From: a virus
Virus record (IMG/VR): IMGVR_UViG_3300032307_000744
Coordinates: 1 to 33,619 of that record
DNA length: 33,619 nt
Reading direction: 5' to 3' (one strand)
The position numbers and the translations under genes are program-made. Below, one piece after another: positions 1 through 33,619 of this stretch. The notes below the pieces were generated by a model. It searched no databases and was not told the origin of the DNA. It worked only from the letters and a program-made list of their open reading frames with translations. Within the stretch, counting starts at the first letter, position 1. Each line of letters starts with the position of its first letter.

Positions 1-241
1 ATGCAATTTCTAAAATTTTGCAAACACACTTACCAGTCTGGCTTCACGCAAATAATTGGGGGTCTGTGGAAGAAATAGAGGGATGCACAATCCCAGATGT
101 ACTAGAAGTTTTATTCTTAAGAAGAAACAGCTACAAATTGGCAGAAAACTCATCAATTCCTGGGCAGTTTGACAATTTAAACATGCCAAACAAGTATGAT
201 TCCCCAGACTTCCAATCATTTCTAGGTGATATAATAACATG

Positions 242-242
<1 letters not shown>
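1..242 (+). CDS. C-terminal fragment of a probable FkbM-like methyltransferase (partial)
   Basis: The reading frame is open from the left edge and ends at the TGA at 240-242, so only about 79 C-terminal residues are visible. The segment LPVWLHANNW followed by IPDVLEVLFLRR resembles the C-terminal end of FkbM-type SAM-dependent methyltransferases, where a histidine/asparagine segment is followed by 'IP-LEvtf-RR'; this is recalled from the family and cannot be proven from a fragment. It lies directly before a GT32 glycosyltransferase, which fits a glycan-modification role. The last codons of this gene (GGT GAT ATA ATA) also contain the -10 promoter of the next gene. The TTG at 18-20 is probably not the start, because the frame continues upstream. 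Confidence 0.5.
227..235 (+). promoter_or_regulatory. Extended -10 promoter for the leaderless GT32 gene
   Basis: TGATATAAT lies inside the 3' end of the upstream gene. The hexamer 230-235 is followed by six bases and then the ATG at 242, the same geometry seen at many other genes here. Confidence 0.5.
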
Positions 243-1851
<1,609 letters not shown>

Positions 1852-1866
1852 TTTAAGTTAAACTTA

Positions 1867-1875
1867 TGATATAAT
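1867..1875 (+). promoter_or_regulatory. Extended -10 promoter before the FN3 protein gene
   Basis: TGATATAAT lies in the short gap after nrdF. No good -35 is visible, as expected for an extended -10 promoter. Transcription would start near 1882, giving a leader of about 34 nt with a Shine-Dalgarno site. Confidence 0.6.
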
Positions 1876-1879
1876 TGTC

Positions 1880-1903
1880 TTGTTAGAACGACCCCGCTAA
1901 CAA
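1880..1903 (+). other. Inverted repeat abutting the Shine-Dalgarno site of the AUU-start gene
   Basis: TTGTTAG (1880-1886) can pair with CTAACAA (1897-1903). The 3' arm includes the first two bases of the AAGGAG at 1902-1907, so the stem could modulate ribosome access. It could alternatively be an operator, because it overlaps the expected transcription start. Confidence 0.45.
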
Positions 1904-1915
1904 GGAGACCCCAGA

Positions 1916-3847
1916 ATTAAAAACTTAACTAGAATTACATTAGCCTTAACGCTATCTTTTGCCCCACTTTTTCTTGTAGCTGAAGCTGCACATGCTAACT
2001 GTGTTAATCCTGGACAGGTTGCTGCTGTGGCTGCTGCCCAGCAAAATGCTTCAACTGAACCAGTAGTTACTGAAATACGTACCTGCGGTGGAGACGATGT
2101 TTCATATCAGATTCCACTAACAACTACAGTAACTTTTGACGGAGTTGTTTACAGCAATATTTTTGCTACTACTAACTCAGTAATTACCTTTGGTAGCCCA
2201 GACGGAACCTACTGGACCTACCCAAGCACACCATCTATCTCTCTTTACTCATTTGACTGGGTTGTCTATCCACAGTGGAGATCTGATGAACATCTTATTA
2301 TTCGCTCATCTGATGGTGGATTCCAGGTAGACATTTCGGCCAGACCGATTTGGTTGCAGAATACTCCAGAGCCAACACGTATTGTAATTACTGCTGCTAT
2401 TCTTTCAGATGGCACGGTTGCAATGGCCTATACTCTAAGCGGACCAGAGTATCCACAGAATAATCCAAGAACTGGTGTACGTTTAAATAATGGACAAGTT
2501 GTTGACTTCGAAACCTATGGAATTGAAGAAACAGTGGCCCCTCCAGTTCTAGCACCAGAGCCAACAGAAGAGGCTCCTTTTAATCCACCTCCACCACCAC
2601 CACCAGCTCCATCTCTTAATGCTCCAACAAACGTTACAGCCACTCAGCTGCAGGACGGAAGCGTTCAGCTTACTTGGAATGATCCTACCCCCACGAGCAC
2701 TTCAGTAGAGCGTTATGCAGTTAGTTGGTCAACAGACAACTTCACTAATAATGGTTGGGGAATTGCGTCTACTACAAATAGTATTAACATTTCTAGAGAT
2801 GCGTTTGCAACTACAGGTGGACTAGACACAACTTATCAATTCAGAATTCGTTCTGATAATGACACACTAAGCATCTACTCTCCAAACTCTGAAATAGCCT
2901 CAACAGTTGTAGCGTCTCCTCCACCTCCTGCACCTACAATTCCAGACGGAGCATCAGTAGTTCAAGAGGGATCAACGTTTGACGTTGTAGCCCCTGAGGG
3001 ACAGCGTGTTGCAAATGTTACTGGATACTATGGAGACCCAAATGATGGCACCAGAGGAGATGACGTTTCGTCTATTCTTTTTGATCTAATTGGTGGAGAA
3101 ACCTCTGCAACAGTTGAAGTTTCAAATACAGTATTTGGAAATGATCCAGCTCCAGGAACACCTAAAGTTTTAATTCTTCTTATAGTTTATGAAGACATTC
3201 CAATTGAATCACTACCCTCACCAGAACAGGAGCCAGTAATTGAGCCTAGCCCAGAACCTACCACCGTTCCACCTACGGAAGAGCCAACACCTGAACCTAC
3301 GCCTAGCGAGGAACCTGCTGAAGAGCCAACAGAAAATGAGCCTAACCCGCTACCAGAGCCAGACGAAACAGAAACTCCCACCCCAGTAGAACCTTCTGAT
3401 GAAGAGCCAATTACTTCTGCAGAAGATTTGCCACTAGACATTTCTGCTGAAGAATTGATGAGTGTTGATCTTAATGAAATTGTAGCTACAGAATTAACAG
3501 TTGAACAGGCAGAGGCTCTAATTGAAGCAGCTTTGGAAGTTTTTGAAACAGCAGAGCCAGGATCTGAAGAATACGAGCAAGCTCTTGAAGCATTGTTTGT
3601 TGCAGCTCAGCAGGACGATATTGTTTTAGATGAATCTCTAGCAGCCATCCCACTTATTGGTGATGTTCTTGGTGGAGCAACAGAGCTTATTAACTTTTTG
3701 GGAAATGCGGGGGCAGATATGTCTCCACAAGTTCGTGAACAATCAGAAAAAATAGTAGTTACCGCAGTTGTTGCAGTGCAAGCAGCATTATCAGCAATTT
3801 CTATAAGTGGTATCGCAACAACAGTAAACCTAAGGAATGGAGCATAA
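1916..3847 (+). CDS. Secreted FN3-domain protein with Pro/Glu-rich linker; apparent ATT start codon
   Basis: With initiation at ATT 1916 the product is 643 residues and opens with a textbook signal peptide: a basic KNLTR segment, a hydrophobic core and a cleavage-like AEAAHA-NC site. AAGGAG at 1902-1907 sits eight bases upstream of the ATT. The first ordinary start (GTG 2027) would remove the entire signal peptide and has no ribosome site. The mature protein has an N-terminal beta-rich domain, a proline run, a fibronectin type III domain at roughly residues 235-330 (SVQLTW, YAVSWSTD, YQFRIR), another beta domain, a long Pro-Glu-Thr linker (about 430-500), then acidic helices and a hydrophobic Ala/Ile-rich C-terminal segment. 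This suggests an exported surface or adhesion protein; its exact role is unknown. The ATT could instead be a sequencing error or mutation of ATG. Confidence 0.75.
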   Translation: MKNLTRITLALTLSFAPLFLVAEAAHANCVNPGQVAAVAAAQQNASTEPVVTEIRTCGGDDVSYQIPLTTTVTFDGVVYSNIFATTNSVITFGSPDGTYWTYPSTPSISLYSFDWVVYPQWRSDEHLIIRSSDGGFQVDISARPIWLQNTPEPTRIVITAAILSDGTVAMAYTLSGPEYPQNNPRTGVRLNNGQVVDFETYGIEETVAPPVLAPEPTEEAPFNPPPPPPPAPSLNAPTNVTATQLQDGSVQLTWNDPTPTSTSVERYAVSWSTDNFTNNGWGIASTTNSINISRDAFATTGGLDTTYQFRIRSDNDTLSIYSPNSEIASTVVASPPPPAPTIPDGASVVQEGSTFDVVAPEGQRVANVTGYYGDPNDGTRGDDVSSILFDLIGGETSATVEVSNTVFGNDPAPGTPKVLILLIVYEDIPIESLPSPEQEPVIEPSPEPTTVPPTEEPTPEPTPSEEPAEEPTENEPNPLPEPDETETPTPVEPSDEEPITSAEDLPLDISAEELMSVDLNEIVATELTVEQAEALIEAALEVFETAEPGSEEYEQALEALFVAAQQDDIVLDESLAAIPLIGDVLGGATELINFLGNAGADMSPQVREQSEKIVVTAVVAVQAALSAISISGIATTVNLRNGA

Positions 3848-4034
3848 AGTGAAATTTTTAACAGCATTAGCTAAGGATATTTTAGATCAAGCATGGACAT
3901 TGCTTGGCATGATTATCGCTTGGCTTGTCCTGGAAGGTTCCGCTAAGGAGCTAACAGGTAATCTAATACTAATAACCCTATTAGTATGGATAGTTACATT
4001 TCCGATTTTTCGTTATGAAAAAGAAGATAAATAA
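3837..4034 (+). CDS. Small two-helix membrane protein (holin-like candidate)
   Basis: A 65-residue protein with two predicted membrane segments (about residues 17-33 and 40-58) separated by a short polar turn, and a charged tail RYEKEDK. The ATG overlaps the end of the FN3 gene by 11 bases, implying translational coupling. Size and topology fit a class II holin or accessory membrane protein, but no sequence motif decides this. It is followed by a second small membrane protein. Confidence 0.6.
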   Translation: MEHKVKFLTALAKDILDQAWTLLGMIIAWLVLEGSAKELTGNLILITLLVWIVTFPIFRYEKEDK

Positions 4035-4048
4035 GATAGGAGAACCCC

Positions 4049-4321
4049 ATGGAAGAAGAATATGGAGTCACTGGTGGCTGGGCCACTATAAAGAACATAT
4101 TGTTTAGAATTCTCGCAGTATTTGCTGCGTCTGGACTAAGTGTTCTAGGAGCTGGAGCAGTAGTGGGCATTGACCTAATTTCAGCTGTATTTATGGCTGG
4201 TATCATTGGTGTAGCCTCAGTAGTTGAAAAACTGGCTAGAGCATACCTAGATGACGGCAAACTAAGCATGTCTGAAATTAACGATGCTTTTGCTACTGTA
4301 GACAAGAAAGCAAAGAAGTAA
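4049..4321 (+). CDS. Small membrane protein, possible holin
   Basis: A 90-residue protein preceded by a clear GGAG ribosome site. It has two hydrophobic stretches rich in Gly, Ala and Val (about residues 19-40 and 43-58), then an amphipathic charged C-terminus (LARAYLDDGKLS, VDKKAKK). This two-helix, basic-tailed layout is typical of small phage holins, yet there is no lysin immediately beside it. Function is inferred from topology only. Confidence 0.6.
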   Translation: MEEEYGVTGGWATIKNILFRILAVFAASGLSVLGAGAVVGIDLISAVFMAGIIGVASVVEKLARAYLDDGKLSMSEINDAFATVDKKAKK

Positions 4322-4334
4322 GCTTAAAAACTAC

Positions 4335-4363
4335 TTGACAGTCCCCTCTGGGTCGTGTATAAT
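4335..4363 (+). promoter_or_regulatory. Consensus SigA-type promoter for the Ntn hydrolase gene
   Basis: TTGACA at 4335-4340, a 17-bp spacer, and TATAAT at 4358-4363: a perfect consensus. Half of a long inverted repeat lies in the spacer. Confidence 0.85.
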
Positions 4364-4391
4364 GATAATACACCTAAAACCTAGAGGGGAC
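4341..4391 (+). repeat. Inverted repeat bracketing the -10 and transcription start
   Basis: GTCCCCTCTGGG (4341-4352) is the reverse complement of CCTAGAGGGGAC (4380-4391) apart from one base. The left arm lies between -35 and -10 and the right arm in the 5' leader, where it doubles as the purine-rich ribosome site. It is a candidate operator for a repressor. Confidence 0.55.
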
Positions 4392-4397
4392 TTTCTT

Positions 4398-4928
4398 ATG
4401 ACCTGTATAGCCGCTTTAAAGGCTAATGGTAAAGTATATATGGCAGGGGAGCGTGGAGCTTCAACTGATGATACTATTATGCACCTAAGCAAGGCTAAAG
4501 TCAAGACAGTTGGACCATATATTGTAGGCTTTGCGGGAAGCATGGATGGTCAAAGATTGCTTTACGCTTTTGATCCCCCAAAACCACATGCGGATGAAGA
4601 CCTTGACGTATTCATGAACACAAAATTTTTGCGGTATCTAAGAGACTTTTATGATGAATGGTGGGTAGATACATCAAAAGATTCAGAGCTATCCATATTA
4701 GTTGGAATTAAAGATAAGCTATATGAGCATAACGCATCAGATATGTCTTTAAATGAATTTTCCTCACCTTTTATCTCTATTGGTAGTGGATCTCCTTTTG
4801 CAATGGGTCATCTATCTGCAACTGCAATAGGCAAAACAGATCCAGAATCAAGAGTAGAAGCTGCAGTAAAAGCTGCAATAAAATTTTCACCAACTTGTTC
4901 TGGAACAGTTGACATTCTATCTACCTAA
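4398..4928 (+). CDS. Proteasome beta/HslV-like Ntn-hydrolase protease
   Basis: A 176-residue protein starting Met-Thr-Cys-Ile-Ala-Ala. If the Met is removed, Thr becomes the N-terminal nucleophile as in proteasome beta and HslV subunits. Counting from that Thr as 1, Lys falls at 33, the conserved catalytic position, and Glu at 17, where the family has Asp (AGERGAS against the usual A-D-R/G-A-T/S). A downstream SIGSGSPFAMG segment matches the family's conserved 'GSG..A.ga' motif. HslV is about the same length. It probably forms a self-compartmentalised peptidase ring; partner ATPase and substrates are unknown. The start is fixed by the N-terminal Thr logic and the AGAGGGGA ribosome site. It sits alone behind a strong promoter with operator-like symmetry, so it may be tightly regulated. 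Confidence 0.8.
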   Translation: MTCIAALKANGKVYMAGERGASTDDTIMHLSKAKVKTVGPYIVGFAGSMDGQRLLYAFDPPKPHADEDLDVFMNTKFLRYLRDFYDEWWVDTSKDSELSILVGIKDKLYEHNASDMSLNEFSSPFISIGSGSPFAMGHLSATAIGKTDPESRVEAAVKAAIKFSPTCSGTVDILST

Positions 4929-4937
4929 AGGTATAAT
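4909..4937 (+). promoter_or_regulatory. Consensus promoter inside the protease gene, leaderless output
   Basis: TTGACA (4909-4914), 17-bp spacer, TATAAT (4932-4937), then six bases to the ATG at 4944. The -35 lies within the 3' coding end of the protease gene. Confidence 0.8.
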
Positions 4938-4943
4938 ATATAC

Positions 4944-5201
4944 ATGGAAAAAAGTTTTGATGAGTGGCTACAGGAGGGCATATCCCTTGGATTTTGTGGC
5001 CCAGCAATTTGCTATCCCCATGATGGGCTACCATCAACTGAATTAGAAGATGAGCAATTTGATGAGGGAGGAGATCCCTGCATGCACATTCTAAGGCTGT
5101 ATGAAGACCTAGAAATGAAAAAGGCAGTGGAGGAAAACCATGCTCCTTCTGTTTGGAGAGCAACTAATAGTGGATTTAATTTAGAAGTAAGGAAAGACTA
5201 A
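4944..5201 (+). CDS. Small acidic protein of unknown function, leaderless
   Basis: An 85-residue protein not assigned to a named family. Its start (EKSFDEWLQEGISLGFCGP) and the CYPHDGLP segment followed by an acidic stretch look like a conserved small phage protein. It contains three cysteines without a clear zinc-binding pattern and ends in a charged helix. It has its own consensus promoter with no room for a ribosome site, so translation should be leaderless. One base after its stop a small basic gene begins. Confidence 0.75.
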   Translation: MEKSFDEWLQEGISLGFCGPAICYPHDGLPSTELEDEQFDEGGDPCMHILRLYEDLEMKKAVEENHAPSVWRATNSGFNLEVRKD

Positions 5202-5202
5202 A

Positions 5203-5310
5203 ATGCCAAAAGTAAAAGGTAATAGAAATGATAATCGCCCTAATGGCAAAGCGTCCAAGAAGCGGCCAAAAGTCTTTGATCCAACTAAGCGTCGTCTAGT
5301 AACTACATAA
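5203..5310 (+). CDS. Very small basic protein
   Basis: A 35-residue, Lys/Arg/Asn-rich peptide (GKASKKRPKVFDP in the middle, ending KRRLVTT). The ATG is two bases after the preceding stop, with AAGGA upstream inside the previous gene. The composition suggests nucleic-acid contact or disorder. The coding call rests on operon spacing and codon continuity up to the tRNA cluster. Confidence 0.55.
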   Translation: MPKVKGNRNDNRPNGKASKKRPKVFDPTKRRLVTT

Positions 5311-5315
5311 AAAAT

Positions 5316-5387
5316 TCCTCCTTAGCTCAGCGGCAGAGCAGAGAGCTGTTAACTCTAAGGTCCCTGGTTCGAATCCAGGAGGGGGAG
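5316..5387 (+). tRNA. tRNA-Asn (GTT)
   Basis: The cloverleaf can be folded by eye: acceptor TCCTCCT/AGGGGGA, D arm GCTC/GAGC, anticodon GTT at 5348-5350, and T arm CCTGG TTCGAAT CCAGG. CCA is not encoded. It is the first of four tRNAs in a row. Confidence 0.95.
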
Positions 5388-5438
5388 CTAATGGTGTGGT
5401 CCATACCACTCTCAGGGTAGGAGATAAAAATGGACAAT

Positions 5439-5511
5439 AGCGACTATTGCATAGTGGTAGTGCGTAACCTTGCCAAGGTTAATGTGCGAGTTCGATTCTC
5501 GCTAGTCGCTC
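5439..5511 (+). tRNA. tRNA-Gly (GCC)
   Basis: Acceptor AGCGACT/AGTCGCT, anticodon stem TAACC/GGTTA with anticodon GCC at 5472-5474, and T loop TTCGATT. CCA is not encoded. Confidence 0.94.
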
Positions 5512-5512
5512 T

Positions 5513-5560
5513 GAGGGTATCCTAGCATGACTCATAAGAACCATTTCACTGGATACTCTC
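5513..5560 (+). repeat. Long stem-loop between tRNA-Gly and tRNA-Asp
   Basis: GAGGGTATCC (5513-5522) pairs with GGATACTCTC (5551-5560), ten pairs with one G-U, and a 28-nt loop. It fills almost the entire spacer and may be a processing or spacing structure in a polycistronic tRNA transcript. Confidence 0.6.
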
Positions 5561-5564
5561 TTTA

Positions 5565-5638
5565 GGCTCCATAGCTCAGTTGGTTAGAGCACTACCCTGT
5601 CACGGTAGGGGTCGCCAGTTCAAGTCTGGTTGGAGTCG
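5565..5638 (+). tRNA. tRNA-Asp (GTC)
   Basis: Acceptor GGCTCCA/TGGAGTC, D arm GCTC/GAGC, anticodon GTC at 5599-5601, and T loop TTCAAGT. CCA is not encoded. Confidence 0.95.
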
Positions 5639-5642
5639 CAAG

Positions 5643-5715
5643 GCCTCAATAGCTCATCTGGTAGAGCAACGCACTTGTAATGCGTAGGTGGCGGGTTCAA
5701 GTCCTGCTTGAGGCT
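5643..5715 (+). tRNA. tRNA-Thr (TGT)
   Basis: Acceptor GCCTCAA/TTGAGGC, anticodon TGT at 5676-5678, and T loop TTCAAGT. It is only four bases after tRNA-Asp, so the two are certainly co-transcribed. Confidence 0.95.
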
Positions 5716-5718
5716 CTA

Positions 5719-5727
5719 TGATATAAT
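5719..5727 (+). promoter_or_regulatory. Extended -10 promoter before the GT25-FkbM gene
   Basis: TGATATAAT directly follows tRNA-Thr. The leader of about 20 nt carries GGAGGG at 5739-5744, so this gene uses a ribosome site rather than a leaderless start. Confidence 0.65.
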
Positions 5728-5753
5728 TAGTATAGAGCGGAGGGTGGCACATC

Positions 5754-7268
5754 ATGAACAGAGCCTATTTTATTTTTGATTCAAACATTCAAAATAGTAG
5801 AAAAGTATGTGTTGAAAATATTAAAAAAGAAATGTCTCAGCTGCCATTTTTAAACTCTGAAACAATAATGATTTCTTCTAGAGAAGAGTTAGCAAAATCA
5901 CTATCAGATTTTAAGCCTTTAAAGTTTGCATCAGACGTTAGACTTGGTGCAGCTGGATTATTGCTTGGAACAATTAAGTTATATGAAAAAGCAGTTGCTA
6001 ATAATGTGGATCAGCTTATAGTGTTTGAAGATGACTTTATTATTGGTTCTGACTTTTATAAAAATCTATTAAGCATATTAGAAGAGAGAAAAGAATTCGA
6101 CATCATATCTCTATATGCACATTCTAATAGCTTAGAAGACATTGAGCCACTAAAAAATGATAATTTATCAAGCTTAACTATTAAGTATAACAAGTATAAC
6201 ATTGTTCCAAAATTATTTTCATATGTAATATCTACTCAAGGCATGAAAAAGTTTCTTGATTACGCATACTCCTCAACCCTTGATCCAGTAGATATGGTAT
6301 TGCTTTCTACCCCACCATTTAGGATTGATAGTTATGTCATAAACCCAACAGTAATCTCAATGGGATCTATCGATAATGTATTAAATTCTGGACATGCTAT
6401 TGAAGAGCTGTCAAATATTTCTAGAACAGAATATGTTAGACTTGAGGATTGGTACAAAAAGGAAAATTTGACTATGATAGACAAGAGCTTAATCGTAGAG
6501 TCCCAAACTAAAAATGGATATATTGCTTATTACAAGAATGATTTAGCATTTGTAAATCATTTACAGCAAGAAAATGCAATATTTGAAACTGGCATAGTGA
6601 TGAATCATCTTGCTAACATAGTAAAGGCATCAAAGGTAATTATTGATGGCGGTGCCCACGCTGGATCGCATACAACTCTTTATAAAAGTATTAACCCAAA
6701 TGTTGTTGTTCATGCTTTTGAGCCACAGCTAAAAATGTTTGAACTTCTTTCTCACAACGTAAAGCAAAACAATTTTAATAATGTTTTTCTATATAACCTT
6801 GCTCTAGCCAATAAGGCGCTTGCCACTAGAATGGGAACGTCTGTTTCAGATGTTTATTATGACGAAAATCATGAGTATATGAGATTAGAAAATGGGGAGC
6901 TCTACGAGTCTGTTTACACAAACGTTTCTTACGGAGATGACAATATTTTTAATTTGGGTGGCCTTGGGTTTGGAGAAGATGGAGAAGAGGTTAGCACCAT
7001 AACAATAGACAGCCTAAGACTGAATCAGTGCAACTTTATAAAACTAGACCTTGAAGGTGCGGAACCATTGGCTTTGTCTGGTGCTATGGAAACTATCAAA
7101 AAGTTTCATCCTACGATTCTTTTTGAACACAACCACCACCAGTTATCAGATGAGATGTACAAACACTTTGGGGCATCAAAAAAGACATCATTTGAAATAC
7201 TCTCTGAATTGGGATATATTATTACACCAATTGGTGATGACAACTATCTAGCTAAGTATGTTAAATAA
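5754..7268 (+). CDS. Two-domain enzyme: GT25-like glycosyltransferase fused to FkbM methyltransferase
   Basis: A 504-residue fusion. Residues 1-220 resemble family 25 (LPS-type) glycosyltransferases: an N-terminal AYFIFD strand, the central motif IVFEDDFIIG (EDD metal site near residue 92), and YVISTQGMKKFL. Residues 285-500 form an FkbM-type SAM-dependent methyltransferase: IIDGGAHAGSHTTLY (SAM-binding glycine loop), VHAFEPQ, and FIKLDLEGAEPLALSGA with a following ILFEHN. It probably adds and then methylates a sugar on a surface or virion glycan; acceptor unknown. GGAGGG nine bases upstream fixes the start. It is followed 15 bases later by another fused glycosyltransferase. Confidence 0.85.
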   Translation: MNRAYFIFDSNIQNSRKVCVENIKKEMSQLPFLNSETIMISSREELAKSLSDFKPLKFASDVRLGAAGLLLGTIKLYEKAVANNVDQLIVFEDDFIIGSDFYKNLLSILEERKEFDIISLYAHSNSLEDIEPLKNDNLSSLTIKYNKYNIVPKLFSYVISTQGMKKFLDYAYSSTLDPVDMVLLSTPPFRIDSYVINPTVISMGSIDNVLNSGHAIEELSNISRTEYVRLEDWYKKENLTMIDKSLIVESQTKNGYIAYYKNDLAFVNHLQQENAIFETGIVMNHLANIVKASKVIIDGGAHAGSHTTLYKSINPNVVVHAFEPQLKMFELLSHNVKQNNFNNVFLYNLALANKALATRMGTSVSDVYYDENHEYMRLENGELYESVYTNVSYGDDNIFNLGGLGFGEDGEEVSTITIDSLRLNQCNFIKLDLEGAEPLALSGAMETIKKFHPTILFEHNHHQLSDEMYKHFGASKKTSFEILSELGYIITPIGDDNYLAKYVK

Positions 7269-7283
7269 AATAGAAGGAAGAAA

Positions 7284-9110
7284 ATGACAAAAATAATTTT
7301 ACAAACATCAAAGTATAAGCCAGCCACTCCAAAAGGAGATAGCCTAAATACGTTTGCCAAAGGCTGGGATTATGTGCATTTTGATGATGATGAAATTATT
7401 CAATTTTTTAAAGATAATCCAATAGCTGGATTTGAAAATATAGAAAAACGTTTTTATGAAATTCCAAGGGGAGAGTTTAGGGCTGATCTCTTTAGGTATT
7501 ACTACATTTATCTCAATGGTGGATTTTTTATAGACTCAGATTTTGAGTTAAGAGAAAACCTAGATAATGTTATTCAGGACTATGAATTTGTTACGGCAGA
7601 ATTAAAGTCATATGAGCCTGGTGCCTGGGGAAGTACAAATAGGTCAAGGGCATTTAATGGATACATGTATGCTTCTAAACCAAAAAATAAAATAATTTTT
7701 CAATGCTTGCAGCATCTGTACCACATTGATGTAACTGATTTAGGACCATTAGATGGTGGCTGGGATTCAAGGTATCACTCAGTTTGTGAATATTTTTATA
7801 ATGTAATTCAAGCTTACCCAGATAAATCTAAAATTAAGGTTTATAAAATTACAGATAATCATGGATCTTATATTTTAGATGGAAATAAAGTATTGGGGCA
7901 ACACTTTGCATCTGCAAAAGAAAATAAACCATTAAAGCCAAATAGTGAAAGTAATGCTGGAGGTCCAGTTCTTTTCTTCTGCCAAAAAACTATTGAAACA
8001 GCGTATAACTCTGGAATACAGCGTCATGTTAGAGAGATGGCAAAGGGACTATTGCAAAACAATGTACAACTAATTCCAATAAAATTAAATAAAAGAAAAC
8101 AGTTTGAAATTTTATCGGAAGATGAATTAAAAATATTTTCTGAATTTGATGGCCCGCCATTACATAGCTGGACATATAATCGTAATCTCACTCTTAGAGA
8201 ATCTATGAAATATATAAAAAGGGCAAATTATATTATATACCCAGAGCTTCAAAGCAATAAGCTTAAAGAAATTAAAAGCATTTTAATTTGGTCGCAAAGG
8301 TATAATCTAAAGCTGGTTTCTGTTTTTCATGATGCTGTTCCAGCAATTCTTAAAGACTATTATTCATCATCCCATGCTGAAATGTTTTTAGAATATATGA
8401 ATGATTTATCTCAGTCCGACTTTATATTTTCTGTTAGTGAATCGTCTAATAAAGATTACCAACAATTTGTTAATAAGCCTAGGAACACAAAGCTAAAGAG
8501 CATTGCGCTACCTTCTCCACATAATATAGTAAAAAATAATGGCTTTAGTGAAAAAGTTAACAACAGCAAAAACATTGAAGTGTTGTGTGTTTCTTCAATT
8601 ATGGCTAGAAAAAATCATGTTAACTTTTTAAAGGCATATTCTATTGCTCAGAAAAAGTTGCAGGAGCTTGGCTACAAAATAAACCTATCTCTTATTGCAG
8701 CAGAAGTTAACGTTCCAAAAAATTATTTAGAAGAATTTAATCTTTTAGTCAATGAAACTAATGCCAACCTTAGAGTTAATATATCTGAAGAAGATCTTCA
8801 AGAGGCATATAGAAATGCAGACTTTACAATATACCCATCTGTGTATGAGGGGTATGGTCTTCCTATTGTAGAGTCTCTTAATACAAAAACTCCTGTGGCT
8901 TGCTCAAATACATCGTCAATGATAGAGGTGGCACAGCTTGGAGGCTGTATTACTTTTGACCCACACAGTATTGATGATATGGCAAATGCAATTATTTTAT
9001 TGGCTACAGACTCTAAAAAACGAAATAGTTTGGTAAAAGAAATTGAGTCAATAAAAGAATACTCTTGGAAAGATTATACTTCAAGTATTTTAAAGACAAT
9101 TGGCTACTAG
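7284..9110 (+). CDS. Two-domain glycosyltransferase: GT32 fused to GT4
   Basis: A 608-residue protein. Residues 1-210 are GT32-like: IPRGEFRADLFRYYYIYLNGG then the metal-binding DSD of FFIDSDFEL. Residues 225-608 are a GT-B fold, group 1/GT4: VLFFCQKT with a ligand loop at the start, VLCVSSIMARKNHVNFLKA in the middle, and YPSVYEGYGLPIVESL near residue 520, which holds the family's glutamates binding the donor. Two transferases in one chain imply sequential addition of two sugars. GAAGGAAG precedes the ATG. Codons are strongly AT-rich, as in the preceding fusion gene, which suggests the pair travelled together (inference). Confidence 0.88.
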   Translation: MTKIILQTSKYKPATPKGDSLNTFAKGWDYVHFDDDEIIQFFKDNPIAGFENIEKRFYEIPRGEFRADLFRYYYIYLNGGFFIDSDFELRENLDNVIQDYEFVTAELKSYEPGAWGSTNRSRAFNGYMYASKPKNKIIFQCLQHLYHIDVTDLGPLDGGWDSRYHSVCEYFYNVIQAYPDKSKIKVYKITDNHGSYILDGNKVLGQHFASAKENKPLKPNSESNAGGPVLFFCQKTIETAYNSGIQRHVREMAKGLLQNNVQLIPIKLNKRKQFEILSEDELKIFSEFDGPPLHSWTYNRNLTLRESMKYIKRANYIIYPELQSNKLKEIKSILIWSQRYNLKLVSVFHDAVPAILKDYYSSSHAEMFLEYMNDLSQSDFIFSVSESSNKDYQQFVNKPRNTKLKSIALPSPHNIVKNNGFSEKVNNSKNIEVLCVSSIMARKNHVNFLKAYSIAQKKLQELGYKINLSLIAAEVNVPKNYLEEFNLLVNETNANLRVNISEEDLQEAYRNADFTIYPSVYEGYGLPIVESLNTKTPVACSNTSSMIEVAQLGGCITFDPHSIDDMANAIILLATDSKKRNSLVKEIESIKEYSWKDYTSSILKTIGY

Positions 9111-9130
9111 TGTACTAAAGACATAAAATA

Positions 9131-9139
9131 TGTTATAAT
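9131..9139 (+). promoter_or_regulatory. Extended -10 promoter of the hsp20 gene
   Basis: TGTTATAAT in the gap after the GT32-GT4 gene. It gives a leader of about 53 nt that contains CCTGCCC/GGGAGG complementarity (9147-9166) and ends in AAAAGGAG. Confidence 0.55.
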
Positions 9140-9198
9140 TTATATGCCTGCCCAGGAAATGGGAGGTATAAAATAACTCGCTGAAAAGGAGAAATAAC

Positions 9199-9594
9199 AT
9201 GGTAACAACATTTACTACGGAGTTCTTGAAGGATCCGTTTTTTAATATGGGTTTGAATACCCTTTCTGCACCAAAGCCCAGCTACCCACCATATAACGTC
9301 GTAAAAATTGACGATGATAATTTGGTTATGGAATTTGCGGTAGCTGGATTTAAAAAGGACGAAATTAGTGTAACCACTGAAAAGAATGTCCTAACTATCA
9401 AGTCAACCAAGGACGAGACTGACGAAAAGGATTACCTGCACAAGGGCATTGCTGCTCGCAAGTTTACTCGTTCTTTCACACTACCTGAATATTTTGAGGT
9501 AGATGGTGCAAGCGTTGACAATGGTATCCTGTACATTAATCTAATTAGGAATATTCCAGAAGAGAAGAAGCCTAAGTCTATCAAGATTAAGTAG
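9199..9594 (+). CDS. hsp20: Small heat-shock protein, Hsp20/alpha-crystallin family
   Basis: A 131-residue ATP-independent holding chaperone. The alpha-crystallin domain runs from about residue 35 to 125: VKIDDDNLVMEFAVAGFKKDEISVTTE, LTIKSTKDE, RKFTRSFTLPEYFEVDGASVDNGILYINL and the C-terminal anchoring motif SIKIK. The family binds unfolding proteins as oligomers; phage versions are thought to protect proteins during virion production. AAAAGGAG eight bases upstream supports the ATG. It stands in its own transcription unit with a structured leader. Together with GroES (19267-19554) and the Ntn protease it forms a proteostasis set. Confidence 0.93.
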   Translation: MVTTFTTEFLKDPFFNMGLNTLSAPKPSYPPYNVVKIDDDNLVMEFAVAGFKKDEISVTTEKNVLTIKSTKDETDEKDYLHKGIAARKFTRSFTLPEYFEVDGASVDNGILYINLIRNIPEEKKPKSIKIK

Positions 9595-9656
9595 GTCTTC
9601 CTAGCGGACGCTACCTTAGGAGACAACCTGAGCAAGTTGTTAAAAGGCTCAATTTC

Positions 9657-9665
9657 TGATATAAT
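9657..9665 (+). promoter_or_regulatory. Extended -10 promoter of the M23 peptidase operon
   Basis: TGATATAAT. The 40-nt leader contains ATGTTCT/AGAACAT, a seven-pair hairpin, then AAGGAG before the ATG at 9714. Confidence 0.65.
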
Positions 9666-9713
9666 GGTTTTATGTTCTGTTTTAAAAAGAACATTTAAAC
9701 AAGGAGTATTTTT

Positions 9714-10385
9714 ATGGCAAAAGCACAATACCCGATTGACGGGAAAAAGGGAAAAGCTTGGAAGATCACAAGCCCCTTTGGATGGAGGGTGCATCCCATC
9801 GAAAAAATCAAAAAGCATCATAACGGCGATGACATTTGGGGCCCAAATCCAAAGATTTACATTGAAGCATGGCACGATGGAACTGTGGTTTACGCAGGCC
9901 CATCAAAGCTAAAGAACGCTGACGGCTCACTGGGTGGCATTGGATTCTACGTAGACATTCGTTCTAAGATTAACGGCAAGTGGTACGTAACTCGTTCTGG
10001 TCACATGGAAAAGGGTAGTCTTAAGGTTAAGACTGGTCAGAAAGTTGAAGCTGGAACTATTCTTGGCATCATGGGGAACACTGGCGCATCTGCTGGTCGC
10101 CACCTTCACTTTGAAATTGTTGAAGGTAAGACTCACCGCTGGGATCTAAATGGCAAAGGTTTTGTTAGCCCTATTGCTTTTGTTGAGGCCATCATGGCTT
10201 GGGAAAAGCTTAAGGACTCTGCCAAAGACATTACACCAGATGATGGAGTAGTTTCTACTGCAGCACCAAGTCTTGATGTAAGTCACTTGGCAGCAAAGAA
10301 GAAGCCAGGCAAGGGAACTAAACTAGTTAACCCAGTTCCAGGTTTTGGCGGTACAGCACCAAAGAAAGCTAAAAAGACTAAGTAA
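9714..10385 (+). CDS. M23-family metallopeptidase, probable endolysin
   Basis: A 223-residue zinc peptidase that should cut peptide cross-links of peptidoglycan. The zinc motif is complete: HNGDD (H36, D40) after SPFGWRVHP, and HLH at residues 130-132 within GRHLHFE. The intervening GIGFYVDIRS, SGHMEKGSLKVKTGQKVEAG and LGIMGNTGASAG match the LytM/M23 beta fold. There is no signal peptide, so release would need a holin. The C-terminal 50 residues are a Lys/Pro/Ala-rich tail (KKKPGKGTK, APKKAKKTK), perhaps a wall-binding tail. AAGGAG precedes the ATG. It heads a tightly packed operon of small genes. Confidence 0.93.
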   Translation: MAKAQYPIDGKKGKAWKITSPFGWRVHPIEKIKKHHNGDDIWGPNPKIYIEAWHDGTVVYAGPSKLKNADGSLGGIGFYVDIRSKINGKWYVTRSGHMEKGSLKVKTGQKVEAGTILGIMGNTGASAGRHLHFEIVEGKTHRWDLNGKGFVSPIAFVEAIMAWEKLKDSAKDITPDDGVVSTAAPSLDVSHLAAKKKPGKGTKLVNPVPGFGGTAPKKAKKTK

Positions 10386-10386
10386 T

Positions 10387-10563
10387 ATGCCTATATACGA
10401 GTATGAGTGTTCAAGCTGCAATGTAAAATCTACATTTGTTCGTGGAATATCTGATTTAGATCCAGGATATAAATGCGATACTTGCAATTTGGACCTCACT
10501 CGTGTATACTCATTAGGAGCTGTTACATTTAACGGCAGTGGGTTTTACAGTAAGGACAAGTAA
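10387..10563 (+). CDS. FmdB-type zinc ribbon protein
   Basis: A 58-residue protein beginning MPIYEYECSSC, the signature of FmdB/CxxC zinc ribbon proteins, with a second CDTC pair at about residues 36-39. Four cysteines make one zinc site. Function is unknown; the family is often called regulatory. The ATG follows the M23 stop by one base. Its TAA overlaps the next ATG (TAATG). Confidence 0.85.
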   Translation: MPIYEYECSSCNVKSTFVRGISDLDPGYKCDTCNLDLTRVYSLGAVTFNGSGFYSKDK

Positions 10564-10802
10564 TGCTAGCAACCGAAAAAAAGCAATGGATTTTGAATGC
10601 AAGCGATCGTTGCGATTCTGGATGCACCGCTCAAGCATATGTTTATGTTAAGGGGCTAGATGGCGATTTGCTTTTTTGTGCACATCATTACGAACAGATT
10701 ATGACTAGTCCATCTGGCTATGAAAAAATGATGAAGTTTGCAATAGAAATTATAGACGAGCGAGAGAAGCTTGTTGAAAATAGACTCAAGGGAGACGATT
10801 AA
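10563..10802 (+). CDS. DUF7455-like small zinc-binding protein
   Basis: A 79-residue protein with DRCDSGCTAQAYV, LDGDLLFCAHH and a C-terminal helix. This resembles the small actinobacterial family DUF7455 (DRCD..C-AQAYV..LFCGHH), which has an unknown, probably zinc-dependent, role. It overlaps both neighbours by one base, so it is translated with the flanking FmdB and nuclease genes. Confidence 0.75.
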   Translation: MLATEKKQWILNASDRCDSGCTAQAYVYVKGLDGDLLFCAHHYEQIMTSPSGYEKMMKFAIEIIDEREKLVENRLKGDD

Positions 10803-11206
10803 TGTTTGAGTATTACGTAAAAGAAGTAACAAAAGTTGTTGATGGAGATACCATTGACGTTGTTATTGATTTGGGTTTTGATATTAGCTTTACCTCACGT
10901 GTCCGCCTTGCTGGCATTGATACCCCAGAGTCTCGTACAAGCGATAAGGTGGAAAAGGCCTTGGGTCTTGAATCAAAGAAATATCTTGCTGATAGAATTA
11001 AGTCTGCAAAGACTATAGTTATTAAAACTGAAAAGATGGATTCTTCAGAAAAGTATGGGCGTATCCTTGGATGGCTATACTTAGATGGAGAGGGCAACTC
11101 AGTTAACACTGAAATGATTGAAAAGGGCTATGCCTGGGGGTATCTGGGAGACACTAAAGTTAAAAACTTTGACGAGCTTGCAGCAAAGAGAGCATTAAAT
11201 AAATAA
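10802..11206 (+). CDS. Thermonuclease (staphylococcal nuclease homologue)
   Basis: A 134-residue OB-fold nuclease. The catalytic residues of staphylococcal nuclease fall at the same numbers here: R35 and E43 in VRLAGIDTPE, and R87 in EKYGRILGW; calcium-binding Asp is supplied by VVDGDTIDV. It should cut DNA or RNA to small nucleotides, possibly to recycle host DNA for the NrdF pathway. No secretion signal is visible, so it acts in the infected cell. It is coupled to both neighbours by TAATG overlaps. Confidence 0.92.
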   Translation: MFEYYVKEVTKVVDGDTIDVVIDLGFDISFTSRVRLAGIDTPESRTSDKVEKALGLESKKYLADRIKSAKTIVIKTEKMDSSEKYGRILGWLYLDGEGNSVNTEMIEKGYAWGYLGDTKVKNFDELAAKRALNK

Positions 11207-11529
11207 TGATAGAGCCATCAATGGAGGAGCTAATCCTTAGTGGCGTAGTTGAAGTTGCTGGGATTGACTCTGAAACTGGAGAGTTTTTGTATAACTTTAC
11301 CCACAAGCTTAAAGAGCTTATGCCAGAGCTTTGGAATGAAAGGCTAGACTTTATACATCAAGAAATCATGTATTTTTGGGAAACTGGCTTTTTAGATGTA
11401 GAAGAAATGGACAGCAAAAATCCTATTGTTTTCTTGACGCCAATGGCTTTTGACGAGGAAGAAATATCCAATCTTCCAGAGGATAAAAGAGAAAGCTTAG
11501 AAGAAATCAAAAGACTTTTCGAAAGGTGA
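11206..11529 (+). CDS. Acidic protein of unknown function
   Basis: A 107-residue acidic, helical protein (MEELILSGVVEVAGIDSETGEFLY, LMPELWNERL, FWETGFLDVEEMD). The style of this N-terminal segment is common in small proteins of actinobacterial phages, but I cannot name a family. Its start overlaps the thermonuclease stop (TAATG). The promoter of the next gene overlaps its last codons. Confidence 0.75.
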   Translation: MIEPSMEELILSGVVEVAGIDSETGEFLYNFTHKLKELMPELWNERLDFIHQEIMYFWETGFLDVEEMDSKNPIVFLTPMAFDEEEISNLPEDKRESLEEIKRLFER

Positions 11530-11535
11530 TATAAT
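11527..11535 (+). promoter_or_regulatory. Extended -10 promoter, leaderless, before the multidomain protein
   Basis: TGATATAAT overlaps the upstream stop codon. The hexamer is followed by six bases and the ATG at 11542. Confidence 0.75.
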
Positions 11536-11541
11536 ATTACT

Positions 11542-12870
11542 ATGCCATATCATGTTGGAGAAAAAGGATCATACGGTTGCTCAGGGTACCCTGCCCTAAA
11601 AGACGATGGCACCGTAATGGGTTGCCACAAAACAAAAGAAGAGGCAGCCAACCAAATTTATGCAATTAACGTGTCTGAGGGTAATGCTCCAGGCAAGGGT
11701 GTTGGTATTAAGAATCCAGAAGAGTGGCCAGTTGATAAGTCAGATTGTTGCCCAGAAGATTCAGTCACAAAGCAGTCTCCTTGTTGGGATGGCTATGTCC
11801 AGCGTGGAATGAAAGAACAAAATGGTAAAATGGTGCCAAACTGTGTACCAGTTTCCAAGGCTATGGCAGAAGAGGGATACCGTAAGTTTAAAAGAAAGCG
11901 TCGCAGTCAATCTGCATATATTTTTGATTCTTCAGGCGCAGTTGTTGCAGGTAGCGATGGAATGACTACCAAGTCTGACATTAAAGAGGGCGACTTCGTA
12001 ATGGGCAGAACTTCTGAAGGAATTGCTCATGGAGTTGTTGAGCACATTATGTGGGAGGGTGGAACGCTTGGAACACCAGGATCAGAGTATGCTCTTGAGT
12101 CAATGCCGCCAGAAAATCCAGCAATGTCTGTTAGAATTTATGAATATGAAGACGATGAGGGATATTGGGAGCCAACTGCTTATAGTATTGGCATGATGTA
12201 TCAAGATGCTGAAGTTGTTGACATGGAAGATCACGAAATGGATGAAATGGAAATGATTTCAAAAGCTGATTCATATTCTCCAACTGCTGGAATGAAAGCT
12301 GCAGCACGTCGTGCAATTAAATGGAAAGAAGAAGGAAAGGCCACTGGTGCAGGAACTCCTGTTGGTTGGGGTAGAGCAAGGGATATCGTAGCAGGTAGAT
12401 CTATGTCGCTCAGCGTAGTAAGAAGAATGTTTTCTTTCTTTTCTAGACACGAGCAGGCAAGCAAGGGTGGAAAAGACTTTAATAATTTGAGCAATCCATC
12501 AAATGGTCGTATTATGTGGGACGCTTGGGGTGGAGATGCAGGCTTCTCCTGGTCACGTGCCATTGTGAGGCGTGAAATGGACAAGGCTCTATTTGCTAAC
12601 TTTGGAAAAGATTACACCATGGCAGAGCAACTAACTGAAATTTTTAAGGCTATTACTGTTGGGTCAATGGTATCTTGGAACTCTTCTGGAGGAAGAGCAT
12701 CTGGAAAAATTACTAGAATTGTTCGTAGTGGATCATACGATGTTCCAGGAACAAGAGTTACACTTAATGCAAGCGAAGAAGATCCAGTTGCCGTAATTAG
12801 GCTATATCGTGATGGCGAGCCAACTGATATAACAGTTGCCCACAAACTTAAAACCCTTCGAAGCCTCTAA
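11542..12870 (+). CDS. Multidomain phage protein with a tudor-like C-terminal domain
   Basis: A 442-residue mosaic. An N-terminal Cys-containing module (YGCSGYPALKDDGTVMGCHKTKEEA) is followed by a Cys/Lys-rich linker. Residues 145-235 form an acidic beta-rich module (IKEGDFVMGRTSEGIAHGVVEHIM). Residues 250-350 are a helical module (AARRAIKWKEEGKATGAGTPVGWGRARDIVAG, SVVRRMFSFFSRHE, NGRIMWDAWGGDAGFSW) of a kind that recurs fused to phage portal or protease-region proteins. The last 70 residues (VSWNSSGGRASGKITRIV to VAHKLKTL) resemble the DUF2945/HVA1 tudor-like domain. The combination suggests a structural or DNA-contacting role, not an enzyme I can name. It starts leaderless. Confidence 0.7.
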   Translation: MPYHVGEKGSYGCSGYPALKDDGTVMGCHKTKEEAANQIYAINVSEGNAPGKGVGIKNPEEWPVDKSDCCPEDSVTKQSPCWDGYVQRGMKEQNGKMVPNCVPVSKAMAEEGYRKFKRKRRSQSAYIFDSSGAVVAGSDGMTTKSDIKEGDFVMGRTSEGIAHGVVEHIMWEGGTLGTPGSEYALESMPPENPAMSVRIYEYEDDEGYWEPTAYSIGMMYQDAEVVDMEDHEMDEMEMISKADSYSPTAGMKAAARRAIKWKEEGKATGAGTPVGWGRARDIVAGRSMSLSVVRRMFSFFSRHEQASKGGKDFNNLSNPSNGRIMWDAWGGDAGFSWSRAIVRREMDKALFANFGKDYTMAEQLTEIFKAITVGSMVSWNSSGGRASGKITRIVRSGSYDVPGTRVTLNASEEDPVAVIRLYRDGEPTDITVAHKLKTLRSL

Positions 12871-12879
12871 GGGGATTTA

Positions 12880-13272
12880 ATGGAAGCAATTTATTTTTTT
12901 TCAGGGGTATTGACAACATCATTAATATTTGCTATACTTTTAAAGTATAATAAGCTACGTCGTAAAAAGAGTGGCACTATTAAACAAAGTATTCTGTTCT
13001 GGGAATTAAAGCAATTTATGCCAGGACTTATGAATACCTTTTTAAATAGGCCAACTCAGGCACAACGCTATGACGATAGCAAAGTATTTAGGTACATTGA
13101 AATGCCAGACAATAAGGCATATTGGTTGTACAAAAATAAATTTTATTATGCAGACATTAAGAGTGATGGAAGATTTAATCGACAAGAGGGGAAGATTATT
13201 GAAATGAAAAACTTGTCACAAAAACAGGTAACAAAAATGTTATTCATTTACAATACTCTGAAGAATGGCTAA
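12880..13272 (+). CDS. Membrane-anchored protein of unknown function
   Basis: A 130-residue protein with one N-terminal membrane helix (about residues 4-22) followed by a basic stop-transfer segment KLRRKKSG and a soluble domain (VFRYIEMPDNKAYWLYKNKFYYADI). AGGGGA precedes the ATG. The next gene begins three bases after its stop. No family recognised. Confidence 0.72.
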   Translation: MEAIYFFSGVLTTSLIFAILLKYNKLRRKKSGTIKQSILFWELKQFMPGLMNTFLNRPTQAQRYDDSKVFRYIEMPDNKAYWLYKNKFYYADIKSDGRFNRQEGKIIEMKNLSQKQVTKMLFIYNTLKNG

Positions 13273-13275
13273 AAA

Positions 13276-13626
13276 TTGATTATTGCAGTACAGGGGACAA
13301 ACACCTTTAACGACTATACGGTCTTTATGAGATCTATGGCTGTTGCTATGTCTATGCTATCAAAAGAAGATAAAACCATTTTAGTTTATAGTGTTGGACC
13401 AAAACAAATAAATAACTTTGTCACTGAGTTTTGCAATGTCACTGAGCGTAGCTTGAAGTCTAGGGGTATCAAGATTAGGTACCAAAAAGTTCCTTTAAGC
13501 TGGGCAGAAGAGAACATAGCTCAAGTTAATTATTTTATTTTCTTAAGCAAGCCAGGAGAATATAACTCAAAACTAGTAGCTCAGGCAGAGCTAGCTGGTG
13601 TTGAAGTTGGATTGTTCAGGTACTGA
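13276..13626 (+). CDS. Rossmann-like small protein, TTG start
   Basis: A 116-residue alpha/beta protein: IIAVQGTNTFNDYTVF near the N-terminus, ILVYSVGP in the middle and YFIFLSKPGEYNSKLVAQAE near the end. The pattern of a strand ending in G-T-N and a late 'S-P-G' loop recalls nucleotide-binding SLOG/DprA-like folds, but this is only a resemblance. The only sensible start is TTG at 13276; no strong ribosome site precedes it, so it may be coupled to the upstream gene. The stop overlaps an ATG at 13626. Confidence 0.7.
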   Translation: MIIAVQGTNTFNDYTVFMRSMAVAMSMLSKEDKTILVYSVGPKQINNFVTEFCNVTERSLKSRGIKIRYQKVPLSWAEENIAQVNYFIFLSKPGEYNSKLVAQAELAGVEVGLFRY

Positions 13627-13661
13627 TGTCAAATAAAAACACTCAACATAAAGAGGTAAAC

Positions 13662-13874
13662 ATGAAACAAATCAAAACATTAGAGAAGATGGAAAAAATC
13701 GTCTCTCGTAATAAGTCCTTGTCATGGGATGGATGGAATGTAGTGGAGCTCATTAGAAATCCAGGAGCAATGTTTAAGTCAAACGGAGCTAGGATTAACG
13801 GAGTTTGGTATATAAAAAGCATTTTCGTCGTAGACCAAGATGGATGGAGAATACCTAGTAAATATGCGGAGTAA
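13662..13874 (+). CDS. Small basic protein of unknown function
   Basis: A 70-residue protein (MKQIKTLEKMEKIVSRNKSL, then SWDGWNVVEL and INGVWYI). AGAGG five bases upstream supports ATG 13662. An earlier ATG at 13626 overlaps the previous stop and would add 12 residues, so that start is possible too. Placed directly before whiB and probably co-transcribed. Confidence 0.7.
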   Translation: MKQIKTLEKMEKIVSRNKSLSWDGWNVVELIRNPGAMFKSNGARINGVWYIKSIFVVDQDGWRIPSKYAE

Positions 13875-13877
13875 GGC

Positions 13878-14165
13878 ATGCAGAACAATAACTGGAAAGA
13901 TAGGGCTGCTTGTCTTGGAGAAGATACAAATGATTTTTTTGACACATATGAAGAAGACGTTGAGTCAAGATCTTTAATAGATAAAATTTGTATGGGGTGT
14001 CCAGTGAGAAAGATGTGCTTTTCTGCAGGTGTTTCTGGAAAAGAAACTGGTGTTTGGGGAGGCATTTATTTTGAACAAGGCGACATCTCTAGAGAATTTA
14101 ATAGACACAAGACAAAGCAGGACTGGGGCAATACCTGGCAGGCACTAACAATGGAGCAGGAATAA
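13878..14165 (+). CDS. whiB: WhiB-family iron-sulfur transcriptional regulator
   Basis: A 95-residue WhiB-like protein. All four cluster-binding cysteines are present (C12, C38, C41, C47) in the pattern C-x(n)-CxxC-x5-C, followed by the G58-VWGG turn. The family exists almost only in Actinobacteria and their phages. It binds an Fe-S cluster and the housekeeping sigma factor region 4 to steer transcription; phage versions such as WhiBTM4 interfere with host septation genes. Here it could redirect RNA polymerase to phage promoters (inference). Its stop overlaps the next start (TAATG). Confidence 0.95.
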   Translation: MQNNNWKDRAACLGEDTNDFFDTYEEDVESRSLIDKICMGCPVRKMCFSAGVSGKETGVWGGIYFEQGDISREFNRHKTKQDWGNTWQALTMEQE

Positions 14166-14389
14166 TGGAACTATGGTCATGGGTTTTGGCTATCATTGGT
14201 GTAGCTGGAATATACTTTGTTGGTAAGAAAACCCTTTGGGGTTGGTTTGTGCTTTTATTTAATGAAGTGGTTTGGGTTGTTTATGCCGTAGTAACAGAAC
14301 AGTATGGATTTATTGTTTCAGCTATTGCATATGCTGCGGTATACATTAAGTCCTACTTGCATTGGAAAGAGGATGAAAATGTACACTGA
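14165..14389 (+). CDS. Small integral membrane protein
   Basis: A 74-residue protein with three hydrophobic segments (about 4-20, 26-42, 48-62) rich in Trp and Tyr (LWSWVLAIIGVAG, WGWFVLLFNEVVWVVYAVV). The pattern resembles small membrane proteins of actinobacterial phages and, loosely, PnuC-type helices. The function is unknown. It is coupled to whiB by a one-base overlap. Confidence 0.72.
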   Translation: MELWSWVLAIIGVAGIYFVGKKTLWGWFVLLFNEVVWVVYAVVTEQYGFIVSAIAYAAVYIKSYLHWKEDENVH

Positions 14390-14624
14390 TGCAATGAAGA
14401 GGGCGTTTCATTCTGTAGTGCCTCCAAAAGGATTTTCTGGAATTGAGTTGATCGATAATGAAAACTTTATATCAATCAGACTTGATGAGAAAAATTTTGT
14501 AACTCTTTCAGATGAAGAAAAAAGAAAAGCAATTGAATATGTTTTTAGAGTTAAGCATGCTCTAGAAGACAACGGTGCGGTTGTGCTTGTTGTTAGAAAA
14601 GCTTTAGGAGAGAAAAATGGATAA
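14379..14624 (+). CDS. Small cytoplasmic protein of unknown function
   Basis: An 81-residue protein (MYTDAMKRAFHSVVPPKGFSG, ending RKALGEKNG). GAAAGAGG six bases before the ATG at 14379 supports this start; ATG 14373 would add two residues. It overlaps both neighbours (11 and 8 bases), a strong sign of a real operon gene. No family recognised. Confidence 0.7.
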   Translation: MYTDAMKRAFHSVVPPKGFSGIELIDNENFISIRLDEKNFVTLSDEEKRKAIEYVFRVKHALEDNGAVVLVVRKALGEKNG

Positions 14625-14997
14625 TTATCAATTATATATTTATTTTGGAATAATAGGGCTATTGTCTTTTGTGGGTATTATTTTGATGACATTACTCATT
14701 ATTTCTAAAAACAAAAGAAAAGAATTAGAAAAGCGATTAAGTAATCGTGAGGAAATTGCCAATGAATCATATGTAAAGTTCTTGAATAATTCAAGAGATT
14801 CAGCATATGCCTACATTGAAGATGTCCAAGAAAAGCTGGTCGCTTTTGCTAATAGAGTTGAGCCACAGCTTAACTACTACAACACTTATGGCACTGCCGT
14901 TCAGGGTCCACACTCAATACTTGCTAAGGAAATTAGCGAGGCGTATGAAGATCTAAAGACGATTATGCCACAAGATAATAAGGAGAATAATAAATGA
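14617..14997 (+). CDS. Single-span membrane protein with coiled-coil tail
   Basis: A 126-residue protein with an N-terminal membrane helix (about residues 6-29, IYFGIIGLLSFVGIILM) followed by a charged helical region (KNKRKELEKRLSNREEIANE). This is the layout of a spanin or anchored scaffold, but no lipobox or partner is visible. AGGAG precedes the ATG. ATGA overlap with the next gene. Confidence 0.7.
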   Translation: MDNYQLYIYFGIIGLLSFVGIILMTLLIISKNKRKELEKRLSNREEIANESYVKFLNNSRDSAYAYIEDVQEKLVAFANRVEPQLNYYNTYGTAVQGPHSILAKEISEAYEDLKTIMPQDNKENNK

Positions 14998-15314
14998 ATG
15001 CAAATGTAAAGGCAATGCTAGATTCATATCTACGCAACCTGCTAGGTGTTGCACTAGCGCTAATCACAACCACCATGGCAAGCTCAGGGGTAGCATCTCC
15101 TCTAGACTTTGGTGTTTCAGAATGGCTAACCGTTGCCAATGGTCTATGGGCAGCTGCAGTACCAACGCTTATTCGCTATGTAAATAAGAAGGATCCAGCG
15201 TTTGGTCTTGTTGCCCAGGTGGCAGCCAAAGAGGTATCTAAGAAGCTCTCAGAGGCCTCTAGGAAGGCTCCAGCCAAGAAGCCAGTAGCAAAGAAGCCTG
15301 CAAAAAAGAAGTAA
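14994..15314 (+). CDS. Probable holin (small membrane protein with Lys-rich tail)
   Basis: A 106-residue protein with a short amphipathic start, a hydrophobic segment at about 15-37 (LLGVALALITTTMASSGVA), a second one at about 45-62 (WLTVANGLWAAAVPTLI), then IRYVNKKDPAFG and a tail of Lys/Ala/Pro repeats (KKPVAKKPAKKK). The 'alanine-rich helix, RYxNKKDxAFG, basic tail' design is typical of actinophage holins. AAGGAG eight bases upstream. It is the last gene before a terminator. An alternative is a structural membrane protein. Confidence 0.65.
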   Translation: MNANVKAMLDSYLRNLLGVALALITTTMASSGVASPLDFGVSEWLTVANGLWAAAVPTLIRYVNKKDPAFGLVAQVAAKEVSKKLSEASRKAPAKKPVAKKPAKKK

Positions 15315-15333
15315 GCTTTAAGACAAAAAGATG

Positions 15334-15363
15334 GCCAGGAGAGACCCTCCTGGCTTTTCTTTT
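15334..15363 (+). terminator. Rho-independent terminator
   Basis: GCCAGGAG (15334-15341), loop AGACC, CTCCTGGC (15347-15354), then TTTTCTTTT. An eight-pair GC-rich stem with a T tract closes the 9.7-15.3 kb operon. Confidence 0.95.
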
Positions 15364-15368
15364 GCCAA

Positions 15369-15397
15369 TTGCTTTTAACCCTATAAAATGATACAAT
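15369..15397 (+). promoter_or_regulatory. Promoter, leaderless, before the Stealth-like gene
   Basis: TTGCTT (15369-15374), 17 bp, then TGA-TACAAT (hexamer 15392-15397), five bases before the ATG at 15403. Confidence 0.7.
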
Positions 15398-15402
15398 AAA
15401 CT

Positions 15403-16092
15403 ATGGACTATGTCTACATATGCAGAGCTGGCGATAATGAAGAATTGCGCTATTCAATTAGATCTGTTGTGGCTCATACGTCCTGTAAGAATGTATGGCT
15501 GATTGGACATAAGCCAGACTGGTATCGTGGAAACTTTGTTAGTGTTCCAAATACATCTACTAAGTTTAACAATATAATTAATTGTACAAAAGCAATTACA
15601 GACATTGGGGCAATATCGGATGATTTTGTTTTGATGAATGATGACTTTTTCTTTTTAAATGATGTAGGCGTTCCACCAGTTTATCATGGCGGTCTTTTAA
15701 AAGATAAAATTGACAGATATATTGATGCAGGTTCAAGGCACTATGTAACTCTTTTATCAAAAACATATGGCAGCTTGCAACGCCAGGGCATTAAAGATCC
15801 TTTAGATTATGATATTCATTTGCCAATGCCTATGAATAAGGATAAGCTAAAGCGATCTATAAAAAAGGCATACTTCCCTAGATCTGCATATGGAAACATA
15901 AATAATATTGGCGGAACGCTTACAAAAGATGTAAAGGTTTATGGCAGCAAAAACCCATTAAGCAAGCTTTCTTACGATCTATTGGCTGAAGATAAGTATT
16001 TTATATCTACAGAGGATGAATCATTTGAGGATGTATATAATAAAATTTTAAAAAATAAATTTTCCAATCCATCAAAATACGAAATTTTTTAA
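15403..16092 (+). CDS. Stealth-like sugar-phosphate/glycosyl transferase
   Basis: A 229-residue protein. Residues 8-25 (RAGDNEELRYSIRSV) and 70-88 (DDFVLMNDDFFFLNDV) match the conserved region 2 pattern of Stealth proteins (R..DN-ELRYSLRS ... fl-fNDD-ff), which transfer hexose-1-phosphate to capsule chains. KFNN before the second motif fits the family as well. The chain is short, so only the core region is present. Leaderless start. It converges with the minus-strand GT25 gene two bases after its stop. Confidence 0.7.
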   Translation: MDYVYICRAGDNEELRYSIRSVVAHTSCKNVWLIGHKPDWYRGNFVSVPNTSTKFNNIINCTKAITDIGAISDDFVLMNDDFFFLNDVGVPPVYHGGLLKDKIDRYIDAGSRHYVTLLSKTYGSLQRQGIKDPLDYDIHLPMPMNKDKLKRSIKKAYFPRSAYGNINNIGGTLTKDVKVYGSKNPLSKLSYDLLAEDKYFISTEDESFEDVYNKILKNKFSNPSKYEIF

Positions 16093-16094
16093 AA

Positions 16095-16742
16095 TTATTT
16101 TAGGTGATCCCTGGGATTTACGTTTTTTGTAGACTCTGACTGTTCTATTTTTTTAGGATCATTTTGATAAAAAAATGGCTTTAAAAAATAAACTTTATGG
16201 TTTTGTAATAGATAGCTGGCAAAAGCTAGGTCTACAGGTCTGACGTCTGTAGTAAAAGATTTTAAGGCCACATCCATTGCTGACAAAGAATATTCTTTAT
16301 CAATATATAATATTGCATGTGTTGTTAAAGTATTAAACACTCTAAAAATTAGCTCATCTGGATTAACTTGATGAAACAATGCTCCAGGATCTTTGTGAGT
16401 ATGTGGATTATCATAGTCTACCCCATACCTAGAAGCTCCAAGATACACTGCCTCAGCATCTTCAGGTATTGTAATTATATAAGACTCATCTTCGTAGTTT
16501 GGAAAAGCGTCATCCTCCATTACAATAAATGGCTTCCTGCTTTCTATTCCTAATTCAATAGCATTGCGGTGTGCTTCAGATAGGCCAATAGAGTGTGGGG
16601 TTGATCTTATTCCTGGAACAATTATTGGATTTAAAAATCCTAATCTAGAACACCATTCATATATTGCATTTCGTCTTTCATGATCCTCTTCTAAATTAAT
16701 TAAATAAATCTGTACTTCTTTTAGGTTAATGGTTTTGTACAT
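16095..16742 (-). CDS. GT25-family (LPS-type) glycosyltransferase
   Basis: A 215-residue protein: VQIYLINLEEDHERRNAIYEW at the start, where INL-ed--RR is the family 25 hallmark, then GLSEAHRNAIELGI, and FIVMEDDAFPN with the EDD metal-binding motif near residue 85. It probably adds galactose or a related sugar to a surface glycan. The frame is open further upstream, but ATG 16742 lies four bases after the stop of the membrane-protein gene and aligns with the family start. AGGATGTAAGG is a weak ribosome site. Confidence 0.85.
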   Translation of the reverse strand: MYKTINLKEVQIYLINLEEDHERRNAIYEWCSRLGFLNPIIVPGIRSTPHSIGLSEAHRNAIELGIESRKPFIVMEDDAFPNYEDESYIITIPEDAEAVYLGASRYGVDYDNPHTHKDPGALFHQVNPDELIFRVFNTLTTHAILYIDKEYSLSAMDVALKSFTTDVRPVDLAFASYLLQNHKVYFLKPFFYQNDPKKIEQSESTKNVNPRDHLK

Positions 16743-16746
16743 AGCC

Positions 16747-17382
16747 TTACATCCTAATAGCTTTGGCGAATACAACCCTAGATGCCATCTTAGATGCACT
16801 AATAATAGCAATAGGAGCAGATATGCTTAGAATAACGCCAGCCCACATTTGAGGGCTTAGCCAGTTAAATTCCCAAAAGTCCAGGGTATGAAAGGCATTA
16901 GCAAGAACTGCAATACCGCCAAATGCAATCATGCCCCATAGTGCTCCACGAGTCTTTTCTGGATTGCCATCTTCATCTATGCGAGATCCAAGAACAAGAT
17001 AGGCAATTAAATAAAGCAAGTACATAAGTTCAATAAAGAAGAAGAATAGTCCAGCCATCCAGTCCTGAGATAATCCTACAAAAAATGCAACAGAGGTAAT
17101 GCCATTAAAAGAAACAATTGCAGAGGAAACAAACGCAATCCCAATACCAATAATCCAAGACCAAAGGACTAGTTTTTGATCAATTTGAACCTTAGGCGCT
17201 CGCTTTGCTTCTTGTTTTTCATACATTAAAGATTTTTTGTCTTTAACGTTTGTCTTAACTATTTGAGTAACAGATTTGGTTCTTTTAGGCTTTTTAGCTG
17301 ACTCAACAGCCTCAATGGCCTCAGATATAACTTTTTCTCTGGTATAGTTTCCAGTGTTTGCGTCATAATTAATGTTTGTCAT
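16747..17382 (-). CDS. Four-helix membrane protein, possibly DUF2637-like
   Basis: A 211-residue protein. The first 68 residues are soluble and basic (SAKKPKRTKSV, KQEAKRAPK). Four membrane segments follow (about 72-92, 104-127, 147-165, 176-194) with a conserved-looking FFFFIELMYLLYLIAYLVLGSR. The shape recalls DUF2637 membrane proteins of actinobacterial plasmids and phages, but I am not sure. A TATAAT lies nine bases before the ATG, so its leader can be at most a few bases long. It forms a two-gene unit with the GT25 gene. Confidence 0.72.
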   Translation of the reverse strand: MTNINYDANTGNYTREKVISEAIEAVESAKKPKRTKSVTQIVKTNVKDKKSLMYEKQEAKRAPKVQIDQKLVLWSWIIGIGIAFVSSAIVSFNGITSVAFFVGLSQDWMAGLFFFFIELMYLLYLIAYLVLGSRIDEDGNPEKTRGALWGMIAFGGIAVLANAFHTLDFWEFNWLSPQMWAGVILSISAPIAIISASKMASRVVFAKAIRM

Positions 17383-17460
17383 AGTGTTTCTATTATACCT
17401 TATTCCTGGGTCTAATGAAAACCCAATTTGCCCTATTGCTAAAATACTAGGGCCTTATCC

Positions 17461-18267
17461 TTATTTTTTTCTTAATACTGCCATAATTAATTCATCAAAA
17501 TCATCAAAATCTTTTCTGGTTATGGGTTTTTCATAGCTATCATAGTCTACAAAGCTAATGCTAAATTTATTAAATAGCTCATCAATAAAGTCTTTTGGTA
17601 GTTCTTGGCTCAATTCTATAATAATGACATCCGTTTTTTCAATTATAGATTGCATTCCTTTCCAAGCAATTGCTTCTGCACCTTCAATGTCAATTTTTAT
17701 AATATTTACATGCTCAATAAAACCTAAAACATCATCAAGCCTGCTAGCCTTTACTTCGATTGTTTCAGTCCAGTTTTCGCTTGCTATCCTGGATGGAAGC
17801 AAACTTTTGTCCTCAATAATAGTTGATCCACCAATAAAAAGTGGCGGAATATAAAGAGTCAATAATCCATTTGTATCAGCTACTGCAATATCATATATTT
17901 TTATCTCTGCACCATCATACATTGGATAGTCTTTAATTGAATTTTCTATGCCTCTGCATAGCGATGGGTTTGGTTCAAACGCATATACTAGGCCAGACCT
18001 AGTTGCAAGTCTTTCCATGATGCGTGTATAATATCCATAATTAGCACCAATGTCAACACAAACATCCCCAGGCTTTATATTTCTGGTCATCCACGACGTA
18101 ATCCAAGATTCCCAAAAGCCATAATTAGCCAGCCACTGTCCAACTGATTTTTCATTTTTGTCTGTATATAAAACAAAATCATTTAATATTTTTGCAGAAT
18201 CCAAGCCTGTTGCACCAAGCTGCCCAATGTCTTCTATCTGTTTTCTAGACATTTCATAGGTAATCAT
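17461..18267 (-). CDS. FkbM-family SAM-dependent methyltransferase
   Basis: A 268-residue O-methyltransferase. SAM-binding motif: VCVDIGANYGYYTRIME (about residues 68-84), then VYAFEPNPSLCRGIENSI, and the post-motif NIIKIDIEGAEAIAWKGM that defines the FkbM group. It probably methylates a sugar in the same glycan decorated by neighbouring transferases. ATG 18267 follows AAGGA at rather long spacing, with a TATAAT at 18293-18298. An internal ATG ten codons on is possible but less likely. About 78 bases of gene-free DNA separate it from the next gene. Confidence 0.88.
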   Translation of the reverse strand: MITYEMSRKQIEDIGQLGATGLDSAKILNDFVLYTDKNEKSVGQWLANYGFWESWITSWMTRNIKPGDVCVDIGANYGYYTRIMERLATRSGLVYAFEPNPSLCRGIENSIKDYPMYDGAEIKIYDIAVADTNGLLTLYIPPLFIGGSTIIEDKSLLPSRIASENWTETIEVKASRLDDVLGFIEHVNIIKIDIEGAEAIAWKGMQSIIEKTDVIIIELSQELPKDFIDELFNKFSISFVDYDSYEKPITRKDFDDFDELIMAVLRKK

Positions 18268-18293
18268 TATATTTTCATATCCTTACATTAAAA

Positions 18294-18719
18294 TTATAGC
18301 CTATGAGTTGTGGGCATTTGCTTTATTCCTTGCTGCGCCCTATTATATGTTCTAATTTTATGACAGTTGGCACAAACAATATCGCATTTTTCTGCTTCTC
18401 TTAGTCCTGCTTCTCTGCCAGATCTTGAATATATTTCCGATACACTTCCAAATTTTTCAAATTCTGGCAAGTGATCAAATTCTAAAACATAATGTGGATA
18501 CTTTTCCTTACAGTCAAAACATCCAGAATCTTCTTTAATTTTCCAAGTCTCTCTTCGTCTTTTAGCCTTCATAATATTGCTACGCTCAAGAGTTTTTTGT
18601 TTTTGACCATTGCCTAGATGATAGGCTATAGTCCCTTTTGAACAGCCTACAATGTCCTGTATTTGCCTATATGACTTTCCCTCAGCCCTTAATTTTAAAA
18701 TTTTATCTTTGTGTCTCAT
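18294..18719 (-). CDS. HNH endonuclease-like protein with N-terminal helix-turn-helix
   Basis: A 141-residue protein. Residues 1-35 form a resolvase-type helix-turn-helix (ILKLRAEGKSYRQIQDIVGCSKGTIAYHL). The C-terminal half has an HNH-type zinc site: CFDC (67-70), VLEFDHLPE and CANCHKIRTYNR. Such free-standing HNH proteins are common in phages as homing endonucleases or nicking enzymes. It sits directly beside a tRNA gene, a common homing target. The start is leaderless: TATAAT at 18726-18731, six bases, ATG 18719. Confidence 0.82.
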   Translation of the reverse strand: MRHKDKILKLRAEGKSYRQIQDIVGCSKGTIAYHLGNGQKQKTLERSNIMKAKRRRETWKIKEDSGCFDCKEKYPHYVLEFDHLPEFEKFGSVSEIYSRSGREAGLREAEKCDIVCANCHKIRTYNRAQQGIKQMPTTHRL

Positions 18720-18725
18720 GGTTCA

Positions 18726-18731
18726 ATTATA
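18726..18731 (-). promoter_or_regulatory. -10 hexamer, leaderless HNH gene
   Basis: TATAAT on the minus strand, six bases before ATG 18719. The upstream promoter region runs into the 3' end of the tRNA gene. Confidence 0.7.
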
Positions 18732-18750
18732 CCATAAAAATTGAACATCG

Positions 18751-18824
18751 TGGGACGTGTCAGAGTTGAACTGACGATCTTCGTGTTATGAGCACGGTGC
18801 CTTGACCAGCTTGGCTAACGTCCC
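18751..18824 (-). tRNA. tRNA with anticodon CAT (elongator Met, or Ile2)
   Basis: On the minus strand: acceptor GGGACGT/ACGTCCC, anticodon loop CTCATAA with CAT at 18788-18790, and T arm GTCAG TTCAACT CTGAC. The G1-C72 pair excludes an initiator tRNA, which would have a 1-72 mismatch. Whether it reads AUG or, after lysidine modification, AUA cannot be told by eye. CCA is not encoded. Its first ten bases overlap the 3' end of a small protein gene. Confidence 0.93.
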
Positions 18825-18967
18825 TCAGCCTCAAAGTCCAGCTCAGCATTAAGCAGTCTTAATCTTATCTCTATAGATTCTAGGGCTTCTTGACTCATCG
18901 CAATCTCAAGTTCAAGACTATCTAGCTTTTTATTAATATTGGCTATTTCTTGCTCAAAATCATTCAT
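18815..18967 (-). CDS. Small coiled-coil protein overlapping the tRNA
   Basis: A 50-residue acidic helix with heptad-like spacing (NDFEQEIANINKKLDSLELEI, then ESIEIRLRLLNAELDFEAEG). It begins six bases after the preceding gene's stop. Its stop codon TAG is the TAG of GTTAGCC inside the tRNA gene, so gene and tRNA overlap by ten bases. Its real status is supported by operon position and the clean coiled-coil pattern. Confidence 0.6.
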   Translation of the reverse strand: MNDFEQEIANINKKLDSLELEIAMSQEALESIEIRLRLLNAELDFEAEGR

Positions 18968-18973
18968 AAAAAA

Positions 18974-19267
18974 CTAATACTGATCCCTGTCATGCTCAAT
19001 GCCATGCTTGTCGTCAACATACTTGTGAATCTTTCTGAGCGCTACCGCCTTTGTAACCAAAAATGTTGCCAAAATAAATACAGCATTCCAGAAAAACTCT
19101 GCCACAACATGCTCAAATCCAAAGACTACCTCAAGCAAACCGTCCAGTCCAGAGTGGCTATGGTCTTCATGCACAACTTCTGCAATGGGGTTTGGATCTA
19201 TAACTGTTGAAACAACCTCTACAGTTTCGTGTCCAGTTTCTTCGTGGTCATGTCCATGCTCATCCAT
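18974..19267 (-). CDS. Single-span membrane protein with His/Asp/Glu-rich ends
   Basis: A 97-residue protein whose first 45 residues are rich in His and acids (DEHGHDHEETGHE, HEDHSHSG). A membrane helix follows at about 58-80 (FFWNAVFILATFLVTKAVAL), then a basic and His-containing tail. The clusters could bind metal ions. The ATG overlaps the GroES stop (TAATG), so the two are co-translated. Confidence 0.75.
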   Translation of the reverse strand: MDEHGHDHEETGHETVEVVSTVIDPNPIAEVVHEDHSHSGLDGLLEVVFGFEHVVAEFFWNAVFILATFLVTKAVALRKIHKYVDDKHGIEHDRDQY

Positions 19268-19554
19268 TAAGAAATCACCGCCACAATGTCACGATATGAA
19301 ATAATAATATAATCTTGTCCGTCATGACTAACCTCTGTACCCTGGTATTTAGAAAATACCACCTTGTCTCCAACACTAAGATCTGGAGTTAGTTTTGTGC
19401 CATCTCCAAAGGTTATTCCTGGACCCACAGCAATTACAATTGCCTCTTGTGGTTTTTCCTCTTGCATAGTCTGAATAATCAAACCAGCAGATGACTTCTT
19501 CTCTGTTTCTTTTTCTACCTGTAGGATAATCTTATCCTGTAACGGCTTTAGCAT
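19267..19554 (-). CDS. groES: Co-chaperonin GroES
   Basis: A 95-residue GroES with the full fold: LKPLQDKIILQVEKE at the start, the mobile loop region (SSAGLIIQTMQEEKPQEA, residues 21-38), VIAVGPG, LSVGDKVVFSKYQGTEV, and DYIIISYRDIVAVI at the end. It caps the GroEL chamber; phage versions (such as T4 Gp31) help fold capsid proteins with host GroEL. No GroEL is in the window. The gene starts a co-translated unit with two small genes and tRNA-CAT downstream. Confidence 0.95.
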   Translation of the reverse strand: MLKPLQDKIILQVEKETEKKSSAGLIIQTMQEEKPQEAIVIAVGPGITFGDGTKLTPDLSVGDKVVFSKYQGTEVSHDGQDYIIISYRDIVAVIS

Positions 19555-19606
19555 ATTTTTCCCATCTACCCTTATGGTTATATTTTACACAAAAATAATA
19601 TGAAAG

Positions 19607-19828
19607 TCAAGCAGCAATTGAATTTATTTTGTCTGGCTGGAATCCCGCCCAGCTGTCGTCTCCAGAGATAACAACTGGGGCAGACATAAAGCCCATGGCA
19701 ACAACCTTATCGTAGGCCTCTTTGTCCTGGGTAATGTCTATTGTTGTATACTTCACCCCATTTTTGTCTAACAACTTCTTTGTCTGCTCACACTGTACGC
19801 AAGCTGGTTTTGTATACACAATTGTCAT
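19607..19828 (-). CDS. nrdH: NrdH-type glutaredoxin-like protein
   Basis: A 73-residue thioredoxin-fold redoxin with the active site CVQC (C10, C13) after IVYTKPA, the SAPVV cis-proline segment, and WAGFQPDKI near the C-terminus, which distinguishes NrdH from ordinary glutaredoxins. It reduces class Ib ribonucleotide reductase, so it should work with NrdF at 901-1851. AGGAG and a TATAAT at 19846-19851 give it its own promoter with a short leader. Confidence 0.92.
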   Translation of the reverse strand: MTIVYTKPACVQCEQTKKLLDKNGVKYTTIDITQDKEAYDKVVAMGFMSAPVVISGDDSWAGFQPDKINSIAA

Positions 19829-19863
19829 TTGATCTCCTTTGTAAAATTATAGCAAATTAAAAG

Positions 19864-20064
19864 CTAATCTGCAAGCTTGTCGTATGCCCAGCCCAAAATG
19901 TCTGCGCTGTCATAATCTTTTTCATATTCTTTTTCGTAAATTAGATTTCTAATTTTTGAAAATATTTTTACCCTCTCAGCAAGTCTGACCATTTCTATAA
20001 TTGTTGGATCAATGCCCTCTGTATATTTTGAAATATCGTAATTAATTTCGTCGGGGTATTCCAT
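19864..20064 (-). CDS. Small charged protein of unknown function, leaderless
   Basis: A 66-residue acidic/basic helical protein (YPDEINYDISKYTEGIDP, ending ILGWAYDKLAD). The frame is open up to 20163, but TATAAT at 20071-20076 lies six bases before ATG 20064, so I place the start there; a longer reading would run through this promoter and into the preceding gene. No family recognised. Confidence 0.68.
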   Translation of the reverse strand: MEYPDEINYDISKYTEGIDPTIIEMVRLAERVKIFSKIRNLIYEKEYEKDYDSADILGWAYDKLAD

Positions 20065-20070
20065 CAAACA

Positions 20071-20076
20071 ATTATA
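20071..20076 (-). promoter_or_regulatory. -10 hexamer fixing a leaderless start
   Basis: TATAAT on the minus strand, six bases before ATG 20064. Confidence 0.65.
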
Positions 20077-20083
20077 CCAGTTT

Positions 20084-20575
20084 TTATACTGGCCAAACAT
20101 AGTCATAGGAGTCAGGTGCTCTACCAATATCCTCTTGCCAATCAAACTGGCTATACCATTCATATTCTTTAGATAACAAAGCTATTCTATGACTTTTTGC
20201 AATCTGCTGATATTTGTCAAACTGTGTAATCCATTCTGGCAAGCCATTCGTTTTTGTAACGAGGTTGCGACCGATGGCGACTCTTAATGTTTCTTCGGCT
20301 TTATCTTTAATTGTTGTCTTGTAGCCACGAGAAACCCACTCATCAGTCATGGCTGCAATGTATTCGTAAAGCGCTTGCTCATGACCTCTCCACATTTTTA
20401 CTGCGGGATGGTTAGACCAACCTTTAGAAACTCTATAGTTTCCATTAGGATCAAGATTTAAAAGATTCATCATAATTTGCCAGCCCTCTAAGGCTTGCTT
20501 ATTTAATCTTTTATTATCTAAAACTTTTGCAATGTCAGAAAAGTTAACGCTTGCAATTGGAACAAAGGTTTGCAC
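20084..20575 (-). CDS. Pyrimidine-dimer DNA glycosylase-like protein (DenV-type family)
   Basis: A 163-residue protein resembling the Pyr_excise family, which includes T4 endonuclease V: QTFVPIASVNFSDIAKVLDNKRLNKQALEGWQIM at the N-terminus, then the characteristic SNHPAVKMWRGHEQALYEYI and TDEWVSRGYK. The family removes UV-induced pyrimidine dimers, useful to a phage of sunlit water (inference). I chose GTG at 20575, which overlaps the upstream stop as TAGTG, has GAGG upstream and matches the family N-terminus; the longer frame to 20686 adds unrelated residues. Confidence 0.82.
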   Translation of the reverse strand: MQTFVPIASVNFSDIAKVLDNKRLNKQALEGWQIMMNLLNLDPNGNYRVSKGWSNHPAVKMWRGHEQALYEYIAAMTDEWVSRGYKTTIKDKAEETLRVAIGRNLVTKTNGLPEWITQFDKYQQIAKSHRIALLSKEYEWYSQFDWQEDIGRAPDSYDYVWPV

Positions 20576-20763
20576 TACTTTGCCTCTTCTTTGTACTTGT
20601 TCATTCTGTTTATGCCAGCCAGATAGCCCTCTTGCCAGGCTTTTGCTTCTGTTTCTGTTGGGACATACCCAATATCCTGAACCCATTTAACCATATCTGA
20701 CTTGGCATTTTTAATAATACTGTTTGCTTGACGCTCAGCTTTACGCTTTTCTTGTCTACTCAT
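20575..20763 (-). CDS. Small basic protein of unknown function
   Basis: A 62-residue protein starting with a basic helix (SRQEKRKAERQANSIIKNAK) and containing WQEGYLAGINRMNKYKEEAK, a segment style often seen in small phage proteins. AAAGGAG seven bases before the ATG. It is translationally coupled to the DNA glycosylase gene. Divergent from a leaderless zinc-ribbon gene 65 bases away. Confidence 0.72.
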   Translation of the reverse strand: MSRQEKRKAERQANSIIKNAKSDMVKWVQDIGYVPTETEAKAWQEGYLAGINRMNKYKEEAK

Positions 20764-20812
20764 GCTTCTCCTTTATTAATATTTTACAGCTAAAACGTAA
20801 AAAAATCAAGTC

Positions 20813-20821
20813 TGATATAAT
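20813..20821 (+). promoter_or_regulatory. Extended -10 promoter, leaderless
   Basis: TGATATAAT, six bases before ATG 20828. Confidence 0.75.
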
Positions 20822-20827
20822 TAAAGT

Positions 20828-21031
20828 ATGAACGAATGTCCATTTTGTTATCATGAGTTAGTTAATGTTATTTACGGTACTCCAGGCAGTGCTTTAGTTG
20901 CCCTAGCAAAAAACGAGGGTGTTGCTCTTGGTGGTAAGTTTAAAGAAAATAAGCCTAAGTATTATTGCTATGGATGCCAGGAAGCTTTTAGTCCCGAACT
21001 TCTTCCATCTTCTCAAGAACGTCAGTCATAG
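20828..21031 (+). CDS. Small zinc-ribbon protein, leaderless
   Basis: A 67-residue protein with two cysteine pairs, CPFC at residues 4-7 and CYGC near 50-53, flanked by aromatic residues: a single zinc ribbon. The function is unknown, but such proteins often bind nucleic acid. Its last 44 bases overlap a convergent gene on the minus strand. Confidence 0.75.
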   Translation: MNECPFCYHELVNVIYGTPGSALVALAKNEGVALGGKFKENKPKYYCYGCQEAFSPELLPSSQERQS

Positions 21032-21167
21032 CTTCAATTTCTGCCGCCTCATCAAATGCGGCCTCTAAAATTGCCAAGATGTCATCACCCATAATCTCCT
21101 CATTGTGATTTCCAACCTTCACAACATAGGTTTCTGATGGCATTATTCTAAACCGTGTTTTGCTCAT
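20988..21167 (-). CDS. Small acidic protein, leaderless, overlapping its convergent neighbour
   Basis: A 59-residue protein (MSKTRFRIMPSETYVVKVGNHN, then a long acidic helix ILAILEAAFDEAAEIEAM). The gene is supported by a TATAAT at 21174-21179 exactly six bases before the ATG, the rule seen elsewhere, and by fluent coding on the minus strand. The first half looks like a short beta hairpin and the second an amphipathic helix. No family recognised. Confidence 0.68.
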   Translation of the reverse strand: MSKTRFRIMPSETYVVKVGNHNEEIMGDDILAILEAAFDEAAEIEAMTDVLEKMEEVRD

Positions 21168-21173
21168 GATTAT

Positions 21174-21179
21174 ATTATA
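21174..21179 (-). promoter_or_regulatory. -10 hexamer, leaderless small gene
   Basis: TATAAT on the minus strand, six bases before ATG 21167. It is divergent from the lysozyme promoter 11 bp away. Confidence 0.68.
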
Positions 21180-21189
21180 CCAAATTTAG

Positions 21190-21218
21190 TTGATTTTTAT
21201 TGTTCCAGACTGTATAAT
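21190..21218 (+). promoter_or_regulatory. Promoter of the lysozyme-like gene
   Basis: TTGATT (21190-21195), 17 bp, TATAAT (21213-21218). AGGAG at 21233-21237 precedes the ATG, so this transcript has an ordinary leader. Confidence 0.78.
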
Positions 21219-21241
21219 TAAGGTAAAATACTAGGAGTTTT

Positions 21242-21799
21242 ATGAAATATCATGTAGAAAAGATATCTACTGGGGTTTTAATTTTGGCCATTGGCCTAAC
21301 GTTTAGCGGTTTTGATGATCGCAAAGCCCTACCTGATGACTATTACTATACGCATGAAGCCATAAGATTAGAAAAGTCTTTAGAGTCTAAACTTGTTAAT
21401 AAAATAAATTCAACGTTAGCTGAAAAAACTTATAAAAAGAATGAACAGTTAAAGCCAAGAGAGCTAAAGCAGCTTCTGCATGACGTTGGTTTTCGTGGTG
21501 AGGCATTAAAGATCGCATGGGCCACGGCAATGAAAGAATCAACTGGTAGACCAAGATCTCACAATAATAATCCTGATACAGGAGACAACTCTTATGGACT
21601 ATTTCAAATTAATATGATTGGCAGTCTTGGACCAGCCAGGCTAAAACAATTTGATCTTGAAAAGAACAGCGACTTATTTAATCCTGTTCGTAATGCTGAG
21701 ATAGCATTCTTTATGTCTAATGGTGGAAAGAACTGGTCAGCCTGGAACGGTATTACAGAAAATACTCGTAAGTGGTTAAAACAATATCCTACATCTTAA
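21242..21799 (+). CDS. Lysozyme-like transglycosylase with N-terminal membrane/signal segment
   Basis: A 185-residue protein with a hydrophobic segment at residues 10-22 (TGVLILAIGLTF) that can act as signal or anchor. The catalytic domain (about 70-185) has WATAMKESTGRP with the candidate catalytic Glu at 99, SYGLFQINMIG and NPVRNAEIAFFMSNGG-NWSAW, a set typical of SLT/lysozyme-like enzymes in actinobacterial phages. It cleaves glycan strands of peptidoglycan, complementing the M23 peptidase at 9714. Export could let it act during entry or lysis. It overlaps the convergent nuclease gene by 11 bases. Confidence 0.88.
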   Translation: MKYHVEKISTGVLILAIGLTFSGFDDRKALPDDYYYTHEAIRLEKSLESKLVNKINSTLAEKTYKKNEQLKPRELKQLLHDVGFRGEALKIAWATAMKESTGRPRSHNNNPDTGDNSYGLFQINMIGSLGPARLKQFDLEKNSDLFNPVRNAEIAFFMSNGGKNWSAWNGITENTRKWLKQYPTS

Positions 21800-22187
21800 T
21801 AAGATATTTAAAGGCATCAACATATCCAGCAACGATAGCCTTCTTCATCATTTTGTGGGAAGAGCTTCCAAATTTTGGCAGGTCTGAAAAGTAAACAATA
21901 TATTTAATATCTGGATACTCTGACTTTATCAATGCTCCATTTGCTATAGCTTTTTTAACATTATCAGTTCTTTTTGCTCCAGGCCTTTTCTTTTCCCCAG
22001 CCTCTCCACCCTTGGCCTCCACATAGACCTGGGAGCTACTTGTTCTATATGCAAAATCAACCTCAATGCCAAGATCTTTTAGAATGATGTGTTTCTTTAT
22101 GTCTTTGTATCCAGAGTTTTCTAGATCTTCTAAGACCATGTCTTCAAACTCATCGCCAGACTTTTTAGACTCTGCTTGAAAATTCAT
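21789..22187 (-). CDS. PD-(D/E)XK-type nuclease-like protein, leaderless
   Basis: A 132-residue protein with the core of a restriction-endonuclease fold: an N-terminal helix with Glu (SGDEFEDMVLEDL), then GIEVDFAYRT, QVYVEAKGG, giving the D-x(n)-ExK active-site pattern near residues 47-62. Similar small phage proteins are VRR/Holliday-resolvase-like or type II-like nucleases. The target is unknown. A TGA-TATTAT signal (22194-22202) lies six bases before the ATG, again leaderless. Confidence 0.72.
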   Translation of the reverse strand: MNFQAESKKSGDEFEDMVLEDLENSGYKDIKKHIILKDLGIEVDFAYRTSSSQVYVEAKGGEAGEKKRPGAKRTDNVKKAIANGALIKSEYPDIKYIVYFSDLPKFGSSSHKMMKKAIVAGYVDAFKYLIKM

Positions 22188-22193
22188 ATAAAG

Positions 22194-22202
22194 ATAATAT
22201 CA
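22194..22202 (-). promoter_or_regulatory. Extended -10 (TATTAT variant), leaderless nuclease gene
   Basis: TGATATTAT on the minus strand, six bases before ATG 22187. Confidence 0.6.
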
Positions 22203-22233
22203 AAAAGCTTTGGATTTGTCAAGAATTTTATTG

Positions 22234-22398
22234 CTATTCGCCATTGATGGCTGAAATGAGATCTTCATTAGGAAACTGAATTGTATTTGAGGTTTCAGGA
22301 TGTTGCATATCGGCAACCTCAAAGTTTCTAATAATTTCAATAATTCTGGCTTTTTCAGCCTCAACTGCCTCTTGGTAGGCCTGCTCTAATTCTGTCAT
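22234..22398 (-). CDS. Small acidic helical protein, leaderless
   Basis: A 54-residue protein (MTELEQAYQEAVEAEKARII, then EVADMQHPETSNTIQFPNE). The first half is a charged amphipathic helix. The frame is open to 22416, but the TATAAT at 22405-22410 lies six bases before ATG 22398, so the shorter form is preferred. Its promoter region is shared with a divergent leaderless gene 52 bases away. Confidence 0.65.
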   Translation of the reverse strand: MTELEQAYQEAVEAEKARIIEIIRNFEVADMQHPETSNTIQFPNEDLISAINGE

Positions 22399-22404
22399 AA
22401 ATAT

Positions 22405-22444
22405 ATTATACACCATTGACTCAAAGCTAGCAATGTTGTATAAT
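22405..22444. promoter_or_regulatory. Overlapping divergent promoters for two leaderless genes
   Basis: Minus strand: TATAAT at 22405-22410 with TTGCTA at 22428-22433. Plus strand: TTGACT at 22416-22421, 17 bp, TATAAT at 22439-22444. The two -35 regions interleave, so only one polymerase can bind at a time. Confidence 0.7.
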
Positions 22445-22450
22445 TTAAAT

Positions 22451-22564
22451 GTGATGTACGATATTTTTGGGGCAGTTGTAATGCTAGCATACTTAAGTGC
22501 TATGATCTACTCTCTAGTCTCAATATACAGGCAAGACCCATTTGGAAGGAAGAAAAGTGGCTAA
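22451..22564 (+). CDS. Tiny single-span membrane protein, GTG leaderless start
   Basis: A 37-residue peptide: a hydrophobic helix (IFGAVVMLAYLSAMIYSLV) followed by a basic cytoplasmic tail (RQDPFGRKKSG). GTG at 22451 follows TATAAT by six bases. The in-frame ATG right after it would give a transcript starting inside a three-base leader. Topology suggests a small regulatory or holin/antiholin-like peptide, not determined. Confidence 0.6.
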   Translation: MMYDIFGAVVMLAYLSAMIYSLVSIYRQDPFGRKKSG

Positions 22565-22565
22565 A

Positions 22566-22655
22566 ATGGCAAGCCTCCATGCAGAGGGGTTAACTGACAA
22601 TGATTTGAAAGAAATAGATATTGCTACAACTTTACAAGAAATTTTAGTAGACTAA
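22566..22655 (+). CDS. Tiny acidic peptide
   Basis: A 29-residue peptide (MASLHAEGLTDNDLKEIDIA, ending LQEILVD) beginning one base after the stop of the tiny membrane protein. GAAGGAAG upstream is a ribosome site of fair quality. Its size makes it uncertain, but the spacing is that of a two-gene operon. Confidence 0.45.
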   Translation: MASLHAEGLTDNDLKEIDIATTLQEILVD

Positions 22656-22662
22656 AGCTTTG

Positions 22663-23430
22663 TTAATGAGCTTCTCTAAAAAATCTTCTTTCGAGTCTCC
22701 ACATTAAAGATCCTCTTGTTAGATTATTTTTGTGCTGGCCAAGTCCATCAAACTCCAAAGCAGAGTTAAAGAATGTTAACGATATTGAAGATTTAAGTCT
22801 TTTAAGCATCTTATTTGTATTTTTTGGATTCCAAAGCAGATCATGAGGACTTTCTCCAGTAACTGATAAATCAAGTCCATTTACAACTAAAAATGGCTGG
22901 CCGTATTTTTCTAAAGAAAACTTGTGCACTGCCTCTGTAAGCAGTTTAGGGCCTAAATATATCCAGGTTTCAGGATTAAACTCGCCAGTTTTTGCTTCCA
23001 CTATATTTTGAAGCTTTAATTCTGAAGCAGCCTCATTTAAAAATTTAGATAAATCACTATCAGGTGGCATTTTTAATATTCCTTGGGCATAAAAATTTGG
23101 TTTTTCTTCTATAAAAACATATTCCTTGTCTTCAAAAAAGTATGTTGATAGACATATTGTATCTGCATCTACCCACATTTCCCCAGTTTTAGCAATCATC
23201 TTGTATCTAAAATAATCTGCAAATGATGCTAATTTTCCGTAATGAATAAAGATATCAGACTCTGGAACAATTTCATTAGCGTCTGCCTTTACAACTCCTG
23301 CAGGAACTTTTAAATCCATGTCGTACACATAAAGTTTTATAGAGTGTCCAAAATAAACAAAAGATTTTAGGGCCACCTTGTGCGCACGAGAAAGAGGCTG
23401 CCCAACCCATAAAGAAGATACCTGAGCCAC
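22663..23430 (-). CDS. GT32-like glycosyltransferase (copy 1 of a tandem pair)
   Basis: A 255-residue protein: AQVSSLWVGQPLSRAHKVAL, IKLYVYDMDLKVP, FADYFRYKMIAKTGEMWVDADTICL, where DAD is the metal-binding motif, then FIEEKPNFYAQGILKMP. It resembles capsular polysaccharide synthesis transferases of the GT32/TcdA-TcdB type. It starts at GTG 23430, overlapping the stop of the GT6 gene as TAGTG; this matches the start of its paralogue at 24230-24988. The frame is open to 23460 but that extension is inside the GT6 gene. Confidence 0.8.
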   Translation of the reverse strand: MAQVSSLWVGQPLSRAHKVALKSFVYFGHSIKLYVYDMDLKVPAGVVKADANEIVPESDIFIHYGKLASFADYFRYKMIAKTGEMWVDADTICLSTYFFEDKEYVFIEEKPNFYAQGILKMPPDSDLSKFLNEAASELKLQNIVEAKTGEFNPETWIYLGPKLLTEAVHKFSLEKYGQPFLVVNGLDLSVTGESPHDLLWNPKNTNKMLKRLKSSISLTFFNSALEFDGLGQHKNNLTRGSLMWRLERRFFREAH

Positions 23431-24197
23431 TAGACTACCCTCGAATTTTTGATGTCCCACAAAATATTTTTATCTCTTAATGTTTTTATTTTGGCTAACA
23501 TATCTTGATATTCTTTCTCTGTAAACAAAACTTCTATATGCTTTCCCCAATCGTTTGCCAAAATTCCCTTATCTCCTATAAATGGGAAACTGCTGTTTTC
23601 AAAATCAAATATTTTTTCTGGCGGATTTATAGAAAAATACTTATTAATGTAAGACTCATCTTCTGCGTATGCGGTTATGCCCTTCTTTGCATCTTGCTCA
23701 GAAAGATCAATTGATGTTTTTGTTAGCTCCAAAATGTTTTTCTTACTTCCTCCAAAATAACAGGAATGATAGTAAAATTCTGGGTACTCACTTGGGTTTA
23801 TATACGCAGAAGAAAGTTCATTTTGCTCATAGTGATTTTTAACACCAGTCAAAAAGTGCTTAAGTATAAAGCTTTTGGAAACAAAATCTTCGTCTTTGAA
23901 GTCGTTATAAAGGTTTGAATCTGCATCAACATAAACAAAATAATCATAGTTTTCATTCTCCGCAACCTCTTTTATTACATTAAACTTAAAGAGAACTGTT
24001 TCATACCAGCTTGCTGACGGAACTTTGTGATAAACTATGTTTTTTAAGCCAATATACTCGTGGGGATCCTTGTCAGAAAAAAAATGAAAATATATGTTTG
24101 AGCTCCCCTTATAAAAATGCTTAATTCTATGCATAAGCCTTAGGCCCAATGCAAAATATTTGTTTGTTGCTAAGATTATTATCCCAATACTGCCCAT
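23430..24197 (-). CDS. GT6-family glycosyltransferase (ABO-transferase relative)
   Basis: A 255-residue protein with the GT6 signature: IGIIILATNKYFALG, YFVYVDADSNLYNDF with DAD in place of the animal DVD metal motif, then the acceptor/donor loop YEQNELSSAYINPSEYPEFYYHSCYFGGSKK and a late AEDESYINKYFSINPPEKIFD that matches 'w.DESHLNkYf...KPtK' of the family. GT6 enzymes add GalNAc or Gal in alpha-1,3 linkage, as in blood group A/B antigens; bacterial and phage members are known but rare. Leaderless: TATAAT at 24204-24209, six bases, ATG. Confidence 0.87.
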   Translation of the reverse strand: MGSIGIIILATNKYFALGLRLMHRIKHFYKGSSNIYFHFFSDKDPHEYIGLKNIVYHKVPSASWYETVLFKFNVIKEVAENENYDYFVYVDADSNLYNDFKDEDFVSKSFILKHFLTGVKNHYEQNELSSAYINPSEYPEFYYHSCYFGGSKKNILELTKTSIDLSEQDAKKGITAYAEDESYINKYFSINPPEKIFDFENSSFPFIGDKGILANDWGKHIEVLFTEKEYQDMLAKIKTLRDKNILWDIKNSRVV

Positions 24198-24203
24198 AAA
24201 ACG

Positions 24204-24209
24204 ATTATA
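24204..24209 (-). promoter_or_regulatory. -10 hexamer, leaderless GT6 gene
   Basis: TATAAT on the minus strand, six bases before ATG 24197. Confidence 0.68.
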
Positions 24210-24229
24210 CCATTAAAACTTTTATGCCG

Positions 24230-24988
24230 TTATGCCTTTAAAAACTTTTTTTCAAACTCCCACATCAAAGATCCTTCTGGTATGGTATTTTTATCAAGAT
24301 TATACTGGTCTAAAACAGAATTAAAAAATGTCAGAGACACTGATGAGGGCAGTCTTTTAAGCATCATATCTCTATAATCTGGGTTCCAAAATAAATCATA
24401 TGGCCTTTCAGTAGATAGGTCAAGCCCATTTATTACCAATGCTGGCTGAGCATGTTTTTGAAGAGAAAGCTTACTTACGGCTTTTGTTAATAATGTTGGG
24501 CCAATGTAGCTCCAACTTGCCCAATCAAAATCTTTGTGGAAAACAACGTCTGTTTCTTTTGCATTTTCAAACCTCAGCCTATCTGCCTGCTCATGTAAAA
24601 AGATAGACAATTCACTATCTGATGGCATTTTTAATACGCCACCTGCGTAAACTCCAGAAGCCTCTTCTATAAAAACATACTCTTTATCATCAAAAAAGTA
24701 TTCCGATAAACAAATAGTATCAACATCTGCCCAGACCTCATTTGTTTTTAAGATCATCTCATATCTAAAGTAATCTGAAAATGCCGTTAGCTTTCCATAG
24801 TGAAGAAAAACATCAGCTTCTGGCACAATTTCGTTAGCATCTACTTTTACAATTCCTGGGGGTACCTTTAAGTCCATATCATAAACATAAAGCTTTAACG
24901 AATGACCATAATGTACAAAAGACATCAAAGCTATATGGTGAGCTCTTGAAAGAGGTTTGCCAATCCACAAAGACGATACTTGAGCCAA
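24230..24988 (-). CDS. GT32-like glycosyltransferase (copy 2 of a tandem pair), TTG start
   Basis: A 252-residue paralogue of the protein at 22663-23430; the N-terminus, the LKLYVYDMDLKVP segment, the DVDT metal motif (WADVDTICL) and the C-terminal SSVSLTFFNSVLDQ region all align. The initiator is TTG 24988, in the same place as the GTG of the twin, with AGGAAC upstream and a TATACT about 40 bases upstream. The two copies flank the GT6 gene, which suggests duplication followed by divergence. The substrates may differ. Confidence 0.82.
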   Translation of the reverse strand: MAQVSSLWIGKPLSRAHHIALMSFVHYGHSLKLYVYDMDLKVPPGIVKVDANEIVPEADVFLHYGKLTAFSDYFRYEMILKTNEVWADVDTICLSEYFFDDKEYVFIEEASGVYAGGVLKMPSDSELSIFLHEQADRLRFENAKETDVVFHKDFDWASWSYIGPTLLTKAVSKLSLQKHAQPALVINGLDLSTERPYDLFWNPDYRDMMLKRLPSSVSLTFFNSVLDQYNLDKNTIPEGSLMWEFEKKFLKA

Positions 24989-25061
24989 TTTGTTCCTATC
25001 TGCTACCTACTAATAAACTATGTTACAAGTATACCATGAGCAATTACAGGTTTATAAAAGA

Positions 25062-25070
25062 TGATATAAT
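25062..25070 (+). promoter_or_regulatory. Extended -10 promoter, leaderless PASTA gene
   Basis: TGATATAAT, six bases before ATG 25077. Confidence 0.75.
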
Positions 25071-25076
25071 ATTACC

Positions 25077-27086
25077 ATGGAAATTAAACAAACCGTCCTG
25101 CCTCCTTATGGTGGCTCTAGAGAAGAAATGGGTGGCGGAGCCAGTGCCTGGACCTATGGTCGTGGAGTCATTGGAAGCCCTGCAGAAGGTGTTGTTGTTC
25201 CAAATCTAATTGGCCTTACCGCCTCAGAAGCACTACAAGCACTTGAGAATGTTGGCCTTGTTGCTAATTCAAGCACAAGAACTAGCGGGGCAACTGAGGG
25301 TAATGATGGCACTGTTGCCTCACAATCACCCAATGCGGGCACTCTTGTAAATGCTGGAAGCACAGTTGCGTATGCAGTATTTGATTATGTATCAAATCTA
25401 GTAGCTGTTCCAAATCTTATTGGCCTTTCTAGCTCTGCAGCCCAAAATCTTCTTATTAGTATTGGTTTGAATTGGGGAGAAACTCCGCCAACAACTATAG
25501 GTGCGACAGAACAAAATGATAACACAGTAGCTTCTCAATCAATTAGTGCTGGTACTTTGGTAAATCCTGGAACCACAGTTGTTTATTATTTATTTGATTA
25601 TGTAGAGCCAGATCTAGCCACCGTTCCAAACATTGTTGGTCTTACTCAACAGCAGGCAGAGGCCGCAATAAGCAACGCTGGCCTAGTCGTTGATACTGTG
25701 TACACAAGCACTGATGGGGCAACCAGTTCTAATTCTGGGTCTGTAAAAGAACAGGTTCCAGCAGCTGGAACTGAAGTACCTCAGGGCTCAGGTGTAACTT
25801 TTGTAGTATATGAATATCTTGGTGCATTACCTTACTACGGACCTACTGGTAACTGGGGGGCATTGGAGTTTGCTGAGGGACAATCATACATTAGAATCCT
25901 ATCAGGCTCATACCCAGACCAAGATCCAGAGTGGGCAGACATTATAGCCAATCCAGAACTTTATAAAATAGTTATTGAAAACGTAACTGGTGGAGGAACA
26001 TTCCCAGCAGGCAGCTTTGAAGGAGAATATCTTATTGGATATGCTAGCGCAACTGGGCCGACCAGTCCTGGTATAACATATTTGGATCTTTACTTGGATC
26101 CTAATGGATCTAGTGGTGGTTCTGGCTATTCCATTGCCAATGCAGTTGGCGGTAGCGGAACTATCAATGGAATGTGGTCTGTCAGAACTACAGACATTGG
26201 CGGAACAGTTTCTATAGATTTAATTGATGTATCATCAGAAAATACTGGGCAAATATATAAAATTGGTGGCACTGATGATGATGATTTTTGGTGGCCTAAC
26301 CCAATAAGTTACGATCAAGATCAGGCAGTCCTATATCTTGAAGGTAGATACGATGTCTTCTACCAAGGCTACCCATTATTTATAACTGATTCATCTCATG
26401 CTTATGCTAACAATCAGGGCTACACCGTTCACGATTTTGCCAATGTTATTGTAAATGGAGTTCCAGGCACTGCCTTGCTTCTTACAGCATCGTATAGCCC
26501 ACCTGGACAAGCAACCTTTGGTGGAACTTGGGAGCTGGGGGCACAGATTCCAGACCTTCTAGGGTATTCAGAACAAGACGCTATTGCTTCACTACAAGGC
26601 GCAGGACTAAATCCTGTTTTTGGAGTCTACCTAACAAACGTTTATAGCCCCAACCCATCTACAGAACTTTTCGATAAAGTTTGGAATACCACACCGTCTG
26701 CATACTCGATTGTGGCATCTGGCAGTAATGTGGAATACAACATTCAATATTGGGTTCCACCAACAACACTAATTCAGCCAACTACTTCTTGGTGGACAAG
26801 TAACAATCAGACAATCCATATTGAAAATGTAAGCCAAGCTGATGCTAATACAATTATTAATGCCCCTTACGGTATTTACCAAGTACAGCTTTACTATTCT
26901 GCATACGTTGGATCAGCCAGCTACAATCCTTCAACATCTGTCTTAACCTTAAATATGGCTCAGACAATTTTTGACGCAGGCTATAATGGATTCCAAAGAG
27001 GAGAAACTTCAACTACATATCCAGTAGGAGAAAGTTTTGATGAGCCAGGCAACCTTGCTTCAACAGCCTCAGTATTTGTTAGTTAA
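25077..27086 (+). CDS. PASTA-repeat protein, probable structural or host-wall binding protein
   Basis: A 669-residue protein without signal peptide. Three PASTA domains are in tandem (about residues 39-110, 113-180, 182-245), each opening with VPNLIGL or VPNIVGL and ending in a strand before F/YDYV. A central beta-rich domain (about 250-480, many Gly, Tyr, Thr) is followed by a fourth degenerate PASTA unit (IPDLLGYSEQDAIASLQGAGL, about 487-560) and a C-terminal beta domain. PASTA domains bind peptidoglycan stems in actinobacterial kinases; here the lack of export signals points to a virion-associated protein that could touch the host wall (inference). Translation is leaderless. Confidence 0.8.
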   Translation: MEIKQTVLPPYGGSREEMGGGASAWTYGRGVIGSPAEGVVVPNLIGLTASEALQALENVGLVANSSTRTSGATEGNDGTVASQSPNAGTLVNAGSTVAYAVFDYVSNLVAVPNLIGLSSSAAQNLLISIGLNWGETPPTTIGATEQNDNTVASQSISAGTLVNPGTTVVYYLFDYVEPDLATVPNIVGLTQQQAEAAISNAGLVVDTVYTSTDGATSSNSGSVKEQVPAAGTEVPQGSGVTFVVYEYLGALPYYGPTGNWGALEFAEGQSYIRILSGSYPDQDPEWADIIANPELYKIVIENVTGGGTFPAGSFEGEYLIGYASATGPTSPGITYLDLYLDPNGSSGGSGYSIANAVGGSGTINGMWSVRTTDIGGTVSIDLIDVSSENTGQIYKIGGTDDDDFWWPNPISYDQDQAVLYLEGRYDVFYQGYPLFITDSSHAYANNQGYTVHDFANVIVNGVPGTALLLTASYSPPGQATFGGTWELGAQIPDLLGYSEQDAIASLQGAGLNPVFGVYLTNVYSPNPSTELFDKVWNTTPSAYSIVASGSNVEYNIQYWVPPTTLIQPTTSWWTSNNQTIHIENVSQADANTIINAPYGIYQVQLYYSAYVGSASYNPSTSVLTLNMAQTIFDAGYNGFQRGETSTTYPVGESFDEPGNLASTASVFVS

Positions 27087-27126
27087 AGTTCGGGCGAAAA
27101 GTTCGGCGGTAAATAGGAGAATCCCA

Positions 27127-27142
27127 CAACCACAAGTGGTTG
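27127..27142 (+). promoter_or_regulatory. Perfect palindrome overlapping a -35 element
   Basis: CAACCAC-AA-GTGGTTG. Its right end overlaps TTGACA (27140-27145) of the following promoter; it is a likely operator. Confidence 0.6.
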
Positions 27143-27168
27143 ACATACTCTAACATCCCTAGTATAAT
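27140..27168 (+). promoter_or_regulatory. Consensus promoter, leaderless
   Basis: TTGACA (27140-27145), 17 bp, TATAAT (27163-27168), six bases, ATG 27175. Confidence 0.85.
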
Positions 27169-27174
27169 TGCTTT

Positions 27175-27453
27175 ATGAACATAAAGAAAATAACCAAGAA
27201 AATTGAGAAGTATGGTGTAAAACAATACTTCCTAGGATATAACACAGGGTTTAACGATGGCATCATGGAAAGCTCAGAACCATCCTTTCAAGAAGGATCA
27301 CAGGCTGAGCAAGAACGAATCCAGACTATCCTAGATATGCACATTGAGTGGGCTTTGGAATCTGGTAAGGGTGGAGAGGTAGTAATGTTTAATCGTATCA
27401 AGGAAATGATCACCCCTGTCGTAATACTTGATGACGATGACGACACGTTTTAG
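27175..27453 (+). CDS. Protein of unknown function, leaderless and probably repressor-controlled
   Basis: A 92-residue protein: basic helix (NIKKITKKIEKYGVKQYF), GYNTGFNDGIMESS, a helical segment, and an acidic end VILDDDDDTF. The Y-x-x-G-F-N-x-G pattern is typical of small phage proteins of unknown function. Its promoter is a perfect consensus overlapped by a palindrome. The last four bases overlap the convergent HAD gene. Confidence 0.75.
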   Translation: MNIKKITKKIEKYGVKQYFLGYNTGFNDGIMESSEPSFQEGSQAEQERIQTILDMHIEWALESGKGGEVVMFNRIKEMITPVVILDDDDDTF

Positions 27454-27800
27454 TTTTCCAGGGTATCCAAATCTAAAGGACTAATAGCCACTATACCAAC
27501 TGACCTATATAAGGATAATACCTTAGGGTTGTTATCAATTGCTAAGGTCAAATTAGGTATGGTTTGAGCCATAGCCAATTTAAACTGATAGTCCTTGTTG
27601 TCATCAACAGGGTTTAGAATAATCTCCACATAGTTCAAACCAAATCTTTTAAGAAGCGCCTTATATCTTTTTCTCAAAGATTCATGAGATCCAGATATGA
27701 AGTATATATCCTCAGATAGGGTTTTAAGATAGTCTATTGTGGTTTGGATAGGTTTGCCTTCAGAAGCAACTGTCCCATTAATATCAACAAGAATGGCCAT
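27450..27800 (-). CDS. HAD-like protein with altered motif I
   Basis: A 116-residue small HAD-fold protein: motif I is LVDINGTV (D6-x-N8-GT, where most phosphatases have D-x-D), motif II is FISGS (Ser after the second strand), and motif IV is LAIDNNPKV. Related short HAD proteins in phages process nucleotide or polynucleotide phosphates. The Asn in place of the second Asp may weaken phosphatase chemistry, so the activity may be different or lost. TACAAT (27806-27811) is five bases before the ATG, so it is also nearly leaderless. Confidence 0.78.
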   Translation of the reverse strand: MAILVDINGTVASEGKPIQTTIDYLKTLSEDIYFISGSHESLRKRYKALLKRFGLNYVEIILNPVDDNKDYQFKLAMAQTIPNLTLAIDNNPKVLSLYRSVGIVAISPLDLDTLEN

Positions 27801-27960
27801 AGTCTATTGTAGCAAATTTCCAGGGTATCAGGCAAAGCCTTCGTAATCCCTAGTATAAGACATAACCCCTAGTAATAACAAACCATTGTTTTTGGGATAG
27901 CCCCATAGCCCCATATCCCCAAATAACCCCACATCAAGATACTTCTGATACCCCGCAAAA

Positions 27961-28021
27961 TTATCCACAGGGTTTGATAGTTATCCACAGATATAAGGGT
28001 TTATACACAGGTTTATCCACA
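27961..28021 (+). repeat. Four DnaA-box-like repeats
   Basis: TTATCCACA at 27961, 27981 and 28013 and TTATACACA at 28001. The first three start exactly 20 bp apart, about two helix turns. TTATCCACA is the consensus box recognised by bacterial DnaA. Confidence 0.75.
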
Positions 28022-28360
28022 TATAGATCTTACTGAATAATTTTAGTTATGGAGTAGAAGTGGTTTGAAATGGATGATAGTGGAGAATGGAACCCTTCCG
28101 TACTTAGGGCCGTAATCCCATCTTACCATACCAAACCCCATTTGTCAATAGTGAAAACCTAAATTCTTATATCAAACCCCATTTTCTAGCTTTCCTACAA
28201 ACCCCAATAGCCCCAATATGATGTCAAACCCCATATAAAAACATAGGGGTTTTTGATCAAAACTGGATATAAATTTATATAAACTATGGGGTTTTATATC
28301 AGAACATAGGGGTTATTTGTTATTATTTATACTAGGGGATTTTGGTATCATTTCGTAATA

Positions 28361-28405
28361 CCCTGGCCCTTTGGGCCTGCGGCTGCGCCGCCAAAAATTC
28401 CAGGG
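28361..28405. repeat. GC-rich branched hairpin element
   Basis: CCCTGG (28361-28366) pairs with CCAGGG (28400-28405), enclosing CCC-TTT-GGG (28367-28375) and GCGGC-TGC-GCCGC (28379-28391). The result would be a cruciform or three-way junction in otherwise AT-rich DNA. Confidence 0.55.
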
Positions 28406-28460
28406 GATCTATTCAAACCATGATAATAACAAACCCCTATAGTACTATATACCTCAAAAA

Positions 28461-28604
28461 CGTTCAGTGATTTTTTTGAAGTCGTTCGTAATGTCTTTTT
28501 TGAAATGTATTTGTATAAAGGGGTTTGATAGATATAGGGGTTTGGACAAATACCCCAAAACTTCCAGCGATTTTTTGAAAAGCCTTCTTAATGTCTATTG
28601 ACAA
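28461..28604. repeat. Two diverged ~42-bp repeats, third copy at 31689-31730
   Basis: 28461-28504 and 28561-28604 align (GATTTTTT-GAA, TTCTTAATGTCT). A third copy lies at 31689-31730 before the 129-residue protein gene, and a weak fourth near 32890-32935. Confidence 0.45.
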
Positions 28605-28626
28605 AATTAGAATGGTTTGGTATAAT
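28598..28626 (+). promoter_or_regulatory. Perfect consensus promoter with no plus-strand gene
   Basis: TTGACA (28598-28603), 17 bp, TATAAT (28621-28626). The transcript would start near 28633 with a foldable GGTGGTC...GACCAGCC sequence, then run antisense to the gene at 28681-28944. It may make a small RNA or a replication primer. Confidence 0.7.
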
Positions 28627-28632
28627 GCGAGG

Positions 28633-28647
28633 GTGGTCGGCCCCAAA
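28633..28647. repeat. GTGGTCGGCCC repeat (three copies)
   Basis: GTGGTCGGCCC(C)AAA at 28633-28647, 31751-31766 and 32942-32955. Two copies lie between a minus-strand stop and the next promoter. The flanks of copies two and three also align. Confidence 0.65.
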
Positions 28648-28680
28648 GCGATCCCCGTTAAGGGACCAGCCTTGTTACTG

Positions 28681-28944
28681 CTACGCTTTGACTCCTAGAA
28701 GGTCGTCCATATTCTCAAACCCAGTATCTTCAACTTCCATAGCTGCTAGTAGCAAATCAAATGTTTCCTCAACAAATGTTTTTGCGGCAGGTGTGGACTT
28801 TACAATGTTGCTCGCAATAAGATAAGCAAGTGGCAAACCTAAGTCATTGTATTCTACGAAATCCTGAAACTCTTCGTCTGCTCTATAGTTTAGCCATAGG
28901 TCAGCGAGTATCTCACATTTGTTAGTATAGCTTGTTGAATTCAT
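28681..28944 (-). CDS. Acidic protein of unknown function
   Basis: An 87-residue acidic, helical protein (ILADLWLNYRADEEFQDFVEY, YNDLGLPLAYLI, then VEETFDLLLAAMEVED). The style is typical of small early proteins in actinobacterial phages, with a 'W-x-Y ... F-D-L-x-L-A' pattern, but I have no named family. GAGGG seven bases upstream supports the ATG. It overlaps the preceding gene by 23 bases and is the last gene of the minus-strand run before the candidate origin. Confidence 0.72.
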   Translation of the reverse strand: MNSTSYTNKCEILADLWLNYRADEEFQDFVEYNDLGLPLAYLIASNIVKSTPAAKTFVEETFDLLLAAMEVEDTGFENMDDLLGVKA

Positions 28945-29137
28945 TTAGTTTACCCTCTTTTTCTAATTCTGCTACTTCTACTATTTCTACAACTCTGTTG
29001 TATGATACCAATGGTGCTACCCTTGCGAAACTCTTTCCAACTTCTTCTATGTCTAAAGTGTAATCGTTCACAATGTCTGAAAGCTTGACAGCGACCTTTT
29101 CCTCTTTGCTTATTGGCAGTCTGCGACCTCTTGCCAC
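28922..29137 (-). CDS. Small protein of unknown function, GTG start
   Basis: A 71-residue protein: basic N-terminus (ARGRRLPISKEEKVAVKLSD) and a central alternating region VAPLVSYNRVVEIVEVAELE. GTG 29137 has AGGAG upstream. A TGA-TACAAT element at 29166-29174 would give a short leader. Possibly DNA-binding, from its basic start; not recognised. Confidence 0.7.
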   Translation of the reverse strand: MARGRRLPISKEEKVAVKLSDIVNDYTLDIEEVGKSFARVAPLVSYNRVVEIVEVAELEKEGKLNEFNKLY

Positions 29138-29165
29138 ATCATCTCCTATTCAGTTATAGATTCCT

Positions 29166-29174
29166 ATTGTATCA
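29166..29174 (-). promoter_or_regulatory. Extended -10 promoter
   Basis: TGATACAAT on the minus strand, before the GTG-start gene at 29137. The 160 bp between this gene and the next (29138-29298) is GC-richer and contains small dyads such as GAGCTTGCTC; no gene is seen in it. Confidence 0.6.
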
Positions 29175-29298
29175 AAAAGTTGGGGGAAGCACAAGCAAGA
29201 AAGGTATAACAACCTGTGCCTCCCCCTGTTTTGTGAAGCAGGCAACCCCTTACCCCTCCACGTGTTGGCAGGGAGCAAGCTCTACCCACCAAGCTTAG

Positions 29299-29508
29299 TT
29301 ATGCTACCTTAGTACCCCTACGCAATGAGCTTAGGGAGACTGAGTCAATGAACTTACCATTCTGACGGTAGACAATACGCTCTGATGTTCCGTAGCGTGT
29401 GTTCCAAACTTCTAGGTAAGGAACTACTGGGCCCTGTGATAGGAACTTCTTAGTTGCCTTAGTTAGACGCTTTGGCTGTGCCTTCTTTGCCTTTGGGAAT
29501 ACTGCCAT
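29299..29508 (-). CDS. Small basic protein of unknown function
   Basis: A 69-residue protein with a very basic N-terminal third (FPKAKKAQPKRLTKATKKF) and a beta-like C-terminal half (VPYLEVWNTRYGTSERIVYRQNGKF). It may bind nucleic acid. The frame is open to 29595, but a consensus promoter lies inside that extension, so the ATG at 29508 is the likely start, with a weak AAGAGAAAGA ribosome site. Confidence 0.7.
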   Translation of the reverse strand: MAVFPKAKKAQPKRLTKATKKFLSQGPVVPYLEVWNTRYGTSERIVYRQNGKFIDSVSLSSLRRGTKVA

Positions 29509-29559
29509 TTCTTTCTCTTCTTTCTGTTTATTGTTTATTGTTATAGGTGTTGCTATTTT

Positions 29560-29588
29560 ATTGTACAGGAACAATGCTATTTTGTCAA
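29560..29588 (-). promoter_or_regulatory. Consensus-type promoter on the minus strand
   Basis: TTGACA (29588-29583), 17 bp, TACAAT (29565-29560). It overlaps the end of the upstream gene and drives the gene at 29299-29508 with a leader of about 45 nt. Confidence 0.75.
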
Positions 29589-29591
29589 GTA

Positions 29592-29927
29592 TCAAAATGG
29601 AGCATCCTCCTTATATTTCGGTAGGCATTCAAAGACCATCTTCAGACGATCAGACAATGCGTCCCACTTCTCAAACATGAAACCCTCTAAACCATACCAT
29701 AGGTCTGGCTCATCAAAGTAAGGGTCATCTCTGATAAGACTATTATATTCATCGATTGTCAACTCTATAGGAGCGGACACTTCTTCGATATTGCTGTTTT
29801 CATATTCGTAGACATGGATATACCAGGGTCCCATGTGCCTGTACTCTCCATCTGCATCCAACTGTTCCAGCTGGTAGATGTTTAGGTCATAAACTATCTG
29901 AGTTCTAAACTTATTCTTGTTTCTCAA
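29592..29927 (-). CDS. Acidic protein of unknown function, TTG start
   Basis: A 111-residue protein from TTG 29927, which overlaps the upstream stop (TTGA) with GAGG upstream. An ATG at 29963 would add 12 residues, but has no ribosome site and lies inside the upstream zinc-ribbon coding region. The protein is acidic and aromatic (MGPWYIHVYEYENSN, DDPYFDEPDLWYGLEGFMFEKW). No family recognised. Confidence 0.65.
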   Translation of the reverse strand: MRNKNKFRTQIVYDLNIYQLEQLDADGEYRHMGPWYIHVYEYENSNIEEVSAPIELTIDEYNSLIRDDPYFDEPDLWYGLEGFMFEKWDALSDRLKMVFECLPKYKEDAPF

Positions 29928-30310
29928 TCTACGTACCTCGTTATCATTCCAGACCCTTCGCATTCAGGACAATCAGGTTTACCGTATCCGCCATCTTCAT
30001 AGCCATCTTCTAGGTAGCATTCGCATTCTTCCTCTACTGATAGCAAGACGTAGTCATTTTCGTTTTCCCACGGTACAGATGAAATGTAGTATCCAATCCT
30101 ATTTACATAGTGATACCCAGCACAAAGCAAATCAGACATGTCTCCCTGTAAGTAAGTCCAGACATACTTGTTGTCATAGTTGGCAACAAAGTCTACTTCC
30201 TCACCATAGGTTTCAAACATAGTCTCATCAGGGTCAGGGCTGAGATGATTCTTGATAGGCTTGAACTTGGTTTCCCACTCGTTCCAACCTTGATACTCTT
30301 TATAGTCCAT
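29924..30310 (-). CDS. Protein with C-terminal zinc ribbon
   Basis: A 128-residue protein. The N-terminal two thirds are acidic and Tyr/Trp-rich (YVWTYLQGDMSDLLCAGYHY). The end carries CECYLEDG...CPECEGSG, two cysteine pairs separated by a Gly/Tyr loop, resembling the DnaJ-type or small phage zinc ribbons. GAGGAG seven bases before ATG 30310. It overlaps the upstream gene by 11 bases. Confidence 0.75.
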   Translation of the reverse strand: MDYKEYQGWNEWETKFKPIKNHLSPDPDETMFETYGEEVDFVANYDNKYVWTYLQGDMSDLLCAGYHYVNRIGYYISSVPWENENDYVLLSVEEECECYLEDGYEDGGYGKPDCPECEGSGMITRYVD

Positions 30311-30473
30311 TAGGGGTCTCCTCTTTCTGTACCTCAAGTTTACCACTACCCACTGACATTATCAAGTCCAGTTGAGCCTTTATCATATTTACATCACTAG
30401 TACTAAGATTATCTCTTAGGAACTGTACGTCCTTAGCCAAATCGCCAGACACGTATCTTGTATCTATATCCAT
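30300..30473 (-). CDS. Small protein of unknown function
   Basis: A 57-residue protein (MDIDTRYVSGDLAKDVQFLR, then a helical MIKAQLDLIMSVG). It begins two bases after the upstream stop and its last codons carry the ribosome site of the next gene. It fills the only gap in an otherwise continuous operon, which supports it as a real gene. Confidence 0.6.
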   Translation of the reverse strand: MDIDTRYVSGDLAKDVQFLRDNLSTSDVNMIKAQLDLIMSVGSGKLEVQKEETPNGL

Positions 30474-30475
30474 GA

Positions 30476-30991
30476 TTAGAAATGAAAGTCCACAGGCACT
30501 AGATACCAGTTCTTGTTGCCTTTGTCAATCTTATCAAACATGTGTTCTGGATTGGTACTGTCATGTTGAATGTCAATAAAATAGGAATTGTAATCCCACT
30601 TACCCTGAATCATATCAATCATCTTAGCAAGGGGGTATAGCTCCATATCATACTGCATATTGCCAGAATAATTATCTAACTTAGCATTTAGGTCAATTTC
30701 TTTTCTGTCATACATTTCACGGTAGCCATTGAACTCATCCTTACGATTACTAAACACGTCAGCAATAGTCTCTCTATACTTCTCTGGTTCTTTTTCATAA
30801 GAGATAATATAATTAGGAGATGATTCGTATGGGTCTCCGTCTACGAATCTACCCCCACCAACAACAAACCAGTCATACCAAGATAGGTATTGTTCTTGTC
30901 CACCCATTTCATCTTGTAGCCTGCCCTCAACAAGGTGCATGGCTTCGTCATCATTTTCAGCTTCTACAGCTATGTATTGCAATACGTGCAT
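30476..30991 (-). CDS. Protein of unknown function with aromatic N-terminal motif
   Basis: A 171-residue acidic protein. The N-terminal part (HVLQYIAVEAENDDEAMHLVEGRL, then SWYDWFVVGGGRF) resembles small phage proteins in which a short alpha/beta domain ends in a W-Y/F-V-x-G-G-R motif. The rest is charged and Tyr-rich (YREMYDRKEIDLNAKLDNY, YPLAKMIDMIQGKWDY). The role is not known. The start is coupled to the preceding stop (TAATG). Confidence 0.75.
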   Translation of the reverse strand: MHVLQYIAVEAENDDEAMHLVEGRLQDEMGGQEQYLSWYDWFVVGGGRFVDGDPYESSPNYIISYEKEPEKYRETIADVFSNRKDEFNGYREMYDRKEIDLNAKLDNYSGNMQYDMELYPLAKMIDMIQGKWDYNSYFIDIQHDSTNPEHMFDKIDKGNKNWYLVPVDFHF

Positions 30992-31095
30992 TACATTACC
31001 TTTCCTTTGTATAGGTCTACGCCTAATCCTTTATTTACTACCTTGCCACAATGAATACATGCACCATAACTAAAATAATGAATGTGCTTACTCAT
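30991..31095 (-). CDS. Tiny cysteine/histidine protein
   Basis: A 34-residue peptide (MSKHIHYFSYGACIHCGKVV, ending LYKGKVM) with a CIHC pair and two upstream His, enough for one metal site. The ATG overlaps the end of the 31088-31267 gene, and its TAA overlaps the next ATG. The tight coupling on both sides supports translation. Confidence 0.6.
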   Translation of the reverse strand: MSKHIHYFSYGACIHCGKVVNKGLGVDLYKGKVM

Positions 31096-31267
31096 CTGCT
31101 TCTCCTACCCAATGCTCTCCAGTGTAGTTGTATGTACTAACATCTCTTGCATACTCCCACAGACTTTCGTCATCTTCTGCTAGGTCTAGAGCTTCTTCTT
31201 GTGTATCTGCTTCAACTGTAATTTCTTCCCAGTTGGTGTACTCTCTTTGAACTTTGAACTCACGCAT
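31088..31267 (-). CDS. Small acidic protein
   Basis: A 59-residue protein (MREFKVQREYTNWEEITVEAD, then TQEEALDLAEDDESLWEYAR and HWVGEADE). It resembles short phage beta-alpha proteins with an 'EA-t-eEAl-lA-ed' pattern. AGAGG six bases upstream, and a box-containing promoter (TATAAT at 31290-31295) embedded in the upstream gene gives it its own transcript. Confidence 0.68.
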   Translation of the reverse strand: MREFKVQREYTNWEEITVEADTQEEALDLAEDDESLWEYARDVSTYNYTGEHWVGEADE

Positions 31268-31649
31268 TTGCTACCTCTCTCTTTCTTACATTATAGTTGG
31301 ACCCTACGACATTTTGGTCATAGCCTTCAATGGTCTTTTGCCAGAGACTTAGGTTAGCCCTGGTTCTGTCATTATAGGGATCAATAAGCTGGTGAAGGGT
31401 AGTCTCCTCATTAGAGATAATACTAAGTAATTGTTCCTCAGTAATGTCCCTTACCCAGTCATTCCACTCATCACCAACAAGGATCTTGTAGATACCCTCG
31501 TCATCAGCAAACCAGCCTACACCCTCATAGCATACAAGAGCCAGACCTTTGCGGGTATTGACAACAACAGAAGGAGCAACCCACTGCTCATCCTTATTCA
31601 ATCCCAGTATACTTTTAGCTTTTTCTGTATCAATCATTTTTACGTTCAT
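31260..31649 (-). CDS. Protein of unknown function, leaderless, with box-controlled promoter
   Basis: A 129-residue protein (MIDTEKAKSILGLNKDEQW, GLALVCYEGVGWFADDEGIY, ISNEETTLHQLIDPYNDR). The open frame reaches 31712, but TATAAT at 31656-31661 lies six bases before ATG 31649, so the start is placed there. No family recognised. Its 3' end contains the promoter of the next gene. Confidence 0.72.
   Translation of the reverse strand: MNVKMIDTEKAKSILGLNKDEQWVAPSVVVNTRKGLALVCYEGVGWFADDEGIYKILVGDEWNDWVRDITEEQLLSIISNEETTLHQLIDPYNDRTRANLSLWQKTIEGYDQNVVGSNYNVRKREVANA
31290..31314 (-). promoter_or_regulatory. Box promoter (copy 3) inside a coding end
   Basis: AAATGTCGTAGGGT (31314-31301), five bases, TATAAT (31295-31290). 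It drives the gene at 31088-31267. Confidence 0.65.
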
Positions 31650-31655
31650 GGTTAT

Positions 31656-31680
31656 ATTATACGGATACCCTACGACATTT
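31656..31680 (-). promoter_or_regulatory. Box promoter (copy 2), leaderless
   Basis: AAATGTCGTAGGGT (31680-31667), five bases, TATAAT (31661-31656), six bases, ATG 31649. The -35 (TTCATA) is weak. Confidence 0.68.
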
Positions 31681-31804
31681 ATGAATAACTTCTGGGATTT
31701 TTTGGAGAACATTCTTAATTACTTTTTTGATTTTATTAATTTATTTAGATGTGGTCGGCCCCCAAAAAGGGGAGTAGTTTTCACACATGCTCAGGTGTTT
31801 TGGT

Positions 31805-32815
31805 TTATGCTGTTGCCAACTGAACAGCCTTGAAGATTCTGTTCTTCTCAGCATTGGTCATTGGGTCAAACCCAGAAGCAGAAGCAAGAATAGATTCTGT
31901 CTTGCCCTTGCGACCTGAACGATACCAGTCTAGTCTTTCAGTTAGAGCGTTAGCAACACCCCAAGCTGTGCCAGTAATTGTATTGTTGTAATCGCCAACG
32001 TAGATGTCATTGATTAGGTCAATCTTATTTTCCCAACGACTGTTAGCACCCTTAGCCTCATCTTTTGGCTTTGGGTAGAGAGCAAGAACGATTTCGTCAA
32101 ACTTCTTTTTGCTAACTTCTTTTTGAATCATCTCGTTAGCCATTTTGCTAAACTCATCAATGTAAGCGTTAGCAAGACCAAGAGCCTCTCTAGCAACCTG
32201 AACCTTACCGCTTGCTGTCTGTGTGTGTCTAATCTTGAAAGACTGCTTGACAGAACCATTTCTGCCACGCTGTCCAAGAGCAAGGTTTAGAGTGTTAGCA
32301 CATACAACACGAACAGGTGTGATACTTGCCTGAATAGCGATAGACCCGTCGTGAGATGTGTTGACAAGAAGATAAGTGTTTACCTTATCTGATACACCAT
32401 TTGGGTCAATGACAGTTTCACGCTCAAGAGCAAGGGCACCAAATACAACACGCCCACCCTTGATTGAACCAGCAGTTTCCCAACGTCCGCCATTGTCTAG
32501 CAGGTTGTCAGCAAAATCAAATAGCTCCTCGTTTTGAAGAGGAACATAACGCTCACCAACAACACCAAGAACATCCTTGTTGCCTAGAATGAATGGGTTA
32601 TCACGAATCACAAAAGAATAATTCTTGTCTGATTCAAATTGGTTAGGAATCTCAACGTCCTCTAGCCTAACGTTCCAATTGTTTAGCTTAGCTTTCTTTA
32701 GCATTTCAGCTGTTGACACTTCCTCCTGGAATACTGTGCCCAAACCATGCCAAGCTGGTTCACGCAAGGAAGCAAAAGCGGTTTCTCCGTTTACTGTTTC
32801 TAGCAAATGTGCCAT
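31805..32815 (-). CDS. DUF932 phage/plasmid-like protein
   Basis: A 336-residue protein of the DUF932 family (phage/plasmid-like TIGR03299): ASLREPAWHGLGTVFQEEVSTAEML at the start, FVIRDNPFILGNKDVLGVVGERYVPLQNEELFDF, then VNTYLLVNTSHDGSIAIQASITPVRVVCANTLNLAL in the middle and a helical C-terminal half. The biochemical role is not settled; it is frequent in phages and mobile elements near replication or defence genes. GAAAGG upstream of ATG 32815. The promoter carries the shared 14-bp box. Confidence 0.9.
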   Translation of the reverse strand: MAHLLETVNGETAFASLREPAWHGLGTVFQEEVSTAEMLKKAKLNNWNVRLEDVEIPNQFESDKNYSFVIRDNPFILGNKDVLGVVGERYVPLQNEELFDFADNLLDNGGRWETAGSIKGGRVVFGALALERETVIDPNGVSDKVNTYLLVNTSHDGSIAIQASITPVRVVCANTLNLALGQRGRNGSVKQSFKIRHTQTASGKVQVAREALGLANAYIDEFSKMANEMIQKEVSKKKFDEIVLALYPKPKDEAKGANSRWENKIDLINDIYVGDYNNTITGTAWGVANALTERLDWYRSGRKGKTESILASASGFDPMTNAEKNRIFKAVQLATA

Positions 32816-32855
32816 GTGTTGCCTTTCTTTTTGTGGGTTGTTTATTTGTAAGACC

Positions 32856-32885
32856 AGTATAAGGCCACCCTACGACATTTGTCAA
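32856..32885 (-). promoter_or_regulatory. Box promoter (copy 1) of the DUF932 gene
   Basis: TTGACA (32885-32880), then AAATGTCGTAGGGT (32880-32867, sharing its first A), five bases, TATACT (32861-32856), 18-bp spacer. Confidence 0.72.
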
Positions 32886-32987
32886 GCTTATTTTCTGGGG
32901 CTTTCTTAATTGCCTTCTTAACTTGCTTTTTAGATCAGAATGTGGTCGGCCCAAAAAGAGGACAGTTTTACGTCATGTCCAGGACGG

Positions 32988-33021
32988 TTGACCTAGTAGA
33001 AAGGAATTAAGACTAGGCCAA
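32988..33021 (-). other. Stem-loop downstream of the 33028-33528 gene
   Basis: TTGGCCTAGT pairs with ACTAGGTCAA, ten pairs with one G-U, 14-nt loop, seven bases after the stop codon. No T tract follows directly, so it may be a weak terminator or mRNA-stabilising hairpin. Confidence 0.5.
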
Positions 33022-33027
33022 CATGCT

Positions 33028-33528
33028 TTATGCTGTCGCTAGCTCTCCCATTGCGGACAAGTACTCCTCATCCGTTGGCAGGTTGTCTAAATCATACACA
33101 GCGACGATGTCATTGTAGTTGCTAGTAAACTTATTAGTCGAAAAGTCTACTTCATAGATACCCTCGCAAAACAAACTGTCATTAGCAAACTCTGTGTTGT
33201 CTACAGTTTTGATAACACCATTACTGTTAGCAACAACTCCCAGAATCAAAATGCCAGTATCTCTGTGCAAACCAGGGTATGCATTCAAAAACTCTTTGTT
33301 TTCCCAATCAGTAGTCTCATACTGCTTATACAGCTGGTCCACTTCTTCATCACTAACAAACTCTACATTATCTAGCTTAGCTAACAGGTTGTCGACATTA
33401 GTCTTACCTCTTAGGAATGATAGCGCTTGAATACCTGAATAGCTTGGGTAGCCATCCCATTGTCCATACTGCGCAATCTTAGTTGTGCCCTGCAAGTCTT
33501 TTACTACTGTTAGGTTTCTAGTTCCCAT
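33028..33528 (-). CDS. Conserved-looking protein of unknown function
   Basis: A 166-residue protein beginning MGTRNLTVVKDLQGTTKIAQYGQWDGYPSY, a start shared by a family of phage proteins of unknown function, followed by acidic helices and a beta-rich C-terminal part (GLHRDTGILILGVVAN, CEGIYEVDFSTNKF, DIVAVYDLDNLPTDEEYL). AAAGGAAAACAA before the ATG. A stem-loop follows its stop. Confidence 0.78.
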   Translation of the reverse strand: MGTRNLTVVKDLQGTTKIAQYGQWDGYPSYSGIQALSFLRGKTNVDNLLAKLDNVEFVSDEEVDQLYKQYETTDWENKEFLNAYPGLHRDTGILILGVVANSNGVIKTVDNTEFANDSLFCEGIYEVDFSTNKFTSNYNDIVAVYDLDNLPTDEEYLSAMGELATA

Positions 33529-33543
33529 TTGTTTTCCTTTTCT

Positions 33544-33619
33544 TTAGTCTATTGTTTCGTTTTCAATTATCTCATAGTCAGCCCAAGAACGCAATCTATC
33601 TCCACGCATTAGGTCCATC
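33544..33619 (-). CDS. C-terminal part of a small protein (partial)
   Basis: The frame reads MDLMRGDRLRSWADYEIIEN with TAA at 33544-33546 and is open to the right edge. ATG 33618 may be an internal Met, as the true start could lie outside. It is 15 bases upstream of the next gene and probably shares its operon. Confidence 0.5.
   Translation of the reverse strand, partial: MDLMRGDRLRSWADYEIIENETID

Follow-up and report, generated by a model that had tools for sequence, protein, structure and literature searches.

How a virulent phage that brings its own replication fork proteins, but no visible initiator, begins to copy its genome is the question raised by a gene-free region in an uncultivated viral DNA of 33,619 bp (IMG/VR record IMGVR_UViG_3300032307_000744), hereafter called the window. 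This region, termed site A, carries a row of host-type DnaA boxes. The original prediction took it for a candidate phage origin, at which host DnaA is either recruited or sequestered to shut down host replication. Judging from the sequence, host DnaA very probably binds site A. The reading that site A is a phage replication origin, or part of one, is given a probability of about 0.55.

The window is a fragment of a phage of about 115 kb, akin to the virulent Streptomyces phages of the family Stanwilliamsviridae; phages of the BE cluster are considered virulent (PMC10690885). A megablast search of the window against cultured phages gave no match. Relatives were located through the DUF932 protein, which led to 23 close viral loci, and its best cultured matches are all Stanwilliamsviridae Streptomyces phages such as Jay2Jay and Bmoc (53–55%). 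Core genes and the gene order around site A are common to the window and this family, and a module of helicase, primase, Pol III and RecA is common to the aquatic group and Stanwilliamsviridae. Related records give genome sizes of approximately 116 kb (G003) and 112 kb (G009). The G003 contig of 124,540 bp has an exact terminal redundancy of 8,517 bp (L124/L125) and a unit of 116,023 bp; this redundancy reflects a genuine long terminal repeat or, alternatively, an overlap left by the assembly. The window contains a WhiB gene, and its ribonucleotide reductase has its best cellular matches (80–85%) in planktonic Microbacteriaceae of the Aquiluna/Rhodoluna type. These two genes point indirectly to Aquiluna/Rhodoluna as candidate hosts. 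Additionally, several glycosyltransferase-like and methyltransferase-like genes were recognised by reading (5754-9110, 16095-16811 and 22663-24988; one tried in Pfam gave no match), and they include two similar gene copies at 22663-23460 and 24230-24988.

Site A is the longest stretch of the window (880 bp) without a convincing open reading frame, as had been predicted. One of its neighbours is an HAD/PNKP phosphatase-like gene, whose short product is approximately the size of the phosphatase half alone. The four boxes of the array follow each other in start-to-start steps of 20, 20 and 12 bp, which confirms the predicted array with its first three boxes at 20-bp intervals (Table 1). All three exact copies of TTATCCACA in the window lie in the array, as do all four copies of TTATNCACA in the 33,619-bp record, and even three TTATNCACA within 61 bp were reached in 0 of 2000 dinucleotide shuffles. 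Across the window as a whole, one-mismatch boxes number 12 against 11.2 expected, which is not above chance. Only the clustering and the exactness of the boxes are above chance in the window.

Table 1. Coordinates of site A, its elements and related features (window positions unless a genome is named).
Feature	Position	Strand	Remark
Gene-free region with the whole element (site A)	27801..28680	.	no convincing ORF
DnaA box 1, TTATCCACA	27961..27969	+
DnaA box 2, TTATCCACA	27981..27989	+
DnaA box 3, TTATACACA	28001..28009	+	position-5 variant
DnaA box 4, TTATCCACA	28013..28021	+
Low-stability DNA adjoining array	28022..28060	.	candidate unwinding element
ATCTTACTGA, motif adjoining last box	28027..28036	+	ATCTTACT(G/A) in 16/16 relatives
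TCGTAAT repeat, copy 1	27841..27847	+
TCGTAAT repeat, copy 2	28353..28359	+
TCGTAAT repeat, copy 3	28486..28492	+
TCTTAAT variant, copy 4	28586..28592	+
TCGTAA(A/T) sites across the group	window 28353, 28486, 28586; Jay2Jay 122729, 122765; Gilson 120417, 120462, 97107, 99426, 102412
Dispersed CAAACCCC / GGGGTTTG repeats	27864..28548	.	both strands
Branched hairpin	28361..28405	+	outer stem CCCT/AGGG and two inner hairpins
Sigma-70 promoter TTGACA-17-TATAAT	28598..28626	+	TG before -10; 12/12 match
HAD/PNKP phosphatase-like flanking gene	27450..27800	-	PHROG 415/505
Small conserved gene flanking site A	28681..28944	-	last of leftward operon; orthologues adjoin array in relatives
DUF932 protein	31805..32815	-	Pfam PF06067, PHROG 1221
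GroES (Cpn10), phage-encoded	19267-19554	-
tRNA cluster, n=4 (Asn, Gly, Asp, Thr)	5316-5716
tRNA-Met, apart from cluster	18750-18824
Gene-free counterpart of site A	Gilson 120292-122052; Faust 123176-124709
Site B clusters	G003:C1:112206-112337; G009:C1:111085-111105; G016:C1:8109-8129, 9165-9185; G015:C1:15337-15445

The array is not peculiar to this fragment. Of the 19 aquatic loci covering the corresponding place, 16 have it there, next to the orthologue of the gene at 28681. The boxes are conserved in relatives, as the original prediction required, with helical phasing and a degeneracy of the DnaA type. Three loci (L139, L140 and L141) are without an array at the site-A place, and in L141 a cluster of three boxes occurs at the opposite side of the operon. 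A second cluster of DnaA boxes, called site B, is found in several aquatic relatives close to where the DUF932 operon begins; the DNA there is gene-free, immediately precedes small early genes and has repeated promoter-like units of GGCGTGTCGATTTGACA nearby. Site B was not present in the whole-record maps of cultured Streptomyces phages.

Among ten cultured Stanwilliamsviridae genomes, nine (Jay2Jay, Samisti12, NootNoot, Peebs, Anedea, Braelyn, LukeCage, Gilson and Faust) have a single box cluster in the corresponding region. The tenth is Bmoc, in which box 2 is split by a 19-bp insertion with a short inverted repeat (NC_055842.1 near 121730-121760, L294). Whole-record maps of four outgroup actinophages (Weasels2, Magritte, Mufasa8 and Zemanar) contain no box cluster. 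The sole cluster of Jay2Jay (133.5 kb) consists of TTATCCACA at 122001 (+), TTATCCACA at 122023 (-) and TTATACACA at 122036 (-), on the same side of the DUF932 operon as the array of the window, and a blastn search with the Jay2Jay element matched 43 records of Streptomyces phages. The cluster of Gilson and Faust occupies a gene-free stretch 1.5–1.8 kb long, located 6–7 kb before the right end, with the DUF932 gene further left. In Boydwoodruffvirinae phages, the array is inverted with respect to the operon. When eight Streptomyces phages were aligned, box 1 was invariant, box 2 was intact in seven and the spacer was variable. The full array is thus not indispensable, since L139, L140 and L141 lack it at this place and box 2 of Bmoc is split.

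The manner in which the boxes vary and are spaced is characteristic of DnaA sites. The arrays of 16 phages hold 26 exact boxes, and 25 of their 35 boxes with one mismatch deviate at position 5; in the remainder of G003 and G009 (228 kb outside sites A and B), there are two exact TTATCCACA and position 5 accounts for 4 of 88 one-mismatch boxes. DnaA is known to tolerate changes at position 5, where C is better than A or G and T is weakest (PMC5835720). Moreover, distances between box pairs fall at multiples of about 10.5 bp, with a vector strength of 0.81 in the same 16 phages; as these phages are related, neither the position-5 nor the spacing counts represent independent events. In oriC, the spacing can change by full helical turns but not by part of a turn (PMC4285127).

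The four boxes also agree with the consensus of the candidate hosts. Aquiluna and Rhodoluna use TTATCCACA/TTATACACA, and the same sequences occur in the dnaA-dnaN spacer and in other clusters of these bacteria. For instance, Aquiluna IMCC13023 has five TTATCCACA between rplI-like and dnaB-like genes (gene names read from translations), and its dnaA-dnaN spacer reads TTATACACAGGTTTATACACAGATCT where the window reads TTATACACAGGTTTATCCACATATAGATCT. Streptomyces DnaA prefers TTGTCCACA (PMC4285127). Despite this host consensus, the arrays of the Streptomyces phages Jay2Jay, Samisti12, Gilson and Faust carry TTATCCACA, and no clusters of the actinobacterial consensus TTGTCCACA were found in the Streptomyces phages.

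Other elements of site A accompany the boxes. The motif ATCTTACT(G/A) flanks the last box of every one of the 16 aquatic phages and appears once per region. A candidate homologue of ATCTTACTGA in Jay2Jay, ATCTTAGG, was dropped because other Streptomyces phages have not kept it, and a DnaA-trio pattern adjoining the last box was not convincing by eye. The predicted AT-richness proved weak, as the GC content of 0.37–0.39 is similar to that of the rest of the window, but conserved local stability minima do exist. Averaged over 16 genomes, they are located at the last box with the ATCTTACT motif and approximately 225 bp beyond; the former is at about the 95th percentile of the least stable 50-bp windows of G003. 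The predicted AACCCC/GGGGTT repeats are indeed concentrated in site A, which holds 12 of the 19 copies in the window. A wider CAAACC(C/A) repeat occurs 16 times against 1.3 expected per 1.5 kb, and in relatives the core of the repeat is mostly CAAACCAT/CAAACCAC in place of the form found in the window.

A further repeat, TCGTAA(A/T), is kept across the whole group and clusters at the array, often with a TTTT-rich half some 10–20 bp upstream. The 1.5 kb richest in this repeat coincide with the array in G003, G009 and Jay2Jay, and adjoin the array in Gilson and Faust. It was rejected as a plain promoter, there being no consistent gene downstream. The branched hairpin of the original prediction exists and is common to six phages, in which it is 100% paired with one compensatory pair, but its stability is no better than that of shuffled sequences (z -0.85). 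The identical sigma-70 promoter, matching at all 12 positions, is kept in L122 and L123; in the window it reads towards, or against, the end of the leftward early operon.

The replication genes of these phages cover the fork. A DnaB-type helicase is encoded in all ten near-complete phage genomes searched, and G003 also has genes for DNA polymerase III alpha, for a DnaG-type primase and for RecA, as does Jay2Jay according to its annotation. The ten near-complete genomes contain neither the DnaA ATPase domain (PF00308) nor DciA; no IstB/DnaC-type loader scored above the cut-off in them, and the weak matches fall inside the helicase itself. A phage-encoded DnaA domain IV (PF08299) was rejected as the reader of the boxes, since none is present in 23 uncultivated and 14 cultured records. 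The known steps that are missing are initiation and helicase loading, which DnaA supplies; a phage initiator or loader that escapes recognition could also do so. The literature searched contained no description of how replication begins in Stanwilliamsviridae phages.

Several explanations compete for these observations. Host DnaA on the array might act as a transcription factor that represses or activates phage promoters and couples early transcription to the DnaA level, and precedents for DnaA as a regulator are reviewed in PMC8203912. The perfect sigma-70 promoter at 28598 and the position of site B upstream of small early genes in several aquatic relatives speak for such a role, and at site B itself DnaA may indeed be a regulator. 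It is an unlikely function for the array as a whole, because the leftward operon has site A at its 3' end and not at its promoter, some 580 bp separate the boxes from the strong promoter in a geometry that is not conserved, and cultured relatives retain only the site-A cluster. Titration is rather unlikely too. Here the array would titrate DnaA or alter its nucleotide state in the manner of datA/DARS, and host initiation would stop as phage copies accumulate. A genome that is present in many copies and carries high-affinity boxes must necessarily bind DnaA. With only some 200 DnaA per origin in E. coli and about 8 bound by the mioC region (PMC5835720), several tens of phage genomes could exhaust the supply. 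Also in its favour, the ColE1 origin contains a DARS of three boxes and 70 bp (PMC5835720). However, titration needs no helical phasing, no fixed single position and no conserved neighbour motif; scattered boxes would suffice, yet these are absent elsewhere, as the two exact copies in 228 kb indicate. The sequestration put forward by the original prediction leaves the single fixed site, the phasing and the flanking motif unexplained, and titration would more probably be a by-product of the array than its aim.

That a phage protein reads the site, or that the site serves packaging at the terminal repeat, with the likeness to DnaA boxes being secondary, is improbable. In favour of this reading, the Jay2Jay array is situated 50–90 bp from the start of an 11.4-kb terminal repeat, and the second conserved repeat, TCGTAA(A/T), clusters with the array. 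A link between the array and the terminal-repeat boundary was rejected because Gilson and Faust break it: their repeats measure only 766 and 772 bp, and the array is 6–7 kb away. The position-5 degeneracy and the boxes shared with the host point to DnaA. Chance, or chromosomal DNA captured through an assembly artefact, might be suspected in an uncultivated contig whose one-mismatch boxes are at chance level over the whole window. It is practically dismissed by the shuffles, by the lack of a DnaA or DnaN gene nearby and, above all, by conservation across a viral family that includes cultured genomes with defined ends.

Owing to conservation in relatives, helical phasing and DnaA-type degeneracy, recruitment of host DnaA to an origin is the best reading of site A, as originally proposed, although the GC skew lends it no support. 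Gilson and Faust show no skew flip at the array, and their genes there run the same way on both sides. The flip seen at the Jay2Jay array was rejected as origin evidence because gene direction flips there. A further point against an origin comes from P1 oriL, where mutation of two DnaA sites left the RepL-driven amplification unchanged in a reporter test (PMC9948254). If site A is an origin, host DnaA would occupy the helically phased boxes as an oligomer, a step for which the sequence argues well. The oligomer would then open or destabilise the low-stability DNA adjoining the ATCTTACT motif. Subsequently, the DnaB-type helicase, DnaG-type primase and DNA polymerase III alpha of the phage would be loaded and take over.

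Similar arrays are found far beyond this group. Three exact TTATCCACA with gaps of 2–30 bp are present in at least 120 viral stretches (L002-L121), a count that may include prophages or plasmid-like elements and does not give the share of all viruses. No DnaA or DnaN genes were found among the listed stretches, and only a few of them share genes with this phage group. The claim that phages rarely carry clusters of DnaA boxes is therefore too strong: viral DnaA-box arrays are real and not confined to this group. A broader picture, for which the odds fall slightly short of even, is that of a virulent actinophage family that has its own DnaB-type helicase, primase and Pol III alpha, lacks an initiator of its own and uses host DnaA to start replication from a conserved mimic of oriC; the like arrays of many unrelated uncultivated viruses would then reflect a common viral strategy. 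The conserved DnaA array offers an exact and testable place for the start of Stanwilliamsviridae replication. If the reading is true, the replication of a virulent phage would be tied to the cell-cycle initiator of its host, which would help to explain how a phage with fork proteins and no visible initiator begins replication. Furthermore, helically phased TTATNCACA in gene-free DNA may provide a simple signature for finding origins in uncultivated viruses.

Among known systems, datA and DARS of E. coli resemble site A as small clusters of DnaA boxes away from oriC that act on DnaA. The origins of P1 (oriR), mini-F and pSC101 have host DnaA boxes beside a repeat array on a mobile replicon. Site A likewise has its boxes beside repeats, and differs in that the phages concerned here are considered virulent (PMC10690885). 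P1 oriL is also a lytic origin region of a phage, with two DnaA sites by AT-rich DNA; it uses RepL, and its sites are located within repL, whereas the boxes of site A occupy gene-free DNA (PMC9948254). For the lytic Pseudomonas phage vB_PseuGesM_254, DnaA boxes were predicted by Ori-Finder in an AT-rich stretch, a prediction for a single genome (PMC11512268). Bacterial oriC differs from site A in several respects: site A has only three to four boxes and no dnaA or dnaN beside them, is part of the genome of a lytic phage that encodes a helicase, a primase and a polymerase itself, and possesses extra TCGTAA(A/T) and CAAACC repeats and a branched hairpin. Nevertheless, the dnaA-dnaN spacer of Aquiluna and other Microbacteriaceae shares with site A the boxes TTATCCACA/TTATACACA, their spacing of 10–12 bp and multiple turns, the gene-free setting and the adjoining DNA of low stability, and the string in the Aquiluna spacer is nearly the same.
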